Shown here: positions 1 through 64,000 of the stretch, piece by piece
How positions within the stretch are numbered: position 1 is the first letter of the stretch
Layout of the letters: each line of letters starts with the position of its first letter
Assembly: GCA_016180645.1 (NCBI GenBank)
Contig: JACPAV010000005.1
Span: forward strand, 62,001 to 126,000
Length of the DNA: 64,000 nt
Direction: 5' to 3'
Source of the DNA: Nitrospirota bacterium
Lineage (GTDB): Bacteria; JACPQY01
The notes under the pieces: model-generated
What the model was told of the DNA's origin: nothing
The model's input: only the letters and a program-made list of their open reading frames with translations
Databases searched by the model: none
Translations under genes and position numbers: made by a program

Positions 1-600
1 GAGGTCCATCAATTCATCCGATCCGTTTCCCAGCACGACCTCCTCGGCTTGGACTCGGAGCACTCGGGCGATGGCTCGCCGTGGGTCGGTCGCCCACTTG
101 TCGGGGTAAAGATGGAGCGATCGTAAGGCGCCGGCCGCCGCCCTGTGCACGGCCGGTGACGCCCCGTAGTTGTTCTCGTTACCCGAGAGCCGCACGAGGT
201 CCCCTCGCGGTTTGCCGCGCCGCTGGCCCGGCTGGTACTCCGGCAGCCCCCGTATCGCGTCGGCGACCCCGGACAGCCCACCGTTGTTTTCCATCGTCCT
301 GCCGGTGCCCACGCTCCGCTTCTGAAGATTCAGACAGGCCGTGATAATTTCGTGAAACACGTTTTGAAGACCCTCCGCCGGAAAACTTCCATCGCCCGCG
401 GAAAGCAGCCGCCGGAAGATTTCCTCCTCTCTCGATCCGGAATAGAGAGGACGCCCCTTGTGTTTCTTGACCTTGGCGACGGCCGCCGCCCAACGCGCCC
501 GCTCCTCCAGGAGGCGCAGGATTCGAAGGTCCACCTCGTCGATCCTGGATCGGAGGGCCTTCAGCGATCGGACCGTTCCGGGCATGACAGCCCCGCTCAC
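1..600 (-). CDS. Chorismate mutase / HisC-like aminotransferase fusion (partial, runs off left edge)
   Basis: About 200 codons are visible. The first ~90 residues look like an AroQ-type chorismate mutase helix bundle (RSRIDEVDLRILRLLEERA, then KGRPLYSGSREEEI), which would convert chorismate to prephenate. From about residue 110 the same frame continues, without a stop, into the N-terminus of a fold-type I, histidinol-phosphate-like aminotransferase (LPEYQPG, NENNYGASP, and GNGSDE, which normally contacts the PLP phosphate). The two together suggest a Phe/Tyr-forming enzyme in which the transaminase acts on prephenate or an aryl-pyruvate; that substrate is inferred. I chose the GTG at 600 because it overlaps the cheB stop as GTGA; an ATG at 585 is an alternative. 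The frame reaches base 1, so the catalytic lysine is not visible. It is the last gene of the HEAT-cheR-cheB run. Confidence 0.85.
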   Translation of the reverse strand, partial: MSGAVMPGTVRSLKALRSRIDEVDLRILRLLEERARWAAAVAKVKKHKGRPLYSGSREEEIFRRLLSAGDGSFPAEGLQNVFHEIITACLNLQKRSVGTGRTMENNGGLSGVADAIRGLPEYQPGQRRGKPRGDLVRLSGNENNYGASPAVHRAAAGALRSLHLYPDKWATDPRRAIARVLRVQAEEVVLGNGSDELMDL

Positions 601-1787
601 GAGCCGGAAGCCCGCCGTTCGGCGCCAGGCACCGTCGACGACTCCCCCGCTCGTCTGCAACGAACGACGATCTCCCCTGCCAGGCGCTCGACCGGAGCCT
701 GCGCGTCGATGGCTCCGCTCTGGATCGCCTCCCTGGGCATTCCGAAGATGACGGCCGTTTCCTCGGACTCCGCAAGCGTCTGCCCGCCCAGCCGTCGAAT
801 TTCCATCACCCCATGTCGACCGTCATCCCCCATCCCCGTGAGAACCACCCCCACGGCTTCGGCTCCAAAGACCTCGGCCGCGGATTGGAAGAGGCGATCC
901 ACGGAGGGCACGTAGCGGTCCCCCGGCCCCGTCCGCTCCAGTTTCACGAAGGGCCGCTCTCTCGTTCCCGATACCCGCGCGTGGAAACCGCCGGGCGTGA
1001 TCAGCACCTGCCCCGCGCGGGGCAATACCAAATTCTCGGTCTCTCTCACTTCCAAGGTGCAGACCTTGTTCACGCGCTCCGCGAACGCCTTCGTGAACCC
1101 GGCCGGCATGTGCTGCGCCACGAGGACGGGTGCCGGAAGATCCCCCGGCAATCGGGACAGCACCGTTTGGAGGGCGGTGGGTCCGCCCGTGGAGGCGCCT
1201 ACCACCACGATTCGCCCTTCGCGGCGCGCGCCGGTGGACAACGGCGCGACCGCCTCGGCCGACCGCGGAACTTCCCTCCGAGTCAGTCGGCACACCTTGT
1301 CCATCGAGACCATCCTCGCACCGAGAATTTTCTTCACCAATTCGCTGTGTATGCCGTACAGATCGGGCGAAATCTGGTTCTGCGGCTTGGCTACGAAATC
1401 GATCGCGCCGAGTTCCATCGCCAGGAAGGTCGTCTGGCTGTCCGCCTTTCCGCTGACGACGATGACCGGCGTCGGTCGTCGATTCATGAGAATCCGCAGG
1501 AAGGTGAATCCATCCATCTTCGGCATCTCCAGATCCAGCGTTACCACGTCCGGCGATAAGTCGAGGGCCTTCTTGAGCCCCTCCTCCCCATCCCGCGCCG
1601 ACTCCACGACTTCGATCGACGGCTCGGATTCCAGCATTCTTCGCAGCACCCGGCGGTTGTAGGCGGAATCATCGATGATCAGGACTTTGACGCGAGCGCC
1701 GTCCATCAACCCAGTGCCCGTGGTCGGCCCGGAGGGTCGCCGGTCCAGCGGATCCTCCGATGGGTGTGGGGCCTCGGGGGACGGCAT
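597..1787 (-). CDS. cheB: CheB protein-glutamate methylesterase/glutaminase
   Basis: Demethylates or deamidates receptor glutamates in chemotaxis-type signalling. An N-terminal receiver domain carries the acidic pair D39/D40 and phospho-acceptor D85 (TLDLEMPKMDG); K134 is the conserved receiver lysine. After a linker comes the methylesterase domain with nucleophile S199 in GASTGGP, the catalytic His in QHMP and the acidic residue in GMGDD. The 396-residue length is normal. The ATG at 1787 overlaps the cheR stop as TGATG, which favours it over the internal ATG at 1706. It lies in an overlapping run with cheR and a HEAT-repeat protein; no CheA or receptor gene is visible in the window. Confidence 0.95.
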   Translation of the reverse strand: MPSPEAPHPSEDPLDRRPSGPTTGTGLMDGARVKVLIIDDSAYNRRVLRRMLESEPSIEVVESARDGEEGLKKALDLSPDVVTLDLEMPKMDGFTFLRILMNRRPTPVIVVSGKADSQTTFLAMELGAIDFVAKPQNQISPDLYGIHSELVKKILGARMVSMDKVCRLTRREVPRSAEAVAPLSTGARREGRIVVVGASTGGPTALQTVLSRLPGDLPAPVLVAQHMPAGFTKAFAERVNKVCTLEVRETENLVLPRAGQVLITPGGFHARVSGTRERPFVKLERTGPGDRYVPSVDRLFQSAAEVFGAEAVGVVLTGMGDDGRHGVMEIRRLGGQTLAESEETAVIFGMPREAIQSGAIDAQAPVERLAGEIVVRCRRAGESSTVPGAERRASGS

Positions 1788-2638
1788 CACAGCGGCTTCC
1801 GGTAGACCAGATCGTTCGTCAGCTGCACGAATTCGAATCCCGTGGACAGGTTCATCAAGGACTCCGCATGGCCCAACAAGAGGTAGCCTCCGGGAACGAG
1901 CTTGTCGAAGAACGTGTTGACGACTTTGCGCCGGGGCTCCAGATGAAAATACATGATCACATTCCGGCAGAAGATGACGTCCATTTGAGGAAGGAGCGAG
2001 ATGCGGTCGCAATCCAGAAGATTCACGTGGGCAAACTGTACGGATCCCCGCGCGCGGTCGATCAGCCGGTACCGCGCTTCCTTTCGCTCAAAGTATTTTT
2101 CTTTCAGGCTCGGCGCGATGGCGCGCATGGAGGACTCTCCGTACAATCCCGCGCGGCACACTTGGAGGGCGCGCTTGCTGATGTCGTTCGCCGTGATTTC
2201 CTTCTTCCACGTCTCAAGGCGGGTGTCCTCGCACAACAGGATCGCCACCGAATACGGCTCCTCCCCCGTGGCGCAGCCCGCGCTCCAGATGCGCATGGCG
2301 CGCTCGCGCCCCCTCTTCCGCTGGATGAGGTCCGGCACGATTTCCTCGGAAAACGCGCGGAGCTGGCTGGGTTCGCGGAAGAAATAGGTTTCCTTCGTCG
2401 TCACCGTTTCCACCAATTCCTGGAGCTCCTGTTCGCGCCGCTCGTCGTATTTCAGGAGGTAGTAGTAGTCGAGGAAGCTCTTGACTTTGAGGTGCTCCGC
2501 ATTCCGGCTGAGGCGCATCTCGACGATGGTCTTCGCGCCGTTCTCGAAGAAAATACCGCAATAGTCCCGGATGAAATCCCGGATGAGACCGAACTCCTGG
2601 TCGGTCATCCGGAGGGTGGGCAGCCCCGGGAAACTCAT
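1787..2638 (-). CDS. cheR: CheR chemotaxis protein methyltransferase
   Basis: SAM-dependent methylation of receptor glutamates, the partner activity of CheB. The 283-residue protein has the all-alpha CheR N-terminal domain (LIRDFIRDYCGIFFENGAK) and a Rossmann methyltransferase domain with the family's SAM motif SAGCATGEEPYS. Further conserved pieces are DVIFCRNVIMYF and the C-terminal GGYLLLGHAESL. The start codon overlaps the stop of the upstream HEAT protein (ATGA), and its own stop overlaps cheB, so the three are almost certainly translationally coupled. Confidence 0.96.
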   Translation of the reverse strand: MSFPGLPTLRMTDQEFGLIRDFIRDYCGIFFENGAKTIVEMRLSRNAEHLKVKSFLDYYYLLKYDERREQELQELVETVTTKETYFFREPSQLRAFSEEIVPDLIQRKRGRERAMRIWSAGCATGEEPYSVAILLCEDTRLETWKKEITANDISKRALQVCRAGLYGESSMRAIAPSLKEKYFERKEARYRLIDRARGSVQFAHVNLLDCDRISLLPQMDVIFCRNVIMYFHLEPRRKVVNTFFDKLVPGGYLLLGHAESLMNLSTGFEFVQLTNDLVYRKPL

Positions 2639-4635
2639 GCCGATGCGCCGCGCCCGATCTGGGCGGCCACCCGCTGGATTTCGTAGCTCTTCTCATGGCG
2701 GGCCATTTCCTTCAGGAAATCCTTCCGCAAGACCCGGCCCGACCGGCCCACCCATCTCAACCAATCCAGTTTGGCTTCGTCCCGCAGTCCGCCCACACGA
2801 CTTCGAACATCCACGCACGTCGGATCGATCCCGTATCGCTCCAGGATGCGAACCGCTTCCAACTGAACGCGGGGTTCCGAGTGGGCCAGGACCGGGCCCA
2901 GGCAGCGCAGGGCGTTCTTTCGATTCTGCCTCGCGAGTACTTCAAAGGCGAAAATGACCACGGGCCCCATCGGATCGAGCAGGGCTTTCTCCATGAGGGC
3001 CGATCCCGGAGCCTTTACCGCAGCCCCCACCGTGACCAAGCCGCGCAATGCTTCCAGCCGGACCCAGCCGCTCTTGTCGTTCAGCATCCTGACCAGGGCC
3101 TCGGTGGCTCCCCGTCCGCCGGTTTCCGACAGGATCCTGCAAGCGAGCGAGCGATTTTCGACGTCATCATCGTTGAGGAAGGCCATCGCCTGTTCCCTGG
3201 CCTTCGGAGGAGAGAGGCGGGCCAGCGCCGCCAAGGCCTCCCGGCGAATGCCAGGCGACTCGTCCTTCAGCAGCATGACCAGCTTCGCCAGGTGCTTGCG
3301 AGTTCCGCAGTGGCCGAGGAGGCGCACCACATAGACGAGCGACGCCCGATCATCCCCGGAGAATCCCTTTTCCACGCCCTCCAGGACCTCTGCCTTGTGC
3401 GAACCGCAGAGCCGGACCAGGCCGTCCAAGATGCTTTCTTTGACCGACTCCTCCGATTCCGAGCACAGTTTCTCAAACAATCGCGCCACATCGTCTCGCC
3501 CAGCCAGGGCCCCGAGGGCCCTCGCTGATGCCGAACGGATCAAGGGATCCGGATCGTCCAGCCCCTTTTCCGCCAGCGGCCGGCTCTCCGCGACGCCGAA
3601 GGCGGCGAACAGGCGCAAACAGAAGGCCTGTTTCTCCGGCGAGACGGCGTGAAACGCCAGAACGAGGCTCCGGACGGCATCCGGGCCAAGCCCCCGGTAA
3701 ACTTCCTCCGCGACAACAGACCCCTGCTCGCTGGATACCAGTTGGAGGATGTGTTTTGCGAATTCCTTGAGCCCGAGCACGGCGGCCAGCCGGGCCGCAC
3801 CGAATTGAAGTGGGGGTTCTTCGGATTCCAGCCATCGAGAAAGCGCGAGAAATGCCGCGCCGGGGAGAGACGCTTTGGCGGCCTTTCCCAGACTCGGCCG
3901 CGTTCGGAGCATGCGATCCAGGGCCAGCAGCGCGGTTTGGCGAAGGGTTTCGTTCGGCGCGTCGAGGAGGCGGCATACTTTCCGCATGGCGGCTTCGCTC
4001 GTGTGAAGCCCAAGCAGACGAACGGCGGGCTTGGCCAGAAGCGGATCCGCCAGGAAACCATCGAGCCTGTTCAGGGGAAGATTCGATTCCTGATCCGCAA
4101 GCGCTTCGAGGACGGCCAATCGCACGAGCGGCCGCAAGTCCGCCTTTCGGACTTCCTGCTTGAGGATCGCCTGGGCACTGCGGCTCCTGATCTTCCCCAA
4201 GGCCTCGGCGGAGGCAAAACTGACGTTCTCGTCCGCATCCTTGAGAAGGTTCGCCAGGCCTTTCTCCGCTTCCCCACCCCCGATGTCTCCCAGGATATCC
4301 GCTGCAAATTTCCTCACGTCTTCATCGCTCTTGGCCGACGCCTTTACCAAGGCGCGCACGCTCGGCCTCCCGACGCGAACCAAGGCCTCCACGCAGGCGT
4401 TTCGGCATCCCGCGTTTTCCTGGGCATGCAGACCCTCGATCAGCCCTTCAACGTAGACCTCGGGGTGAATCGCATTCGTGATTTTTTCGACGGCCGCCTT
4501 CCGGACGCGCCAACTGGGGTCGCCCAAGGCGGCCAGAAACATCGACTTGTGCTTCTCCTCCGGGGGGAGAGACGTTACGGCCTGCCAGCGCTCTTCTTCG
4601 CCCCGATCCGCGGGGAATACGGTTTCACGTTCCAT
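2635..4635 (-). CDS. HEAT-repeat protein of a chemotaxis-like operon
   Basis: A 666-residue protein made almost wholly of HEAT-type helical repeats. Recurrent units such as DPSWRVRKAAVEKI, DEDVRKFAADILGDIGG, DENVSFASAEALGKI and DDDVENRSLACRILSETGG run from the N- to the C-terminus. No catalytic domain, signal peptide or membrane segment is seen. Such repeats are usually protein-binding scaffolds, and the overlap with cheR (ATGA) suggests a regulatory or adaptor role in that pathway; this is inferred. The ATG at 4635 is preferred over an in-frame TTG at 4641. A possible promoter (TTGGTC, 18-base gap, TATAAA ending at 4661) lies in the end of the preceding gene. Confidence 0.85.
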   Translation of the reverse strand: MERETVFPADRGEEERWQAVTSLPPEEKHKSMFLAALGDPSWRVRKAAVEKITNAIHPEVYVEGLIEGLHAQENAGCRNACVEALVRVGRPSVRALVKASAKSDEDVRKFAADILGDIGGGEAEKGLANLLKDADENVSFASAEALGKIRSRSAQAILKQEVRKADLRPLVRLAVLEALADQESNLPLNRLDGFLADPLLAKPAVRLLGLHTSEAAMRKVCRLLDAPNETLRQTALLALDRMLRTRPSLGKAAKASLPGAAFLALSRWLESEEPPLQFGAARLAAVLGLKEFAKHILQLVSSEQGSVVAEEVYRGLGPDAVRSLVLAFHAVSPEKQAFCLRLFAAFGVAESRPLAEKGLDDPDPLIRSASARALGALAGRDDVARLFEKLCSESEESVKESILDGLVRLCGSHKAEVLEGVEKGFSGDDRASLVYVVRLLGHCGTRKHLAKLVMLLKDESPGIRREALAALARLSPPKAREQAMAFLNDDDVENRSLACRILSETGGRGATEALVRMLNDKSGWVRLEALRGLVTVGAAVKAPGSALMEKALLDPMGPVVIFAFEVLARQNRKNALRCLGPVLAHSEPRVQLEAVRILERYGIDPTCVDVRSRVGGLRDEAKLDWLRWVGRSGRVLRKDFLKEMARHEKSYEIQRVAAQIGRGASA

Positions 4636-4666
4636 CGACAACGCCCTCGAACTTCAACACTTTATA

Positions 4667-5779
4667 TCATCCGAGCCTGTACTTGACCAACACGACCCCC
4701 GCGAGGAGGAGGGTCCCCAGCCACGACCGGTATTCGCGGTTCTCGCCCAGCGCCCGTTTCATCGAGAAACGTTCGTGACACGCCGGAGCGCGCCGCAGCG
4801 GCAGGAATCCGTACACGGCCTTCCGGTAATGCCGATACGCCTGGCCGAATGCGGAAGCCATCTGTCTTTCTTCCTCCGCCGCCGCAAGCCCGTATAGCAT
4901 CGCGAACATTACCGAGAAACACGGAATCACCCAAGTTCTCCCCGAGGCGATCGAGAGCCCCAGCCCCAGGAGGAAACTCCCGACATACAGCGGGTGCCGC
5001 ACCCAGCGGTAGGGGCCCGACGTGGTGAGCGCCGTCCGTTTGCGCAAGTATCCTCCGGCCCAGATCCGAATGGCGTGGCCCAAAAGCACCAAGACAACTG
5101 CCGCCGTCAAGTGCACTTTCTCGGGTTTCGCCGTGACGGCCACAAGCATGAGGAAAACATTTCCGATAGCCACCCGTTTCCGCACAAGAAACGAACTGAA
5201 GGACGCACCCGTAAAGGGTGCGGCTACCTTCCCAAGCGCGGACGACGCCAGCGGGTAGGCGCAGGCTTCAGCCTGCGTCCGAGGCGCGGCACCCATCTTC
5301 TCCTCCCCGGAGCCGAGGGTTTTCAGCAACGCGCTGCTGGAGTGATCTTTTGGATCGCCCACGATCGCCACGCGCGCGCCGATGGCCCGATCCGTTTCCC
5401 TCTCGGGCACGTTCTCCGCCGTGTAGTCCGTTCCCTTGGCATGCACCTGGGGTCTCAAACGCCGGAGAACCCCCTCCACGTTCGCGCCTGAAAACGGCAC
5501 GACGTGGTCCACGCACGCCAAAGCGGCTATCACTTCCATCCGCTCCGCCAACGGTTGCGCCGGTCTCCCCTCGCCTTTCATCGCGCGCACGGATGGATCG
5601 TCGTTGATCGCCACAACCAGGAGATCCCCTTCGCGCTTCGCGCCCTCGAGGTACCGGACGTGTCCGACGTGGATCAGATCGAAGACGCCGTTCGCAAGAA
5701 CGACGGTCTTGCCCTCTTGCCGAGTTTGCTCGCCCACACCTCCCAAATCCTCGATCCGAAGGATCTTCTCCGAGGTCAT
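4667..5779 (-). CDS. HldE-like nucleotidyltransferase fused to ICMT-like membrane methyltransferase through a REP pair
   Basis: Residues ~1-155 are a cytidylyltransferase domain of the HldE/RfaE C-terminal type (GVFDLIHVGHVRYLEGAK with the HxGH motif), normally forming ADP-heptose for LPS. Residues ~190-345 are an isoprenylcysteine-carboxyl-methyltransferase-like (PEMT/ICMT fold) membrane domain: hydrophobic helices, GGYLRKR, TTSGPYRWVRHPLYVGSF, and a trailing EEERQMASAFG. The linker between them (about residues 165-195, containing AAPFTGAS) is encoded by a class A REP pair at 5201-5280. I therefore suspect two originally separate genes joined by repeat insertion. Each domain matches its family well; the fused product is unusual. 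Start ATG at 5779 (GTG at 5782 also possible), with another REP only a few bases upstream. Confidence 0.8.
   Translation of the reverse strand: MTSEKILRIEDLGGVGEQTRQEGKTVVLANGVFDLIHVGHVRYLEGAKREGDLLVVAINDDPSVRAMKGEGRPAQPLAERMEVIAALACVDHVVPFSGANVEGVLRRLRPQVHAKGTDYTAENVPERETDRAIGARVAIVGDPKDHSSSALLKTLGSGEEKMGAAPRTQAEACAYPLASSALGKVAAPFTGASFSSFLVRKRVAIGNVFLMLVAVTAKPEKVHLTAAVVLVLLGHAIRIWAGGYLRKRTALTTSGPYRWVRHPLYVGSFLLGLGLSIASGRTWVIPCFSVMFAMLYGLAAAEEERQMASAFGQAYRHYRKAVYGFLPLRRAPACHERFSMKRALGENREYRSWLGTLLLAGVVLVKYRLG
5201..5280. repeat. Class A REP pair inside the hldE/ICMT reading frame
   Basis: Two palindromes: one with arms CGCACCC/GGGTGCG ending CTACC (5201-5228), one beginning GTAG with arms CGCAGGC/GCCTGCG (5255-5280). 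The pair is read in frame and encodes the linker between the two domains of the surrounding gene. The spacer between palindromes is longer than in the usual doublets. Confidence 0.85.
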
Positions 5780-5786
5780 CACTGCT

Positions 5787-5845
5787 GGTAGGCGCGGGCT
5801 TTATGCCCGCGTTCGAAGAGCGCACCCGTAAAGGGTGCGGCTACC
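5787..5845. repeat. Class A REPIN upstream of the hldE/ICMT gene
   Basis: Inverted pair: GTAG at 5788, arms CGCGGGC/GCCCGCG, then CGCACCC/GGGTGCG closing with CTACC. It lies within ten bases of the start codon of the gene at 4667-5779, so it occupies the place of a ribosome-binding site or promoter. The rest of the 5846-5924 gap shows nothing I recognise. Confidence 0.9.
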
Positions 5846-5924
5846 CACGCGGAATATGCCATCTCCGACAGCCCATGGGCCGACCGCCCGCCGACGCGTC
5901 CACGCCGTCGACGAACGATCGTTC

Positions 5925-7010
5925 TCAGGCGTTCAGCGCCAGCTCGGGGCCGGACAAGTCGAATCGCGGGTGGCGCCTGCGACGGACTTTGGAGTCCACC
6001 AAACCGCTGATGAGGATCGGAAGGGCGATGGTTGAATCACAATACACCTGGATCTTGCGCGCTCCGCGGGTGATTTTTCCCCACGACTGCGCCTCTTCAA
6101 ACGTCGCGCCCGACAGTCCTCCCCATACCGGCGAATCCTGCGTGATCTGCACGGCGTATTCGTGCGCCGTGTCGCCAAAGCCGATCCACTGCGAGGTCAC
6201 TTGGGCCTGCTGGACGAAATTCTTCGCCACGCCCCCGCCCAGGATGAATATGCCCGTCCCGTGACTCTTGCCGCAGATGACGGCGGTCTCCACCACATCC
6301 GCTATGGTATCCACGCACAGTTTCAGGCCCAGTTTGGCCTGTCCGAAGCCCAGCGCGATTCCCAGCGACGAATCGGCGATCGCCGGACAGAAGACGGGCA
6401 CCTTGGCGCGATAAGCCGTCGACAAGATGCTCGGGCGTTTCTCCAACTTGGCCAGTCGCTCCCCCAGCAGGTAGAGGAACCGACGCGTCGAATAGCGCTG
6501 CGTGGGATCCAGCGATGACGCGAAATCGGCCACGATCTCATCCACGAAATGATACTCCCGCTCGTTCCCGAAGGTGTCATACACGCGGTCGACAAAATGG
6601 TCGCGCAGCACCATGTCGTCCACCTTGTCCGTTCCCTTCCAGTGCGTGCCGCCGAGGCTGTTGACGATATCGTGAAACAGGTTGGCCCCGGTGGAAACCA
6701 GACAGTCGATGTACCGGTTGCGGATCATGTGCATGATGATCTCGCCCATGCCCGCGGGCGTCATCGCGCCGGAAAGGGCCATCATGATCGTCACACGGTC
6801 CTGCACCATTTCCCGAAGGATGGCGAACGCGCGGGCCAGATTGCGCGCTTGGAACGAGACGTCCTCCATCCGCTCCAACACGTCGGCCACACCATCCGCC
6901 TTCGGCTCGAACGGGACGATGGGAGATCTGAACCACCGCTTGGGCCGTTTCGCCTTGTGGGAAAGGTCGTTATAAACCGTGTGGATCTCTTTGGCTTTTT
7001 TGACCGGCAT
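5925..7010 (-). CDS. Deoxyhypusine synthase-family protein (polyamine aminopropyl/aminobutyl transferase)
   Basis: A 361-residue DHS-fold protein. Family features include SGAMTPAGMGEII, STGANLFHDIV, an NAD-binding region and GGGVAKNF, whose lysine matches the position of the imine-forming catalytic lysine of DHS (GGGVxKHH). Bacteria lack eIF5A, so bacterial homologues are thought to act on free polyamines, for example as homospermidine synthase or on agmatine. The overlapping upstream arginine decarboxylase (TGATG at the junction) points to agmatine as a plausible substrate; this is inferred. The ATG at 7010 is chosen because of that overlap; an upstream ATG at 7058 would lie inside the neighbour. 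Confidence 0.85.
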   Translation of the reverse strand: MPVKKAKEIHTVYNDLSHKAKRPKRWFRSPIVPFEPKADGVADVLERMEDVSFQARNLARAFAILREMVQDRVTIMMALSGAMTPAGMGEIIMHMIRNRYIDCLVSTGANLFHDIVNSLGGTHWKGTDKVDDMVLRDHFVDRVYDTFGNEREYHFVDEIVADFASSLDPTQRYSTRRFLYLLGERLAKLEKRPSILSTAYRAKVPVFCPAIADSSLGIALGFGQAKLGLKLCVDTIADVVETAVICGKSHGTGIFILGGGVAKNFVQQAQVTSQWIGFGDTAHEYAVQITQDSPVWGGLSGATFEEAQSWGKITRGARKIQVYCDSTIALPILISGLVDSKVRRRRHPRFDLSGPELALNA

Positions 7011-7564
7011 CAATCCTCCCAATCGGCAAACACGGCGGCCGACAGAACCGTGGTCCACTGACCTTCCCGGCTTCCCACCGCCGATTGCGTGATGTTGTGT
7101 GTCCGGTAGACCTTGCCGCTGATCCGCCAGATTTCCTTGTTCTCATCCCAGCTTTTTTCCGGGTCGAAGCTCGCCCCGACGATCGTCGCCAGCATTCCCG
7201 CCGCCAGGTCTTCCGCGTAGTCTCCGGCCTTTTTCTCCGTCTCGCCGTAACTGTGATGCTCCGACAGGTATCCGTATTGGCGACGGTCCTTCGGCAGCGC
7301 GAGCCCGATCGAGGCCGCGATGAGCCGGTTCGGCTCGTTGCTGTAGGATTCCGCCAGCACCACGTGGACGATCTCCCCGGGTTCGAGCAACTTGACGCCC
7401 TCGTGCCGAGGAATCAGTTTGCATCCCGGCGGGTAGATGCTCGTCACGCGGACGAGATTGTACCGGGCAATATCCGCATCGCGGAGCGCCATCTCGAAGC
7501 TGGTCAATTTTTCCTTGTGACGACCAACGCCTTTGGTCAAAAACATTCGTGTGGGTATTGGCAT
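7010..7564 (-). CDS. Pyruvoyl-dependent arginine decarboxylase
   Basis: Converts arginine to agmatine. The 184-residue protein has the PvlArgDC signature VTSIYPPGCK, where the serine is the expected self-cleavage point giving the pyruvoyl group. Other conserved segments are GEIVHVVLAES, NRLIAASIGLA and the C-terminal VFADW. Length is normal for the bacterial/archaeal family. It lies between an M14-like amidohydrolase (13 bases upstream) and the DHS-family gene, whose start it overlaps, so arginine decarboxylation and polyamine modification are probably co-expressed. Confidence 0.93.
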   Translation of the reverse strand: MPIPTRMFLTKGVGRHKEKLTSFEMALRDADIARYNLVRVTSIYPPGCKLIPRHEGVKLLEPGEIVHVVLAESYSNEPNRLIAASIGLALPKDRRQYGYLSEHHSYGETEKKAGDYAEDLAAGMLATIVGASFDPEKSWDENKEIWRISGKVYRTHNITQSAVGSREGQWTTVLSAAVFADWED

Positions 7565-7577
7565 TCCATTCTCCCTT

Positions 7578-8624
7578 TTAGATTAGAGCGGGCACGCGTT
7601 CTTCGTGCGCCACCAGATGTTTTCTTCGCACCGCCCGTTCCACGAGCGGCAGGGTCCTGTCGAGCTTCGCCACGTGACACACCGGCGCGCCGGGATTCAC
7701 CAGCGGAAGCGTCGTCGCTCCGATGACCAGACCGGTCAGCGGGCTCCGGATCGTGCCGAATTCTCGGCCGAAAGGATTTGTGTTCAGCGCCATCTCTTCC
7801 CCTTCATATACCAGATCGCCCGGTTTCTTGTAGAGAATCAGTATCCCGCCCTTTTCCGCCCGGATCCATTCCGACTTCTTCACAATGATCCGAAAAGCCG
7901 GCGTCACCTTGGTGCCCGTGATCATGCCGAGTTCGATCATGACGTTTCGGATGCCCTCCACCCCCTGGCGTATGAGTCCGTCTTGAAATTTCTGGCTCTC
8001 CCCGGCCTCGTAGAGGAGGGTGGGAACACCCGCCGCCACCGCCGCCCGACGGATGGATCCTTCCGAGCCGCCCGCGTCGATGATGATTTCCTCTCCGAAC
8101 GCCTTGGCCAGACGCCGCACCCACGGGGCGTGCAGGTCGCCGCGCACATGCGGCAGGTTCGTACGGTCCGTGGCCGCCGTGTGCAGATCGATCCCGCAAT
8201 CGCAGTGACGGATGATGTCGTTAAAGATTCGGTGCGCGATCCGGTCCGCCATGTGACCCGACGGATTCCCCGGGAAGTATCGGTTCAAATCCCGACGGTC
8301 CGGCAGATATCGCGTTTGATTGAGAAATCCGAAGCGGTTCACCACCGGAATCAACACCAGGGTTCCCCGCAGGTCCGCGGGACGGGTCCGGCAAATCATC
8401 TGCCGCACCATTTCCACGCCGTTCAGTTCGTCCCCGTGGACCGCCGCCGTGACAAACAGTGTGGGGCCGGACGACTCTCCCGCGATCACCGTGACCGGGA
8501 TCGTCGCCGCCGTCGCCGTGTAGAATTCACTGACCTTGAGATTGATCTCGTAGGTTTCTCCCGGCTGAATCGTCGTGCCGGCGATCCTAAGCGGCTTTTT
8601 TTCTTTCCTTAGCCTTCTCAGCAT
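7578..8624 (-). CDS. Succinylglutamate desuccinylase/aspartoacylase (M14-like) family protein
   Basis: A 348-residue zinc amidohydrolase of the AstE/AspA type. Zinc ligands are seen in AAVHGDEL (HxxE) and DLHT, with supporting NRFGFLNQTRYLPDRRDLNR and NPSGH. The C-terminal beta domain (PGDLVYEGEEMALNTNPFG, LVNPGAPVCHVA) is also typical. Members cleave N-acyl amino acids and often sit beside rimK genes. Here the start lies inside the 3' end of rimK (38-base overlap). The substrate is unknown; context suggests an acyl-amino-acid or glutamyl-amine conjugate. Confidence 0.88.
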   Translation of the reverse strand: MLRRLRKEKKPLRIAGTTIQPGETYEINLKVSEFYTATAATIPVTVIAGESSGPTLFVTAAVHGDELNGVEMVRQMICRTRPADLRGTLVLIPVVNRFGFLNQTRYLPDRRDLNRYFPGNPSGHMADRIAHRIFNDIIRHCDCGIDLHTAATDRTNLPHVRGDLHAPWVRRLAKAFGEEIIIDAGGSEGSIRRAAVAAGVPTLLYEAGESQKFQDGLIRQGVEGIRNVMIELGMITGTKVTPAFRIIVKKSEWIRAEKGGILILYKKPGDLVYEGEEMALNTNPFGREFGTIRSPLTGLVIGATTLPLVNPGAPVCHVAKLDRTLPLVERAVRRKHLVAHEERVPALI

Positions 8625-9489
8625 ATTGCACCGTGTACTCGATGATTTTTCTGGCGACGTCCTGCCCCGTGGCCCGCTCCAGCCCCTCGAAGCCCGGTGA
8701 CGAATTCACCTCCATCACCTTGGGCCCCGACTTCGATTCAATGATATCGACGCCGGCAATGTTCAACGCCAGCGCCCGGGCCGCGGCCACGGCCAGATCC
8801 CGATAGCTTTGCGGAACATCCACCGCCTTCGCCTCACCGCCCTTGTGAATATTCGAGCGGAATTCGCCCGCCCGCGCAATCCGCCGGATGACTCCGATGA
8901 CTTCTCCGCCCACGACCAGCACGCGAAGATCCTCGCCCTTCGATTCCGGCACGTATTCCTGGATCAAAACCTCCCGACCCAGGTTCCATACGGTGTCCAG
9001 GAGGCCTTCGAGCGAGCCCCTTGAATCGGCCATCATCACGCCCACACCCTGGGCGCCCTGGATCAATTTCACGATCACCGGCGTCCCGCCCACGAGTCCG
9101 AGGATCTGATCCAGGTTCCGCGCGTCCCGGCACATGATCGTGCGAGGCACGGCCACACCGTTCATGGCCAGGATCTGGAGGCAGCGCAGTTTGTCACGCG
9201 ACGCGATGATCGATTGCGAGGAGTTCACCACCGGCAGGCCGATCAGTTCCAGTTGTGAAACCGTCGCCAATCCGTAATCCGTGATGGACGCGCCGATGCG
9301 CGGCAAAACCACGTCCGGCGTTTCCAGAGGCTTGTCCTTCACGTAGATCGCGCCCGCGTCCTTCGCCACGACCACCACGCACCGCAACGGATCCAGCACC
9401 ATGACATGGTGTCCCAGTTGAAGCGAGGCCTTGGTGAAGCGGCGCGTCGAGTACAGCGTTCCGCGGCGCGACAGGATCAGGATCTTCAT
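8587..9489 (-). CDS. rimK: RimK-family ATP-grasp amino-acid ligase
   Basis: A 300-residue ATP-grasp ligase of the RimK group, which joins glutamate or similar amino acids to a protein C-terminus or small molecule. Visible are the RimK N-terminal domain (LILSRRGTLYSTRR), ATP-grasp pieces VIVKLIQGAQGVGVMM and LIQEYV, and the Mg-binding end IESKSGPKVMEVNSSPGFEG. It heads a four-gene minus-strand operon (rimK, M14-like, arginine decarboxylase, DHS-like). In E. coli RimK glutamylates ribosomal protein S6; the unusual neighbours here leave the target open. A good promoter lies about 120 bases upstream. Confidence 0.9.
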   Translation of the reverse strand: MKILILSRRGTLYSTRRFTKASLQLGHHVMVLDPLRCVVVVAKDAGAIYVKDKPLETPDVVLPRIGASITDYGLATVSQLELIGLPVVNSSQSIIASRDKLRCLQILAMNGVAVPRTIMCRDARNLDQILGLVGGTPVIVKLIQGAQGVGVMMADSRGSLEGLLDTVWNLGREVLIQEYVPESKGEDLRVLVVGGEVIGVIRRIARAGEFRSNIHKGGEAKAVDVPQSYRDLAVAAARALALNIAGVDIIESKSGPKVMEVNSSPGFEGLERATGQDVARKIIEYTVQYAEKAKERKKAA

Positions 9490-9608
9490 CGGTCGGATGC
9501 CCGGGCCTCCCGAACAACCTTCCGATGCGATGGGGCTTCAACAAAACGACGGGTAGAGCAGTCGAGGTATTTCACGATTCCGACAAGCGCAAGAGAATTC
9601 ACATCGAT

Positions 9609-9637
9609 TGAATATCGTCTGCCCATCTCTTTGTCAA
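9609..9637 (-). promoter_or_regulatory. Sigma70-like promoter of the rimK operon
   Basis: On the minus strand TTGACA (9637-9632), a 17-base spacer and TATTCA (9614-9609). It precedes rimK by about 120 bases and is back to back with selD, which starts at 9679 on the other strand. No functional test, sequence match only. Confidence 0.6.
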
Positions 9638-9678
9638 GACTCAGTGAAATAAAACACGTTTTTTCATACAATGCGCGC

Positions 9679-10710
9679 ATGAAGAGATTGACGGCACTCG
9701 CCCGCTGCGCAGGCTGAGCGGGCAAGATCGGTCCAGGGGACCTGGACACACTGTTATCTTCGCTCCGTTTCTATCGGGCGCCGGGAGTTTTGTTCGGCGT
9801 CGAGACACGGGGGGACGCGGGAATCGTCCGTCTCCGACCCGACCTCGCGCTGCTCTTCACCGCCGATTTCTTCGCGCCGGTTGTGGACGACCCCCGGGCC
9901 TATGGCCGCATTTCGGCGGCCAATTCCCTCTCGGACATCTGGGCGATGGGCGGAACGCCGATCGCCGCGCTGAATCTCGTGGGGTTTCCCGATTCGCTTC
10001 CGAAGACCGTCCTGCGCGATATCCTGAGGGGCGCTTCCGAAATCTGCGCCGAGGCCGGCGTTTCCATCGTGGGCGGCCACTCCGTGCGCGACGAGGAGCC
10101 CAAGTTTGGACTCGCTGCGGTGGGAACGGTTCACCCGAAGCGCGTGATCCTCAATTCCACGGCCCGGCCGGGCGACTCGCTGATTCTGACCAAAGCCATC
10201 GGCACGGGAGTGGTGACCACTGGCATCAAGCGAGGTCTTGCGCCCGCCTCTGCGATCCGTGCGGCGGTGGCTTCGATGGAATCACTCAACCAGACCGCCG
10301 CCGATGTCATGAGCCGGTTTCGTGTGCATGCCTGCACGGACGTGACGGGATTCGGTCTTCTGGGCCATCTCCACCGCATGGCGCATGCAAGCCGGTGCGG
10401 CGCACGAATTCATTTCTCAACGATGCCCATCCTCTCCGGGGTGATGGAGCTTCTCCAACGCAAGTGCTATCCGGGAGGAACGCTGGCCAATCTGGGTTTC
10501 CTTGAAGGAAAGGTGTCATGGGATCTCGATGGGCCGGTCTATCGCCGGCTCCTCGCGGATCCCCAGACCTCGGGTGGACTCCTCATGGCTGTTCATCCGC
10601 GGGATGCCTCGAAACTCCTGGCCGGCTTGAGAAGGAAGGGAATCGTGCAATCACGCATCATCGGTGAGGTAACGTCCGATCCTCGCCACCGCATACAAGT
10701 TCTTGCCTGA
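9679..10710 (+). CDS. selD: Selenide, water dikinase, selenocysteine-containing (UGA read as Sec)
   Basis: Makes selenophosphate from selenide and ATP for Sec and selenouridine synthesis. The start ATG (9679) is followed in frame by a UGA at 9715-9717, then by an uninterrupted SelD sequence to 10710: FTADFFAPVVDDP, GRISAANSLSDIWAMGG, GVSIVGGHSV, CTDVTGFGLLGHL, DPQTSGGLLM. The UGA falls exactly where SelD has its catalytic Cys/Sec (CAG-U-AGKIGPG), with the essential lysine three residues on. A hairpin suitable as a bacterial SECIS follows at 9731-9747. With Sec the protein is 343 residues, normal for the family. A TACAAT box ends six bases before the ATG, suggesting a leaderless message. Callers that stop at UGA would start this gene at 9790 and lose the active site. 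Confidence 0.93.
9731..9747 (+). promoter_or_regulatory. SECIS-like hairpin of selD
   Basis: GTCCAGG and CCTGGAC form a perfect 7-bp stem with a GGA loop (or 6 bp with loop GGGAC). The loop begins about 20 bases after the UGA at 9715, within the range known for bacterial SECIS elements bound by SelB. Confidence 0.75.
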
Positions 10711-10711
10711 G

Positions 10712-11425
10712 ATGAGGGTCGCCTTCATAACCAATCCCGACGGGTGGGAGGTTCCTGTCTACGCTGAGGCGCTAAGAAAGGCCCACCACTCCATGGTCGG
10801 CGTGCTCGCCCCCCTCTCGCCAAGGCCGCTTTTCGCTCGAATCAGACGGAACCGTGCCGCGGGACGCCGTCTCCTCCGACGCTCCGAGAGGGCGATCTTG
10901 TGGGCCGCCTGGTCGGCCCGATCCAGGCGCTTCCTTCGCGACCATTCCGCGCTACGAGCCTACTGCAAGAAGCACAAGTTCCCCCTGATCCTCGTGTGGT
11001 CTCTGTCTTCCGCGCGCGCTGCGAAGTTCCTTCGCAGACTGAAACCGGACCTCCTTTTCTCCGCCTCGCTCAGCCATCTCGTTCCACAGTCGCTCCTCTC
11101 CGTCCCACGGATCGCCGCCGTCAACATTCATGGTGGACTGCTTCCGGAATACGGTGGGCTGGACTCCGCCTACTGGGCACTTCAAGATCGGCAGAGCAAC
11201 GCCGGGGTGACCTTCCACACCTTGACCGAGCGATTTGATTCGGGCCGGATTATCCTTCGCCGTTCGCTCACAGTCCGTGGCACTCCCACGCCCGATGCCC
11301 TCGCCGAAAAGTTGATCCGACTCGCCGCCAAATCCCTTCCTGAATGCGTCGATCGGATCAAGTCCGGCCGCTTTGAAACTCAGACGCCCGTTCGATCCCG
11401 CCTTCGACCCAGGCCGGCCCGCTAG
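10712..11425 (+). CDS. Formyltransferase-fold protein
   Basis: A 237-residue protein of the formyl_trans_N fold (methionyl-tRNA/GAR formyltransferase group). Recognised segments are MRVAFITNPDG, KPDLLFSASLSHLVP, the signature VNIHGGLLPEYGGLDSAYWAL (compare N-x-H-x-SLLP-x-YRG with its catalytic His) and FDSGRIILRRSLTV. It lacks the C-terminal Fmt domain, so it is unlikely to be the initiator-tRNA enzyme. The substrate may be a nucleotide sugar or amine. The ATG sits two bases after the selD stop, so it is co-transcribed with selD. Confidence 0.82.
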   Translation: MRVAFITNPDGWEVPVYAEALRKAHHSMVGVLAPLSPRPLFARIRRNRAAGRRLLRRSERAILWAAWSARSRRFLRDHSALRAYCKKHKFPLILVWSLSSARAAKFLRRLKPDLLFSASLSHLVPQSLLSVPRIAAVNIHGGLLPEYGGLDSAYWALQDRQSNAGVTFHTLTERFDSGRIILRRSLTVRGTPTPDALAEKLIRLAAKSLPECVDRIKSGRFETQTPVRSRLRPRPAR

Positions 11426-11440
11426 GCGACCGCTCTTCCT

Positions 11441-11645
11441 CTAAAGACCCTCCCCCACAAATACACCAACACTCCTCGTAGGGGAGCGCCTTCAGGTGCT
11501 CCCAGTTCGGGAGGGTCTAAAGACCCTCCCCTACCCGTAGGGGAGCGCCTTCGGGTGCTCCCAGTTCGGGAGGGTCTAAAGACCCTCCCCTACCCGTAGG
11601 GGAGCATCTTTAGATGCTCCCTCTTGGATGCTCCCTCTTTCGGGA
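11441..11645. repeat. Tandem class B REP array, 59-base period
   Basis: GTAG feet at 11478, 11537 and 11596 start three units spaced exactly 59 bases apart. Each has an arm such as GGGAGCGCC/GGTGCTCCC followed by GGGAGGGTC/GACCCTCCC and CTAC. A half palindrome precedes (11441) and a truncated one follows. It fills most of the gap between the formyltransferase gene and the small selenoprotein; nothing else is seen there. Confidence 0.9.
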
Positions 11646-11679
11646 GGATCAAAACGGAATTTCTGCTATCATGACCCTG

Positions 11680-11910
11680 ATGGCCGACAAGAAAACAATC
11701 ACGATTTACGGCAAGGCCGGCTGACCTTACACCGCGTCGGCCCGTGAGGATTACGGGCGCAAGGGGTACTCGGTAATCTATTTGGACGTGAAGCAGGACA
11801 AGGCCGCCTTCTCGACATTTCTTGAACTCTCCAAAGGTCGCCGCGACGTCCCGCTGATTCTTGAAAACGATCAGGTCACCATCGGCTACGGAGGCACCTG
11901 AGGGGTTTGA
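11680..11910 (+). CDS. Glutaredoxin-like selenoprotein with two Sec codons (UXX-star type)
   Basis: Reading two in-frame UGA codons as Sec gives a 76-residue thioredoxin-fold protein: TITIYGKAG, then U15 in a U-P-Y-T active site (glutaredoxin CPYC/CPYT position), AREDYGRKGYSVIYLDV, the cis-Pro segment DVPLILEND, and a C-terminus GYGGT-U74-G-V followed by a true stop. A Sec three residues from the end matches the UXX-star description of small selenoproteins. UGA codons are at 11722-11724 and 11899-11901; the terminator is UGA at 11908. Each Sec codon is followed by a hairpin at SECIS distance. The ATG at 11680 is preferred because a TATCAT box ends seven bases before it; an in-frame ATG at 11671 overlaps that box. 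No conventional ORF call would show this gene. Confidence 0.88.
11740..11758 (+). promoter_or_regulatory. SECIS-like hairpin for the first Sec codon of the small selenoprotein
   Basis: GCCCGT and ACGGGC form a 6-bp stem with loop GAGGATT; the loop begins about 21 bases after the UGA at 11722. It lies in coding sequence, as bacterial SECIS elements do. Confidence 0.7.
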
Positions 11911-11911
11911 T

Positions 11912-11928
11912 TCCCCGCGGCGCGGGGA
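11912..11928 (+). promoter_or_regulatory. SECIS-like hairpin for the C-terminal Sec codon
   Basis: CCCCGC and GCGGGG (extended by a T-A pair) form a 7-bp stem with loop GGC. The loop begins 17 bases after the UGA at 11899. Because the gene ends three codons later, the hairpin falls just after the stop codon, which is a striking arrangement; it could also help termination, though no U-run follows. Confidence 0.65.
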
Positions 11929-11986
11929 TTTAATAGCTCTTCCAATCGCCGTCCTTGGAGCGCAGCGGAAAGGGCGGTGCGGGGAC

Positions 11987-12197
11987 CACGCGGGCTGAAG
12001 CCCCATGCCACGGAGGGTATGGGACCATGATATGTCGCCGCACCACGGATGGTGCGGCATGGAACATGGCCCGCGCCTACCAAGGAGCCATTCCTCCGGT
12101 AGCCGCACCCCCATGCCAAGGACGGCATGGGGCCATGAAATGTCGCCGCGCCACGGATGGCACGGCATGTAACATGGCCTTTAGGGTGCGTCTTCGG
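11987..12197. repeat. Two REPs each split by a 68-base palindromic element
   Basis: Two class A REP palindromes are interrupted at their centres. The first runs ACGCGGGCTGAAG (to 12000), then an insert to 12069, then CCCGCGCCTACC. The second runs GTAGCCGCACCC (from 12099), an insert to about 12178, then TTTAGGGTGCGTC. The inserts share a 68-base core (12002-12069 and 12110-12177) that aligns without gaps. Each holds two hairpins: CCCATGCC with GGTATGGG/GGCATGGG, and GCCGC-type arms around a CGGA loop. This is the whole content of the gap between the selenoprotein and pgsA. Confidence 0.85.
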
Positions 12198-12204
12198 ACT
12201 GCGA

Positions 12205-12750
12205 CTAGGCCGGCATTTTCAGGATCGCCCAGCCCTTTCGCCAGTACTGGACGCACGAGACGATCGTACACGCGGCCACGGCCCAAGCCGAGACCCGGAC
12301 AGCCCACACGAATTCCCGGAAGGGCCATATCTGGGCGAGCAGGATGAAGCCGATCAGGCAGATTTGGAGAAACGTGTTCGTCTTGCCCACGAACGTTGGC
12401 ACGATTTCGAACACTTTGTGCCGGATGTACTTCAGGAAGGCCGCGCCTCCAATGAGCAGCAGATCCCGCCCGAACACGAGAATCACCAGAGACCACCAGA
12501 GAAATCCCTTCCAGGCAAAGGTGAAGAACAGCGCATTGACCATGAGTTTGTCCGCCAGCGGATCGAGCAGGCTCCCGAGCCGCGTCCGCCGCTTGAAGTT
12601 CCGGGCGATGTATCCGTCCAGGTAGTCCGTCACTCCGCCCAGGACCATGAGGAGAAGCGCATTGTCATAGCGGTCGCGTTCAATAAACACGATCACCACC
12701 GGGATCAGAAGGATCCGGAAGAGCGTGAGGAGGTTGGGGATGTTAAACAA
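12205..12750 (-). CDS. pgsA: CDP-diacylglycerol-glycerol-3-phosphate 3-phosphatidyltransferase
   Basis: Membrane enzyme that commits CDP-diacylglycerol to phosphatidylglycerol synthesis. The 181-residue, strongly hydrophobic protein carries the CDP-alcohol phosphotransferase motif as DYLDGYIAR, then LGSLLDPLADK, and starts with the usual NIPNLLTLFRILLIPV. It is the last gene of the long minus-strand run and overlaps the end of hflX by 8 bases. Confidence 0.94.
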   Translation of the reverse strand: MFNIPNLLTLFRILLIPVVIVFIERDRYDNALLLMVLGGVTDYLDGYIARNFKRRTRLGSLLDPLADKLMVNALFFTFAWKGFLWWSLVILVFGRDLLLIGGAAFLKYIRHKVFEIVPTFVGKTNTFLQICLIGFILLAQIWPFREFVWAVRVSAWAVAACTIVSCVQYWRKGWAILKMPA

Positions 12751-13939
12751 GGAACTCGACGGCCCGGTTATGCCGAAGGATCTCCACGTGTTTGCGGTGC
12801 AGGCGGGCCTCCACCTCGACTCCGCCTGCCGAGTAGCGGGTGTTCAGGACGTGCCCGGATCCGTACAACATGGAAAGCAGATTCTTCCCCTCGCCGCGGA
12901 CTCTTATGGTCACATGCACTGTTTCTCGATCCAACCACGCCTCAAGGGCGAGCACCAGGTCGTCCAGCCCTTCCCCGGTGGAGGCGGATACGCCGATTTC
13001 CGCACCCCGCTCCGACGGCCGGTTTTCGCCCAGCAGATCGATCTTGTTCAGGGCCATGATCGAAGGTTTGTCGGCCGACCCAATTTCTTCGAGTACTGAA
13101 CGGACCGCCTCCCCGTGTTCATCCCGCATCGGGCTGGAAGCATCGACGACGTGAAGCAGGAGGTCCGCCGCGCCGAGCTCTTCGAACGTCGCCCGGAACG
13201 CCTCGACGAGCTGATGCGGCAGCTTGCGGATGAATCCCACCGTGTCCGAAAGAAGCACGACCCGCCCCGAGGGCAGCTTGATCGCGCGGGTCATGGGGTC
13301 CAACGTCGCGAAAAGCTGGTCCGCCACGAATGCCTTGCCCACCGTCCCGTGTCCATGTTTCTTGATGAGCGCGTTGAACAGGGACGATTTCCCCGCGTTC
13401 GTGTATCCGATCAGCGTGATCCCCGGCAGCGGGACGTCTTTGCGGTGTCCGCGTTGGATTTGCCGGCGGTCCCGGACACTCTCCAGCTCCCGCTTCAGCC
13501 AGGCGATCCGGTCGCGGATGACTCGGCGCCTCATCTCCAATTTTCGTTCGCCGGGACCGCGCGTGCCGATGCCGCCGCCCAATCGTGAAAGTGCGCGATC
13601 GCGTCCCACCAGACGAGGAAGCAGATAGGTGAGTTGGGCCAATTCCACTTGAAGTTTGCCCTCCTGCGTGCGGGCCCGCTGCGCAAAGATATCAAGGATC
13701 AGCCCCGTCCGGTCCACCACCTTCGCCTCCCACGCGTCCTCCAGGTTTCGCTGCTGCATGGGAGTGAGATCCTGATCCACAATCACCAGGTCCGCCTGAC
13801 GCATTTCCACTTCGCCCCGGATGGCGTCCACTTTTCCCGAACGAATGAAGCTGCCGGCGGCGACCGTCGATACTCTCTCGATTTCCTTCCAGATGACTTC
13901 AGCGCCGGCACTCGCCGCCAGATCCTCCAATTCGGACAT
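12743..13939 (-). CDS. hflX: GTPase HflX (start uncertain, probably further upstream)
   Basis: Ribosome-associated GTPase that splits stalled ribosomes. The 398 residues from the ATG at 13939 include the glycine-rich linker LGGGIGTRGPGERKLEMRRR, the G1 motif GYTNAGKSSL, switch region FATLDP, G3 LSDTVGFI and G4 NKID. The same frame is open upstream and encodes ERAILLGVRRGRE ahead of the first ATG, which clearly matches the usual HflX N-terminus. No ATG, GTG or TTG precedes it before an in-frame stop. Candidates are ATT at 14008, overlapping the dnaE stop, or CTG at 14029. The annotated start is therefore probably about 20 codons short. Confidence 0.93.
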   Translation of the reverse strand: MSELEDLAASAGAEVIWKEIERVSTVAAGSFIRSGKVDAIRGEVEMRQADLVIVDQDLTPMQQRNLEDAWEAKVVDRTGLILDIFAQRARTQEGKLQVELAQLTYLLPRLVGRDRALSRLGGGIGTRGPGERKLEMRRRVIRDRIAWLKRELESVRDRRQIQRGHRKDVPLPGITLIGYTNAGKSSLFNALIKKHGHGTVGKAFVADQLFATLDPMTRAIKLPSGRVVLLSDTVGFIRKLPHQLVEAFRATFEELGAADLLLHVVDASSPMRDEHGEAVRSVLEEIGSADKPSIMALNKIDLLGENRPSERGAEIGVSASTGEGLDDLVLALEAWLDRETVHVTIRVRGEGKNLLSMLYGSGHVLNTRYSAGGVEVEARLHRKHVEILRHNRAVEFLV

Positions 13940-14003
13940 GGAATCCTCCGCGCGGAAGACCGTTTCGCGTCCCCGGCGGACTCCGAGCAGGATCGCCCTC
14001 TCC

Positions 14004-17000
14004 CTAATGGCTGGTGGCGGATGCGTCAGGAAGGCTCACGCTGGCGTCCAGGGCGTAGGTTCGAAGTATTTTCTCCAAGTCGGCATCCGGATCGATGGCA
14101 AAGAATTCCGGGAGCGCCACGGCGCGTTCCTTCCCACCGAGGGTCAGAAGCACCCGAACGCGGCACGACCCCGGATGGGATCGAAACAGCGTGGCCAAAC
14201 GTTTCATACGCTCACCGTCCATCGTGCCAAGATCGATGCGGATTGTAAACTCGCCCCGACGCGATTGTCCCTTCTGCCTTAACTTGAGCATCATCTTGTC
14301 CAGCGTGTCGACGTCCCTCGCCACCAGGCGGACGCGCTCGCTTCTCCCCCCCGCCGGCTCATCCGCATCGGGCCGACCCGCCCCGTTGGACTCCTTCCCT
14401 CGCCGGCCGCCCGCCTCTTCAAATTCAAGCGTTCCCACCACCACCACGGGTTCGTTCTTCTGGAACAGCAGGGCGGACGCCTGGAGATACACCTTCGGCC
14501 AGACGATCACTTCCATCGCCCCGGTCATGTCTTCCAGAGTCACAAAGGCGTAGAGATCGCCGCCCTTGGTCGGCCGTTCCTTGATTTCGGATACCATCCC
14601 TGCGATCCACACTTCCCGTCCTTCGGTCATCGTCTCCAAGGAGCCGATGACGGTTACGTTCAATGCACGCAACTTTTCCAGGTACTTTTCCAACGGATGG
14701 CGCGTCAGGTAGAAACCGAGCATCTCTTTTTCGAAGTTCAAAAACTCCTCTTCGGGCCACTCCGCCGCGGCAGCCGACGCGCCATGGGCTTTGCCGTTCC
14801 CTCCGAAACCGGCCGCCCCGCCGACCACGGGCTCCGTCGTCGCGAACAGGGCCACCTGCGCTTTGGACGATTTCGCGCGCCGATGAATGTCCTCGAGCAG
14901 AACGTCCAGCGATGAGTGGAGGGGGCGCCGACCCTGTCCCATCGAATCGAATGCGCCCGACTTGATCAAGCTCTCTACCGCCTTCTTGTTCACTTTCGAC
15001 AGATTCACCCTCTCCAGGAAGTCCTGAAAGGTTTTGAACGGGCCGCTCTCGCTCCGCGATTGCAGGATCGATTCGATCACGGCGGAACCGACGTTCTTGA
15101 TGGCCGTGAGACCAAAGCGGATGCCCCCTACTTTCCCCCGCGGCACGTCTTTCGGCGCGACGACCGTGAAATCCGCCTCGCTATGGTTCACATCCGGCGC
15201 GAGGATGACGATTTCCATCCGCCGGCACTCCTCGAAGTGACGGAGGATCTTGTCCTTCTTCCCGATCTCGGCGCTCAAAAGTGCCGCCATGTATTCCGTC
15301 GGGAAATGCGCTTTGAAGTAGGCGGTTTGATAGGCCACGGCGGCGTAGGCCGCGGCATGCGACTTGTTGAACGCGTAGCCCGCGAACCGCTCGATGTTAT
15401 CGAAGAGCCGTTCCGCGTCCGCGGCTGCAAGTCCACTTTTCCCCGAGCCGTCGATGAAAGGCTTCTTGAGCGCTTCCATCACGGCGCTATCCTTTTTCGC
15501 CACGGCCTTTCTCATTTTGTCGACTTGAAGCGATGTGAATCCCGCCAGCTCCTTGGCGATGCGCATCACCTGCTCCTGGTACACCATGATGCCGTAGGTG
15601 CTCTTGAGGATCGGCTCCAGTTTCTTGTGGTCGTACGTCACCCTCACGCGACCATTCTTGCGGTCGATGAAGTCCGGGATGAGTCCCATCGGACCCGGCC
15701 GATAGAGCGCGACGATGGCGATGATATCGTCGATCTTCTCCGGCTTGAGACGGCGGATCACGTCACGCATCCCCTCGGATTCGAGTTGGAACACCCCGAA
15801 GGTCCGACCCTCGGCAAGCAATTTGTACGTCTCGGGGTCGTCCGGTGGAATGGCGTCGATCCTCACCTTGATCCCCCGATTCTGCTCGATCATCCGGCAC
15901 GCCGTGGAGATGACGTTGAGCGTGGTCAGCCCGAGAAGGTCCATCTTGAGCAGTCCGATCTTCTCGATCGGCTTCATCGAATACTGCGTCGAAATCTCTT
16001 CCGCGTTCGATTTGTAGAGCGGCACCTGATCCGTCAGCGGCGGACCCGAAATCACGATCCCGGCGGCATGGACGGATGCGTGCCGGAAGAGCCCCGTCAG
16101 GTTCCGCGAAATCTCGCACACTTCCTGGAACTCTCGCCGGCCTTTGACTTCGTCTTGGAGCACCGGGTTGGCCTTGAGCGCATCGTCCACCGTCTTGATG
16201 TCGGGGGCGCGAGGGAAAAGCTTCGCGAATCGGTCCACCTCGCCATAGGCCAGGCCCATCACGCGACCCACATCGCGGACGACCTGCCGGACGCCCAGCG
16301 AGCCGAACGTGATGATCCGGGCGACATGGTCGTCACCATATTTCTGAATGACATAGCGGATGACCTCGTCGCGCCGGTCGTCCTGAAAATCGATGTCCAT
16401 ATCCGGCATGCTGATGCGCTCGGGATTCAGGAATCGCTCGAAAAGAAGTTCGAACCGCATGGGATCGATGTCGGTGATCCGGATGCAGTAGGCCACGAGC
16501 GATCCGGCCGCCGAGCCGCGTCCCGGTCCGACCATGATCCCCCGTTCCCGAGCGAACCGGATGATGTCCCACACAATGAGATAGTAGTCGCTGAACTGCA
16601 TCTTCTTGATGACGCCCAGTTCCATTTCGAGGCGGTCCTTCAATTCCGGGGTACGCTTCTCGTACCGTTCGTCCAACCCTTTTTCCGCGAGTTTCCGGAG
16701 GTAGTCGTCGGCCGTCAGCCCTTCCGGAACGTCGAAATTGGGAATCTGGATGCGGCCCAGTTCCAGCTTGAGATTGCACCGCTCCGCCACGGCCATTGTG
16801 TTGGTGAGGAACGCGGTGTCCTGCGAGAAGACCTTCTCCATTTCGAGAGGATGCTTCATGTAGAACTGGTCCGACTGGAACTTCCAGTGGTTCGGATCGC
16901 GGATGGTCTTGCCCGTCTGGATGCAGAGGAGCACTTCGTGCGCGAGGGAGTCCGGCGCATTCAGGTAGTGCACGTCATTGGTTCCCACCAGTTTGGCGTT

Positions 17001-17606
17001 CAATCGCCGCGCGATGGAGATCAGGCCGTTGTTCACCTTCCGCTGCTCCGGCAGTCCGTGGTCCTGGATTTCGATGAAGAAGTTTTCGGCGCCGTACAGG
17101 TCGCGGTACCACGCCGCCGCCACGTAGGCCTCCTCCTCCTTCCCCTCCTGAAGGAAGCGGCAGACTTCGCTGTTCAGGCATCCGGAGAGACATACCAACC
17201 CTTTCGCATGCCTTTGGATGAGTTCCTTGTCCACGCGCGGCTTATGGTAGAAACCTTCGGTAAAGCTGCGGGTCGATAGCTCCATGAGATTCCGGTAGCC
17301 CTCGTCGTTGCCCACCAGGAGCGTCAAGTGGTTCGCCCCTTCGTAGTGGCGCGTTTCCTCGGGCAGCCGCTCCGTGCGCGAGCGCGGGGCCACGTAGACC
17401 TCGCAGCCGATGAGGGGCTTGACGCCCTGGTCCAGGGCGCGGGCATAGAAATCGACCGCGCCGAAGAGATTTCCGTGATCGGTGATGGCGAGGTGCTTCA
17501 TCCCCTGCGCCTTGACGGTCTTGAGGAGACCGTCCACAGAGCACGCGCCGTCGAGCAAACTGTACTGGGTATGGACGTGGAGGTGGACGAATTCTTTCTG
17601 ACTCAT
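14004..17606 (-). CDS. dnaE: DNA polymerase III alpha subunit
   Basis: Replicative polymerase, 1200 residues. An N-terminal PHP domain (HLHVHTQYSLLDGA) is followed by the polymerase core with GPGRGSAAGSLVAYC, the catalytic-aspartate motif PDMDIDFQDDRR, and YQEQVMRIA. The thumb/HhH region has FNKSHAAAYA, and an OB-fold segment (VWIAGMVSEIKERPTKGG) follows. A Gly/Ala/Pro-rich stretch around AGFGGNGKAHGASAAAAEW is a slightly unusual linker. It lies between lysC and hflX in the housekeeping run. Confidence 0.97.
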   Translation of the reverse strand: MSQKEFVHLHVHTQYSLLDGACSVDGLLKTVKAQGMKHLAITDHGNLFGAVDFYARALDQGVKPLIGCEVYVAPRSRTERLPEETRHYEGANHLTLLVGNDEGYRNLMELSTRSFTEGFYHKPRVDKELIQRHAKGLVCLSGCLNSEVCRFLQEGKEEEAYVAAAWYRDLYGAENFFIEIQDHGLPEQRKVNNGLISIARRLNAKLVGTNDVHYLNAPDSLAHEVLLCIQTGKTIRDPNHWKFQSDQFYMKHPLEMEKVFSQDTAFLTNTMAVAERCNLKLELGRIQIPNFDVPEGLTADDYLRKLAEKGLDERYEKRTPELKDRLEMELGVIKKMQFSDYYLIVWDIIRFARERGIMVGPGRGSAAGSLVAYCIRITDIDPMRFELLFERFLNPERISMPDMDIDFQDDRRDEVIRYVIQKYGDDHVARIITFGSLGVRQVVRDVGRVMGLAYGEVDRFAKLFPRAPDIKTVDDALKANPVLQDEVKGRREFQEVCEISRNLTGLFRHASVHAAGIVISGPPLTDQVPLYKSNAEEISTQYSMKPIEKIGLLKMDLLGLTTLNVISTACRMIEQNRGIKVRIDAIPPDDPETYKLLAEGRTFGVFQLESEGMRDVIRRLKPEKIDDIIAIVALYRPGPMGLIPDFIDRKNGRVRVTYDHKKLEPILKSTYGIMVYQEQVMRIAKELAGFTSLQVDKMRKAVAKKDSAVMEALKKPFIDGSGKSGLAAADAERLFDNIERFAGYAFNKSHAAAYAAVAYQTAYFKAHFPTEYMAALLSAEIGKKDKILRHFEECRRMEIVILAPDVNHSEADFTVVAPKDVPRGKVGGIRFGLTAIKNVGSAVIESILQSRSESGPFKTFQDFLERVNLSKVNKKAVESLIKSGAFDSMGQGRRPLHSSLDVLLEDIHRRAKSSKAQVALFATTEPVVGGAAGFGGNGKAHGASAAAAEWPEEEFLNFEKEMLGFYLTRHPLEKYLEKLRALNVTVIGSLETMTEGREVWIAGMVSEIKERPTKGGDLYAFVTLEDMTGAMEVIVWPKVYLQASALLFQKNEPVVVVGTLEFEEAGGRRGKESNGAGRPDADEPAGGRSERVRLVARDVDTLDKMMLKLRQKGQSRRGEFTIRIDLGTMDGERMKRLATLFRSHPGSCRVRVLLTLGGKERAVALPEFFAIDPDADLEKILRTYALDASVSLPDASATSH

Positions 17607-17688
17607 GAAAACCTGCGTCCCTGCATCGGCAACCCGCTTGCAGTCGTATCAGAACCCCGCCCGCCGGGTCAAGCGGGATCGCGGCTGC

Positions 17689-18927
17689 CTACTCCTCTTT
17701 CGGTTTCTCGTGCAGGTTGAAGGCGCGGTGGAGGGTACGGACGGCCGGCTGGCCGAACTTCTCGTCCACCACGACGGAGATCTTGATTTCGGAGGTGCTG
17801 ATCATCAGGATGTTGATGCTCTCCTTGGCGAGGGCGTCGAACATGCGCGAGGCCACGCCCGAATGGCTCCGCATTCCGAGGCCGACCATGGATACTTTGG
17901 CGATCGAGGTGTTTCCCTCCACTTCACCCGCGCCCACGTCCTTGGCCACCTTCTTCACCACGTCCATCGCCTGCTTATACTCGTTCTTCATGACCGTGAA
18001 CGTCAGGTCCGTGTAGCCGTCGGCGCTCACGTTCTGCACGATCATGTCCACCACCACGTTCGCCTCGGCGACGGGCCCGAAGATTCTGGCCGCGATGCCC
18101 GGACGGTCCGGCACCCTCCGGATGGCGATTTTCGCCTCGTTCTTGTTGTAGGTAATGCCGGTGACGGCCTGTTTCTCCATGCGGCTATCCTCCTTCACGA
18201 TGAGCGTGCCCGGCTCATCGGAGAAACTCGTTCGAATGTGCAACGGGACCATGAATCGCTTGGCGTACTCCATGCTCACGGTCTGCATGACCTTCGCGCC
18301 CAGACTGGCCATCTCGAGCATCTCGTCGTACGACACACGGTCGAGCTTCCTCGCCTCGGGGCAGAGGTTCGGATCGGTGGTATACACACCGTCCACATCG
18401 GTATAGATCTCGCAGACCTTGGCCTTCAGGGCGGCTGCCACGGCCACGGCGGTGGTGTCCGATCCTCCGCGCCCCAGCGTGGTGATTTCCTCCCCGCTCT
18501 CCGTGACGCCCTGGAAACCGGCGATCACGGGGACGGCGCCCTTTCGGAGATCCGCCACGAGTTTGCGCGGGTCCACTTTCACAATCCGCGCTTTGGAATG
18601 GATGGTGTCCGTGACGATCGGCACCTGGTGACCCAGGTAGGAGCGGGCTTTCAGGCCCGCTTGGTGAAGCGCCAGCGCGAGGAGGCTGATCGAGACTTGT
18701 TCCCCCGTGGAGACGATCTGGTCATATTCGCGGGGGTCCGGGCTCTCGGTAATCTGGCCGACGAGCTTGACGAGTTTGTCCGTTTCGCCGGACATGGCGG
18801 AGGCGACGACGACGACGCGGTTGCCGCTTTTCGCCGTCCGGGCGACGCGGTCCGCCACGGCCTTAATCCGCTCGATGCTTCCGACGGATGTGCCGCCGAA
18901 TTTTTGGACGATGATGTTTTTTCCCAT
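17689..18927 (-). CDS. lysC: Aspartate kinase
   Basis: Phosphorylates aspartate at the head of the lysine, threonine and methionine pathways. The 412 residues begin with the kinase motif IVQKFGGTSVG, contain STGEQVSISLLALAL, LGRGGSDTTAVAVA and YTDVDGVYTTDP, and end in two ACT domains (VVDMIVQNVS; INILMISTSEIKISVVVD) that normally bind lysine or threonine as feedback inhibitors. The start at 18927 matches family starts; an ATG at 18975 would add 16 unconserved residues. Confidence 0.96.
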   Translation of the reverse strand: MGKNIIVQKFGGTSVGSIERIKAVADRVARTAKSGNRVVVVASAMSGETDKLVKLVGQITESPDPREYDQIVSTGEQVSISLLALALHQAGLKARSYLGHQVPIVTDTIHSKARIVKVDPRKLVADLRKGAVPVIAGFQGVTESGEEITTLGRGGSDTTAVAVAAALKAKVCEIYTDVDGVYTTDPNLCPEARKLDRVSYDEMLEMASLGAKVMQTVSMEYAKRFMVPLHIRTSFSDEPGTLIVKEDSRMEKQAVTGITYNKNEAKIAIRRVPDRPGIAARIFGPVAEANVVVDMIVQNVSADGYTDLTFTVMKNEYKQAMDVVKKVAKDVGAGEVEGNTSIAKVSMVGLGMRSHSGVASRMFDALAKESINILMISTSEIKISVVVDEKFGQPAVRTLHRAFNLHEKPKEE

Positions 18928-18978
18928 GGGCTGCGAGGCGGATGCTATTCTAGGCACGCGGGAATTCCCTGACAAGTG

Positions 18979-19446
18979 TCAAATTATTGACGGATGTGGA
19001 TTCTCGATGCGGATTCGTCGACCTTCGGCGGCGTAGTCGATCCGGACGCGCATGCAGTCCGCGGGAAGATGGGCCTCGGCCCGCTCCGCCCATTCGACGA
19101 CCACGATCGCACCCGCGTTCAGGATTTCATCCAGACCGATCGACGCCAGTTCGCGTGGGGTTTCCGCGCGGAACAGATCCACGTGAATCAGTGGTCCCCG
19201 CTCCCCGGTTTCATGCCGGTGGACGAATGTGAAAGTGGGGCTCGTAATCGTGGCTGGATCCAGTCCGAACGCGCGGGAGATCCCCTTCACGAAGACCGTT
19301 TTCCCTGCCCCGAGCGGGCCAGTCAGCGCCACGACCTGCCCCGGCCGGAGGGCACGACCCACCTCCTCGCCGAGAGCCATGGTTTCCTCGTCGGTCTGGC
19401 ACGACCGGTCAGCGCCGGGCGGCGCAAGAGCTTCATGGCCTTTCAT
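18979..19446 (-). CDS. tsaE: tRNA threonylcarbamoyladenosine biosynthesis ATPase TsaE
   Basis: ATPase partner of TsaB/TsaD in t6A37 formation on tRNA. Residues show the P-loop LTGPLGAGKTVFVKGI, SPTFTFVHRHE, the Walker B-like IHVDLFRAE and VVVEWAERAE. The start at 19446 (MKGHEALAPPG) gives 155 residues and overlaps the nnrDE end by 14 bases. An ATG at 19524 would extend into the neighbour and is less likely. Confidence 0.92.
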   Translation of the reverse strand: MKGHEALAPPGADRSCQTDEETMALGEEVGRALRPGQVVALTGPLGAGKTVFVKGISRAFGLDPATITSPTFTFVHRHETGERGPLIHVDLFRAETPRELASIGLDEILNAGAIVVVEWAERAEAHLPADCMRVRIDYAAEGRRIRIENPHPSII

Positions 19447-21010
19447 TTCGCCGTCCTCGGAGCGGAGCGTAGGGGGCACGGCTTGTTTCGATTTCCTTGA
19501 ACACCGTGGGGAGAAATTCCACAAGATCCATCGCCACGAGTGCGATCTGCCCTTTCGATTCCGCGGCTACGTCGCCGGCCCATCCGTGGAGATAGGCCCC
19601 CGCGCGAGCCGAATCAAGAGCCGAGAATCCCTGAGCTAGAAGTGAACCGATCACGCCGGTCAAGACATCACCCGTTCCGCCCGTCGCCATACCCGGATTC
19701 CCCGTTGGGTTGATGTGGGCCACTCCTTCGGGCGTCGCCACAACCGTGCGGGCGCCCTTCAGCAGTACGACCACGCTGTGTTTCCTCGCGAACCCTACCG
19801 CACTTTCGATCCGGTTGGCCTGCACCTCCTGCGTGGTCGAATGCGAAAGCCTCGCCATTTCACCGGGGTGCGGCGTGAGCACCGTCGACGCCTTCCGCCG
19901 CTCGAGAATATCGGGCCGGTCCGAGAGCGCGTTCAGTCCATCTGCATCGACCACGAGCGGAGACTGCAGCGAGGCGACAAATTCGCGGCTGAACGCGGTG
20001 GTCTCCTCGCTCCACCCCAATCCGGGTCCCAAAGCCACCGCATCTTTCCCTCTCGAAGCCTCCAAGGCGGCAACGGCGGACTCACGGCAAAGCTCCCCGC
20101 CCATCTCCGGAAGGGCCACGGACATCGCTTCGAGCACCAGCGTGTGAAACCCCAGTTCGGCGCTCTCCGGAACACCGGCCGTGACGAGGCCGACGCCCGA
20201 CCGGATCGCGGCGCGCGCCGCCATGGCGATCGCCCCCACCTTTGATCGCGAACCTCCAACGAGGAGGAGATGCCCGTAGTCCCCCTTGTGGCTCCCCTCA
20301 GGCCGTTTCTTAAAGAGTTTGCGCATCTCCGCTCCGGTGGTCATTTCGATCGACGACGGTTCGGAGGCCAAGGCTTCCGCCGGAAGACCGATGTCGACCA
20401 CCTCCACGCTTCCTGTCTGCTCGGCCCCCGGGAAAAGAACGTGTCCGCATTTCGGCAGGCCCAAGGCCACGGTCAGATCGGCGCGGACGGCACATCCCAT
20501 GATCTCGCCGGTGGTGCCGTTGACGCCGGAAGGGATGTCGATGCTGACCACCGGCCGGTCCGAAACGTTGATCGCGTCCACAGCGGACGCGAATCGATCC
20601 GCCAAGGGTTGTGAGAGGCCGGTTCCGAAAATCGCGTCCACGATGAAATCAGCGTCAGCGAGGTCCGCGTCCGTCAAGGGGGCCCGTTCCACCGCTCCTC
20701 CGGCTTTTTTCCAACGCTTCAAATTGACGAGCGCGTCTCCGCGGATCTCCGGGGCATCCGCCAGGAGCCGCACACGCACCCGCGCTCCACGGGATTTCGC
20801 CAGCCGGGCCACCACGAAACCATCTCCGCCATTGTTTCCCTTGCCGCAGATGACGACGATTTTCCTCCCCCTGACCGTTCCCCACCTACGCTCAACAGCC
20901 GAGATCACCCCGGCTCCGGCGTTCTCCATCAGCTTCAAGCCCGGAATCCCGAGTTTCCGGATCGCCATATCATCGATCCGGCGCATTTGTTCGGAGGTGA
21001 CGACTTTCAT
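19433..21010 (-). CDS. nnrDE: Bifunctional NAD(P)H-hydrate epimerase / ADP-dependent dehydratase
   Basis: Repairs hydrated NAD(P)H. The N-terminal ~215 residues are the YjeF_N epimerase domain (VTSEQMRRIDDMAI, VICGKGNNGGDGFVVARL, VDAIFGTGLSQPL). The C-terminal half is the ribokinase-like dehydratase (SHKGDYGHLLLVGGSRSKVG, LGPGLGWSEETTAF, VLTPHPGEMARL, NPGMATGGTGDVLTGVIG). The start at 21010 (MKVVTSEQ) follows family practice and gives 525 residues. The frame also runs further upstream, through acpS sequence, without family similarity. Confidence 0.95.
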   Translation of the reverse strand: MKVVTSEQMRRIDDMAIRKLGIPGLKLMENAGAGVISAVERRWGTVRGRKIVVICGKGNNGGDGFVVARLAKSRGARVRVRLLADAPEIRGDALVNLKRWKKAGGAVERAPLTDADLADADFIVDAIFGTGLSQPLADRFASAVDAINVSDRPVVSIDIPSGVNGTTGEIMGCAVRADLTVALGLPKCGHVLFPGAEQTGSVEVVDIGLPAEALASEPSSIEMTTGAEMRKLFKKRPEGSHKGDYGHLLLVGGSRSKVGAIAMAARAAIRSGVGLVTAGVPESAELGFHTLVLEAMSVALPEMGGELCRESAVAALEASRGKDAVALGPGLGWSEETTAFSREFVASLQSPLVVDADGLNALSDRPDILERRKASTVLTPHPGEMARLSHSTTQEVQANRIESAVGFARKHSVVVLLKGARTVVATPEGVAHINPTGNPGMATGGTGDVLTGVIGSLLAQGFSALDSARAGAYLHGWAGDVAAESKGQIALVAMDLVEFLPTVFKEIETSRAPYAPLRGRRNERP

Positions 21011-21062
21011 GGGGTGAGAGGCGAGAGGTGAGAGGCGGGAGACGTCGGGAGAATGAGGAGCG

Positions 21063-21446
21063 TCATGACACTTCCAAAATGATCTCGGCGAAGGCCATTT
21101 TGTCCGTGTGTGACAGGGAGAGATGCGCCCCGCTGACTCCCGCCGCGGCGGCCTTCTCTTTTGCGCGACCGTGCAGGACCAGGCAAGGCCGACCGCCCTT
21201 CTCACGTCCGACCTCGATTTCATTCCACGCAATCCCACCCCGGAATCCGGTCCCCAGTGCTTTCACGAACGCTTCCTTGGCCGCGACCCGGGCGGCCAGG
21301 TGCTGCCCCACGTGCGCCTTCCGCTGGCAATATTGCTGCTCCCCTGGCGTGAACAAGCGGTCAAGAAATCGCTTCTTGAATTTCTTCAGCAGGCGGTCGA
21401 CGCGCTCCACTTCCACCGCGTCGATGCCCACTCCGAAGATGGCCAT
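21063..21446 (-). CDS. acpS: Holo-[acyl-carrier-protein] synthase
   Basis: Transfers phosphopantetheine to ACP. 127 residues with the AcpS signatures GIDAVEVERVDRLL and FTPGEQQYC, the Mg/CoA site AARVAAKEAFVKALGTG, and the C-terminal HLSLSHTDKMAFA. It lies between pdxJ and nnrDE, an arrangement seen in several bacterial lineages. Confidence 0.95.
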   Translation of the reverse strand: MAIFGVGIDAVEVERVDRLLKKFKKRFLDRLFTPGEQQYCQRKAHVGQHLAARVAAKEAFVKALGTGFRGGIAWNEIEVGREKGGRPCLVLHGRAKEKAAAAGVSGAHLSLSHTDKMAFAEIILEVS

Positions 21447-21477
21447 TATGGCACTACAACATTTCTTCTGGGCCGCG

Positions 21478-21534
21478 GTAAGGGAGCAGCTTTAGCTGCT
21501 CCCAAGCAGGGAGGACCTGAAGGTCCTCCCCTAC
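21478..21534. repeat. Class B REPIN
   Basis: Inverted pair with arms GGGAGCAGC/GCTGCTCCC and GGGAGGACC/GGTCCTCCC, closing CTAC at 21531. The left foot is GTAA instead of GTAG. It fills the 112-base gap between pdxJ and acpS. Confidence 0.9.
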
Positions 21535-21558
21535 GGCATGCAGTTTTCGCACGCATTC

Positions 21559-22284
21559 CTAGCCTCCCTGTAGGATGTTTACCATTTCACGAACGGCCCG
21601 TTCGAAACCGACGAGCACCGCCCTCGCCACGATGCTGAAACCGATGTTGAATTCGCGAATTTCCGGGATCTCCAGTACCCGCTGGGTATTCTGATAGTCC
21701 AGTCCGTGGCCGGCGGCAACCACGAGTCCGGAATCCGCGGCCAACCGCGCCGCATCGCGCAGCCTCGCCCATTCCTTCGCCCGCTTTGCCTCCCCCCCAG
21801 CGTTGCAGTATTCGCCCGTGTGCAGCTCCACCATGACGGCGCCGGCCGCCTTGGAGGCTTCCACTTGCGATTTTTCCGGATCGATGAAGAGGCTCACTTT
21901 TCGTCCACCCTTGTTCAGCTTACGAACGGCACCTGAAATCGTTTTGTGGCGACCGACCACGTCCAGTCCGCCCTCCGTAGTCAGCTCTTCCCGCCGCTCG
22001 GGCACCAGCACGCAGAACTCCGGTTTGGCCGCCAACGCAATGCGGACCATTTCATTCACAGCGGCCATTTCCATGTGGAGCTCCGTCTGCACGGTCTGGC
22101 GGAGCAAAGTAAGATCCCGGTCTTGGATATGCCGCCGGTCTTCTCGGAGATGTACGATGATGCCATCCGCCCCGGCCAGTTCGGCCAGCGTGGCGGCGGC
22201 AACGGGGTCGGGGTATTTCGCCCGCCGCGCCTGGCGGACGGTGGCGACATGGTCGACGTTGACGAAAAGTTTTCTGCGCGTCAC
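21559..22284 (-). CDS. pdxJ: Pyridoxine 5'-phosphate synthase
   Basis: Condenses 1-deoxyxylulose 5-phosphate with 3-amino-2-oxopropyl phosphate to give pyridoxine phosphate. The 241-residue TIM barrel shows [48 protein letters not shown] and [12 protein letters not shown], all family signatures. It is 18 bases downstream of glmM. Confidence 0.96.
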
Positions 22285-22302
22285 GTTTTCCCCCTACGGG
22301 GA

Positions 22303-23664
22303 TCACGACGAACGGACACCTATTTCCCGCTCAAGCTCGATCGCGATTTGGTGGGCGAAGGCGCGAGTGAGTCGCTCGTCCTCCCCTTCCACCAGAACGC
22401 GCGCGAGCGGTTCGGTCCCGGAGTAGCGGACGTACACTCGCCCCTTTCCGTTCAACTTCGACTCCACGTCCTTAATGGCACGACCCACGGTTGTCATCGA
22501 ATCGAGAGGACGCTTCTCGCGGACCTCCACGTTTACAAGAGTCTGCGCAAACTTCCGCATGAACTCCTTGAGACGCCCCAGGCTTTTCCCCGAACGGATG
22601 GAGATGGCCAGGACTTCCAGGGCCGTTAGAATGCCGTCGCCCGTGGTGTGCCGATCCAGAAAGACAATGTGGCCCGATTGTTCCCCACCGAGGATGATCC
22701 CGTCTTTCCGCATCTCCTCGATGACGTATCGGTCGCCCACCGGCGCCGGCACCACCCGGATGCCCTGCGCCCGCATCGCCGCTTCGAGGCCGAAGTTGCT
22801 CATGACCGTCGCGACAAACGCATTTCCATGAAGCCGGCCGCTTTGTTTGTAATCCATGGCGCAGATACCGAGCATCTCATCGCCGTTGACCACTTCGCCC
22901 TGTTCGTCCACCAGGATCACGCGGTCTCCATCCCCGTCGAGGGCGATCCCGAGGGCCGCGCCGGATTCGCGCACTTTCGCCGAGAGGGCAGCCGGATCGG
23001 TGGCGCCGCAGTGGTCGTTGATGTTCATGCCGTTGGGGGAGGCATGGATGGCCGTGACGTCCGCGCCGAGTTCGCTGAAGACCTGCGGGGCCACGCGATA
23101 CGCCGCGCCGTTGGCGCAATCGATGACGATCTTAACGCCGTTCAGCGAAAGATCCTTTGGAAAGTAATTCTTCAGAAATACGATGTAACGGCCGTTGGCG
23201 TCGACAATTCTCCGTGCCTTGCCAATTTGGGAAGGCCGAACGCGATGTTTCTCCAGCTCGTTGCTCAGAACGAGGCTCTCGATCTCGTTCTCAATCTGGT
23301 CCCTCAGCTTGAATCCGTCCGGCCCCACAAATTTGATCCCGTTGTCGTGGTACGGATTGTGGGAGGCCGAGATGATGACTCCGGCATCCACGCGCATGCT
23401 GGCCGTGAGGTAGGCCACGGCGGGCGTCGGCATTGGCCCGCACAGGAGGACGTCGGCCCCCATGGCGCAGATTCCGGAAGCCAGCGCGTTTTCGAACATA
23501 TAGCAGGAGAGCCGGGTATCTTTGCCGATCAGGATTTTCGGGTGGCGGCTGTCCCGCCCGAAGTAGTAGGAGGCAGCCATGCCGAGCTTGAGCGCCATTT
23601 CCGGCGTCATCGGGTGCTCGTTGGCCACACCCCGAATGCCGTCCGTCCCGAAAAGTTCTCCCAC
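22303..23664 (-). CDS. glmM: Phosphoglucosamine mutase
   Basis: Isomerises glucosamine-6-phosphate to glucosamine-1-phosphate for peptidoglycan and LPS precursors. 453 residues with LFGTDGIRGVAN, the phosphoserine loop ISASHNPYHDNGIKF, the metal-binding DGDGDRVILVD, GGEQSGHIVF and the C-terminal phosphate loop VRYSGTEPLARV. The GTG at 23664, directly after the rdgB stop, starts the conserved sequence; the frame upstream lies within rdgB. Confidence 0.95.
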   Translation of the reverse strand: MGELFGTDGIRGVANEHPMTPEMALKLGMAASYYFGRDSRHPKILIGKDTRLSCYMFENALASGICAMGADVLLCGPMPTPAVAYLTASMRVDAGVIISASHNPYHDNGIKFVGPDGFKLRDQIENEIESLVLSNELEKHRVRPSQIGKARRIVDANGRYIVFLKNYFPKDLSLNGVKIVIDCANGAAYRVAPQVFSELGADVTAIHASPNGMNINDHCGATDPAALSAKVRESGAALGIALDGDGDRVILVDEQGEVVNGDEMLGICAMDYKQSGRLHGNAFVATVMSNFGLEAAMRAQGIRVVPAPVGDRYVIEEMRKDGIILGGEQSGHIVFLDRHTTGDGILTALEVLAISIRSGKSLGRLKEFMRKFAQTLVNVEVREKRPLDSMTTVGRAIKDVESKLNGKGRVYVRYSGTEPLARVLVEGEDERLTRAFAHQIAIELEREIGVRSS

Positions 23665-23666
23665 GA

Positions 23667-24275
23667 TCAAACCAGCTTCTTGAGATACTTCCGGATGCCT
23701 TCGATCGCGCGGGCGCGGTGGCTGAGCCGGTTTTTCTCGGCCAGGCTCATTTGCGCGAACGTCTTCTTGAATTCCGGAAGAAAGAATAGCGGATCGTAGC
23801 CGAACCCGCTCCTGCCCCTGGCACGCGACAGGATCACGCCCTTCACGGTCCCGCTGGACGAGAAGACGCGGCCATCCGGCATGGCCAGTCCGACGGCGCA
23901 CACAAAATGGGCAACCCGCTTTTCCAACAAGACTTTCTTCTTGGTGAGTTCTCTTAACAATTTGCGATTGTTATCTTTTTCTGACGCGTCGTCGCCTGCA
24001 TATCTGGCCGAATGAAGCCCCGGCATTTTCCCAAGCGCCTCCACTTCCAATCCCGAGTCCTCACCGAGACAAACCATCTGAAACTTTTGACTCCCAGCCT
24101 TGGCCTTCATGACGGCGTTCGCTTCGTACGAAGAACCGTTTTCCTGCATGTCCAGGGTGCCTTCCAGCCCATTCAAACTGACGAAATTTAACGGCAAATC
24201 AGACAGTAACGCATTGATTTCACTGAATTTTCCCTCGTTACGGGTGGCAATGAGGATCGTGACGTCGTTGGACAT
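23667..24275 (-). CDS. rdgB: XTP/dITP pyrophosphatase (RdgB/Ham1)
   Basis: Hydrolyses non-canonical purine nucleoside triphosphates. 202 residues with LIATRNEGKFSEI, SYEANAVMKAKA, GEDSGLEVEAL, HSARYAG and RSGFGYDPLFFLPE. It heads the ten-gene minus-strand run. The first third is visibly richer in A/T than its neighbours. The start at 24275 matches the family; upstream lies the divergent M50 protease promoter. Confidence 0.95.
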   Translation of the reverse strand: MSNDVTILIATRNEGKFSEINALLSDLPLNFVSLNGLEGTLDMQENGSSYEANAVMKAKAGSQKFQMVCLGEDSGLEVEALGKMPGLHSARYAGDDASEKDNNRKLLRELTKKKVLLEKRVAHFVCAVGLAMPDGRVFSSSGTVKGVILSRARGRSGFGYDPLFFLPEFKKTFAQMSLAEKNRLSHRARAIEGIRKYLKKLV

Positions 24276-24378
24276 ACGGACACCATTATTCAAATTTCGG
24301 GTCAAAAATCAATCGGCCAATTATCACGGCGTCAGCGCTGCGTTTCCTTGCTCGCATAATGTCGGATATGATGGCGAC

Positions 24379-25221
24379 GTGCGAAAAAGAGAAATCGTTG
24401 TTGCATCGACTCTTCTTGTGCTCACCGTTCTTTCAACTCTGTACGCGGAAGCGCGGCGGACAGGGGATACCGAGTGGTCACACCTCCTCAACCACTGGCC
24501 CTTTTCCGCCACGCTGCTCCTGATTCTCCTGACCCACGAACTGGGCCACTTCTTCACCGCCCGATATCACCACGTGGATGCCTCGCTCCCTTATTTCATT
24601 CCGATTCCCAACATCATCGGCACGTTCGGCGCATTCATCCGGATGAGATCGCCCATCTTCAGTAAGCGCGCGCTGGTCCACATCGGCGCGTCCGGACCGA
24701 TTGCCGGCATGGTCGTGGCCGTGCCCGTGCTCATCTGGGGGCTCCAACTCTCGGAAATACGTCCGCTCCCCCAGGAAACAGGGCAATACGCCATTTTCCT
24801 CGGCGACAATCTCCTTTTCGGGTGGCTTTCCGGCATGCTCGTAGGTCCCATCCCCGAAGGTTACGACCTCTACCTGCATCCCGTGGCGTACGCGGGCTGG
24901 ATCGGGCTGTTCGTCACTTCGCTCAATCTGATTCCCGTCGGGCAGCTCGACGGAGGCCACATCGCCTACTCCCTCCTGGGACGACGCTTTCGCCTCGTGG
25001 GTCTGGTCACGGTCGCCATCCTCTTCGCACTGACGTTCAAGTGGTTCGGATGGTTTGTGTGGGCTTCCATGCTTCTGCTCGTGATTGGTCTTCGTCACCC
25101 CCCGCCGCTCGACTCCATCTCGCCATTGGACGGGAAGACGAAGGCGATGGGCCTGCTGAGCTTTATCCTTTTCATCCTGACGTTTACCCCGAATCCAATT
25201 CAGCTCGTGAGGGTGGAGTAG
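24379..25221 (+). CDS. Site-2-protease-like M50 zinc metalloprotease
   Basis: A polytopic membrane protease of 280 residues. A membrane helix is followed by the active-site motif H53-E-L-G-H57 (LLTHELGHFF), a second zinc ligand in SLNLIPVGQLDGGH, and several further hydrophobic helices. The layout, with PIPNIIGTFGAFIRMRSPI after HEXXH, resembles the bacterial/plastid EGY-like group. No PDZ domain is present. The GTG start at 24379 is supported by a TATGAT box ending six bases before it, so the message is probably leaderless. The substrate is unknown. Confidence 0.88.
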   Translation: MRKREIVVASTLLVLTVLSTLYAEARRTGDTEWSHLLNHWPFSATLLLILLTHELGHFFTARYHHVDASLPYFIPIPNIIGTFGAFIRMRSPIFSKRALVHIGASGPIAGMVVAVPVLIWGLQLSEIRPLPQETGQYAIFLGDNLLFGWLSGMLVGPIPEGYDLYLHPVAYAGWIGLFVTSLNLIPVGQLDGGHIAYSLLGRRFRLVGLVTVAILFALTFKWFGWFVWASMLLLVIGLRHPPPLDSISPLDGKTKAMGLLSFILFILTFTPNPIQLVRVE

Positions 25222-25239
25222 CGCCGGAGGGCCGGCTTC

Positions 25240-25395
25240 TGGCGCAGGCTAAAGCCTGTGGCCACCCGGTCGATCTGCGTGGGTTCTTGGTAGGCGCACC
25301 CTTTATGGGTGCGTCTTCGGACGCGGGCTAAAGCCCGCGGCTACCAGTATAGGAGAGCCGGCCACCCGCCGTAAGCGCACCCTTCAGGGTGCGTC
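25240..25395. repeat. Class A REP cluster between the M50 protease and murI
   Basis: A degenerate unit at 25240-25267 (CGCAGGC/GCCTGTG) is followed by a REPIN at 25289-25345 (arms CGCACCC/GGGTGCG and CGCGGGC/GCCCGCG) and a single unit at 25371-25395. The last unit reaches the murI stop codon, and its first bases are shared with the TGA. Confidence 0.88.
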
Positions 25396-26215
25396 AGATC
25401 CTTGCGCGTTTGACCTCGCGGAGCGGTCGGCCGAGGAATTTCTCGGCGACGCGCCGGAAAGCTCCCCCCACATCCGTCGCAAAAATCTCCAAAGAGCCCT
25501 TCCCCGAGCCCTCCGCCAGGAGCTGCTTGTCTCCCAGAACGCTTTCCACTTCTTCCGCTACCGCCTCCGCCGAATCCACCAGCAAGACTCCGGGACCCAT
25601 CACTTTCCTGATGGTCGATTTCAAGAGCGGGTAGTGCGTGCAACCGAGAACCAGCGTATCGAGTCGGCGCTTCCGAAGTGGGAGCAGATAGCGACGGGCC
25701 GTCTCCTCTGCAATCCTGCCGGTGCTCCATCCCTCCTCGGCCAGGGCCACGAACAGCGGACAGGCCTGCGCCGTGACGCGGGCGTCCGGTCGCCTTGCGC
25801 GCAACTCCCGCTGGTACGCTCCGCTGGCCACGGTTCCGGCGGTTCCGATGACTCCGATCCTGTTCCTCACGGTCTTCAGCAGGGCCTGCTTGACTCCCGG
25901 CTCGATGACCCCAATCACGGGGAGATTGAACGTCTTCTTCATCCGATCCAGCGCGTACGCCGTTGAGGTGTTGCAGGCGATGACCAGAGCCTTGATATTC
26001 CGGGAGGTCAGGAAAATGGTGCTTTCGACGGCGTAGCGGATGACCGTTTCGCGGGATTTCGTGCCGTAGGGAACGCGCGCCGTGTCCCCCAAATAGATTA
26101 GGCGCTCCTTCGGCAGGCGTTCGTGAATGGCCCGGAGTACGGTGAGGCCGCCCACGCCGGAATCGAACACCCCGATGGGCCGCGAATCACCGGAGATTGG
26201 GGACGTTCTTGACAT
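25394..26215 (-). CDS. murI: Glutamate racemase
   Basis: Supplies D-glutamate for peptidoglycan. 273 residues with GVFDSGVGGLTVL, YLGDTARVPYGTKS, the first catalytic cysteine in VIACNTSTA and the second in VLGCTHYPLL, plus IGVIGTAGTVASGAY. Downstream of truA and hemB on the minus strand. The stop codon abuts a REP. Confidence 0.96.
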   Translation of the reverse strand: MSRTSPISGDSRPIGVFDSGVGGLTVLRAIHERLPKERLIYLGDTARVPYGTKSRETVIRYAVESTIFLTSRNIKALVIACNTSTAYALDRMKKTFNLPVIGVIEPGVKQALLKTVRNRIGVIGTAGTVASGAYQRELRARRPDARVTAQACPLFVALAEEGWSTGRIAEETARRYLLPLRKRRLDTLVLGCTHYPLLKSTIRKVMGPGVLLVDSAEAVAEEVESVLGDKQLLAEGSGKGSLEIFATDVGGAFRRVAEKFLGRPLREVKRARI

Positions 26216-26234
26216 TAGACTTTACCTCGGCCGT

Positions 26235-27026
26235 TCACGTTCGGGGGTACTCCACTTCTACGAGCGCGAGCCCCCGCGCCGGAGCTGTTCGGCCCGCTTT
26301 CGACCTCTGTTTCTTCTGCACAATTTCCCGGATCCGCTCAGGCTCCATTCGCCCAAGGCCGACCTCCATCAGCGTGCCTACGATCACGCGCATCATCTGC
26401 TTCAGGAACCCGTTCGCGGTCGCTCGGACTCGAACGACGCTCCCTTCCCGATCAATCTCAATACGGCTCAGGTCCCGCACCGTCGTCTTGACCGAGCTCC
26501 CCACGTTTCGGAACGCGGCGAAATCTTTTCGACCCACGAGCGCGGAGGCGGCCCGCCGCATGGCCTCCACGTCCAACGGCATGGGCACGTGCCAAACGTA
26601 GCGTCGATCCCTCAGCGGACGCTTCGGAGCATTCCAGATCGCGTATTCGTAGGTCTTGGCCACGGCCGACTTGCGCGAGTGAAAATCGGGACTGGCCTCC
26701 GCCACATCGTGAACGACGATATCATCCGGGAGTACCGCGTTCAGTGCCCGCCGAAGGTCATCGGGTTTCATCCTCGAATGCGCATCGAAGTGACTGACGT
26801 GGCAGTTGGCGTGGGCGCCGGCGTCGATTCGGCCGCACCCGGAAACCCGCACGGGCTCGCCCAGCAGCTTTTGCAGGCTTTCTTCAAGCACGCCTTGCAC
26901 GGTACGTCTCGCTTTCTGGATCTGCCACCCGGAAAATTCGGTTCCGTCGAAGGCCAACGTCACCCGGATCCTGCGCTCCGCTTCTCTTATCCGAGAAGCC
27001 TCGCCGTCCCCTTCGCTCCGCTTCAC
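26235..27026 (-). CDS. truA: tRNA pseudouridine(38-40) synthase
   Basis: Modifies the anticodon arm of many tRNAs. 263 residues with LAFDGTEFSGWQIQ, VQGVLEESL, the catalytic aspartate in SGCGRIDAGAHA (most TruA have GRTD, here GRID), and FLKQMMRVIVGTL. The GTG at 27026 overlaps the hemB stop as GTGA; this gives a normal N-terminus, whereas the ATG further upstream lies in hemB. Confidence 0.94.
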   Translation of the reverse strand: MKRSEGDGEASRIREAERRIRVTLAFDGTEFSGWQIQKARRTVQGVLEESLQKLLGEPVRVSGCGRIDAGAHANCHVSHFDAHSRMKPDDLRRALNAVLPDDIVVHDVAEASPDFHSRKSAVAKTYEYAIWNAPKRPLRDRRYVWHVPMPLDVEAMRRAASALVGRKDFAAFRNVGSSVKTTVRDLSRIEIDREGSVVRVRATANGFLKQMMRVIVGTLMEVGLGRMEPERIREIVQKKQRSKAGRTAPARGLALVEVEYPRT

Positions 27027-28027
27027 GGACGGCGAGACGAGCCGGCGTGAAGACTTTTCGCCGCTTCCGGGGCGAAATACGTCAGGATCATGTCCGCCCC
27101 CGCACGACGAATCGCCGTCAACATCTCCAACATCACGCGTTCCTTCTCGATCCATCCCTTCGCCGCAGCGGCTTCCAGCATGGCGTACTCTCCGCTCACG
27201 CTGAAGGCAGCCAGAGGCAGGTCGAATTTCTCCCGAGCCCTCCGGATAATGTCCAAATAGGCCAGAGCTGGTTTGACCATCAGAATATCCGCGCCCTCCT
27301 CAACGTCCAACTCCATTTCCCGCATCGCCTCGCGGGCATTGGCCGGGTCCATCTGGTACGCCCGCCGGTCTCCGAATTGGGGAGTCGATTCCGCCGCCTG
27401 GCGAAACGGGCCGTAGAAGGCCGACGAAAACTTTGCGGCGTAGCTCATGATGGCCACTCGTTCAAAGCCGCATCCGTCCAGCGCCTTTCGTATGGCTCCG
27501 ACGCGTCCGTCCATCATGTCCGACGGGGCCACGATGTCCGCCCCGGCCTCCGCGTGCGAAACGGCGACGCGGGCTAGGATCTCCAGCGAGGGATCGTTGA
27601 GAATCTGAAATTCCCTGCCCTTCCTCGCCACAATGCCACAGTGCCCGTGGGAGGTGTACTGGCAGAGGCAGACGTCCGTGATAACGCAGAGCCCCGGAGC
27701 CTTCGACTTAATGTCCGCCACCGCCCTCTGGACCGATCCGCTTTTCGCGTAGGCTTCGGTCGCCCGTTCGTCCTTCCGGCTGGGAACACCGAACAAGAGC
27801 ACGCCGGGAATGCCGAGCTTTTCGGCTTCCTTCGCCACGCTTCCGATCTTGTCCACCGAGTAGCGAAACTGGCCGGGCATGCTGGGAATGGGCCGCTTGA
27901 TGCTTCGACCCGGCTCAACGAAAAGGGGGTAGATCAGATCCGAGGGTGAAAGGCGCGTCTCGCGGACGAGCGTCCGGATGGACTCGCTCGACCGGAGCCG
28001 TCTCAGACGGGTGGTGGGGAAGGCCAT
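27023..28027 (-). CDS. hemB: Porphobilinogen synthase (delta-aminolevulinic acid dehydratase)
   Basis: Condenses two 5-aminolevulinates in tetrapyrrole synthesis. 334 residues with LRRLRSSESIRTLVRET, LIYPLFVEPG, VITDVCLCQYTSHGHCG, VAPSDMMDGRVGAIR, the Schiff-base region MSYAAKFSSAFYGPFR, and the second active-site lysine in DILMVKPALAYLD. The Cys residues in CLCQYTSHGHC suggest a zinc site. The 28028-28116 gap contains short CTGACTGCTGAC-type tandem words only. Confidence 0.96.
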   Translation of the reverse strand: MAFPTTRLRRLRSSESIRTLVRETRLSPSDLIYPLFVEPGRSIKRPIPSMPGQFRYSVDKIGSVAKEAEKLGIPGVLLFGVPSRKDERATEAYAKSGSVQRAVADIKSKAPGLCVITDVCLCQYTSHGHCGIVARKGREFQILNDPSLEILARVAVSHAEAGADIVAPSDMMDGRVGAIRKALDGCGFERVAIMSYAAKFSSAFYGPFRQAAESTPQFGDRRAYQMDPANAREAMREMELDVEEGADILMVKPALAYLDIIRRAREKFDLPLAAFSVSGEYAMLEAAAAKGWIEKERVMLEMLTAIRRAGADMILTYFAPEAAKSLHAGSSRRP

Positions 28028-28116
28028 TTTCAGCTATCAGCCTTCAGCCATCAGCTCTCAGCCTTTCAAGCACTTCTTTTCTTGCTGACGGCTGATCGCT
28101 GACTGCTGACCGCTTG

Positions 28117-29265
28117 CTAATTGATCTCCTGAATCAAGCTCCGCGCGATGACCATTCGTTGGACCTGCGACGTGCCCTCGTAGATCTGCGTCACCTTCGC
28201 ATCCCGCATGAGCTTCTCGACGGGGTATTCCTTTGAGTAGCCCAAACCGCCGTAGATCTGAACCGCATCGATAGCCGCCTTCATGGCCACGTCGGACGCG
28301 AAGGCCTTGGCCATCGAGGCCAGCTTCGAATTCCGTTGGTCATGGTCGATCAGCCAGGCCGCCTTCAGCGTCATCAGGCGGGCGCCTTCGATCTGCATCC
28401 CCATGTCCGCCAACATGAACTGGATGGCCTGAAACTCGGCGATCGGCTGTCCGAACGCCTTGCGCTCTTTGGCATAGCGCGTGGAATACTCCAGCGCCGC
28501 GCGCGCGATGCCCACCGCGCCGGCGGCCACGCCGGGACGCGTCCGATCAAATGCCTTCATCGCGATCTTGAACGCCTCGCCCTCGGCACCCAGGCGGTTT
28601 TCCGCTGGAACCTGGACATCCTCGAAACTGATCTCCCGTGTGTCGGATGCTCTTTGGCCCATCATGTTTTCCTTCTTGCCGACCGTGATCCCCTTCAGCT
28701 CCTTCGGAACGATGAACGCCGTCATCCCCTTGTGCTTCTGGGATTTGTCCGTGTACGCGAACACGACGTAGTAGCTCGCGAGACTCGCCCCCGTGATGAA
28801 TCGTTTAGTCCCGTTCAACACGTACACGTTTCCTTTCTTGACCGCTGTGCTCTGGATACCCGCCACATCCGAGCCGGCCGCCGGCTCGGTAACGCAGTAG
28901 GCGGCCAGCATAAGTTTTTCGGTCAGCGGCCTGAGCCATTGTTTCTTCTGCTCATCCGTTCCCGCCACAAGGATCGGCTCCATGGCCAGGTTGGTGATGT
29001 TGAGCGTCGCATGAATGCCCATGCAGGCGGCGCAAATTTCTTCGGCCACGATGCAGTCCTCGATGGAACCGAGTCCCAGCCCTCCGTATTCTTTCGGAAT
29101 GCGATAGCTGACCAAGCCCAGTTCCCAGGCCTTCTTTGCAACGTCCATGGGGAACACGCCTGTTTCATCGGCCTGGGGAGCGCGCGGGAGAACTTCCTTC
29201 TGCGCAAATTCGCGCGCCAGGCCCCTCAATGCTTCTTGTTCCGGGGTAAATTCAAAGTCGATCAT
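28117..29265 (-). CDS. Acyl-CoA dehydrogenase, short-chain/butyryl type
   Basis: FAD-dependent alpha,beta-dehydrogenation of acyl-CoA. 382 residues with the three-domain fold: AYCVTEPAAGSDVAGI (FAD/substrate loop), FITGASLASYYVVFA, MGQRASDTREISFEDV, and the C-terminal GGLGYSKEYPVEKLMRDAK with YEGTSQVQRMVIAR, whose glutamate is the usual catalytic base of short-chain enzymes. Its own promoter leaves almost no leader before the ATG. Substrate chain length cannot be fixed from sequence alone. Confidence 0.93.
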   Translation of the reverse strand: MIDFEFTPEQEALRGLAREFAQKEVLPRAPQADETGVFPMDVAKKAWELGLVSYRIPKEYGGLGLGSIEDCIVAEEICAACMGIHATLNITNLAMEPILVAGTDEQKKQWLRPLTEKLMLAAYCVTEPAAGSDVAGIQSTAVKKGNVYVLNGTKRFITGASLASYYVVFAYTDKSQKHKGMTAFIVPKELKGITVGKKENMMGQRASDTREISFEDVQVPAENRLGAEGEAFKIAMKAFDRTRPGVAAGAVGIARAALEYSTRYAKERKAFGQPIAEFQAIQFMLADMGMQIEGARLMTLKAAWLIDHDQRNSKLASMAKAFASDVAMKAAIDAVQIYGGLGYSKEYPVEKLMRDAKVTQIYEGTSQVQRMVIARSLIQEIN

Positions 29266-29273
29266 AGGGGCGG

Positions 29274-29301
29274 AGTTTATCCGCTCACCTCATTCTGTCA
29301 A
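29274..29301 (-). promoter_or_regulatory. Promoter of the acyl-CoA dehydrogenase at 28117-29265
   Basis: TTGACA (29301-29296), 16-base spacer, TAAACT (29279-29274). The -10 box ends eight bases before the ATG, so the transcript would have a leader of one or two bases. Confidence 0.6.
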
Positions 29302-29309
29302 GGGCGATC

Positions 29310-29654
29310 CTACCATGTGAAACGAAACGTCATGGGGGGAACCTTGATTTGTTTCGCCAGAAAGGGAGTGCCGGCGAAGACGAGCAGGGCCTTGTCCGCG
29401 GAGCTGTAGCTTTCGAACGGCCCTGCTTCGGTCACATTCGGCATATGCCCGGCGCCGACATTCCCCAAATAGAATTGGCCTCCCCCCGGCAAGAGGGACC
29501 ACAGCACGGCCGGCGTCACGCGATTCCGACTTGCGTCCAGATCGTCCCACTCCACGTGCAAGCCGGGATCATCCTGCGCCTCCCCGTCATCCGCCCTCTG
29601 CGCCGGCGGTACGAATTGCAGCGTAGCCCACAAAACGATCCATGCAGCCCCCAT
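29310..29654 (-). CDS. Small secreted or membrane-anchored hypothetical protein
   Basis: 114 residues. The N-terminus (MGAAWIVLWATLQFVPPAQRA) looks like a signal peptide. The middle has TPAVLWSLLPGGGQFYLGN, a motif common in small membrane proteins of the DUF5683/TM2-like kind, and the chain ends FRFTW, with a terminal aromatic. I do not recognise a specific family. It is transcribed away from the MaoC pair and shares its upstream region. It could be a fragment of a longer ancestor. Confidence 0.5.
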   Translation of the reverse strand: MGAAWIVLWATLQFVPPAQRADDGEAQDDPGLHVEWDDLDASRNRVTPAVLWSLLPGGGQFYLGNVGAGHMPNVTEAGPFESYSSADKALLVFAGTPFLAKQIKVPPMTFRFTW

Positions 29655-29701
29655 GCCTCCTTCCTACCGTGACCCCATCATCAGGTCAATCCCGGAATGA
29701 A

Positions 29702-29730
29702 TTGACGGTTGCGACCGGACGCAGTACGCT
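29702..29730 (+). promoter_or_regulatory. Promoter of the MaoC-like gene pair
   Basis: TTGACG (29702-29707), 17-base spacer, TACGCT (29725-29730), then ATG eight bases later at 29739. A second near-leaderless arrangement. Confidence 0.5.
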
Positions 29731-29738
29731 CGATTCAC

Positions 29739-30200
29739 ATGGTCGACAAAAGCCTCATCGGGATCGAGGGGACGCCCGTGGATTTTGAGGTCGAAAAAGG
29801 CGCCATCCGGCGGTTTGCAGAGGCCCTCGGAGACTTGAATCCAATCTACCTCGATGAGGCGGCGGCACGGAAGGCCGGATTCGCAAGCGTGGTGGCTCCC
29901 CCCACGTTTGCAACCACGATGAACGAGGCGGCCAAGCCACTCCGCGAAAAACTCCCCCTCGATTTCAGAAGAATCCTCCACGGAGGAATGGAGTTCGAAT
30001 ACTTCGCCCCGCTGACGGCCGGCATGACCGTCTCCTGCACTGCGCGCTTGGCCGACGTGTACGAGAAATCCGGCGGAAGCGGAAAAATGGAATTCTACGT
30101 GATCGAAATCATCGGCAAGGATTCCGCGACGGAGAAGCCGGTATTTGCCTCACGTTCCACCGTCATCATGAAGGAAGCCCCGAAAGACGAGGCTGCCTAG
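29739..30200 (+). CDS. MaoC-like N-terminal hot-dog dehydratase subunit
   Basis: 153 residues of the FAS1-like dehydratase/MaoC N-terminal family (HadA/HadC type): AIRRFAEALGDLNPIYLDEAAA, VAPPTFATTM and HGGMEFEYFAPLTAGM. Such subunits usually lack the full catalytic Asp-His pair and form a heterodimer with the MaoC subunit next to them. The gene is three bases upstream of that partner. Probable role: hydration/dehydration of (2E)-enoyl-CoA or a related thioester. Confidence 0.85.
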   Translation: MVDKSLIGIEGTPVDFEVEKGAIRRFAEALGDLNPIYLDEAAARKAGFASVVAPPTFATTMNEAAKPLREKLPLDFRRILHGGMEFEYFAPLTAGMTVSCTARLADVYEKSGGSGKMEFYVIEIIGKDSATEKPVFASRSTVIMKEAPKDEAA

Positions 30201-30203
30201 CAC

Positions 30204-30587
30204 ATGCAAGCCGGTGACGTCATCCCCGCCGTCAAAAAGCCGCCGATCGAGCGGATCCAACTCGTTCGATACGCCGGCGCCTCGGGGGATTTCAATCCGA
30301 TCCACGTCGACGAGACCTTTGCCAAGGCCGCCGGCTATCCCTCAGTGTTCGCCCATGGGATGCTCACCATGGGGACGCTCGGCCAATTCCTCAACCAATG
30401 GCTGGGCGATCCGCGCCGCCTCCGCAAGTTCAGCGTACGTTTCTCCACCATCGTCTGGCCCGGAGACGTGATCACTTGTCAAGGCACCGTGCGGAAAGTC
30501 GACGGCGGAGTCGCCACCTGCGACTTCCAGGCGGTGAATCAGAAGGGCGAAGCGGTCGTCAAAGGCTCCGCGGAAGTCACGATCTGA
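30204..30587 (+). CDS. MaoC-family dehydratase subunit
   Basis: 127-residue hot-dog protein with the hydratase 2 motif: YAGASGDFNPIHVDETFA (catalytic Asp and His) and FAHGMLTMG. It resembles HadB or (R)-specific enoyl-CoA hydratases. Together with the preceding gene it would make a two-subunit dehydratase, consistent with the acyl-CoA dehydrogenase nearby on the other strand. Confidence 0.88.
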   Translation: MQAGDVIPAVKKPPIERIQLVRYAGASGDFNPIHVDETFAKAAGYPSVFAHGMLTMGTLGQFLNQWLGDPRRLRKFSVRFSTIVWPGDVITCQGTVRKVDGGVATCDFQAVNQKGEAVVKGSAEVTI

Positions 30588-30613
30588 TGATCGAAGCTCT
30601 ACCGAAGCTAAGA

Positions 30614-30735
30614 GCGTCTAACAGAATGCGTAGGGGAGGGTCTTCAGACCCTCCCGACAAGAGGGTCTTCAGACCCTCCCGACAAGAGGGAGCATCTGAA
30701 GATGCTCCCCTACGAATCGGCATTCTGTCAGAGGC
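30614..30735. repeat. MITE-like class B REPIN with outer inverted repeats
   Basis: GTAG at 30630, palindromes GGGAGGGTC/GACCCTCCC (twice, the second partial) and GGGAGCATC/GATGCTCCC, closing CTAC at 30713. The set is framed by imperfect inverted repeats: TCTAACAGAATGC on the left, GCATTCTGTCAGA on the right. The same frame occurs at 38594-38690. Confidence 0.88.
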
Positions 30736-30762
30736 TCCAGACCTCGGTAGCCGACTCCGGGG

Positions 30763-31554
30763 CTACTTCTGCCTTCTCAGAATGTACGGCTGGTGGATGA
30801 GGTCCTTCTTGTAATCCAGTGTCAGAGCGTAAAGCACCACGTTGATCCCCATCCGAAACCCCATCTCCCGCTGATAGTCACCTCCGGGAAAGCATGGGTA
30901 GATAAAGTTTCCCAAGTCGTCCCGCGCCCATGACCCCGCCAGATCGTTGAAACTGTAAAGGATCAGACTCCGCCCCTCGCCCTGCACGCCGTACAGGTTC
31001 GTTTTCACAAGTCGCCGCCCCCCTTCCACGCGCCTGAGCAGATGGAAGGCCACGTAGACCGCGTGATCCTCATCCATCAGTTCGAGCTTGCGCCCCGGAT
31101 AGAGCTGCTGCACGAGCCGGGTGAAGGAGGCATGGAAACCGTCGTTCTCCACACCGAAGCCGTCATCGACGAACAGAATCCCACCGGCGTCGAGATACTG
31201 GCGAAGCGCCCGCACTTCGGCGTCACCGAACGGAGGGAAACTCTGGTCCCCCATCATGAAGAGAAGGGGGTAGCGGAAGAGCGCCGGATCTCGAAGTGAG
31301 ATCTCCGCCCGTTCGAGCGAGGCGTCCACGCTGGTCCGGCTGACCAAAGCCGTCATGAGGCTCGTGAGCGCGGAGGGATAGGGATCCCAGTTCCCTCCCG
31401 GATAGATAAGCTGGGCCGCAATGAACTTGCCGGAGGGGCCGATGGCCGCCGCGGGCCGCGGCGTGAAGAGTGAACAGTGAAGAGTGATCAGCAGAGAGCT
31501 GAGGCGCAAGAGGCAACCTGCCTGCTGGCAGCGGGTTTTCACATCACGCATCAC
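30763..31554 (-). CDS. DUF4159 domain protein, probably exported
   Basis: 263 residues. After an N-terminal hydrophobic stretch (LSSLLITLHCSLFTPRPAAA) comes a DUF4159 domain: FIAAQLIYPGGNWDPYP, YPLLFMMGDQSFPPF, LRQYLDAGGILFVDDGFG, and FPGGDYQREMGFRMGINVVLYALT. The fold is gatase-like; no enzyme activity is known. It ends the DUF58/BatA/DUF4159 minus-strand cluster, which normally works with a MoxR ATPase. Confidence 0.85.
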   Translation of the reverse strand: MMRDVKTRCQQAGCLLRLSSLLITLHCSLFTPRPAAAIGPSGKFIAAQLIYPGGNWDPYPSALTSLMTALVSRTSVDASLERAEISLRDPALFRYPLLFMMGDQSFPPFGDAEVRALRQYLDAGGILFVDDGFGVENDGFHASFTRLVQQLYPGRKLELMDEDHAVYVAFHLLRRVEGGRRLVKTNLYGVQGEGRSLILYSFNDLAGSWARDDLGNFIYPCFPGGDYQREMGFRMGINVVLYALTLDYKKDLIHQPYILRRQK

Positions 31555-31571
31555 TCATCACCCTTCACGTC

Positions 31572-33656
31572 TCATCCCCGCGGGTTCCCCAGGAACAGCT
31601 CTCCCGCGACGAGCAGGACGAGGAACGCGAGTGCCAGGTTCGTCGCATCCCATCGGTCCTCCAGCACCGAGACCACCGTCCCCTTGTGCGGGGCCGATTG
31701 AATCTGCACATTCCCCTTCACGATTCCGGCCATCTCATCCGGCGTGATCCGGGCCAGATCCGTCTCTGCCATCGCGGTGTTTGCCGCCACGGTCACTCTG
31801 AGGCCCCCCGGTTCATCGGGATCCTCAATCGTGTATAGGCCGGGGGGGCCGGGAGTCATGAATTCGATTTCCTCCTGCCCTTGTGAGGCCGAGACCTGAA
31901 GCGTCCATTCGCGACCGTCGGGCGCGCCGGCGCGAAGGGACCGCGTGGGCGATCCGGGCCAGTTCAGCCGCACCGATTTTCCTGCCTCCGCAATCATCGT
32001 GCCGGCCGACTCGGCCCGCGCAGCCACGAAGGAGCAGGCTTGTTGAACAATAGGCACGAATACGGGGTGGACGGGAAAGTCGTTCCAATCCCGGTCTGCC
32101 GTGGAAGTGAAGAACACCACCCGCCCCGCTCCAGCCCGGCCCACCACAACATACGGATCACCGTTTTCAAGGCTCGCCACCACCGTTCCCGCGCCGGGCG
32201 CAAGCCTGAATCGGGTGTACTGTCGAACACGAATGGTATCCGGGTCCCCCTGCGCCCCGCCCGCGAACGGCTGCATGATCGGGTGATCCCACTCCACAGA
32301 ACCGATCCGCAAGTCATCGCGGCCGGGAACCGGGTCCACCGAGCGCACGTCCGCCACGTGCCCCGGGAGGATATCCCCCATGAGCTCGTTGTAGTCCTTT
32401 TCGATCACGTTTTTTCCGGAGAAGATAATCAACCCCGCGCCCTTCTTCACGCTTCGCACCAATCCGTGGACCCATTCCGAGGGCAAATCCGAGGCCTTCA
32501 CGTTGACGAGCAGGGTGACATCCGGATCCGTGGAGGGGGCGTCCCGAAGGAGGCCCGGACGGAGAACCAGCGCCTCCATCGGTTCCACTCCGGAGGGAAA
32601 CTTCAAGAAGGCTTTCGACAGGTAAAACGTTTCATTTTCCAGAGGGACACTCCCGAATTCGCCTTCGATGACCGTCACGCGCAGCGGCCGGCTCACAGGA
32701 AAAACAAAGTACCGTGCGTCATCCGCGGGAAATGCGTCGGCTTCCAGTCGGGCTTCACCGGTCAGAAACCGGGCGCCCGCCGCGGGCGCCACCGGAACCG
32801 GCACCGTTATCATGCCCCCTCCGGCCGCCTCCAATCGTACTCGTCGCGCATCTCCCGACGATTCCTTCAAGGTCACTTCGTGCTCGTTCCCATCGGCCGC
32901 CACCTCCGCGGTCACAGCCAGCTCCCACTCCCCCGGACCCGATCGGGCCTGACGCGCCACTCCCCTCACCCCGCTGTTGGCCACCTCCCTGCCGACGCTC
33001 AGATCCCTCACCTCCACTCGAATGCCCGGCGGAAGTTCGATGGGCCGGGGTCGCTCCGCATCCCACGACGAGCGGCGCAAATCCGACAACACGACAATCG
33101 TTCCCCCTTCCGGAAGCGCGGCCATGGCCCTCTGAATGCCCTCGACGGCATTCACCGCGCCGTAGAAGGGCCGCAACCGGTCCACAAATCGTTCCAGTTC
33201 CATCCCGTCCACGGTACGAACGCCCAGCCCCCCTCCCGCGTCGCCCAGCACCCCCACGTACGCCACTTTCGACCCTGATCGCACCAGGCTCTTCACCCAT
33301 TTCCGCGCGCTGTCGAGGAGTGAAGCCCGATTGATTTCCATGAGCATGCTCGCCGAATTGTCGATGATGACCGCTACCGGCCGGTCGGTCGGATTCGCCC
33401 CCCCCCCGGCACTCGCCCGCTTCAGGTAAGGACCCGCGAGCGTGCCCACCAAGCCCGCGATCACAAGGCAACGTACGGCCAACAGGAGCGCCTCTTTCAG
33501 GCGCTGGATGCGTGCCGTGCTCTTCTGGAGCCGGAGGACAAGGGCAATCGGTGGGAAGGGCTGTCGCCGGGCACGGAGGCGCGTCAGCAGGTGAATGATC
33601 GGCGGCACCGCCATCAATCCCAGAAAGGGGAGGAGGCCCGGTTGGAGAAGATCCAT
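31572..33656 (-). CDS. BatA-domain / VWA membrane protein
   Basis: 694 residues. The N-terminus is a BatA-type segment with two membrane helices (LLPFLGLMAVPPIIHLLTRL; LLLAVRCLVIAGLVGTLAG). A VWA-like domain with MIDAS motif DNSAS follows, then beta-rich extracytoplasmic regions, a gatase-like segment (VTLLVNVKAS, AGRVVFFTSTADRDW), and a final membrane helix (LALAFLVLLVAGELFLG). Such proteins occur with MoxR ATPases and DUF58 proteins, with roles proposed in envelope assembly or stress. It lies between the DUF58 and DUF4159 genes. Confidence 0.85.
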   Translation of the reverse strand: MDLLQPGLLPFLGLMAVPPIIHLLTRLRARRQPFPPIALVLRLQKSTARIQRLKEALLLAVRCLVIAGLVGTLAGPYLKRASAGGGANPTDRPVAVIIDNSASMLMEINRASLLDSARKWVKSLVRSGSKVAYVGVLGDAGGGLGVRTVDGMELERFVDRLRPFYGAVNAVEGIQRAMAALPEGGTIVVLSDLRRSSWDAERPRPIELPPGIRVEVRDLSVGREVANSGVRGVARQARSGPGEWELAVTAEVAADGNEHEVTLKESSGDARRVRLEAAGGGMITVPVPVAPAAGARFLTGEARLEADAFPADDARYFVFPVSRPLRVTVIEGEFGSVPLENETFYLSKAFLKFPSGVEPMEALVLRPGLLRDAPSTDPDVTLLVNVKASDLPSEWVHGLVRSVKKGAGLIIFSGKNVIEKDYNELMGDILPGHVADVRSVDPVPGRDDLRIGSVEWDHPIMQPFAGGAQGDPDTIRVRQYTRFRLAPGAGTVVASLENGDPYVVVGRAGAGRVVFFTSTADRDWNDFPVHPVFVPIVQQACSFVAARAESAGTMIAEAGKSVRLNWPGSPTRSLRAGAPDGREWTLQVSASQGQEEIEFMTPGPPGLYTIEDPDEPGGLRVTVAANTAMAETDLARITPDEMAGIVKGNVQIQSAPHKGTVVSVLEDRWDATNLALAFLVLLVAGELFLGNPRG

Positions 33657-33668
33657 CGCGACGGGGTG

Positions 33669-34574
33669 CTAAACCGCGGCGGCCGCCGGCCGCCGTGCCC
33701 GCTGCTCGAGGAATCCCAGAAGAAAGCTCTCCACCCGGTCCGAGGTCCGCAGCCGCGTGTACTCCACACCATTGGAGTAACAGATCTTCCGGAGATGCTC
33801 GCAGAACTCCAGAAACGCCGCCTGATACTGCCGCCGGATGGCCTGGGGGTAGCTGAGCACCCTCAAGGGTCCCTCCAAGCCGACGAATTCCGTCCGTTCG
33901 TGGAAAGGGAAGGATTCCTCGCTCGGGTCCAGCACGTGAAACAGGACCACATCTCCCCTGACCTGCCGAACCAGGGCCACGGCCTTTTCAAGATCCGCCG
34001 GCTCCATGTCCAGAAAATCCGAAATGAGAATCATCAGACTGTGCCGTCGCGCAACAGGCAGGAGGTCATTCAGAGTCTCAATCAAAGTCGTTTTGCCCTC
34101 AGGCATGGCCTCATCCAGCAGCGTGTACAGTATCTTGAGGTGCCCCGACCGCGCCTTGGGCGGCACAAACGACTTCCCCTCCGAATTGAACACGTGCACG
34201 CCCACGGCATCCCCCTGGCTGAGCAGGAGAAACGCCAGCGATGACGCGAGCGTGGCGGCGTGCTGGAACTTCGTTCGGCCCGTGGTGCCATAGTCCATCG
34301 AGCCGCTGGCATCCACAAGAAGGTACGCTTGGAGATTGGTCTCCTTTTCAAAACGCTTCACATAGTACTTGTCCGTCCTGCCGAAAATCTTCCAATCGAG
34401 ATATTTCAGATCATCCCCCGGCGTGTATTCCTTGTGCTCCCGGAACTCGACAGAGGCGCCGAAATGCGGACTCTGGTGCACGCCCGCCAGGGTGCCGATG
34501 ACCCTCGTGCGGCTGCGCAAAACGACCGCGCGCAATCTTTCCAACTTCGCCGGCTCGATCAGGACGTTCGGCAT
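33669..34574 (-). CDS. DUF58 domain protein
   Basis: 301 residues with the DUF58 core GVHQSPHFGASVEFREHKEY, PGDDLKYLDWKIFGRTDKYYVKRFE, and a VWA-like MIDAS segment LLVDASGSMDYG. Start ATG at 34574 (TTG at 34577 also in frame). DUF58 proteins partner with MoxR AAA ATPases, but no MoxR gene is adjacent: immediately upstream is a REP cluster and then atoE. Confidence 0.9.
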   Translation of the reverse strand: MPNVLIEPAKLERLRAVVLRSRTRVIGTLAGVHQSPHFGASVEFREHKEYTPGDDLKYLDWKIFGRTDKYYVKRFEKETNLQAYLLVDASGSMDYGTTGRTKFQHAATLASSLAFLLLSQGDAVGVHVFNSEGKSFVPPKARSGHLKILYTLLDEAMPEGKTTLIETLNDLLPVARRHSLMILISDFLDMEPADLEKAVALVRQVRGDVVLFHVLDPSEESFPFHERTEFVGLEGPLRVLSYPQAIRRQYQAAFLEFCEHLRKICYSNGVEYTRLRTSDRVESFLLGFLEQRARRPAAAAV

Positions 34575-34596
34575 CAATGGTCCCCCATGCTCTTGG

Positions 34597-34708
34597 GACG
34601 CAGGCTGGTAGGCGCGGGCTTCAGCCCGCGTCTTGGACGCAGGCTAAAGCCTGCGGCTACCGGGAGAGGAAGGGATCTCCTGGTAGGCGCACCCTTTAGG
34701 GTGCGTCC
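34597..34708. repeat. Class A REP cluster with a half unit
   Basis: A half palindrome (GACGCAGGCT, 34598-34607) is cut off where the next unit begins with GTAG at 34608. Then come units with arms CGCGGGC/GCCCGCG, CGCAGGC/GCCTGCG and CGCACCC/GGGTGCG. It fills the gap between atoE and the DUF58 gene. Confidence 0.88.
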
Positions 34709-34730
34709 TTTGCCCAATCGATTCATGCCC

Positions 34731-36188
34731 TTACCCCCAGAAGTAGAAGGCCGTCATGACGAGCGGCGCGTAGACGAAGAAATAGATCAGGCAGTAGCCC
34801 ATGATCTCGCGGAACTCGATCCGCGAAAAGCCGAGGAGCGGGATTGCCCAGAACGGCTGGATGATGTCCGTCAGCGTGTCCCCCCAGGCATAGGCCAGAA
34901 CGGTCCTGGGATACTCCACCCCAAGCTTGTGGGCCGCATCCATGATGTACGGCGCCTCGATGGCGAATTTGGCGCCTCCGGACGGTACTATATAATTTAG
35001 TACTCCGGAGTAGACCAAGGTGAAGAACGGAAACCGCTCGGGCGAGGAGAATGCCGTGAACGCGTGGGCCAACACCTCCTGCAAGCCGGACGCCTTGATC
35101 ACGCCGAAGATGCCTGAATAGAGCGGGAACTGGATCAGCACCCCCCAGATGGCTTTCGATCCCTCTTCCGCTTCCGCCAGGAAGCTCCGCGTATCGCGGT
35201 GCAGGGCGAGGGACACGGTGAGAAGCGCCATGATCACCGTGTTGAGGTCGATGGCATTCAGTCCCCTCGCATGGAAGAGGACTCCCAGATAGACGACGCC
35301 GAGCGCGGCCAACGTGCGAATGACGAGGCCCGAACGATCCAGCCTCTCCGCCGGCGTGCGGGGAGCCGTTTCAGATTTGAGATGTGAGATTTGAGATCCG
35401 TCGGGGACGACGCCATCGGCGGGGGCGGCGCCAGGAGGGTTTGGCCGTCCCGCGACCGGCTGGATGCCAGCCATGGATGGTGCGGTACCCCGCCCTACGG
35501 GCCGACCAGGATGGGAGGCCGCTGAAGGCGAGGTGCCACCAAGCGGGGCGGGCACGGGTGATTTCGGATGGACCAGAACACCCACGATGGGAAGGACACC
35601 CACGACGGCCACAGCCAGAAGAATGTTGAACGGGCTCAGCGTCGTTTGCGTAATGGGAATCACTCCGATTTGTTTGACGAGAAAGTGGTCCGCCGTGGCT
35701 ACAAGAAGCGGCGCCGAGCCCGACAAGCCGGCGTGCCACACCGCCCCCAAACCCAGGTACGCCGAGGCCACCATCAGGCGGTAGTCCGTGTCTTTCCTGT
35801 GCTTGGATACCTCGCGCACCAGCAGGGCGCTGCCGATCAAACTGAGACCCCAGTTGGCCAGCGCCAGCAGCATGGAGGTCAGGCTGATCAAGAGAATGGC
35901 CGATTTCGGGCCTCGCGGCATCGCGGCGAGTGTTTTTAGAGCCCGATTGAAGAGAGGCGTGGACGCCAGGAGATGCCCGCTGATCATGATGAGGCACATT
36001 TGGGTGGAGAACGAGAGGAGCGCCCACAGGCCATCTCCCCACCCTCGAACAAGATCGAGCCACGGTGTTGGCGTTAGACCCTTCGCCAGGCCAAAGACCA
36101 CGAGCGTCAAGGCGAACACAATGACAAAAGAATCCGGCACCCAGCGGGTGCTCCAGCGGGTCAGCGCATCAGCGAGCTTGGGAAGCAT
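34731..36188 (-). CDS. atoE: Short-chain fatty acid transporter AtoE
   Basis: 485 residues, polytopic (about 10-12 hydrophobic helices), with AtoE-family segments RWVPDSFVIVFALTLVVF, LALANWGLSLIGSALLVREV, GAVWHAGLSGSAPLLVAT, NYIVPSGGAKFAIEAPYIMDAA and YAWGDTLTDIIQPFWAIPLLG. Imports short-chain fatty acids such as acetoacetate or butyrate. About 65 Pro/Gly-rich residues in a central loop (between GVLVHPKSP and PAERLDRS) are not typical and include SQISHLKSE, which derives from a low-complexity word also found in gcvPB. A TAGAAT box ends nine bases before the ATG. Confidence 0.92.
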   Translation of the reverse strand: MLPKLADALTRWSTRWVPDSFVIVFALTLVVFGLAKGLTPTPWLDLVRGWGDGLWALLSFSTQMCLIMISGHLLASTPLFNRALKTLAAMPRGPKSAILLISLTSMLLALANWGLSLIGSALLVREVSKHRKDTDYRLMVASAYLGLGAVWHAGLSGSAPLLVATADHFLVKQIGVIPITQTTLSPFNILLAVAVVGVLPIVGVLVHPKSPVPAPLGGTSPSAASHPGRPVGRGTAPSMAGIQPVAGRPNPPGAAPADGVVPDGSQISHLKSETAPRTPAERLDRSGLVIRTLAALGVVYLGVLFHARGLNAIDLNTVIMALLTVSLALHRDTRSFLAEAEEGSKAIWGVLIQFPLYSGIFGVIKASGLQEVLAHAFTAFSSPERFPFFTLVYSGVLNYIVPSGGAKFAIEAPYIMDAAHKLGVEYPRTVLAYAWGDTLTDIIQPFWAIPLLGFSRIEFREIMGYCLIYFFVYAPLVMTAFYFWG

Positions 36189-36240
36189 CGTGGCGCGATT
36201 CTAGCCTCAACCCCCGCCGTTTTCCACGCACGGGCCCCGC

Positions 36241-36268
36241 TTGACCTCGGGAGGGCGGACGATACAAT
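36241..36268 (+). promoter_or_regulatory. Promoter giving a leaderless acyl-CoA dehydrogenase message
   Basis: TTGACC (36241-36246), 16-base spacer, TACAAT (36263-36268). The GTG start at 36275 follows after six bases, which is where transcription would be expected to begin. Confidence 0.65.
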
Positions 36269-36274
36269 GGATTC

Positions 36275-37414
36275 GTGGATTGGAACCTATCGCCGGAGCA
36301 ACAAGCGCTCGTCGAAACCGCCCGCCGTTTCTCCCGACAGGAGATCGCCCCCAAGGCCGCCGCGTTCGACCGCAACTCCGAGTTCCCGCGGGATCTGATC
36401 AAGAAGGCTTGGGAACTGGGTCTCATGAATGAACTGATCCCCCAAGAGTGCGGCGGCACCGGATTCGGCATGTTCGACTCCTGCCTCATCACCGAGGAGC
36501 TGAGTTGGGGATGTTCCGGCGTCACGACCTCTATCATGGTCAACAACCTCGGCCTCCTGCCCATCATGGTGGCGGGCACACCCGAGCAGAAGAAGAAGTG
36601 GCTCGAACCCTTCACCCGCGAATTCCGCATCTCCGCTTTTTGCCTGACCGAGCCCAACTCCGGCTCCGACGTCGGCGGCATGCAGCTGCAAGTGCGGCGC
36701 TCGAACGGCGACTACGTTTTGAACGGCACCAAGCGTTTCATCACCAACGGCGGCGTGGCGGATCTGTACACCACCTTCGGCACGCTGGACAAAAGCCAAC
36801 ATCACCGCGGCATCGCCGCCTTCGTGGTGGACGCACACTCCCCCGGCATTCGCGTTGGGAAGAAAGAAGACAAAATGGGCCAGCGGGCCTCGAACACCAC
36901 CGAGGTGATCTTTGAGGATTGCGTGGTGCCCGCCTCCCAGCGGCTCGGGGCCGAGGGCGAAGGATTCAAGGTGGCCATGCGGACCTTGGACCGCAGCCGG
37001 CCCTGCATCGCCGCGCTCGCCGTCGGTCTCGCCCAACGCGCACTGGATGAATCCCTGGCTTACGCCAAGGAACGCAAACAATTCAACACCGCTATCGCCG
37101 AGTTTCAGGGCATCCAATTCATGCTTGCGGACATGGCGAAGGACCTCCATGCCGGGCGACTCCTCACCTGGCAGGCGGCCATGCTCATCGATCAGGGGCA
37201 GGACGCGGCCCTGTACTCCGCCTACGCCAAGTGCTTCGCCACCGACATGGCGATGAAGACCACCACGGACGCCGTCCAGATTTTCGGCGGCTACGGTTAC
37301 ATGAAGGACTACCCCGTGGAGAAGCTCATGCGGGATGCCAAGCTCATGCAAATTTACGAGGGAACCAACCAAGTCCAGCGGATGGTCATCGCGAGGCAGC
37401 TCCTCCGACAATAG
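36275..37414 (+). CDS. Acyl-CoA dehydrogenase
   Basis: 379 residues, same family as the enzyme at 28117 but only moderately similar. Features: WNLSPEQQALVETARRFS, FCLTEPNSGSDVGGMQL, FITNGGVADLYTTFGTLD, MGQRASNTTEVIFEDCVVP, GGYGYMKDYPVEKLMRDAK and YEGTNQVQRMVIARQLL with the expected catalytic glutamate. The GTG start is fixed by the promoter spacing. It is followed after seven bases by the ClpX-like gene, so the two are probably co-transcribed. Confidence 0.93.
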   Translation: MDWNLSPEQQALVETARRFSRQEIAPKAAAFDRNSEFPRDLIKKAWELGLMNELIPQECGGTGFGMFDSCLITEELSWGCSGVTTSIMVNNLGLLPIMVAGTPEQKKKWLEPFTREFRISAFCLTEPNSGSDVGGMQLQVRRSNGDYVLNGTKRFITNGGVADLYTTFGTLDKSQHHRGIAAFVVDAHSPGIRVGKKEDKMGQRASNTTEVIFEDCVVPASQRLGAEGEGFKVAMRTLDRSRPCIAALAVGLAQRALDESLAYAKERKQFNTAIAEFQGIQFMLADMAKDLHAGRLLTWQAAMLIDQGQDAALYSAYAKCFATDMAMKTTTDAVQIFGGYGYMKDYPVEKLMRDAKLMQIYEGTNQVQRMVIARQLLRQ

Positions 37415-37421
37415 AGCGCCG

Positions 37422-38564
37422 ATGGCCAATCGAAGGCTCGACGCGTACTATCAGAAAGACGACTTCACCGACTTCATCGAGCGCATCCCCCTCTACTCTC
37501 CGGCCGAGATGTTCGATCTCCTCGGTAAGAAAGGGTACAAAGGGCAGGACGGCGCGCGCAAGACCGTTACTCTCTTCGCCTATCGCCACATCCGCCGGAT
37601 CAAGCAACTCTACATCGAAGGCCTGAAGCGCAACCAGCTCCCACCCAAGTCCAACACGCTCCTCGTTGGGCCGACGGGATGCGGAAAAACCTATCTCATT
37701 GAACTTCTTTTTCGGGAGATCCTGAAAATCCCCACCGTGATTATCGACATCACGGGATTCTCGGAGACCGGTTACGTCGGCCGCGACCCGATCACGGTGC
37801 TCACCTCGCTCATCTACTCTTCCGGCGGCGATCAGAAAAAGGCGGCCATCGGGATTGTTGCCCTCGATGAATTCGACAAGCTCGCCACGACGCAAAATTC
37901 CGCCATGTTCGACGGACAGGGGACGACGAAGGATGTTGCCGGCTACGGCGTCCAGAAGGAACTCCTGAAACTGCTCAGCCCCACGATCGTGGACGTGCCG
38001 CTCGAATACAACAATACGACCTACAGCCCACACATCCGGATGTCCACCCAGGACATCGCGTTTATCGCGTGCGGGGCATTCTCGGGACTCAAGGGCATCG
38101 CATCGCGAAACGGGCTCCGCTCCAAAATGGGATTCGGCGGTCTACCGGAGAAGAAGGACGGATCGAGAAAGATCTCCTACCGGATGAATGAGAGCGAGGT
38201 CAACGAGATCCAGAATTTTCTGAACTACGGGTTCCTGCCGGAGCTCGTGGCCCGATTTTCACGGATCGTCACTCTTGACCCCTTGGAGGAAGAGGTCCTT
38301 CGCGAGATTCTTTGCGACAACGTGATCCGGCGTTTCGCCACGGAGTTCAAGGCGGAGGGAATTTCACTTCGGGTGCAGGAAGACGTCCTCGATCTGATTG
38401 TCGAGCGCGCCGTCAAGCGTGAAACAGGCGCCCGCGGACTGGAGGCGGAGTTCACGCGCATCATCGAGGATGTAGCGTTCGAACACTTCGGAAACTCCCA
38501 CGGGGAAGTGGTGGTGCAAACGAAGGGCGGTGAAGTCGTGGCGAATCTGAAGCCATCCGCCTAA
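37422..38564 (+). CDS. ClpX-like AAA+ ATPase lacking the zinc-binding domain
   Basis: 380 residues. The AAA+ module has Walker A GPTGCGKT, the ClpX pore loop GYVG (SETGYVGRDPI), Walker B LDEFDK (ClpX has IDEIDK), and the sensor 2 region RETGARGLEAEF. RSKMGFGG aligns with the ClpX IGF loop that docks on ClpP, here MGF. The N-terminal C4 zinc finger of true ClpX is absent and replaced by ~30 residues (MANRRLDAYYQKDDF). It is probably an unfoldase with a specialised substrate range; it follows an acyl-CoA dehydrogenase gene. Whether it pairs with ClpP is an inference. Confidence 0.87.
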   Translation: MANRRLDAYYQKDDFTDFIERIPLYSPAEMFDLLGKKGYKGQDGARKTVTLFAYRHIRRIKQLYIEGLKRNQLPPKSNTLLVGPTGCGKTYLIELLFREILKIPTVIIDITGFSETGYVGRDPITVLTSLIYSSGGDQKKAAIGIVALDEFDKLATTQNSAMFDGQGTTKDVAGYGVQKELLKLLSPTIVDVPLEYNNTTYSPHIRMSTQDIAFIACGAFSGLKGIASRNGLRSKMGFGGLPEKKDGSRKISYRMNESEVNEIQNFLNYGFLPELVARFSRIVTLDPLEEEVLREILCDNVIRRFATEFKAEGISLRVQEDVLDLIVERAVKRETGARGLEAEFTRIIEDVAFEHFGNSHGEVVVQTKGGEVVANLKPSA

Positions 38565-38593
38565 TTCGGTAGCAGTAGAGTTTATTAGTTGGT

Positions 38594-38690
38594 GCGTCTG
38601 ACAGAATGCGTAGGGGAGGGTCTTCAGACCCTCCCGACAAGAGGGAGCATCTGAAGATGCTCCCCTACGGATCAGCATTCTGTTAGAGGC
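38594..38690. repeat. MITE-like class B REPIN with outer inverted repeats
   Basis: Same architecture as 30614-30735 but with one fewer internal palindrome: TCTGACAGAATGC, GTAG, GGGAGGGTC/GACCCTCCC, GGGAGCATC/GATGCTCCC, CTAC, GCATTCTGTTAGA. It separates the ClpX-like gene from gcvPB (convergent). Confidence 0.9.
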
Positions 38691-38715
38691 TCTTGATCCG
38701 GGATACGGTCACCGA

Positions 38716-40281
38716 TTATAGATCCCAGCTCAGAACCGGGTAGCGATTCGCAAGAACCTCGTTCACCCGGCCGCACGGCGTCGTGTGAGGCGCCGCCCGA
38801 ACCCGGTCGGGGTCTTCCTGGATTTCATTCGCAATCAGGTTCATCGAGTGCGCGAACCGGTCGAGCGTGGCTTTGCTCTCGCTCTCCGTCGGCTCGATCA
38901 TCATCGCGCCGGGAACGACGAGTGGGAAATAGATCGTGGGCGGATGGAACCCGAAGTCGATGATCCGTTTGGCGATATCCAGCGTCGAAACCTGCGCCTG
39001 TTTCTGAAACCGGTCCGAGGCGATGAACTCGTGCATGCAGGTATCCTCGTAGGGCACGTGGTACCGATCCTTCATCCTTTGCTTTAGATAGTTTGCATTA
39101 AGGACGGCTCTTTCCGATATTTCCTTCAGACCCTCAGACCCATTGCTGAGGATATAAACGTAGGCCCGGACGAGGATCATGAAATTGCCGTAGAACGACC
39201 GGACCCGTCCCACCGAATCGGGCAGGCCGAAATTGAGCGAGTACCGCCCCTCTTTGAGCTGGATCCTGGGGACGGGCAGGTACGGGGAGAGCTTGTTTTT
39301 CACTCCCACCGGTCCCGCGCCCGGTCCACCCCCGCCGTGGGGCGTGGAGAAAGTCTTGTGGAGGTTGAACTGAATGACGTCGAAGCCGAGATCGCCTGGC
39401 CGCGCTTTCCCCAGAATCGCGTTCAGGTTCGCGCCGTCACCGTACACGAACCCGCCCTTCTCATGCACGATTTCGGCCACTTTCAGGATCTCCTTCTCGA
39501 ACAGGCCCAGGGTGTTCGGGTTGGTGATCATGATCGCAGCCACTTTGTCGTCCACCACCTTGCGCAGGACCTTGGGATCGATCATTCCCCCGTTGGATTT
39601 GAACTCCTGGGCCTCGAATCCGGACATGCTCGCGCTCGCCGGGTTCGTGCCGTGGGCCGTGTCCGGCAGCAGGACTTTCGTCCGCTTCTCCCCCTTCTTT
39701 TCAAAATATCGCGCAATCAGTTTCAGGCCCAGAAACTCTCCATGCGCGCCGGCGCTGGGCTGGAGCGTCACCTGATCCATCCCGCTCACTTCCTGAAGAT
39801 ACTTTTCCAAGTCGAACATCAATCGGAGTGCGCCCTGCACGCGCGATTCGGGCCAGTAGGGATGCAGTCCGGCCAACCCGCGGCGGGACGCGATGGATTC
39901 GCAGATTTTCGGGTTGTACTTCATTGTGCACGAGCCGAGCGGGTACATGCCCGTGTCCACCGAGAAGTTCAGCTTGGAGAGGCGGGTAAAATGGCGCACG
40001 ACCTCCGACTCCGCCAATTCCGGAAGACACGCCGGCTCTTTGCGCAGAAGATCGTCCGGAATCGGATCGACTTTTCCGGAAACGGCGGTCTTCGGAAGAA
40101 GCGTGCCGCGGTGACCTGCACGGGACATCTCGAACAGCGTCGGCTCGATGCCCGGCTGGGACAGCGAATCATTCTTTCGCGGCTCTTCCGCTCCCGGCTT
40201 CGGCGTAAGGACGCTCACCCCACCACCTGTCTGAGATTTGAGATCTGAGATTTGAGATTTCAGAGGCGGTGGCGGGGTCAT
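38716..40281 (-). CDS. gcvPB: Glycine dehydrogenase (decarboxylating) subunit 2
   Basis: PLP-binding half of the split glycine decarboxylase. 521 residues with YPLGSCTMKYNPKI, the PLP-lysine region FNLHKTFSTPHGGGGPG, GTNPASASM and EPTESESKATLDRF. The N-terminal ~25 residues (LKSQISDLKSQ) come from a short tandem repeat and are not part of the family. The ATGA overlap with gcvPA fixes the start. It is the last gene of the gcvT-H-PA-PB operon. Confidence 0.95.
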   Translation of the reverse strand: MTPPPPLKSQISDLKSQTGGGVSVLTPKPGAEEPRKNDSLSQPGIEPTLFEMSRAGHRGTLLPKTAVSGKVDPIPDDLLRKEPACLPELAESEVVRHFTRLSKLNFSVDTGMYPLGSCTMKYNPKICESIASRRGLAGLHPYWPESRVQGALRLMFDLEKYLQEVSGMDQVTLQPSAGAHGEFLGLKLIARYFEKKGEKRTKVLLPDTAHGTNPASASMSGFEAQEFKSNGGMIDPKVLRKVVDDKVAAIMITNPNTLGLFEKEILKVAEIVHEKGGFVYGDGANLNAILGKARPGDLGFDVIQFNLHKTFSTPHGGGGPGAGPVGVKNKLSPYLPVPRIQLKEGRYSLNFGLPDSVGRVRSFYGNFMILVRAYVYILSNGSEGLKEISERAVLNANYLKQRMKDRYHVPYEDTCMHEFIASDRFQKQAQVSTLDIAKRIIDFGFHPPTIYFPLVVPGAMMIEPTESESKATLDRFAHSMNLIANEIQEDPDRVRAAPHTTPCGRVNEVLANRYPVLSWDL

Positions 40282-41609
40282 CGCGCTCCCCCCAGGAGAT
40301 TCGCCGCCGCTTCGATTCCCTCCGCCGATGATTTTTCAGTGGCGCACATCAGCAGGGCATCCTGCAATTCGGGATAGTATTTCCCCAGTGGGAGGCCGGG
40401 GACGATCCCGGCCGCTTCCGCATCCTCCATCACATCGCGAACAGGTCGACGCGGTTTCACCACAAACTCATTGAAGTACGGCCCGTTGAACACGGCCGCC
40501 GCCCCGCCTTTCCGGGTCACTGCAGCTCGAAGAGCCGAGGCCATGCGGTGGTTCAGCTCCGCCAGCTCACGGAGCCCATGGGGTCCCAGCAGCGCGAGAT
40601 GGACCGTCGCCGCGATGGCGCACAGCGTTTGGTTCGTGCAGATGTTGGACGTGGCACGCGCCCGGCGGATGTGCTGTTCCCTCGTGGCCAGCGTGATCAC
40701 AAAAGCTCTCTTCCCTGTCTTGTCGATCGACGCGCCGATGAGGCGGCCGGGCATGTCGCGCACAAACTCCTTGCGTGTTCCGAGGAAACCCACGTAGGGG
40801 CCTCCGAAAGAGAGGGGAAGCCCCAGCCCCGCGGCCTCTCCGGCCACCGCGTCCGCTCCGCATTCGCCCGGGGACCGGAGCATGCCCAGACTGACCGGCT
40901 CGTTCACCACGGTAACGAGCAGTGCCTTCCGGTTTCCGATCAAGGCCTTGATCTTTTCGAGACGTTCGACAACTCCGAAGAAATTGGGGGATTGGACGAC
41001 CACGCAGGCCGTGTCGTCCGACAAGGCCTTGGTGATCGCCTCGAGATCCACGGAGCCGCTTTCTGTCCACCCCACCTCCGTCAAGCCGCCGCCGAGATAG
41101 GTCCGTATGACCTCGCGGTATTCAGGATGCACGGACCTCGCCACGATCACTTTTTCCTTTCTCGAGGCCCGCCGCGCCAGGAGTACCGCCTCCGCCGCCG
41201 CAGAGGCACCCTCATATAATGAAGCATTCGCGAGGTCGGTCCCCAGAAGCCTTCTCATCATCGTTTGAAACTCGAAAAGCGCCTCCAACGTGCCTTGGCT
41301 CACCTCGGGCTGATACGGGGTGTAGGCGGTGTAGAACTCGGATCGCCCAATGATGGCATTCACAACGGAGGGAATGAAATGATCGTAGGCGCCGGCGCCG
41401 AGGAAATGATGCGCGGGTGGCCGATTCTGCGCCTCGATCGCGTCGAAATGGGCCTCCATCTCTTGTTCGGACAGCGGGCCGGGCACGAGCAGGGGCTTGG
41501 ACAGCCGCGCCTCCTTCGGGATGACCGTAAAGAGTTCGTCAATGGACTTGACGCCGATGGCGGCCAGCATCTCCTCCGTCTCGGAGGGACTGGAAGGGAT
41601 GAATCTCAT
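40278..41609 (-). CDS. gcvPA: Glycine dehydrogenase (decarboxylating) subunit 1
   Basis: 443 residues with FIPSSPSETEEMLAAIGVKSIDELF, PHHFLGAGAYDHFIPSVV, YTPYQPEVSQGTLEALFEFQ, DLANASLYEGASAAAEA and ATSNICTNQTLCA, all GcvPA signatures. The ATG at 41609 is the family start; the frame upstream reads through REP sequence (VGAPFRVRH) and is not genuine. A REP ends nine bases before the start. Confidence 0.95.
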   Translation of the reverse strand: MRFIPSSPSETEEMLAAIGVKSIDELFTVIPKEARLSKPLLVPGPLSEQEMEAHFDAIEAQNRPPAHHFLGAGAYDHFIPSVVNAIIGRSEFYTAYTPYQPEVSQGTLEALFEFQTMMRRLLGTDLANASLYEGASAAAEAVLLARRASRKEKVIVARSVHPEYREVIRTYLGGGLTEVGWTESGSVDLEAITKALSDDTACVVVQSPNFFGVVERLEKIKALIGNRKALLVTVVNEPVSLGMLRSPGECGADAVAGEAAGLGLPLSFGGPYVGFLGTRKEFVRDMPGRLIGASIDKTGKRAFVITLATREQHIRRARATSNICTNQTLCAIAATVHLALLGPHGLRELAELNHRMASALRAAVTRKGGAAAVFNGPYFNEFVVKPRRPVRDVMEDAEAAGIVPGLPLGKYYPELQDALLMCATEKSSAEGIEAAANLLGGAR

Positions 41610-41617
41610 TCGAACAT

Positions 41618-41688
41618 GACGCACCCTAAAGGGTGCGCCTACCAGGAATTCCTTTGTTCCCGGGTAGCCGCAGGCTTCAGCCTGCGTG
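41618..41688. repeat. Class A REP pair between gcvPA and gcvH
   Basis: Unit 41618-41643 (CGCACCC/GGGTGCG, CTACC) and unit 41662-41688 (GTAG, CGCAGGC/GCCTGCG), facing each other. They lie inside the gcv operon, between two co-transcribed genes. Confidence 0.9.
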
Positions 41689-41733
41689 CCCCGCATTGGC
41701 CACGGATGACTGACCCCCGACCCCTTCCGCGGA

Positions 41734-42171
41734 TCACTCCTCCTCCCCTTCGCCTTTCTCGATCTCCTCCTCAACAAATGCGGCGTACTCCACCGAATTC
41801 ATCAGCTCATCCAGTTCCGCGGCATCGCCCAGCGAAATCTTGATGAGCCAGCCGTCGCCATACGGGTCCTGATTGAGCAGGTCGGGCGTCTCTTTCACAT
41901 CCAGATTGACTTCCACCACCTTGCCGCTCACGGGAGCGTAGAGATCGGACACCGACTTCACCGATTCCACGAACCCAAACGACTCGCCCTTCAGGACTTC
42001 CTCGCCCTCTTCCGGAAGCTCCACGTAAACGATATCGCCCAGGGCATCCTGCGCGTAGTCGCTGATCCCGACGGTCACGATGCCGTCGTCCTCCTTGCGG
42101 CCCCATTCGTGCTCCCTCGTGTACTTCAAGTCCTCGGGGAATTCGAAGCCGGTTCCTTTTTTCTTCTTCAT
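41734..42171 (-). CDS. gcvH: Glycine cleavage system H protein
   Basis: Lipoyl carrier of the glycine cleavage system. 145 residues with REHEWGRKEDDGIVTVGISDYAQDALGDIVYVELP, split here only for naming, and the lipoyl-lysine motif GFVESVKSVSDLYAP. NQDPYGDGWLIKI follows. The acidic tail (EEEIEKGEGEEE) is longer than usual. Sixteen bases downstream of gcvT. Confidence 0.96.
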   Translation of the reverse strand: MKKKKGTGFEFPEDLKYTREHEWGRKEDDGIVTVGISDYAQDALGDIVYVELPEEGEEVLKGESFGFVESVKSVSDLYAPVSGKVVEVNLDVKETPDLLNQDPYGDGWLIKISLGDAAELDELMNSVEYAAFVEEEIEKGEGEEE

Positions 42172-42186
42172 CGGGGCCTCCTTAAC

Positions 42187-43569
42187 CTACGCTTTCTTCG
42201 TTCCGGGCGTCACGAAGGGTACTTTCGCGATTTCGGCTTCGACCTCTTTGGCCCGGATGCGGATGCGAATGTGTGCGCCCTCCCAACCGGATCGGGTAGC
42301 CGCAGGCTTCATGCCTGCGTCCTGCCCCATCCCGGGAGCCGCGGGCTTTACGCCCGCGTCCGAAGACGCACCCGTAAAGGGTGCGCCTACCGGCGAGCTC
42401 GTCAGGAGGGCCAGTCCGATCGATCGCTTGAGGACCGGCGAGAAGCATCCGCTGGTGATCAGGCCGATCGCCGTCGAGGGCGATCCCGTCGCTACCTCAT
42501 AGTGATCGCGAATCATACCGTCCTTTTTGAGGGCGACACCGCACAGCTTCGCCGGCGGCTTCTCCGCCCTCTTTTGAATGGCCTGCTTACCCACAAACGA
42601 TTCCTTTTTCAAGTCAACAAATCGAAGCAGTCCCGCCTCGACCGGACCGATCTCCTTTGAAATCTCATGACCGTAGAGCGGATAGCCCATTTCGATGCGG
42701 AGGCTGTCGCGCGCGCCGAGACCGATGGGCGCGAGTCCCTGCGGCTTGCCGGCCTTGAGTAGCGCATCCCACAGCGGCTCCGCCACTCCATCCGGCAGAT
42801 AGAGTTCGTAGCCATCCTCGCCGGTGTAGCCGGTCCGGGTGACCAGAATGCTCTCGCCTTTCCAATCCACTGTGGCGCAACCGAAATACTTCAGGCCGGT
42901 GGCGATCGGGCCCAGCACGCTGCCGACAATCGCAGCCGCATGGGGCCCCTGCACGGCGAGCTGAGCCGTCACATCGCTGAGATCTTTCAGCGCCACAGCT
43001 CCATTCAGGCTCCCGGTAGCCGCAGGCTTAATGCCTGCGTCCGGTTCAATCCCGGTAGCCGCAGGCTTTAGCCTGCGCTCAAGACGCGGGCTGAAGCCCG
43101 CGCCTACCAGCCCTGCGTCCGAAGACGCACCCATCAACCCGCCGTGGCGGGTAAAGGGTGCGCCTACCGGCCCGCGTCCATAGCTGGCCGCGTGTTCCTT
43201 GAGCCATTTCCAGTCCGCCTCGCGGTTCACGGCGTTCACGCAGATGTAGTATTCCGCGTCTCCCAACTGGTAAATGATCAGGTCGTCAATCACCCCGCCC
43301 TTTTCATCGCAGAAAAGGCCGTAGAGGGCGCGGCCGGGCGTCAGCTTCTCAAGATTATTGGTGAAGAGGGATTGGAGAAGAGTGTGAGCGCCGGGGCCTT
43401 TCGCCTCGAAGCGGCCCATATGGCTGATATCGAACAGGCCCGCCTTCTGACGAACGGCGAGGTGTTCTTCGAGGATGCCCGAGTAATACACGGGCATGTC
43501 CCAGCCTGCGAAGTCGATCATTCGCGCCCCGGCCTTCCTGTGCCACGCATACAGCGGCGTTTTTCGCAT
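42187..43569 (-). CDS. gcvT: Glycine cleavage system T protein with two in-frame REP insertions
   Basis: Aminomethyltransferase that moves the methylene group to tetrahydrofolate. Family segments include LYAWHRKAGARMIDFAGW, MPVYYSGILEEHLAVR, LFDISHMGR, TRTGYTGEDGYELYLP, GLGARDSLRIEMGYPLYGHEI and GCFSPVLKRSIGLALL. At 460 residues it is about 90 longer than normal. The excess is two blocks encoded by class A REPs: one of ~55 residues after WLKEHAASYGRG (43014-43169), one of ~32 residues near the C-terminus after ALLTSS (42295-42391). Both keep the frame and both have peptides such as [13 protein letters not shown]. Removing them restores a standard GcvT, so the protein is probably still active with surface loops enlarged. 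Confidence 0.93.
   Translation of the reverse strand: MRKTPLYAWHRKAGARMIDFAGWDMPVYYSGILEEHLAVRQKAGLFDISHMGRFEAKGPGAHTLLQSLFTNNLEKLTPGRALYGLFCDEKGGVIDDLIIYQLGDAEYYICVNAVNREADWKWLKEHAASYGRGPVGAPFTRHGGLMGASSDAGLVGAGFSPRLERRLKPAATGIEPDAGIKPAATGSLNGAVALKDLSDVTAQLAVQGPHAAAIVGSVLGPIATGLKYFGCATVDWKGESILVTRTGYTGEDGYELYLPDGVAEPLWDALLKAGKPQGLAPIGLGARDSLRIEMGYPLYGHEISKEIGPVEAGLLRFVDLKKESFVGKQAIQKRAEKPPAKLCGVALKKDGMIRDHYEVATGSPSTAIGLITSGCFSPVLKRSIGLALLTSSPVGAPFTGASSDAGVKPAAPGMGQDAGMKPAATRSGWEGAHIRIRIRAKEVEAEIAKVPFVTPGTKKA
42295..42391. repeat. Three class A REPs inside gcvT (C-terminal insertion)
   Basis: Units at 42295-42322 (CGCAGGC/GCCTGCG), 42335-42361 (CGCGGGC/GCCCGCG, foot GGAG instead of GTAG) and 42365-42391 (CGCACCC/GGGTGCG, CTACC). 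Read in frame by gcvT. Confidence 0.9.
43014..43169. repeat. Four class A REPs inside gcvT (central insertion), one carrying a nested palindrome
   Basis: Units at 43014-43042, 43053-43079, 43083-43108 and 43124-43167. The last is split at its centre by 18 bases (43135-43152) holding the perfect palindrome ACCCGCC-GT-GGCGGGT. Because 18 is a multiple of three the gcvT frame survives. Confidence 0.9.
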
Positions 43570-43578
43570 GGGTCCCCA

Positions 43579-43606
43579 TTAGTATCCCGCCCCCGCCCGA
43601 TGTCAA
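43579..43606 (-). promoter_or_regulatory. Promoter of the gcvT-gcvH-gcvPA-gcvPB operon
   Basis: TTGACA (43606-43601), 16-base spacer, TACTAA (43584-43579). The -10 box ends nine bases before the ATG, leaving no room for a glycine riboswitch, and none is seen. Confidence 0.6.
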
Positions 43607-43642
43607 GCGTTCCGCAGAAGACGCGCCCGTTCTGCCCAAATC

Positions 43643-43700
43643 CGGTAGCCGCAGGCTTTAGCCTGCGTCCGAAGACACACCCATAAAGGGTGCGCCTACC
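43643..43700. repeat. Class A REPIN upstream of the RAYT gene
   Basis: GTAG, CGCAGGC/GCCTGCG, short spacer, CGCACCC/GGGTGCG, CTACC (one arm has an A for G). Thirty bases before the RAYT start codon. Confidence 0.92.
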
Positions 43701-43730
43701 AAAAAAACGCGCGAATGTTACAATCGCCCG

Positions 43731-44204
43731 GTGCGGAGGATACGGGAGCGGAAACATCGCCTACCTCCGGATTCCTACCGCGGACAGGCGGCAGCCAGCT
43801 TCACCCTCTGTATCCAAGATCGCCGATCTATTTTCAACAATCCATTCCCCGTTCCGCGATTCGTGGACATCCTCATGAATTCGCTGCAGAGGCATCTGTG
43901 CGATTCACCAGTGTACCTTTTCATGCCGGACCACATGCATCTGGTGCTCCAGGGAACCTCCGCGCAGTCTGACCTCCGGCAGTGCGTGGTCAGTTTCAAA
44001 CAAGCAAGCGGATTCTGGTTCAGACGAGAGATGGCTGGGATCCGGTGGCAAAAAGACTTCTACGACCACATCCTTCGAAAAGATGAAGATTTGGTGAAAC
44101 ACCTGCGTTATGTCCTCGACAATCCAGTGCGCAAGGGGCTCGTGACGGATTGGAGGGCCTATCCGTTCAAGGGTTCAACGGTTTTCGATCTTGACTCTTG
44201 GTAG
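43731..44204 (+). CDS. REP-associated tyrosine transposase (RAYT, Y1/HUH family)
   Basis: 157 residues of the transposase IS200-like (Y1_Tnp) family: FTLCIQDRRSIFN, the HUH metal site in LFMPDHMHLVLQG, and the C-terminal block WQKDFYDHILRKDEDL with the candidate catalytic tyrosine, then YVLDNPVRKGLV. Proteins of this type in E. coli and Pseudomonas cut single-stranded REPs next to a GTAG tetranucleotide. Here the gene lies exactly between two class A REP units, and its stop codon TAG (44202-44204) is the TAG of the right-hand unit's GTAG. The GTG start at 43731 has TACAAT ending six bases before it (leaderless). It is the likely source of the class A repeats. Confidence 0.92.
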   Translation: MRRIRERKHRLPPDSYRGQAAASFTLCIQDRRSIFNNPFPVPRFVDILMNSLQRHLCDSPVYLFMPDHMHLVLQGTSAQSDLRQCVVSFKQASGFWFRREMAGIRWQKDFYDHILRKDEDLVKHLRYVLDNPVRKGLVTDWRAYPFKGSTVFDLDSW

Positions 44205-44255
44205 TCGCAGGCTTTATGCCTGCGTCCAAGACGCGGGCTGAAGCCCGCGCCTACC
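44201..44255. repeat. Class A REPIN overlapping the RAYT stop codon
   Basis: GTAG at 44201, arms CGCAGGC/GCCTGCG around TTTAT, then CGCGGGC/GCCCGCG and CTACC. It ends about 20 bases before the stop codon of the convergent lipoprotein gene. Confidence 0.92.
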
Positions 44256-44276
44256 AAGAACGTGCCAAGAACAGAA

Positions 44277-47200
44277 TCAGGGTAAATTTATGACGGGGAC
44301 GGGGGTGGATTTGTTCGCGGTGGTTCCGTCCCCAAGCTGACCGAAGACATTGTACCCCCAGCATTTGACGGTGCCGTCCGACTCGAGGGCGCAGGTGTGG
44401 GAGTTGCCGTTGGTCACGGCCACGGCCCCCGTGAGGGTGGATACCGATACCGGCGTCAGCCTGTTTGCCGTCGCACCATCACCAATTGCGCCGGACCCGC
44501 CGCTCCCCCAACACTTGACCGTGCCGTCCGACAGCAGCGCACAGGTGTGGTAGCCGCGTCCTGTGATGGAGACCGCATTCGTGAGACTGGTTACCGCGAC
44601 GGGTACCGACGAGTCTGTTCCGGTCCCATCGCCCAGCTTGCCGCCGGAATTCGCACCCCAGCAACGAGCTGTGCCGTCGTTGAGGAGGGCGCAACTGTGC
44701 ATGCCGCCGCCGGAGATCGAGACGGCGCCCGTCAGCGTGGAAACGGCCACGGGTGTGCTCTTGTTTGTGCTCGTTCCATCCCCCAGAACGCCATATCCGC
44801 CCCACCCCCAGCACCAAGCCGAGCCATCGGAGAGGACTGCGCAGGTGTGGCTGTCGCCGAGGGCGGTGGCGATGACGCCGGTCAGCGTGGAAACGGCCAC
44901 GGGCGCGCCGCGATTTGTTGTGGTTCCATCTCCCACCTGCCCCTGGCCATTTTCGCCCCAGCAGGCGACGGTGCCGTCGGTCACCATGGCGCAGGTGTGC
45001 GTGTGGAGGGCGGCCACGGTCACGGCGTTAGAAAGGACGGAAACGGTTGTAGGAGTCGGTCTGGGCGTGAACGATCCATCGCCGAGTTGGCCGTAGGAGT
45101 TGCTCCCCCAACATTTGATCGTCCCATTCGAGAGAAGGGCACACGTATGGTACGTCCCTTCGGCGAGGGCGGTGGCGTTCGTCAGGCCGGAGACGGGTAC
45201 CGGAGCGGTCCGATCCGTCGTGGTGCCGTCGCCGAGTTGGGAGGAATCGTTCTTGCCCCAGCACTTCGCGGTCCCATCCGAGAGCAGCGCACAGACGTGA
45301 TCGCGCCCAGCGGAGAGGCCTTCGCGGAAGGGGCGGGCGGGGGCGCCGGAGGCGGTGGATTCGTGGAGGCGGGGGAGTTTCACGCCCATCGGACCGGCGG
45401 GCATGGAGACGGCCACGGGCGTCGTCTTATCCACCGTCGTCCCGTCCCCAAGCTGACCGTAGTTAGAGCGCCCCCAGCATTTCACCGTGCCGTCGGAGAG
45501 GAGGGAACAGGTGTGAGCCCAGCCCCCCGACACGGCCACACCATACGAGAGGCCGCTTACGGTCACAGGGGTCGATTTGTCCGCCGTCGTCCCGTCCCCA
45601 AGCTGACCGTAGCCATTGTACCCCCAGCATTTGACCGTGCCGTCGGAGAGGAGGGAACAAGTGTGAGAGGCGCCCCCCGTGACGGCGACGGCGCCCGTGA
45701 GGGTGGAGATGGCCACGGGGGTCGATTTGTCCGCCGTCGTCCCGTCCCCAAGCTGACCGTTGCTATTGGACCCCCAGCATTTCATCGTGCCGTCGGAAAG
45801 AAGGGAACAGGTGTGACCGTCGCCCCCCGCCACGGCTACAGCCGTGCTCAGCACGGACACAGCGACCGGTATCGATTTGTTCGCCGTCGTACCATCCCCA
45901 AGCTGACCGACGTTATTCCACCCCCAGCATTTCACCGTGCCGTCGGAAAGAAGGGAACAGGTGTGAGAGGTGCCCCCCGCTACAGCCACACCCCCTGAAA
46001 GTGAAGACACGGGGATGGGCGTCAGGCGATTGGCGGTCGTCCCGTCCCCAAGCTGACCGTAAAGATTGTTCCCCCAGCATTTTACCGTGCCGTCCGAAAG
46101 CAGGGAACAGGTGTGAGAGAAGCCCCCCGCGATCCCGCTGGCGCCGGAAAGGGACGCCACCGGGACAGGCGTCCACTTATCGGCGGTCGTCCCGTCCCCA
46201 AGCTGACCGTAGAGATTGTACCCCCAGCATTTCACCATCCCGTCAGAACGAAGGGAACAGATGTGAATGCCGCCCCCCGCCACGGCGACAGCACCGCTGA
46301 GCGTCGAGACGGTCACGGGAGTCGATTTATTGGCCGTCGTACCATCCCCAAGCTGACCGTTGCCGTTGTTCCCCCAGCATTTGACCGTGCCGTCGGAAAT
46401 AAGCGAACAGGTGTGGTTGCCGAGGTGGGTCGTGATCGCCTGGGCGACGCCTATGGTGGACCACGTGAGGGCGGATTTTTCGACGGTGTTGGATTCGACG
46501 TTGAGGGCTTCGTCTCGCGCGCGGACGCGATAGTAGACTTTGCTGCCGGGCGAGAGCGAGCCGTCGTTGTACGTTGTGGCGCCGGGGGAGGTCGTGAACG
46601 TCACGCTCCACGTGGTGGTGCAGTAGTTGGGCGTTGTGGCCCGGCAGATTTGGTAGACGATGTTGGCCGGCGCGCTCACGTTGTCCGACGCGGCGCTCCA
46701 CGCGAGATCCACGTTTGTTGCCGACGTGGAGGTGGCGGAGACAAGGCCGCCGAACGTGGGAGCGGACCAATCGTTCGTCCACGAGACATCCAGATTCCCG
46801 CTGACACCCTGCGTGTTGCCGGCGGAATCGGTGCAGTCTATGAAGCGGTTATAGGCCGAACCGTCCGTCGCCGCCCCCGTGATGGTGCAGAGCGAGGTGG
46901 ACGCGCAGGTATTGGCCATCGAGCCGTACACCACATCGGCCGTATCCCACCTGCAGGCGACCGCATCTCCCGCCGAGATCGAGATGTCCGTGTTCGAATC
47001 GTTGACCGTGTCGTAGAAAGGACTTCCGGAGTCGCCCTCGATGTTGGCCACCGTAAGCAGAGGAGGCGTGCTGTCCTCGGTGAACGTCACGCTGCTCGCC
47101 GAACAAGGAGAGGCGTTGCCCGCGGCATCCGTCGCCGTTGCGTAGAAAGTCGTGCTTGAATTGTCGCTGACGGTAGCCGAAAGGCCAGGCGTGTTGAACG

Positions 47201-49646
47201 CGGACGCCGTGCCGGTGGCGGCCACGGCGGAGGTACAGGAGCCGTTGGTGTAGACTTTCACCGTCGAAGACGCCTCGGCCGTACCCTTGATGGCAGGGCT
47301 GTTGTTGTTGGCCGGTGACGGGGGAGTGACGCCCAATCCGGTCGGACCCGATGGGGCGGCGATGTCGTTCGTTTTGCTTGTCGCACCGCTCTGATTGCCC
47401 GCGGCGTCGGTAGCGGTGACATAGACCGTCGCGTACAGGTTGCCTCCAATGGACAGGGCCGCGAAACTCCCGTCGGCTCCGGCGGTGCCCGATACGATCA
47501 GCGTGGTGAGAAGACCATCGGCCCAGATCTTGACGGTGGACGCAGCCTCACAGGCTGCGGCTACCCCGGAGACGGTGTCGCTTGAACCGGGGGCATTCTG
47601 AGTAACCGTCAGCTTCGCAGGGTCCGGCGCGGCGGGGGCGGTGGTATCCGCGGGGGTGCACACGTTCCCCTCGTCGGTCGAGCCATCGCAATCGTTGTCC
47701 TTCTTATCGCAGATCTCGGTGGTGGCTGCTCCCGCCACGGCATCGCACAGCGTGCCCGTGCCATCCGTCTTGCAAACGAAAGTTCCGGCCTTGGCGCACT
47801 CGCCCACGCCGGCTGAACATGCCTGCCCCTTGTTCGTGAAGTCTTCGTCGGTGTTCCCGTCGCAGTCGTTGTCGGCGCCGTCGCAGGATTCGGCGCCGGA
47901 CGCATGACGCTGGACGCAAGCAAGAACTCCATTCGAGCAAGCTTGGGTGCCTTCGGCGCACACACCCGGGCTGCCGGTGCTGCAAGAAGCAGAGGGGAGA
48001 TCCTCGTCCGTCTTCCCGTCGCAGTCGTTGTCCTTTCCGTCGCAGATCTCGGCGCTGGGGGCGGAGGGGACGGCGGAACAGCGTGTGCCCAAGCCATCCG
48101 CCTTGCAGATAACCGTTCCGCCGGCCTGGCAGGCGCCGATGCCGACCGTGCAGGGTTGGCCGAGGGAGGCACTGGTAGCCGCGGGCTTTATGCCCGCGTC
48201 CGAGGACGCACCCATAAAGGGTGCGCCTACCAAGCCTGCGTCTGAAGACGCACCCGTAAAGGGTGCGGCTACCCAGTCCTCATCCACAAGCGTGTCGCAG
48301 TCGTTGTCCTTGCCATCACAGATTTCAGCGGAAGGATTGCACGCGGACAGGACGGTGAAGGTGACGGTGGCGGGCGTCTGGTCCCGATTGCCCATGGCGT
48401 CGGAGGCGAACACCTTGAGGGAGTGTTCGCCCGACGCGGGACGCAGGACGTAGGACGCGGGGCAGGAAGTGAATTCGAAAGCATCCAGCGAGCAGCGGAA
48501 GGCACAGAAGGACTCGTTGCACGATAGAGCGAATGCGATGTCTTGTCCTGCTTGCGCCTCGCGCCTTGCGCCCAGCGCCTCCGCCGATACGAAAGTTTCC
48601 GGCGGCGTAAGATCAATCTCCTTGAGCTCGATCTTCACCGCGGCGGGAGGCGCAACGCCCGCGGCTTTGAAGTCATCAATGACTTTCGTTTCCAGCTTGG
48701 CGGCCAGGGATTCGAAAGCCTGTTGCACCTGCTCCTGCGTGGGCTTTTTGTCAGAAGCCGCATCCGAGGCGATGGCGATGGCGTCGGCCAAAGACGCAGG
48801 CGTAAAGCCTGCGCCTACCGCCTCGCTCCCAATGATCGCCGCCACCTCGGTGAGGGTGGAGACGCCGTTGCCGTCCAGATCGGGCAGCTCCACCTCGTTG
48901 AGGTCGATGGAGGTTTCTTCAATTTCAATTTGGAACAGCGGTAACCCCTCACCCCCACCCTCTCCCTCAAGGGGAGGGGGAGTGGATGGGTCACCCGTCG
49001 CAGGCGGGGGCAGCTTCATCTTGATGGTTGTCTTGACTTCGACGAGGGGAACATCCTGATGCCGGCCGGGACGCACGCGCGTGTGGATGTCGTTGGCGCC
49101 GTCGCGGGCGGATTTCTTGGGCAAAAGGAACGTTACCTCAAAAGCAAATGCAAGCTCCCCCTCACCCACGCCCTCTCCCCCAATCTGGGGGCGAGGGGAG
49201 GATTTGGTAGGCGCGGGCTTCATGCCCGCGTCCGGGGACGCACCCTGAAGGGTGCGCCTACCAGGATCTTGACGCATCGAGACACCGCGCACACCGCCAC
49301 GCACGCCTGATGCTTCCGCCCCGCGAACGCCACCGCGAACTCCGCCGACCACATCGCCGCGCACCCCGCCCCGAACGCCTCCGCGGACTCCCTCCGCTAC
49401 GATCTCTCCGTTCACTTCGATGTCCGCCACGAGGTCGTCCGCCGCGGCCACGCCGTTCAGCGCCGCCGCGATTTCGGGGGAGAGAGGAAGGGAGACGTCC
49501 AGCGGCACGCCGTCTTCGGCCGCCGCGGGCGCGGTCAGTTTCAACGCATCGCGCTGGCAGGAGGCCAGGAGGCCCGTGAGGAGTGAGGCGTGAAGAGTGA
49601 GGTGAGAGACGGAACGGAAACGAGAACCGGAACGCCTCCAAGACAT
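44277..49646 (-). CDS. Giant lipoprotein: MopE-type repeats, Ig/FN3-like region and 14 RCC1 repeats
   Basis: 1789 residues. An N-terminal signal ends in a lipobox (LLASC, Cys30). Next come [10 protein letters not shown] tandem words and a low-complexity region. Four MopE-like metal-binding motifs follow ([14 protein letters not shown] and variants, roughly residues 450-640), then Ig-like repeats ([12 protein letters not shown]) and an FN3-like domain. The C-terminal ~740 residues hold fourteen RCC1-type units with [15 protein letters not shown], the first seven CSL-type and the last seven CAL-type, separated by a linker; this suggests two seven-bladed propellers. Several class A REPs are read in frame (48173-48273, 48792-48818, 49206-49262). 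Likely surface-exposed; function unknown. Promoter with no leader and an upstream CRP-like site. Confidence 0.88.
48173..48273. repeat. Class A REPs inside the giant lipoprotein gene (MopE region)
   Basis: Units at 48173-48201 (CGCGGGC/GCCCGCG), 48205-48231 and 48248-48273 (CGCACCC/GGGTGCG, CTACC). Read in frame; peptide words are [12 protein letters not shown] and [13 protein letters not shown]. They interrupt a spacer between two Cys-rich motifs. Confidence 0.9.
48792..48818. repeat. Single class A REP inside the giant lipoprotein gene
   Basis: GACGCAGGC, GTAAA, GCCTGCG, CCTACC; read in frame as VGAGFTPAS. Confidence 0.85.
49206..49262. repeat. Class A REPIN inside the giant lipoprotein gene (N-terminal region)
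   Basis: GTAG at 49207, CGCGGGC/GCCCGCG, then CGCACCC/GGGTGCG and CTACC; read in frame. Next to it, at about 48950-48985 and 49150-49195, lie CCTCACCC/CTCTCCC-rich words that are also read in frame. Confidence 0.88.
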
Positions 49647-49652
49647 GGGCAG

Positions 49653-49681
49653 ATTGTCAACCTCGCGTCAATCAATGTCAA
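49653..49681 (-). promoter_or_regulatory. Promoter of the giant lipoprotein gene
   Basis: TTGACA (49681-49676), 17-base spacer, GACAAT (49658-49653), then the ATG after six bases; predicted leaderless. Confidence 0.6.
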
Positions 49682-49710
49682 GGTCAACAACCGCCCGTGC
49701 CGTCGCGTTG

Positions 49711-49726
49711 TGTGATCTAGGTCATA
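49711..49726. promoter_or_regulatory. CRP/FNR-like operator upstream of the giant lipoprotein gene
   Basis: TGTGATCTAGGTCATA matches the TGTGA-N6-TCACA palindrome with one mismatch. Its centre is about 72 bases before the predicted transcription start on the minus strand, a spacing used by CRP class I activation. A similar site precedes tatT. Confidence 0.5.
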
Positions 49727-49731
49727 ATACA

Positions 49732-49808
49732 AGACGCGGGCTGAAGCCCGCGCCTACCAAGAGCAGGACGACTGCCTCCCCGGTAGCCGCAGGCTTCAGC
49801 CTGCGTCC
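49732..49808. repeat. Class A REP pair
   Basis: Unit 49732-49758 (CGCGGGC/GCCCGCG, CTACC) and unit 49781-49808 (GTAG, CGCAGGC/GCCTGCG). Part of the divergent gap between the lipoprotein and OmpA-like genes. Confidence 0.9.
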
Positions 49809-49815
49809 GAAGCGT

Positions 49816-49909
49816 GTAGGGGAGCAGCTTGAGCTGCTCCCTCTTATCGGGAGAGTCTGAAAACCCTCCCCTACGCATTCTGTTAGACGCACTAAAGGTC
49901 CTCCCCTAC
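49816..49909. repeat. Class B REPIN with one outer inverted-repeat end
   Basis: GTAG at 49816, GGGAGCAGC/GCTGCTCCC, then a decayed GGGAGAGTC/ACCCTCCC and CTAC at 49871. GCATTCTGTTAGACGC (49875-49890) matches the right-hand outer repeat of the units at 30614 and 38594. A half palindrome (GGTCCTCCCCTAC) follows. Confidence 0.82.
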
Positions 49910-49974
49910 GGGAGGATCAAGGAATGAACATTGGTCTCGATACGGAGCGAACGCAATGTTACAATTCCGCGACG

Positions 49975-51654
49975 ATGAACCGGATTCGTTTCGCCCTCAT
50001 CCTCCTTCCCCTCTTCGCACTGACCAACCCGCCACTCGCAATTTCCCAATCCGTATCTCCCGAGGGCACTCGCGGGGTGTGGCACGTGCAGAGCGCCGAC
50101 CGCCTCGATCTCGGCCGGTGGGTTCCATCCCTGACGGGCGGCTATTTCTCACAAAAAGACCTCGTTCTCGCCGCGCAGGATCACTCGGCCATCCTCGGCA
50201 CCGCGGGATTCACGTTCCGTCCCGGCGACGAATCGGCCTTCCGACGCACCGAGGCATCCGTCGTCTGGGAGGGACGCTCCTACCGCGTGAACGACCGTGA
50301 AGTAGGCAGCAAGGATTCCGTCGCCGCATTCGGCGATCCTCGCCTGCGACTCAAATGGGAATGGCTTCGCGCCTCACCCTTCCACATGGGCCTCGGCCTC
50401 GAAGCTCGCGCATATTCAAAGGAGGAATCGGGTGGCATGGCCTTCTCCACGATCTCACCCGCCGCTTCGATATTGAACACACTCCGATGGTCGCCGTTCG
50501 CTTTCCATCTCACGGCAGGATATCGGCTCGATCAGTCTGAAAAGGCATTCCAGAGTCTCTCACCCTATCCCAGCAGGACCAATCGCACCGCGCAAGGCAT
50601 CCGCGGCGATAACGTTTGGCTCGGGGGCGTGGCGCTGGAACTCACCGCAAGCCGGTGGATCCAACCTTTCGTCGAATGCACCGCCGAAATCGACACGGAC
50701 GGCAAGGCCTTCGACAGCAACGGCGATCGCGTCAAGGTCACCACCTCCCAGAATCCGATCCGCCTTACGCCCGGCGCGCGCCTGCAAATCGCGAGCGCCC
50801 GCGTCGTGCTGGCGGGCGACCTTGGAATCCTCACCGCGCGATTCCCGCGGGAGGAGACGGATGTGCCACAATGGACCGCCGGCTTGAGTTTCCAATACGT
50901 CCGCACACCGCGCCATCGAGAGTTCGCCGTCGTGACCGGCCGCGTGCTCGATCAACAATCGCTCGAACCGCTCACCGCCTCCTCCGTGCTCATCGAAGAT
51001 GAATCCGACGAGCGAATCACCTTGGACGTGGATCCCCGCACGGGCGAGTTCCGGAACGATCAAGTCCCACCGGGTCCGCATCGGATCACCGCCTTCCGGC
51101 CCGCGTACAAGTCGAAGAGCTACGACCTCGCCCTCGAGGCCAAACGCCAAGAGCGCGTGGAAATCGTCCTCGAACCGGAGGAAATCGTCATTCCCGAGGA
51201 AGCGCCGGCCGCCAAGGAGGAGGAGGCTCCCCCTCCCCCGCTGAAGGTCGTGCTGACCAAGGAGAAAATCGTCATCAACCAGCGGATCCAGTTCTATTTC
51301 AATTCCGTCGACATCAAGCCTGTGTCCATGCCGATCGTTCACGAGGTCGCCCGGATCATGTCGGAGCATCCGGAGGTGCGGCTCGAAGTGCAAGGGCACA
51401 CGGATCCCACGGGCGCGGAGGACATCAACGAACTTGTTTCCTGGGCGCGCGCGGAAGTCGTCTATCATCACATGGTGCTTCTCGGCGTCGATCCCGCAAG
51501 GCTCACGTACAAAGGCTACGGCACACAGCGACCGATTGCGCCGAACGAATCTCAGGAGGGACGCAAGCTGAACCGTCGCGTCGAGTTTGTGGTGCCGACG
51601 GAGGGGGAGTCGGCCCTCCCGGCCCCTCCGCCCTCCGCACCTCCGACGCCCTAG
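49975..51654 (+). CDS. OmpA-family outer-membrane protein
   Basis: 559 residues. A signal peptide (FALILLPLFALTNPPLAIS) is followed by a ~280-residue region of alternating beta strands likely to form a barrel. Then comes a carboxypeptidase-regulatory-like beta domain (VTGRVLDQQSLEPLTASSV) and a Pro/Glu-rich linker. The OmpA C-terminal peptidoglycan-binding domain ends the protein: IQFYFNSVDIKP, VQGHTDPTGAEDINELVSWARA, LTYKGYGTQRPIA, GRKLNRRVEFVV. The start at 49975 gives a clean signal peptide; TACAAT ends nine bases before it. Confidence 0.92.
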   Translation: MNRIRFALILLPLFALTNPPLAISQSVSPEGTRGVWHVQSADRLDLGRWVPSLTGGYFSQKDLVLAAQDHSAILGTAGFTFRPGDESAFRRTEASVVWEGRSYRVNDREVGSKDSVAAFGDPRLRLKWEWLRASPFHMGLGLEARAYSKEESGGMAFSTISPAASILNTLRWSPFAFHLTAGYRLDQSEKAFQSLSPYPSRTNRTAQGIRGDNVWLGGVALELTASRWIQPFVECTAEIDTDGKAFDSNGDRVKVTTSQNPIRLTPGARLQIASARVVLAGDLGILTARFPREETDVPQWTAGLSFQYVRTPRHREFAVVTGRVLDQQSLEPLTASSVLIEDESDERITLDVDPRTGEFRNDQVPPGPHRITAFRPAYKSKSYDLALEAKRQERVEIVLEPEEIVIPEEAPAAKEEEAPPPPLKVVLTKEKIVINQRIQFYFNSVDIKPVSMPIVHEVARIMSEHPEVRLEVQGHTDPTGAEDINELVSWARAEVVYHHMVLLGVDPARLTYKGYGTQRPIAPNESQEGRKLNRRVEFVVPTEGESALPAPPPSAPPTP

Positions 51655-51660
51655 CCCATT

Positions 51661-51688
51661 TGTCATTCCCGCGAAAGCGGGAATCCAG
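51661..51688. repeat. Dispersed palindrome with ATTCCCGC/GCGGGAAT arms
   Basis: Stem ATTCCCGC and GCGGGAAT around a GAAA loop. It is unrelated to the REP classes but of a kind found widely between genes in other bacteria. Only one copy is seen in this window. Confidence 0.7.
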
Positions 51689-51691
51689 CGT

Positions 51692-51807
51692 GTAGGGGAG
51701 CAGCTTTAGCTGCTCCCTTTTCTTGGAGCACTGGTCCCAAGAAGGGAGGACCTCAAGGTCCTCCCCTACGGCTCCCAGGAAGGCTAGGCTGAAGCCCGGG
51801 CCTACCA
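51692..51807. repeat. Class B REPIN followed by a degenerate class A unit
   Basis: GTAG at 51692, GGGAGCAGC/GCTGCTCCC, then GGGAGGACC/GGTCCTCCC and CTAC ending at 51769. A worn class A unit (GGCTGAAGCCCGGGCCTACC) lies at 51785-51807. Together they fill the gap between the OmpA-like gene and the tatT promoter. Confidence 0.85.
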
Positions 51808-51882
51808 AGCAGTGCTCTTCGATCCCGGAAACCGCATCCCCGCCCGACAACCGCCATCTACTCGGCCCCGATGTCCCGGCAA

Positions 51883-51934
51883 TTGTGACGTGCATCACAA
51901 TATTCCTTGACAATCCGCCCTCGGCGGATAGAAT
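51883..51934 (+). promoter_or_regulatory. CRP/FNR-like operator and promoter of the TRAP operon
   Basis: TGTGACGTGCATCACA (51884-51899) is a perfect TGTGA-N6-TCACA palindrome. It is followed by TTGACA (51907-51912), a 16-base spacer and TAGAAT (51929-51934). The ATG follows after ten bases. The operator centre is about 50 bases before the expected start of transcription. Confidence 0.65.
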
Positions 51935-51944
51935 TGCGCCCAAC

Positions 51945-52841
51945 ATGAAACACATCACCTTGCTGCTGCTGTTCCTTTCCGCCGCGATCACGACGAATTG
52001 CGGCGGAATCATCGTCAAGAATTTGAGGAAAGCGGGGCTCGTCGCCCAGCGCAATCCGGACCCCATGCTCATCAAGTACGGAGCACCGAGCAACCTCCTC
52101 CTGTTCGAAGGGTTGGCGGACACCTTCTCGGACAACGCCGACCTCATGAGCATCATCGCGCAGACGTACTGTAGCTACGCGATGGGATTTGTGCAGGACG
52201 ACGAGCCGGAGCGCGCGATGGTCCTCTTCATGCGAGGCCGCGATTTCGGTCTCCGCTCCCTGCTGCTGACGAGTCCCTTCAAGAAAGCCGTTCGAGCCGC
52301 AGCCGGGAAAAAGCCTGCAAATCAGGCGGAAGCCATCGAACAGGCCGTGGAGCATCTCGAAAAGGGCGTGGACGCCATCAAGGACAAGAAGCTCGTCGAG
52401 CGCCTTTTCTGGACGGGGAACTGCTGGGCCGGCTGGCTCAATCTTGCGAAGAAAGATCCGCTCGCACTCTTCGACATTCCAAAAGTGCTCTCCCTCATGA
52501 ACCGTTCGAAGGATTTGGACGATCAATATTTCTACGGCGGCGTACACGCCTTCTTCGGCGCATACTACGCGGGGCTGCCCTCCATCGCCGGCGGCGGCGT
52601 GGAAAAGAGCCAGAAGGAGTTCGACATCGCGTTCGGCCTGAGCAATAAGAAGCTCCTCCTGCCCTACGTCCTCTACGCCGAACAGTTCGCCACGCTCATC
52701 AAAGATGAAGCGCTGTTCGACAAGGTTTTGCAGGAGGTTCTGGATACTCCCTCGGACACGGTGCCGGAAATGACCGTAGCCAACGAAATCGCCAAGCTGA
52801 AGGCGAAACGCCTCATCTCCAAGAAAAATGAGCTGTTCTGA
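51945..52841 (+). CDS. TRAP transporter TatT-family protein
   Basis: 298 residues. After an N-terminal hydrophobic signal (ITLLLLFLSAAITTNC, a possible though atypical lipobox) comes an alpha-helical TPR-like protein: GLADTFSDNADLMSIIAQTYCSYAMGF, YFYGGVHAFFGAYYAGLPSIAGG, AFGLSNKKLLLPYVLYAEQFATL. These match the TRAP-T (TatT) family, first described with a periplasmic DctP-type partner in Treponema. It overlaps dctP by 14 bases and opens the four-gene TRAP operon. Probably helps load or deliver a hydrophobic ligand to the TRAP binding protein; that role is inferred. Confidence 0.88.
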   Translation: MKHITLLLLFLSAAITTNCGGIIVKNLRKAGLVAQRNPDPMLIKYGAPSNLLLFEGLADTFSDNADLMSIIAQTYCSYAMGFVQDDEPERAMVLFMRGRDFGLRSLLLTSPFKKAVRAAAGKKPANQAEAIEQAVEHLEKGVDAIKDKKLVERLFWTGNCWAGWLNLAKKDPLALFDIPKVLSLMNRSKDLDDQYFYGGVHAFFGAYYAGLPSIAGGGVEKSQKEFDIAFGLSNKKLLLPYVLYAEQFATLIKDEALFDKVLQEVLDTPSDTVPEMTVANEIAKLKAKRLISKKNELF

Positions 52842-53877
52842 CGCTCGCCGGCTGATCCTTTCCATCGGGGGTCGCGCCGCGGCGGCGATCCTGCTTGCCC
52901 TTGCTCTCTCGGTCGGCACCCGTCCCGCCCGCGCGGAGGATCTCCGGATCAAGATGGCCATTCTTCCCCCCGAGGGCACCACGTGGGGTCAATTCGTCAA
53001 GGAAACCGCGGACCAGATCGGAAAAGATACGCAGGGCCGAATCAAGATTACTCTCTTCGCCGGCGGCACGATGGGCGACGAACCGGATGTCGTCCGAAAA
53101 CTTCGCCTCGGCCAAGTGCAGGCGGCGGGCCTCACGGGGATGGGCCTGGGCATGATCGCTTCCGAGATCCGCGTGATCGAGCTTCCTTTGCTTTTGAAGG
53201 AGTACAAGGAGGCGGTCTTCCTGTCGGACAAGATGTTCGGAACGTTCCGCGACCTGCTCGCCAAGAAGGGAATGGTCCTCCTGACCCTGGGTCCCTTTGG
53301 AGGCATTTACATCTTCACGCAGAAGCCGCTTCACAAGCTCAGCGACATTGCCGGCGAAAAAGCGTGGGTATGGGCGGGTGATCCCCTCGCGGAGGCGATC
53401 TACAAGGAGCTTGCCGTCGTAACCCCCGTTCCCCTCCCCGTGATCGAGGTTCTCACCGCCCTCCAGACCGGGCTCGTCAATTCCTTCTACATCAATCCTC
53501 TCGGCGCCATCGCGTTCCAGTGGTACCCCTACGCCAAGTACATCGTTGACACTCCGCTCACCATGGCCACCAGCGGGTTCGTGGTCGATCAGAAGACCTG
53601 GGACAAGGTGAAGCCCGAGGATCGAGCTTTCATCAATCAGAGGGCCCAGGAGCTCATGGTCCGACTGGGCGAGCAGGTGGAGCGCGAGAACGAGAAGGCG
53701 CTCCTCGGTCTGAAGAAGAAGGGGGTCCAGTTCACCAAGATGGATCCGCAGGGCCAGGAGGAAATGATGGCCAAGATGGAAACCGTGCATCAGAAACTGG
53801 TCGGCGTGCTCTACCCCAAGCCCCTCCTCGAACAGGTTCAAGCCAGTCTCAAGGGCTACCGGTCCGGTAAGCCTTGA
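52828..53877 (+). CDS. dctP: TRAP transporter substrate-binding protein (DctP type)
   Basis: 349 residues. Signal peptide RRLILSIGGRAAAAILLALALS ending near ARA/ED; then the DctP fold with GTTWGQFVKETADQIG, LFAGGTMGDEPDVVRKLRLGQ, LHKLSDIAGEKAWVWAG and VLTALQTGLVNSFYINPL. The usual arginine-containing carboxylate pocket segment (about residue 170) reads GEKAWVWAG here, so the ligand may not be a simple dicarboxylate. It partners with the tatT, dctQ and dctM products. Confidence 0.93.
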   Translation: MSCSDARRLILSIGGRAAAAILLALALSVGTRPARAEDLRIKMAILPPEGTTWGQFVKETADQIGKDTQGRIKITLFAGGTMGDEPDVVRKLRLGQVQAAGLTGMGLGMIASEIRVIELPLLLKEYKEAVFLSDKMFGTFRDLLAKKGMVLLTLGPFGGIYIFTQKPLHKLSDIAGEKAWVWAGDPLAEAIYKELAVVTPVPLPVIEVLTALQTGLVNSFYINPLGAIAFQWYPYAKYIVDTPLTMATSGFVVDQKTWDKVKPEDRAFINQRAQELMVRLGEQVERENEKALLGLKKKGVQFTKMDPQGQEEMMAKMETVHQKLVGVLYPKPLLEQVQASLKGYRSGKP

Positions 53878-53984
53878 CCCCGCCCCCAAATCCGTGGACG
53901 AGTGGACAAGTGGGCAGGTGATCGAGAGACCATGACCCTCCCACTTGGGCACTTGACCCCTGGATCGCTCGACCACGCCTCCCG

Positions 53985-54476
53985 ATGAAAACGCTAAACC
54001 GCTTGACGGCCGGCATCTGCAAGGTGGAAAGCTTTCTCGTTTTCGCCCTCCTCCTCATCATGGTGTGCCTTTCCTTCTGGCAGGTCACGGCGCGCAACCT
54101 GTTTTCCAAGGGATTCCACTGGGCGGACGATTTTCTTCGTCACAGCGTGTTGTGGACCGGCCTCCTCGCCGCCTCGCTCGCCACCACCGAGGGAAAACAC
54201 ATCAAGATCGACATCTTGAACCTGCGCATGTCCGAAGCCGTTAAGATCAAGATCGAGGCGGTGATCAGCTTCATCGCCGCCGGCATGTGCGCGCTCATTT
54301 TCAAGACCGCGTGGGTGTTCGTCGCCACGGAGAAGCAGTACGCCGAGATGAACTATTCGCTCCACGTGGCCACGTGGGTCCTGGAGAGCATCTTTCCGAT
54401 CGCCTTCGGCCTCGCGGCCTTCAAGTTTGTCATACGGGGGTTGAACGGGCTGCTCGCCAAACCGCACAGGACGTGA
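53985..54476 (+). CDS. dctQ: TRAP transporter small permease (DctQ type)
   Basis: 163 residues with four hydrophobic helices (FALLLIMVCLSFWQVTARNL; LLAASLATTEGKHI; AVISFIAAGMCALIFKTAW; IFPIAFGLAAFKFVIRGL) and the DctQ signature W-x-DDFLRHSVLWTGLLAA. Forms the membrane complex with DctM. The 107-base gap before it contains only low-complexity words around GTGGACAAGTGG. Confidence 0.92.
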   Translation: MKTLNRLTAGICKVESFLVFALLLIMVCLSFWQVTARNLFSKGFHWADDFLRHSVLWTGLLAASLATTEGKHIKIDILNLRMSEAVKIKIEAVISFIAAGMCALIFKTAWVFVATEKQYAEMNYSLHVATWVLESIFPIAFGLAAFKFVIRGLNGLLAKPHRT

Positions 54477-54493
54477 TCGCCCGCGTCTGACCC

Positions 54494-55771
54494 ATGATTC
54501 TGCTCCTCATCGTTCTTCTCCTACTCTACTCCTCCTTCGGCGGTCCCCTCTTTACCGTCATGGGCGGCGCCGCGCTGATCGGGTATTACTTCGTGGCGGA
54601 TGTTCCCACAGCCTCCCTCATCGCGGAGGCGTACCGTATCGCCAGCGCGCCTTCCCTCATCGCCATCCCGCTCTTCACTTTCGCAGGCTACATCCTCGCT
54701 GAAAGCAAGGCTCCCGAGCGGCTCGTCAATCTTGCGAACGCGGCGTTCGGCTGGCTTCCCGGCGGGCTTTCCATCGTCACGCTCTCCGCCTGCACCATCT
54801 TTACGGCGCTCACCGGCGCGTCCGGCGTCACGATCATCGCGCTGGGCGGACTCTTGATGCCCTCGCTGATCAAGCAGAAGTATCCTGAGAATTTTTCGCT
54901 CGGATTGGTCACCTGCTGCGGCAGCGTGGGTCTCCTCTTCCCGCCCAGCCTACCCATCATCATCTACGGGATCGTGGCCGAGGTGGACGTCAGCAAGCTC
55001 TTCCTCGCGGGCATCGTGCCAGGCGTCGTCATCATGGTCTTCCTGTCCATTTACGCCATGTTCCGGGCGAAACGCGCGAAGGTCCCCCCGACCAAGATGA
55101 CCGTCCGGGGCATCGGCAAAGGAATCAAGGACGCCGCATGGGAGATCCCCATCCCGTTCGTCATCCTCGGCGGGATTTACGGCGGCTATTACACCGCGGG
55201 CGAGGCATCGGCCATCATGGCTTTCTACGTCTTCATCGTGGAGGTCTTCATCAGGCGTGAAGTCCGGTTCCGCGATCTCCCCAAGATCATGAAAGAAAGC
55301 ATGCTGCTCGTCGGCGGCATCTTGATCATCCTTGGCATGGCGCTCGGTTTCACCAACTTCCTCATCATCCAGCAGGTGCCGGACAAGATTTTCGAATGGA
55401 TCAACACCTACATTCACAGCCAGATCACCTTCCTGGTGGCGCTCAACATCTTCCTCCTCATCGTCGGGTGCCTGATGGATATCTTCTCCGCGATCGTAGT
55501 GGTTGTCCCGCTCATCGTTCCGATCGCCCGGAATTTCGGCGTGGACCCCATCCATCTGGGCATCATCTTCCTCACGAATCTTGAAATCGGGTATCTGACG
55601 CCGCCCGTCGGCATGAATCTTTTCATTTCCAGTTTCCGGTTTCAGAAACCGATCGTCCAGCTCTACCGCGCCGCCATCCCCTACATCGCCGTCCTCGTCG
55701 CCGCCCTTCTCGTAATCACCTACTGGCCGGAACTCTCCCTCTGGCTCGTGCATCGCCTCAGCGCCCCCTGA
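54494..55771 (+). CDS. dctM: TRAP transporter large permease (DctM type)
   Basis: 425 residues, about twelve hydrophobic helices. DctM signatures: IPLFTFAGYILAES, TALTGASGVTIIALGGLLMPSL, TCCGSVGLLFPPSLPIIIYG, LVVGCLMDIFSAIVVVVPL (read LIVGCLMDIFSA) and NLEIGYLTPPVGMNLF. Ion-coupled transporter subunit; 17 bases after dctQ. Followed by the 79-base-period REP array. Confidence 0.94.
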   Translation: MILLLIVLLLLYSSFGGPLFTVMGGAALIGYYFVADVPTASLIAEAYRIASAPSLIAIPLFTFAGYILAESKAPERLVNLANAAFGWLPGGLSIVTLSACTIFTALTGASGVTIIALGGLLMPSLIKQKYPENFSLGLVTCCGSVGLLFPPSLPIIIYGIVAEVDVSKLFLAGIVPGVVIMVFLSIYAMFRAKRAKVPPTKMTVRGIGKGIKDAAWEIPIPFVILGGIYGGYYTAGEASAIMAFYVFIVEVFIRREVRFRDLPKIMKESMLLVGGILIILGMALGFTNFLIIQQVPDKIFEWINTYIHSQITFLVALNIFLLIVGCLMDIFSAIVVVVPLIVPIARNFGVDPIHLGIIFLTNLEIGYLTPPVGMNLFISSFRFQKPIVQLYRAAIPYIAVLVAALLVITYWPELSLWLVHRLSAP

Positions 55772-55786
55772 CGGGTACGCGCTCAA

Positions 55787-56093
55787 GACGCGGGCTAAAG
55801 CCCGCGCCTACCAAGAACTCTCGCGTCCCGGTAGCCGCAGGCTTTAGCCTGCGTCCGAAGACGCACCCATAAAGGGTGCGCCTACCAGAAAATGGTTCAA
55901 TCCCTCTTGGTAGCCGCAGGCTTCAGCCTGCGTCCGAAGACGCACCCATAAAGGGTGCGCCTACCAGAAAATGGTTCAATCCCTCTTGGTAGCCGCAGGC
56001 TTTAGCCTGCGTCCGAAGACGCACCCATAAAGGGTGCGCCTACCCAATAAGGGTTCATCCCTCCTTGGTAGCCGCAGGCTTTAGCCTGCGTCC
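55787..56093. repeat. Tandem class A REPIN array, 79-base period
   Basis: GTAG feet at 55831, 55910, 55989 and 56068 are exactly 79 bases apart. Each of the first three units is a full REPIN (CGCAGGC/GCCTGCG then CGCACCC/GGGTGCG and CTACC) followed by a ~22-base spacer. The first two spacers are identical and the third has diverged; the fourth unit is a half. One extra unit precedes at 55787-55812. This is essentially all that lies between dctM and the metK promoter. Confidence 0.93.
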
Positions 56094-56106
56094 GTCGCCC
56101 CACGGA

Positions 56107-56135
56107 TTGTTTGACGTTCGGGCTTGGTGTATAAC
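56107..56135 (+). promoter_or_regulatory. Promoter and leader of metK
   Basis: TTGTTT (56107-56112), 17-base spacer, TATAAC (56130-56135). Unlike most operon heads here it has a leader of about 20 bases with a strong Shine-Dalgarno, AAAGGAGAT (56151-56159). There is no space for a SAM riboswitch. Confidence 0.55.
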
Positions 56136-56163
56136 ACCCCGCCTGATACCAAAGGAGATCATC

Positions 56164-57318
56164 ATGTCTGATTTGTTCACCTCCGAGTCGGTCACTGAAG
56201 GCCACCCGGACAAGATTGCCGATCAGATCTCGGACGGCGTGTTGGATGCCGCCCTCGCAGGCGATCCGACGAGTCGCGTCGCGTGCGAGTCCATGCTGAA
56301 GGACAACCACGTCATCGTGGCCGGCGAGATCACCACGCGCGCGCGCATCGATTTCGTCAAAGTCGCCCGCGATACGATCCGGGATATCGGCTACGACGAC
56401 GTCAAGAAAGGGCTGGATTGGAAGACATGCGAGGTTCAAAACCTCGTCGGCCAGCAATCGCCGGACATCGCCATGGGCGTGACCCGCGCGAAGGAGGAGG
56501 AACAGGGCGCCGGCGACCAGGGCATCATGTTCGGATTCGCCTGCAACGAAACGAAGGAGCTCATGCCCCTCCCCATCCTTCTCTCTCATCGCCTCTCCTC
56601 ACGCCTCTCCGAAACCCGCAAGAAGAACATCGTCGACTATCTCCGCCCGGATGGAAAATCCCAAGTGACCGTGGAATACGCCAACGGACTTCCCACGCGC
56701 GTGACCACCGTGGTGATCGCCGCGCAACACAATGAAGAGGTCTCCGATGACGCTCTCCGCGCCGGCATCACCGAACACGTCATCAAGCCCGTCATTCCCC
56801 AGGAGTTTTGGGCGAAGGACATGCGCATCTTCATCAATCCCACCGGGCGGTTCGTCATCGGCGGGCCGGCGGGCGACTGCGGCCTCACGGGCCGGAAGAT
56901 CATCGTGGACACGTACGGCGGCTACGCCCGCCACGGCGGCGGCGCCTTTTCGGGAAAAGATCCCTCCAAGGTGGACAGAAGCGCCGCCTACATGGCGCGT
57001 CACGTGGCCAAGAACGTCGTGGCCGCCGGGCTCGCCAAGAAATGCGAGATCCAGCTCGGCTACGTCATCGGCGTGGCCGATCCCGTCTCCGTCCGCGTGG
57101 ACACGTTCGGAACGGAAGCCGCCGATCCGCAAAAGATTTCAAGCGCCATCCGCGAGGTCTTCCCGCTCCGGCCGGCTCGAATCATCAAGTACCTCGACCT
57201 TCTCCGCCCCATCTATCGCAAGACGGCCGCGTATGGGCACTTCGGACGCGAGAACGAGGGATTTACCTGGGAGAGCACGGACAAGGCCGCTGAATTGAAG
57301 AGGTTGCTCCATGCATAG
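56164..57318 (+). CDS. metK: S-adenosylmethionine synthetase
   Basis: Forms SAM from methionine and ATP. 384 residues with [42 protein letters not shown]-type strand [31 protein letters not shown] and [17 protein letters not shown]. The ATG at 56164 follows a clear Shine-Dalgarno. Its end overlaps ahcY by 8 bases, so SAM synthesis and S-adenosylhomocysteine removal are coupled. Confidence 0.97.
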
Positions 57319-58576
57319 TTTCAAAGCCTATCACGTCAAAGACGCCTCGCTCGCCGCCCGTGGGCGCGACCGCACGGAATGGGCGAAGAAAAGCATGCCC
57401 GTTCTCAGCCAGATCGAATCGGATTTCCACCGTCAGAAGCCTCTCAAGGGCCGCCGGGTATCGGCCTGCCTGCACGTCACCACCGAAACCGCGGTCCTCA
57501 TGCAGACTCTGAAGGCCGGTGGAGCGGACGTGGCGCTCTGCGCCTCCAATCCCCTTTCCACACAAGACGACACCGCGGCATACCTGGCCAAGGGGCTCGG
57601 CATCCGCGTTTATGCCATCAAGGGTGAGAATCGGAAGACGTACTACGACCATCTTCGAAGGGCCGTGGATCACAAGCCCGAAATGACCATGGACGACGGC
57701 GCCGACCTTGTTTCGATGATCCATTCCAAGAACGGCGAAAACGAGGAAGTGATCGGCGGCACGGAAGAGACCACCACCGGCGTGATCCGCCTCCGCAGCA
57801 TGGCGCAGAGCGGCGTTCTCCGCTATCCCATCATCGCCGTGAATGACGCGAATACGAAACACCTTTTTGACAACCGTTACGGGACCGGCCAAAGCACGCT
57901 GGACGGCATCATTCGCGCCACGAACCGTCTCCTCGCCGGAGCCACGTTCGTCGTTGCCGGTTACGGCCTCTGCGGCCGAGGCGTGGCGATGCGCGCGCGC
58001 GGCCTCGGCGCGAATGTGGTGGTCACCGAAGTAAGCCCCCTCATGGCCCTTGAGGCTGTGATGGACGGCTTCCGCGTGATGTCGATGGGCCGGGCGGCCA
58101 AGGAAGGCGATTTCTTCTGCACCGTCACCGGAAACACTCACGTGCTTCGGCAGGAGCATTTCCAAGCCATGAAGGACGGCGCGATTCTTGCCAACTCCGG
58201 GCACTTCAATGTCGAGATCGACATCCCCGCCCTTGAAAAGCTGTCGAAGTCCACCCGGACGATCCGTGACTACGTCGTGGAATACACGCTGCGCAACGGC
58301 CGGAGGCTCTACCTGCTCGCCGAAGGCCGGCTCGTCAACCTGGCGGCAGCCGAAGGTCACCCCTCCAGCGTGATGGACATGAGTTTCGCCAACCAGGCGC
58401 TGAGCGCGCGCTATATGGCTGAACACGCAGAGGAACTGGCGCCCGAGGTGATCCGTGTTCCGGAAGAAATCGACTCCGAGATCGCCCGGCTGAAGCTGAA
58501 ATCGCTCGGGGTGAACATCGATGGACTGACTCCGGAACAGAAGAAATACCTCTCCAGCTGGGAAGAAGGAACGTAA
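57311..58576 (+). CDS. ahcY: Adenosylhomocysteinase
   Basis: Hydrolyses S-adenosylhomocysteine to adenosine and homocysteine. 421 residues with [21 protein letters not shown]-type start (here [16 protein letters not shown]), [44 protein letters not shown], the NAD site [17 protein letters not shown] and the C-terminal [20 protein letters not shown]. It is the short form without the ~40-residue insertion, as in archaea and many bacteria. Confidence 0.97.
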
Positions 58577-58619
58577 CCTCTCTCTTGCGGATTCGCAACG
58601 TTCGGGGCATCCTCAACCG

Positions 58620-59654
58620 ATGATCCGGATCGGCCTGATCGGGTACGGCGAGTGGGGCCCCAATCACTTCCGCCACTTTTCCACGCTCCCCGGCTCGCGC
58701 GTCGTCTGTGTGTGTGATCTGAACGCCACCCGCCTCGAATCCCTGCGCCCCACGCATCCGGACCTTGAACTTGTGAGCGACGCGGACGCCGTCCTGGGCC
58801 GGAAGGACATCGACGCCGTTGTCATCGCCACCCCAGCCACCACCCACTTCCAGCTCGTGAAGGCGGCGCTAGAAAGCGGGAAGGACGTCCTCTGCGAAAA
58901 ACCCCTCACGCTGAAGTCCTCCGAATCCGACCTGCTCCATGAGATGGCCCAGCGCACGAAACGGATCCTCATGGTCGGACATGTGTTTCTCTTCAATGCC
59001 GGAATTCGCAGGTTGAAGGAGTATCTGGACCGCCACGCGCTCGGCACTCTCCATTACATCTACTCGTCCCGCCTCAATCTGGGCCCTGTCCGGCAGGATG
59101 TGGATGTGATCTGGGATCTCGCTTCCCACGACGTTTCGATCATGAACTACCTTCTCCAAGCGGAGCCCGAGGAGGTGTCGGCGAATAGTGGATTTTTCCT
59201 CCAGCGCCCGATCAGCGACGTGGCGTTCATCTCTCTCCGATATCCCAAAAACGTGCTGGTCAACCTCCACGTCAGTTGGATTGATCCCGTCAAACTACGT
59301 CAGATCACCGTCGTCGGCAGCAGCAAGATGATCGTATGGAACGACCTGAGCCCGATCGAGCCGATCCGCATTTACGACAAAGGGATCGTCCACGAGCCCC
59401 GATACAGCAACTTCGGCGAGTTTCATTACCTCACCCGCGAGGGAGACATCCAAATCCCGCGAATCGACCTCGTGGAACCCCTCCGGGCGCAGGACACCGC
59501 CTTCCTCGAATGCGTGAAACAGCAGAAACAACCGCTCTCTGACGGAGCATTCTCCGTTCGGGTCGTCCGCACGCTCGAACGCATTTCGGAAGCGCTGTCG
59601 ACCCCCCACACTTTCGCACCCGCTCCGCCGGCCCGCCTCCAATCCGCCGGCTGA
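58620..59654 (+). CDS. Gfo/Idh/MocA-family oxidoreductase
   Basis: 344 residues with the Rossmann start IGLIGYGEWGPNHFRHF, DIDAVVIATPATTHFQLV, the family lysine in VLCEKPLTL, and MVGHVFLFNAGIRRL. NAD(P)-dependent sugar dehydrogenases with this WGPNH motif often serve nucleotide-sugar or surface polysaccharide pathways. The neighbouring glycosyltransferase and polysaccharide deacetylase agree with this. Substrate unknown. Confidence 0.9.
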   Translation: MIRIGLIGYGEWGPNHFRHFSTLPGSRVVCVCDLNATRLESLRPTHPDLELVSDADAVLGRKDIDAVVIATPATTHFQLVKAALESGKDVLCEKPLTLKSSESDLLHEMAQRTKRILMVGHVFLFNAGIRRLKEYLDRHALGTLHYIYSSRLNLGPVRQDVDVIWDLASHDVSIMNYLLQAEPEEVSANSGFFLQRPISDVAFISLRYPKNVLVNLHVSWIDPVKLRQITVVGSSKMIVWNDLSPIEPIRIYDKGIVHEPRYSNFGEFHYLTREGDIQIPRIDLVEPLRAQDTAFLECVKQQKQPLSDGAFSVRVVRTLERISEALSTPHTFAPAPPARLQSAG

Positions 59655-59673
59655 CCGGTCCAGACCCGAGCCG

Positions 59674-60381
59674 GTGGAAATCCTGGTCCTCGTTCCCGCC
59701 TACAACGAAGAAGGCAAGGTGGGCTCGGTCGTCTCCGACGTGAAGAAGCACACCCCATACAACGTGGTTGTAGTGGACGACGGTTCAACCGACCGAACCG
59801 CCGCGGAAGCCCGCTCGGCCGGCGCGGAAATCGTCCAACACGGCGTCAACCGGGGCGTGGGGGCCGCCCTCCGAACGGGGTTCGGGTTTGCCCTCAAGAA
59901 CGGATACGAGGCGGTTGTCGTCATGGGTGCCGATGCGCAGGACCACGCCGAAGAGATTCCCCGCTTGCTGCTTCCGATGGAATCGGACGGCTGCGATTTC
60001 GTTCAGGGTTCTCGCCGCCTCGGCGGACTCCGCGCTGTCAACATCACCCTCTTCAGGCGCGTGACCACGTGGGTGTATTCCGCGTTGTTCGGCCTGATCA
60101 CCGGATTCCGGCTCACGGACGGAACGAACGGATTCCGGGCCTTCCGAACCCGCATCCTGAAGGATCCACGGTTGGACCTTTCCCAGCCCTGGCTGGATCG
60201 GTATGAACTCGAGCCCTATCTCATGTACCGCGCAATCAAACTTGGATACAAGCTCACGGAAGCCCCGGTCACGAAGTACTATCACATGGGAGAGCTGAGC
60301 TACACGAAAATGACTCCGTTCCGGGACTGGTGGAGCATCCTGCGCCCGCTCATCTTCCTCCGTCTCGGCCTCCGCAAATAA
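59674..60381 (+). CDS. Family 2 glycosyltransferase (dolichol-phosphate-mannose-synthase-like)
   Basis: 235 residues with LVLVPAYNEEGKVGSVV, VVVVDDGSTDRTAAEA, the metal-binding region VVMGADAQDHAEEIP (most relatives have DADGQ, here ADAQD), RRLGG and DGTNGFRAFRT. A GT-A enzyme of the DPM1/GtrB group, probably moving a sugar to a polyprenyl phosphate. It has no C-terminal membrane helices. GTG start at 59674, 19 bases after the oxidoreductase. Confidence 0.9.
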   Translation: MEILVLVPAYNEEGKVGSVVSDVKKHTPYNVVVVDDGSTDRTAAEARSAGAEIVQHGVNRGVGAALRTGFGFALKNGYEAVVVMGADAQDHAEEIPRLLLPMESDGCDFVQGSRRLGGLRAVNITLFRRVTTWVYSALFGLITGFRLTDGTNGFRAFRTRILKDPRLDLSQPWLDRYELEPYLMYRAIKLGYKLTEAPVTKYYHMGELSYTKMTPFRDWWSILRPLIFLRLGLRK

Positions 60382-60406
60382 GTGTGCGTCCGGAAACTCA
60401 CCTCCC

Positions 60407-60463
60407 GTAGGGGAGGACCTTCAGGTCCTCCCTTCTTGGGAGCAGCTAAAGCTGCTCCCCTAC
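60407..60463. repeat. Class B REPIN
   Basis: GTAG at 60407, GGGAGGACC/GGTCCTCCC, spacer, GGGAGCAGC/GCTGCTCCC, CTAC ending 60463. It lies between the glycosyltransferase and the deacetylase. Confidence 0.92.
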
Positions 60464-60491
60464 ACGCTCCGAAAGTAGCTTTCTCCTTCGG

Positions 60492-61757
60492 ATGATCCGC
60501 GGCCACCTCATCGTTCATCCGGTCTTGCGCCAGCGCCTCCCCGAATGGGTGCCCGCCGAGATGCCTCTCGTCGTTCCGTCAACTCTTCAACCGCCCGCCG
60601 CAGGCGCGAGCCCCGCCCTCACCTTCCGGCCTCTGGGCGCGTCTGATCCGTGGACCCTCGTGACGGAAACACCCCACGGCCCCTTCGAGGCTCGCGCGGA
60701 CTTGGGCGCCCTCATGGACTTCGTCCGATACGAACGGTACCGCCCCCCGTACCGACCCCTCTACACGCGGATTCCGCTTCCCATTCATCGCATTCCACGT
60801 CGGCTGCGCGCCACGGCGTACCGGTGGCTTTCCTCACGGTCGAAGCGCCACCCGCGCGCATCGGGCTTCACGTTCCCCGCCTGGCCCAAGGACGTGACCG
60901 TCGACACCCTGTCCCTCCTGGGGTCAATGCTGAATGTTGACAAACTCACCGGTCCAGACAAGTCAATCTTCAAGATTGACCCCGTGTGGCCGGAGGGCAA
61001 GAGCTATGCCGTGGTGCTCACGCATGACGTAGACTCCGGGTGGGCCTTCGAGCACACGGAGAATGTTGCCCCGCTTCTGAAAATCGAGTCCTCAGCCGGA
61101 GTACGGTCGGCCTGGTATTTTGTGGTCAAAACGATCCCAAGGCGTGAGATCCTGACACGGGGCTTGGAACGCGATGGCCATGAGATCGGATTTCACTGCT
61201 ACAACCACGATCATCGCTTCCCTTTTCTTTCCGAAGCCGCGATGCGCGCGCGGCTGGATCGTTGCCGTCCGTTTCTCGACCGGTTTGGCGTAAAGGGAAT
61301 GCGATCCGCAAACTACCTCAAGAGTTCCCGATTCCTCTCCATCATGGGTGAGCGATTCGAGTACGACCTATCCTTCCGCGATTCCTACCATGGCGCAGGG
61401 GGCGCTCATGGCTGCTCCACGGTGCACCCGTTTCGGATTGGGGGAGGCTCCCTCCTGGAAATCCCGACAACCATGCCGGATGACTACGACCTTTTTTCCC
61501 GCGGGCTGTCCCCCGAGGAAGCCCTGAAGATGCAAATCGAATCGATGGAGAACATCAAGATACGCGGAGGCGTGGTCAATCTGGTCACACATACGGAGCC
61601 TCATCTTTCGGTGAACAAGAAGGGGCTATGCCTGTACCAGGAAATCGTTCGATACGTTTCATCGGACCCCGCCGCCTGGATCACCCTCCCCCGCGATCTC
61701 GCCGCGTGGCGGAAAAGAGCCTCCCTGCTGGCCCCGCGTGAAACTCTGCCCACTTGA
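60492..61757 (+). CDS. Polysaccharide deacetylase-family protein
   Basis: 421 residues. The first ~150 are not recognised. The NodB-like part has LTHDVDSGWAFEHTENV (motif 1, with HDVD for the usual FDDG), HEIGFHCYNHDHRFPFLSE (the two metal histidines) and GMRSANYLKSSRF. This is the arrangement of the longer carbohydrate-esterase 4-like proteins found with surface polysaccharide genes. No signal peptide is evident, so it may act in the cytoplasm. Start ATG at 60492; an earlier start is prevented by the REPIN. Confidence 0.82.
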   Translation: MIRGHLIVHPVLRQRLPEWVPAEMPLVVPSTLQPPAAGASPALTFRPLGASDPWTLVTETPHGPFEARADLGALMDFVRYERYRPPYRPLYTRIPLPIHRIPRRLRATAYRWLSSRSKRHPRASGFTFPAWPKDVTVDTLSLLGSMLNVDKLTGPDKSIFKIDPVWPEGKSYAVVLTHDVDSGWAFEHTENVAPLLKIESSAGVRSAWYFVVKTIPRREILTRGLERDGHEIGFHCYNHDHRFPFLSEAAMRARLDRCRPFLDRFGVKGMRSANYLKSSRFLSIMGERFEYDLSFRDSYHGAGGAHGCSTVHPFRIGGGSLLEIPTTMPDDYDLFSRGLSPEEALKMQIESMENIKIRGGVVNLVTHTEPHLSVNKKGLCLYQEIVRYVSSDPAAWITLPRDLAAWRKRASLLAPRETLPT

Positions 61758-61807
61758 CGATTCACGATTCTCGATCCACGATCCGTATGTTGCAAGTTTC
61801 GGACCTC

Positions 61808-61877
61808 GACGCGCGGGCTGAAGCCCGCGGCTACGAAGAGTGGGACCAGAGGTAGGCGCAGGCTTTATGCCTGCGTA
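61808..61877. repeat. Class A REP pair
   Basis: Unit 61808-61834 (CGCGGGC/GCCCGCG, GCTAC) and unit 61851-61877 (GTAG, CGCAGGC/GCCTGCG around TTTAT). They lie between the deacetylase gene and the tRNA-Ser region. Confidence 0.88.
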
Positions 61878-61888
61878 CATTCCGCGCT

Positions 61889-61985
61889 GTCAGGTGAACA
61901 GTTTAGAGAAGTGCGTGACCAGCCAGGAGGGCGCGGTCGCGCACCATGGAGGACACGATGTCCTCGCGCCGTCAGGCGCACATTT
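61889..61985 (+). other. Degenerate upstream copy of the tRNA-Ser 5' region
   Basis: About 30 bases starting GTCAGGTGAACA (61889) resemble those starting GTCAGGCGCACA (61971), 82 bases on, and both end GTGCGTGA. The second copy leads into the functional tRNA-Ser. The first copy continues into a GC-rich hairpin (GAGGACA-CGA-TGTCCTC, 61949-61966) and has no T arm, so it is not a working tRNA. Confidence 0.45.
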
Positions 61986-61986
61986 T

Positions 61987-62073
61987 GGAGAGGTGCGTGA
62001 GCGGTTGAAACGGCACGCCTGGAGAGCGTGTAGGGATTAACGTCTCTCGTGGGTTCAAATCCCACCCTCTCCG
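61987..62073 (+). tRNA. tRNA-Ser (anticodon GGA)
   Basis: Acceptor arm GGAGAGG pairs with CCTCTCC (62066-62072), discriminator G. The anticodon stem CACGC/GCGTG encloses loop CTGGAGA, giving anticodon GGA. A long variable arm follows (class II tRNA), and the T arm reads GTGGG-TTCAAAT-CCCAC. CCA is not encoded. Confidence 0.95.
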
Positions 62074-62096
62074 CATTCCATCAGTACTTACACCGG

Positions 62097-62125
62097 TTGA
62101 AATCCCGGCCCGAACGCGTTAAGAA
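62097..62125 (+). promoter_or_regulatory. Promoter of the small zinc-ribbon-like gene
   Basis: TTGAAA (62097-62102), 17-base spacer, TAAGAA (62120-62125), then ATG after six bases; leaderless architecture. Confidence 0.5.
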
Positions 62126-62131
62126 GTGCGC

Positions 62132-62314
62132 ATGGAAGACGTCATCCCGACCGAACTGAAGTGCCCGTTTTGCCAAGGCATGTTTGTCATCTCCGGTCTC
62201 GCCCTCGACGAGGATCAGAGCATCTACTGCAAGTGCGGCCACTGCGGCAAGAAAGTTCAGTTCGCCAAAGTCGAACACCACGAATTGAAGTCCACTCCTA
62301 CCAAGAAGAAGTAG
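62132..62314 (+). CDS. Small zinc-ribbon-like protein
   Basis: 60 residues: LKCPFCQGMFVISGL, then CKCGHCGKKVQFAKV and a basic end. The CPFC and CGHC pairs, ~25 residues apart, look like a zinc ribbon. Not recognised as a named family. The start codon is chosen by promoter spacing and by similarity of the N-terminus to other short zinc ribbons. It may be a nucleic-acid or protein-binding module. Confidence 0.65.
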   Translation: MEDVIPTELKCPFCQGMFVISGLALDEDQSIYCKCGHCGKKVQFAKVEHHELKSTPTKKK

Positions 62315-62387
62315 GTGGTGAAATTCCGATTGGATTCCGAGGCTGATTTCTTGTTGGCAATGGTGACTCAGATGATCCCCCTCCATA

Positions 62388-64000
62388 ATGGGTAGCATTC
62401 ACGGCGGACTCATCGTCGCCAAGGCCCTGAAATCTATCGGCACGGAGTGCCTGTTCACCCTCTGCGGCGGGCATATTCAGAATATCTACGACGGATGCCT
62501 CACCCTCGGAATCCGGGTCGTCGATTTTCGCCACGAACAGGCCGCGGCCCACGCCGCCGATGGATGGTCCCGCGCCACCGGGAAGCCGGGCGTGGTCGCC
62601 GTGACAGCCGGTCCGGGTGTAACCGATGCCGTTACCGGGGTGGCCAACGCCTGGCGGGCCCAAAGCCCCATGATCGTCATCGGCGGCCAGGGGCCGAAAT
62701 CCATGCAGGACAAGGGATCTCTCCAGGAGATGGACCACGTTGAACTCATGCGGTCCATTACGAAGTGGTCGGTGTCCGTTCCAGAAACACGCCGCCTCGG
62801 TGAATATGTGCTTCATGCCTACCGGGTGGCCCTCTCCGGAGTACCCGGGCCCGTCTTCCTCGAAATGCCCATCGACATCCTGATGAACTACGCCGAGGAA
62901 GCCGAGACCGGAATCCCCGATCGCCCCCCCGAAGTCCCTCCCATGGGACCCGATCCCGCTCAGGTGGAACGCGCCGCCGAGCTGATTCGGACGGCCCAGA
63001 ATCCCGTCGCCCTCATCGGAAGTCAGTTGGCCTGGTCGCGTCGCCGTGACATCGCCCCCGAATTCTGCGAGACGCTCCACATCCCCGCGTTTCTGAATGG
63101 GATGGCCCGCGGGGCCCTGCGCCCGGACCATCCCTGGTTCTTCCATCTCTGCCGCCGCCAGGCCCTGGAAAAGGCGGACGTCGTTCTGGTCTTCGGAACC
63201 CCGCTCGATTTTCGGCTGGATTATGGTCGAGTTCTCGGTGAGAAAGCAAAGATTGTTCAAGTAGACCTTGAAGGTAAGGAACTCGGTCGAAACCGTCCGC
63301 TCGACCTCGCCATACTCGGTGACACGGGGCTTGTCATGGATGGACTACTGCGCACCCTGGGCTCCCGCAAAGACGGCGCCCCGAATCACGGCTGGATCGA
63401 GTATCTCCGGCAAGCCGAGACCAAGGCCTGGGAGAAAATGAAGCCCGAGATGGAGTCGAATGACGTACCGGTGAATCCCCTCCGCTTTTCGAATGAACTG
63501 AGGAAATTTGTCGATGAAAACACCGTGCTGATCGGCGATGGAGGCGACATCGTGGGTACCGCAGCAAAGATGAATTTCCCGTACAAGATGGGGCAATGGA
63601 TGGATCCCGGCCCGCTCGGAACGCTGGGCGTCGGCCCCTCTTTCGCGATGGCCGCCAAGCTCGCGAATCCCGAAGCACGGGTCATGATCGTATACGGAGA
63701 CGGCTCATTCGGACTCAATGGATTCGAATATGAGGCTGCCATCCGCCAGAAGATTCCTTTTGTGGGCGTGATGGGCAACGATGCCGCATGGATGCAGATC
63801 CACCGCGGCCAGGAAATGATCTTCGGCGCCGATCGAACCGTGGCCACCAAGCTCGATTTCACCCGGTATGATCGGATCGTGGAGGCCATGGGAGGTCACG
63901 GAGAGTACGTCGAAAAACCGGCCGGGATCGGTCCCGCCATCGAACGATCTCTCGCCTCGGGAAAACCCGCGCTCGTGAACGTGAAAATCGGCCGCAGCGA
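62388..64000 (+). CDS. Thiamine-diphosphate-dependent enzyme, acetolactate synthase-like (partial, cut by right edge)
   Basis: 537 codons are visible. N-terminal TPP-binding domain: CGGHIQNIYDGC, the catalytic glutamate in DFRHEQAAAHAADG, AVTAGPGVTDAVTGVANAW and GPVFLEMPID. A central domain follows with GSQLAWSRR. The C-terminal TPP domain has GDGGDIVG, LGTLGVGPSFAMAAK and the Mg/TPP motif YGDGSFGLNGFEYEAA. This is the architecture of acetolactate synthase, 2-hydroxyacyl-CoA lyase and oxalyl-CoA decarboxylase. NAAWM replaces the usual N-N/G-x-Y (here GNDAAWMQIHRG), which does not settle the substrate. ATG at 62388; the gene continues beyond base 64000. Confidence 0.88.
   Translation, partial: MGSIHGGLIVAKALKSIGTECLFTLCGGHIQNIYDGCLTLGIRVVDFRHEQAAAHAADGWSRATGKPGVVAVTAGPGVTDAVTGVANAWRAQSPMIVIGGQGPKSMQDKGSLQEMDHVELMRSITKWSVSVPETRRLGEYVLHAYRVALSGVPGPVFLEMPIDILMNYAEEAETGIPDRPPEVPPMGPDPAQVERAAELIRTAQNPVALIGSQLAWSRRRDIAPEFCETLHIPAFLNGMARGALRPDHPWFFHLCRRQALEKADVVLVFGTPLDFRLDYGRVLGEKAKIVQVDLEGKELGRNRPLDLAILGDTGLVMDGLLRTLGSRKDGAPNHGWIEYLRQAETKAWEKMKPEMESNDVPVNPLRFSNELRKFVDENTVLIGDGGDIVGTAAKMNFPYKMGQWMDPGPLGTLGVGPSFAMAAKLANPEARVMIVYGDGSFGLNGFEYEAAIRQKIPFVGVMGNDAAWMQIHRGQEMIFGADRTVATKLDFTRYDRIVEAMGGHGEYVEKPAGIGPAIERSLASGKPALVNVKIGRS

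Follow-up and report, generated by a model that had tools for sequence, protein, structure and literature searches.

Within a 64-kb stretch of DNA from a Nitrospirota bacterium, here called the window, a short gene encodes a glutaredoxin-like protein only if two of its in-frame UGA codons are read as selenocysteine (Sec). The first of these codons lies at the putative active site and the second lies three residues from the C-terminus. The locus raises two questions: whether both codons are recoded, and what a protein this small would do with a second Sec so close to its end.

The gene (11680..11910, plus strand) specifies 76 amino acids. Its frame, read from 11680, is free of stop codons apart from three UGA codons on the same strand. 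The first Sec codon (11722..11724, in the context GGC UGA CCU UAC ACC) gives U15 of a U-P-Y-T active site, and the second (11899..11901, in the context GGC ACC UGA GGG GUU) gives U74, the third residue from the end. The terminating UGA (11908..11910) follows two codons past the second Sec codon. With TGA translated as U, the product reads MADKKTITIYGKAGUPYTASAREDYGRKGYSVIYLDVKQDKAAFSTFLELSKGRRDVPLILENDQVTIGYGGTUGV. The preliminary description of this DNA had claimed two in-frame UGA codons in a glutaredoxin-like frame, one at U-P-Y-T and the other in GGT-U-G-V-stop, and the translation bears out both the shared frame and the two motifs. Translation could start at 11680 or at an in-frame ATG nine bases 5', at 11671. 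A whole-genome search of the host gave one copy of the gene, with the two TGA codons inside.

Membership in a named selenoprotein family

When scored with Cys written for Sec, the window protein matches the NCBIfam profile NF041114, 'UXX-star selenoprotein family 1', with 108.6 bits against a cut-off of 72, and the match covers positions 1-70 of the 70 in the profile. The Pfam glutaredoxin profile PF00462 is also matched, at 26.3 bits against a cut-off of 22.9. In Table 1 of a 2026 review, NF041114 is listed as 'Distant Grx-like protein 1', with a UxxT motif and 2 Sec (PMC13188914). The window protein shares the length and profile coverage of this family, its UxxT motif (U15-P-Y-T18), its two Sec and the placing of one Sec (U74) third from the end, and it differs from the family in host lineage only. 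Because the review tabulates NF041114 with 2 Sec, the double-Sec design was already published. In the main text of the 2008 paper that is cited for this family, no double-Sec form was found, so the figure of two Sec per family 1 protein is taken here from the 2026 review. Judged by its sequence, the window protein does not represent a novel type; it is a genuine new member of UXX-star family 1, which is already known, and the preliminary description had overlooked that the double-Sec form belongs to an already named family. UXX-star families 2 and 3 and the HUGP/GUXX-star fusion (NF041211, NF047338 and NF045501) have a glutaredoxin-like domain and a UXX-star end in common with the window protein, which scores far below their respective cut-offs (49.6, 46.4 and 47.8 bits against 100, 97 and 325).

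Relatives of the gene were found by profile search of genome contigs, in which one broken copy served as the entry to the Acidobacteriota. There, 43 of 396 genomes contain matches to NF041114 above the cut-off. Two genomes were searched from the phylum of the window, the other of which has no match, and no relatives were found among the viral contigs and plasmids searched. In the homologues that cover the first site, the codon is UGA in 39 of 43 and Cys in the other 4. At the second site, every one of the 42 complete copies has UGA and none has Cys. Homologues with Cys or Sec at both positions, for which the preliminary description had proposed a search, thus exist: they have either residue at the first site and only Sec at the second; among the homologues examined, none ends at the first UGA. 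The alignment also has an invariant T18 and an invariant Lys, together with conserved V57-P58 and G71-G72.

The two-UGA frame is beyond chance, given its score to a curated selenoprotein family and the complete homologues with UGA at the second site. A frameshift or sequencing error was also considered, and is ruled out by the conservation of the family. One Acidobacteria copy (L018:3939-4089) retains both UGA codons, with an internal deletion and a change of frame between them; either the gene is broken or the assembly is at fault.

Fold and proposed chemistry

AlphaFold2 models that carry Cys for Sec were made for the window protein and for one relative, with mean pLDDT values of 93.8 and 96.0. 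The window model has a glutaredoxin fold, with a best TM of ~0.75 to solved Grx structures. Both models assign a strand or bridge to U74-G75 and to the two residues that precede cis-Pro58, the bridge partners being deduced from the DSSP strings. No helix follows the GG motif in the models, and the protein ends at GGTUGV. In ordinary glutaredoxins, by comparison, the chain runs on into a helix past the GG motif. Relative to canonical class I (CPYC) glutaredoxins, the window protein keeps the fold, the cis-Pro and the GG motif, and lacks both a CxxC/UxxC motif and the C-terminal helix; because the active site is UxxT, the usual second Cys of CPYC is missing.

Several described glutaredoxins help to interpret this arrangement. 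Canonical glutaredoxins pair with the glutathione Cys through their main chain next to the cis-proline, and in AtGRXcp a C-terminal Cys is close to the glutathione groove (PMC2879357). The models suggest that the tail of the window protein is positioned next to the cis-proline, at the place that glutathione occupies in the canonical proteins. In class II glutaredoxins, a semi-conserved C-terminal Cys and the Cys of the active site become linked in an intramolecular disulfide that thioredoxin can reduce (PMC9854632). The window protein resembles the class II (CGFS) monothiol glutaredoxins, such as yeast Grx5 and E. coli Grx4, in that it has one chalcogen at the active site and a second near the GG motif, such that an intramolecular bond is possible (PMC9854632). 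Unlike them, it has Sec at both positions and a UPYT site, and it ends where the class II proteins continue into a helix. The cGrx of Clostridium oremlandii, the structures of which are among the best fold matches, also combines a glutaredoxin fold with Sec as the first residue of the active site, but cGrx has a UxxC/S motif and one Sec (PMC13188914).

Given the tail beside the cis-proline in the models and the disulfide precedent of class II, attack by Sec15 and resolution by Sec74 would be the most likely mechanism. In this scheme, the target of Sec15 would be a bond of the disulfide, selenenyl or glutathionyl type. The intermediate would be resolved by Sec74, from the short tail at the C-terminus, to leave an intramolecular diselenide. 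The Sec15-Sec74 diselenide would then be opened by another reductant. The tail would replace the C-terminal helix of ordinary glutaredoxins, and would probably lie in the glutathione-binding groove. By analogy and from the models, a diselenide or relay formed by the two Sec is plausible.

A more specific idea can be advanced tentatively, with the odds somewhat against it. The tail, Sec-Gly-Val-COO-, may be a built-in mimic of glutathione (Cys-Gly-COO-) that docks in the glutathione groove beside the cis-proline. Its carboxylate would be bound there by the invariant Lys12 or by Arg55, and the protein would be a glutathione-independent glutaredoxin with a diselenide. If true, the mimicry would account for a Sec that, in every member sampled, occupies exactly the third position from the end and is not replaced by Cys. 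A search with PF02955 (glutathione synthetase) alone gave a RimK-type ligase at 8587-9489 as its sole match, and no clear GshB.

Rather than acting as a redox couple, the Sec pair might bind a metal or metalloid, of the kind of mercury or arsenic, and the protein would then be a small, soluble trap or chaperone. The 2026 review mentions Sec as possible metal-binding ligands in the UXX-star family (PMC13188914), the metallochaperone ArsD is among the structural matches, with a TM of only ~0.55, and the lack of Cys at the second site in any homologue would suit such a role. This function is nonetheless unlikely, since the protein retains the UPYT active site of a glutaredoxin, the cis-Pro and the invariant Lys. 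In addition, no metal-resistance gene was identified adjoining the gene in the window, and the 3.2 kb loci of the relatives show no convincingly recurrent family of neighboring genes. Redox chemistry via a Sec15-Sec74 diselenide is the preferred reading.

RNA elements for the two recodings

The preliminary description had placed a hairpin at the correct SECIS distance after each UGA, the second past the stop codon, and such hairpins are present, with loops that begin 23 nt after the first UGA and 17 nt after the second. The bSECIS model calls for G in the first two loop positions, a loop of 3-9 nt, a stem of 4-16 bp, a spacing of 16-37 nt and an energy <= -7.5 (PMC13188914). Both window hairpins are within its limits for spacing, loop, stem and energy. 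At the gathering score, an Rfam scan of the 64-kb window returned nothing, and a search of the host genome with Rfam SECIS_1 (RF00031) gave a chance-level match only, elsewhere in the genome.

The second hairpin, SECIS 2 (UCCCCGC-GGC-GCGGGGA; 11912..11928, plus strand), is wholly within the 3' untranslated region. It has 7 bp and an energy of -12.2 kcal/mol, which is reached by ~2 of 60 shuffles. Relatives have a G+C-rich hairpin after the second UGA, mostly or wholly past the stop codon, the loop of which is small (GGUC, GGU or GGC, for example). The mean energy in the family is -11.8 kcal/mol, compared to -4.3 for shuffles (-5.6 for the best shuffle set) and to -4.5 downstream of ordinary UGA stops, of which the same loci supplied 138 (p = 4e-15, without kinship correction). 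Because the hairpin was picked by an identical search in the controls, search bias is accounted for. Within the inner stem, C-G, G-C, A-U and U-A pairs interchange with pairing kept, as compensatory pairs. The pairs were counted with a loop-centred Python procedure; MAFFT aligned the 3' hairpins poorly. A transcription terminator was considered as another reading of the 3' hairpin and rejected, as a scan gave no terminator-like site there. SECIS 2 is conserved in the family and is strongly supported.

The first hairpin, SECIS 1 (GCCCGUGA-GGA-UUACGGGC; 11740..11758, plus strand), is within the coding region, and has 8 bp and an energy of -11.0 kcal/mol; none of 60 shuffles is as good. It is the most stable among the hairpins scored at the first site, where the family mean is -4.5 kcal/mol against -2.4 for shuffles and is not clearly better than that after ordinary UGA stops (p = 0.08). 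A second signal comes from codon choice. The Ala-Arg pair six and seven codons past the first UGA is encoded by a near-constant GCC CGU in the Sec forms. The Arg at +7 is encoded by CGU in 33 of 40 Sec forms and in none of 4 Cys forms, compared to 14 of 191 for the other Arg codons of the same genes. This synonymous constraint accompanies UGA, as expected from an RNA element. The proposal of two SECIS elements is upheld, strongly for the second, whereas SECIS 1 is well supported at a moderate level.

Each of the UGA codons at 11722 and 11899 would be decoded by SelB and tRNA-Sec, the first directed by the coding-region hairpin and the second by the hairpin that closely follows the stop codon. 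Translation would terminate at the third UGA, with the second hairpin presumably too close to serve there. The stop codon two codons after the second Sec is UGA in 35 of 42 members tallied, TAG in 5 and TAA in 2. Those 35 members thus distinguish, within nine bases, a UGA for Sec insertion from an identical codon for termination.

The family-wide weakness of the first-site hairpins and the appearance of Cys there in four relatives could also mean that only the second UGA is efficiently decoded, with ribosomes often stopping at the first and with that site turning to Cys in some lineages. This is improbable, given that UGA is kept at the first site in all the other relatives, that GCC CGU conservation is limited to the UGA forms and that the window has the most stable hairpin scored at the site, one that fits the bSECIS model. 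Decoding of both UGA codons is thus favored.

Selenocysteine machinery and neighborhood

The preliminary description had noted that the absence of selA, selB or selC would count against its claim. The host genome in fact contains selA, selB above cut-off and a gene for tRNA-Sec (ARAGORN, anticodon UCA), and selD is in the window itself. Among the Acidobacteriota, a strong selA match occurs in 39 of the 43 genomes with the gene, compared to 213 of the 353 without it (p = 4e-5); the four gene-bearing genomes that lack a strong match may be incomplete assemblies.

The selD gene for selenide, water dikinase (9679..10710, plus strand), which matches TIGR00476 at 363 bits against a cut-off of 125 with TGA read as Cys, is ~1 kb upstream of the UXX-star gene. 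It has its own in-frame UGA at 9715 (C-A-G-U-A-G-K), followed by a hairpin that folds as SECIS-like, GUCCAGG-GGA-CCUGGAC, the GGA loop of which is common to SECIS 1. Without readthrough, the listed open reading frame of selD begins late, at 9790. The product of selD would supply selenophosphate.

Upstream of the UXX-star gene are selD and a formyltransferase-like gene, followed by palindromic repeats. The repeat units, in 59-nt and 78-nt copies, flank the UXX-star gene at 11440-11621 and 11994-12179. Farther upstream, at 5925-9489 on the minus strand, is a row of genes that suggests polyamine-related chemistry, since it encodes a RimK-family ligase, a DoeB/aspartoacylase-like deacylase, a pyruvoyl-dependent arginine decarboxylase and a deoxyhypusine-synthase-like protein. 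Although repeats on both flanks and a visibly broken relative (L018) could point to decay of a glutaredoxin gene, with stop codons that arose by chance, this is hardly credible, as it is contradicted by family conservation, and the window gene has an intact frame, a full-profile match, hairpins in place and a whole Sec pathway in its genome.

Implications for the family

Taken as a whole, the reading of the window protein as a selenoprotein of a known family, with a glutaredoxin fold, two SECIS-directed Sec and Sec15-Sec74 diselenide chemistry, is given a probability of roughly 0.65. UXX-star family 1 is experimentally uncharacterized and known almost wholly from sequence, and the window adds a member from a sparsely sampled phylum, with two genomes searched. 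The comparison of relatives also gives independent evidence at the RNA level for both recodings, by covariation in the 3' untranslated region for SECIS 2 and by a synonymous-codon signature for SECIS 1. Finally, the analysis supplies a testable idea for the exact placing of the second Sec three residues from the end of the protein.

Follow-up and report, generated by a model that had tools for sequence, protein, structure and literature searches.

Two clusters of GTAG-tagged REP elements carried in frame within the single-copy glycine cleavage T-protein gene of a Nitrospirota bacterium

The gene for the glycine cleavage T-protein (aminomethyltransferase), gcvT, which occupies 42187..43569 on the minus strand of the window (the whole 64,000-nucleotide stretch of DNA analysed here), encodes a product of 460 amino acids whose reading frame passes through two clusters of “REP” elements. 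There is a strong probability that this arrangement is explained as follows. Two REPIN-type elements, which are inverted pairs of GTAG-tagged REPs moved by a REP-associated tyrosine transposase (RAYT), would have entered gcvT at two surface loops, where they would have persisted because they were near-neutral, and the clusters would then have been lengthened by multiples of three bases, through duplication of 39-42 bp units and through a nested palindrome. The head-to-head dimer, which usually has 58 bp, offers the same open frame on either strand, and the small-residue, low-charge, cysteine-free peptide which this frame encodes would be carried by the folded enzyme as a disordered loop.

The assignment of the gene is given by curated family scores together with the predicted fold. 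The product scores 391.7 bits against PRK00389 (cut-off 300) and 328.2 bits against TIGR00528 (cut-off 235.85) in NCBIfam, and both the GCV_T and the GCV_T_C domains of Pfam are present. When a second gcvT was sought genome-wide, the sole further GCV_T match was a distant YgfZ-like protein with 27% identity, so that the possibility of another intact copy elsewhere in the genome was rejected, in agreement with the proposal of the initial annotation that a single-copy housekeeping gene had received in-frame insertions. The remaining genes gcvH (41734..42171, minus strand; TIGR00527, 169 bits), gcvPA (40278..41777, minus strand; NF001696, 578 bits, with the match starting at residue 57 and the N-terminal extension of the open reading frame probably untranslated) and gcvPB are intact and adjoin gcvT.

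The open frame runs along 42187-43569 without a stop or a frameshift, and the two REP clusters are found where the initial annotation had placed them; its further claims, that the clusters are read through and that they interrupt conserved GcvT sequence, also hold, since the conserved sequence that precedes and follows each cluster is in one frame with it. The first insert (43015..43167, minus strand) encodes V135-T185, or 51 amino acids, between the helix at residues 113-127 and the strand at residues 193-196, and sequence and fold identify within it a REP (43111..43172, minus strand) with a second palindrome (CCCGCCACGGCGGG) nested in its loop, which is larger for that reason. The second insert (42295..42390, minus strand) encodes V394-T425, or 32 amino acids, between two strands of the C-terminal barrel. 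Together the inserts add 83 residues, slightly fewer than the roughly 90 originally estimated, and the protein without them would have 377 amino acids, as compared to 352-376 in relatives. The Pfam and NCBIfam profile matches are interrupted between approximately residues 129 and 190, which is the position of the first insert, as are the sequence matches to the PDB, and the match to the C-terminal barrel is stretched over the second insert. An AlphaFold2 model computed from a 28-sequence alignment (this GcvT and 27 homologues, one of them from the other genome of the phylum that was compared and the rest from 26 further genomes) has a mean pLDDT of 84 and a pLDDT of about 95 over the GcvT fold, with values below 50 confined to residues 134-189 and 402-422, so both inserts are predicted to be disordered loops. 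The best Foldseek matches of the model in the PDB are all T-proteins, those of B. subtilis, T. maritima, P. horikoshii and E. coli, and the top five have target TM scores of 0.86-0.95.

In all 27 aligned relatives, no insert-like residues beyond a few were found at either site. The empty sites that had been anticipated are therefore present, and the notion that the inserts are ancient, diverged loops common to relatives was rejected. The comparison within the phylum involves two genomes, the present one and JACPQY010000075.1 (“Nitrospirae bacterium”, from groundwater; recognized by a GcvT of identical sequence), which belongs to the same family and in which gcvT is directly followed by gcvH and both inserts are absent; this second genome carries the same REP pattern, with 22 matches. 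Empty sites were compared at the protein level, at which the nearest relative has 59% identity. For an exact empty site in DNA, paralogues were compared, but what they showed in the corresponding position was a lengthened cluster and a degenerate REP. The absence of the inserts from the related genome and from the rest of the alignment means that they were either gained after the split or lost in the relative, and sequence comparison favours as the simpler reading that they were gained in this lineage after its split from the JACPQY010000075.1 genome.

The repeats themselves have the features of the GTAG REP superfamily. Each unit consists of GGTAG-N followed by a perfect 7-bp stem with a loop of 4-5 bases, which agrees with the superfamily pattern of a GTAG at one end, a stem of 5-13 bp and a loop of 2-20 bases. 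A strict scan detected 39 sites in the window, compared to 1 in a reversed-sequence control, and when it was applied to 380 kb taken from this genome without selection it detected 17 sites, again compared to 1 in the control; a tight pattern of 25 bases matched at 85 places genome-wide and at 1 in the control. One weak scan match, at 47541 (GVAAACEAA), was dropped as not being a REP. The elements occur in many copies, as singles and as dimers of both kinds, and the 99 unique clusters, most of which were sampled with one 25-base pattern that favours 25-base units, include 36 head-to-head pairs (GTAG outside) and 21 tail-to-tail pairs. The commonest length of the head-to-head pairs is 58 bp (18 of 36), and these pairs are inverted REP doublets forming a repeated unit, which is the arrangement that characterizes REPINs. 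The elements do not belong to the Rickettsia palindromic elements, being GTAG-tagged, accompanied by a RAYT and found in another phylum. Two other arrangements in the window are an array of eight alternating REPs with a period of 79 bp (55789-56090) and a repeat of a different family (11988-12192), whose arms measure about 95 bp and which recurs many times in the genome.

A further property of the superfamily, a RAYT gene between copies of the same repeats, is found next to gcvT itself. The gene (43731..44204, plus strand) is divergent from gcvT and lies about 160 bp upstream of the gcvT start; its product has the HMH motif, scores 88 bits against NF047646 (cut-off 80) and matches Y1_Tnp in Pfam. 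It has REP dimers on both flanks, a head-to-head dimer detected by the REP scan between it and gcvT (43644..43700) and another head-to-head dimer (44200..44255) which supplies the TAG stop codon of the RAYT gene at 44202-44204. The genome contains eight RAYT-like genes, two of which score above the family cut-off. The region around gcvT is a REP hotspot, with 7 of the 85 tight matches falling within 7 kb as compared to an expected 0.12, and transposition of the gcvT elements was presumably driven by a RAYT.

The initial annotation had suggested that REPs of this class possess a stop-free frame encoding a characteristic peptide. The frame and the peptide (VxAPFxGASSDAGxKPAxT) are as predicted, but there are usually two open frames per strand, of which one is used in genes. 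In a head-to-head pair one frame per strand is closed by the TAG of GTAG, and of the two other frames, frame 2 is free of stops in 31 of the 36 such pairs and frame 0 in 22. About 22 REP clusters in the genome sample are situated in long coding genes, some 14 in number, which were recognized by their open frames and by Pfam. Nearly all of these genes have Pfam domains, and they comprise those for gcvT, six RCC1-repeat proteins, a CheA kinase, a C25 peptidase, and NHL, FG-GAP and MopE-type proteins. This count excludes the N-terminal and gene-bridging cases (L069, L081, L071, L105 5882 and window 4670-5800), because the true gene starts there are uncertain, and the number of independent insertion events is smaller than the number of clusters, because the RCC1 paralogues have some sites in common. 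Antisense open reading frames over REPs, of which L080 has one of 806 amino acids, were regarded as shadows of the RCC1 gene and discounted. All of the 18 intragenic clusters in which two frames are open use frame 2, and when each protein family is counted once, this is so for 8 of 8 (p = 0.004). The exception among intragenic clusters, at 49206-49262, uses the other frame, which is the only one that it has open. Placement is also biased, with 14 of the 36 head-to-head pairs lying within genes, compared to none of the 21 tail-to-tail pairs (p = 8e-4).

The simplest reading of the frame bias is that it results from selection on the encoded peptide. The peptide of frame 2 is 66% Ala, Gly, Ser, Thr and Pro, with 7% Lys and Arg and no Cys, whereas that of the unused open frame is rich in Arg, Cys and Tyr (26% Lys and Arg, 8% Cys), which is what selection predicts. 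A preference of the transposase for targets tied to the codon phase could instead produce the bias, without any selection on the peptide, and a weak preference for C in the three bases preceding the element is consistent with this; a conserved insertion motif was nevertheless rejected, since none that is strong was found around 119 element ends, and with the composition of the unused peptide also against it, target preference is a rather unlikely source of the bias. It is possible, if somewhat doubtful, that the head-to-head pair has become, in this lineage, a protein-compatible mobile element. Its length of 58 bp, which leaves 19 full codons after the first base, would then combine with its symmetry to give the same open, disordered peptide in either orientation, so that it would travel among coding regions as a ready-made loop or linker, lengthen by whole codons, and have entered even a folded housekeeping enzyme.

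The near-neutral persistence of the inserts in gcvT may be set against the idea that they are retained for use, with hairpins in the gcv mRNA tuning its stability or translation, or with the loops mediating a contact. The folding energies of the two clusters are much lower than those of dinucleotide-shuffled sequences (z of -4.4 and -6.5), which is beyond chance, and the hairpins would be very stable in the mRNA (-63 and -106 kcal/mol), and the same operon has a further REP dimer, arranged tail-to-tail, in the gcvH-gcvPA spacer (41620..41686), which is noncoding if gcvPA begins at the putative ATG near 41609. The same elements are present, however, in unrelated proteins and spacers, the loops are predicted to be disordered, and the related genome lacks the inserts, all of which makes a retained function improbable. 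The size of the two inserts and the stability of their hairpins could also be taken to mean that the repeats have inactivated gcvT, leaving an open-framed pseudogene at an early stage of decay. There is little likelihood of this, given that the gene is the only gcvT of the genome and stands beside intact gcvH, gcvPA and gcvPB, that its frame is free of stops and frameshifts, that the fold is modelled with high confidence, and that all columns invariant among the relatives in the 28-sequence alignment are retained, including D95 and D96 in the GGxxDD region. This region presumably holds the catalytic Asp. The persistence of REPs in a gene that is essential implies that the enzyme works, and GcvT with its inserts is thus probably still functional. 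That the inserts are artefacts, produced by collapsed or misjoined repeats in a fragmented assembly of 65 contigs, several of which end within REPs, is very improbable indeed, because conserved GcvT sequence stands in frame on either side of both inserts and because misassembly would not produce in-frame REPs with one preferred frame in many other proteins.

The initial annotation had supposed that the clusters grow by repeated insertion. Growth did occur, but it was at least partly by duplication of units of 39-42 bp, which seems to account for it as much as new insertion does, and in multiples of three bases, as is indicated by a 42-bp difference between paralogues, by additions of 39 bp and by the nested palindrome in the first gcvT insert. 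Two RCC1 paralogues have a cluster at one common site, with colinear flanks, and its length is 100 bp in the window and 58 bp in the other gene; the cluster of the second gcvT insert has 97 bp (58 + 39), and one on contig L105 has 136 bp (58 and two units of 39 bp).

REPs had been described in the initial annotation as normally extragenic, which is correct for most of them, but intragenic GTAG REPs were catalogued by Di Nocera et al. 2013 (PMC3733652), and in-frame elements of Rickettsia were known earlier (reviewed in PMC2229807). The gcvT case is therefore a further instance, clear and documented unusually well, of a phenomenon already described for a few other bacteria in these articles. 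PMC3733652 reports GTAG REPs, their association with RAYTs and intragenic copies in several phyla, with some genes hit twice and the uvrA genes of Opitutus terrae as an example. The present elements resemble them in the GTAG tag, the short GC-rich stem-loop, the head-to-head dimers, the clusters, the REP-flanked RAYT, the in-frame position in conserved genes, sometimes at two sites per gene, and the frequent provision by a REP of the TAG stop of a flanking open reading frame; they differ in that this phylum is absent from the list given there and that the gene entered is gcvT, whereas repair genes are stressed there. Bertels and Rainey 2011 (PMC3116915) proposed that the unit which moves is the REPIN, made of two inverted REPs, and the unit here is likewise an inverted REP pair in a genome with a RAYT, although their REPINs were described in extragenic space, with movement seen there as excision reads, while the gcvT case is intragenic. 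The Rickettsia palindromic elements, reported in 2000 to lie in frame in conserved genes, are similar in being palindromic in-frame inserts, and a Rickettsia guanylate kinase containing one is translated and active (PMC2229807), but they are 105-146 bp long and of other sequence, whereas the gcvT elements are GTAG-tagged and accompanied by a RAYT; the CGTC-type repeats of Rickettsia are described in PMC3733652 as having no dedicated transposase.

What distinguishes the present case is the occurrence in a phylum beyond those listed and the use of a single frame in both orientations, a rule not found reported in the text consulted of PMC2229807, PMC3116915 and PMC3733652. The case is a clean example, outside the surveyed phyla, of a metabolic enzyme with a single gene copy that has been extended by mobile palindromes, and it combines empty sites in relatives, a likely transposase adjoining the gene and a genome-wide frame test. 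It makes directly testable whether the form of REP elements has been adapted to being tolerated within proteins. It is also a caution for annotators that “extragenic” repeats are able to lengthen real proteins.

Several REP-bearing genes other than gcvT show details of their own. The neighbouring gene, which encodes an RCC1-repeat surface-type protein (44277..49646, minus strand), contains in-frame REP clusters at 48174-48273, 48795-48819 and 49206-49262, and belongs to a family with such clusters whose other members are in L068, L077, L080, L093 and L104; several of these paralogues share a site for the REP pair, the Cys-Cys loop of an Ig-like domain. In L105 and L068, a loop like those that hold REPs is filled by a second family of in-frame repeats, composed of SRRGASLDAPSDSG-like units. 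The CheA kinase (L097 16104-19349) contains a REP pair in the linker that follows the Hpt domain, and has in common with L081 3688-5274 a longer composite, GEG-REP-PSPSKGxG, in which the REP pair may be nested inside another repeat. Two tail-to-tail pairs bridge genes in one open frame, one joining cytidylyltransferase-like and phospholipid/ICMT methyltransferase genes (window 4670-5800) and the other a NUDIX gene and part of IF-2B (L071 3502-4737), and each may be either a fusion or a chance overlap.
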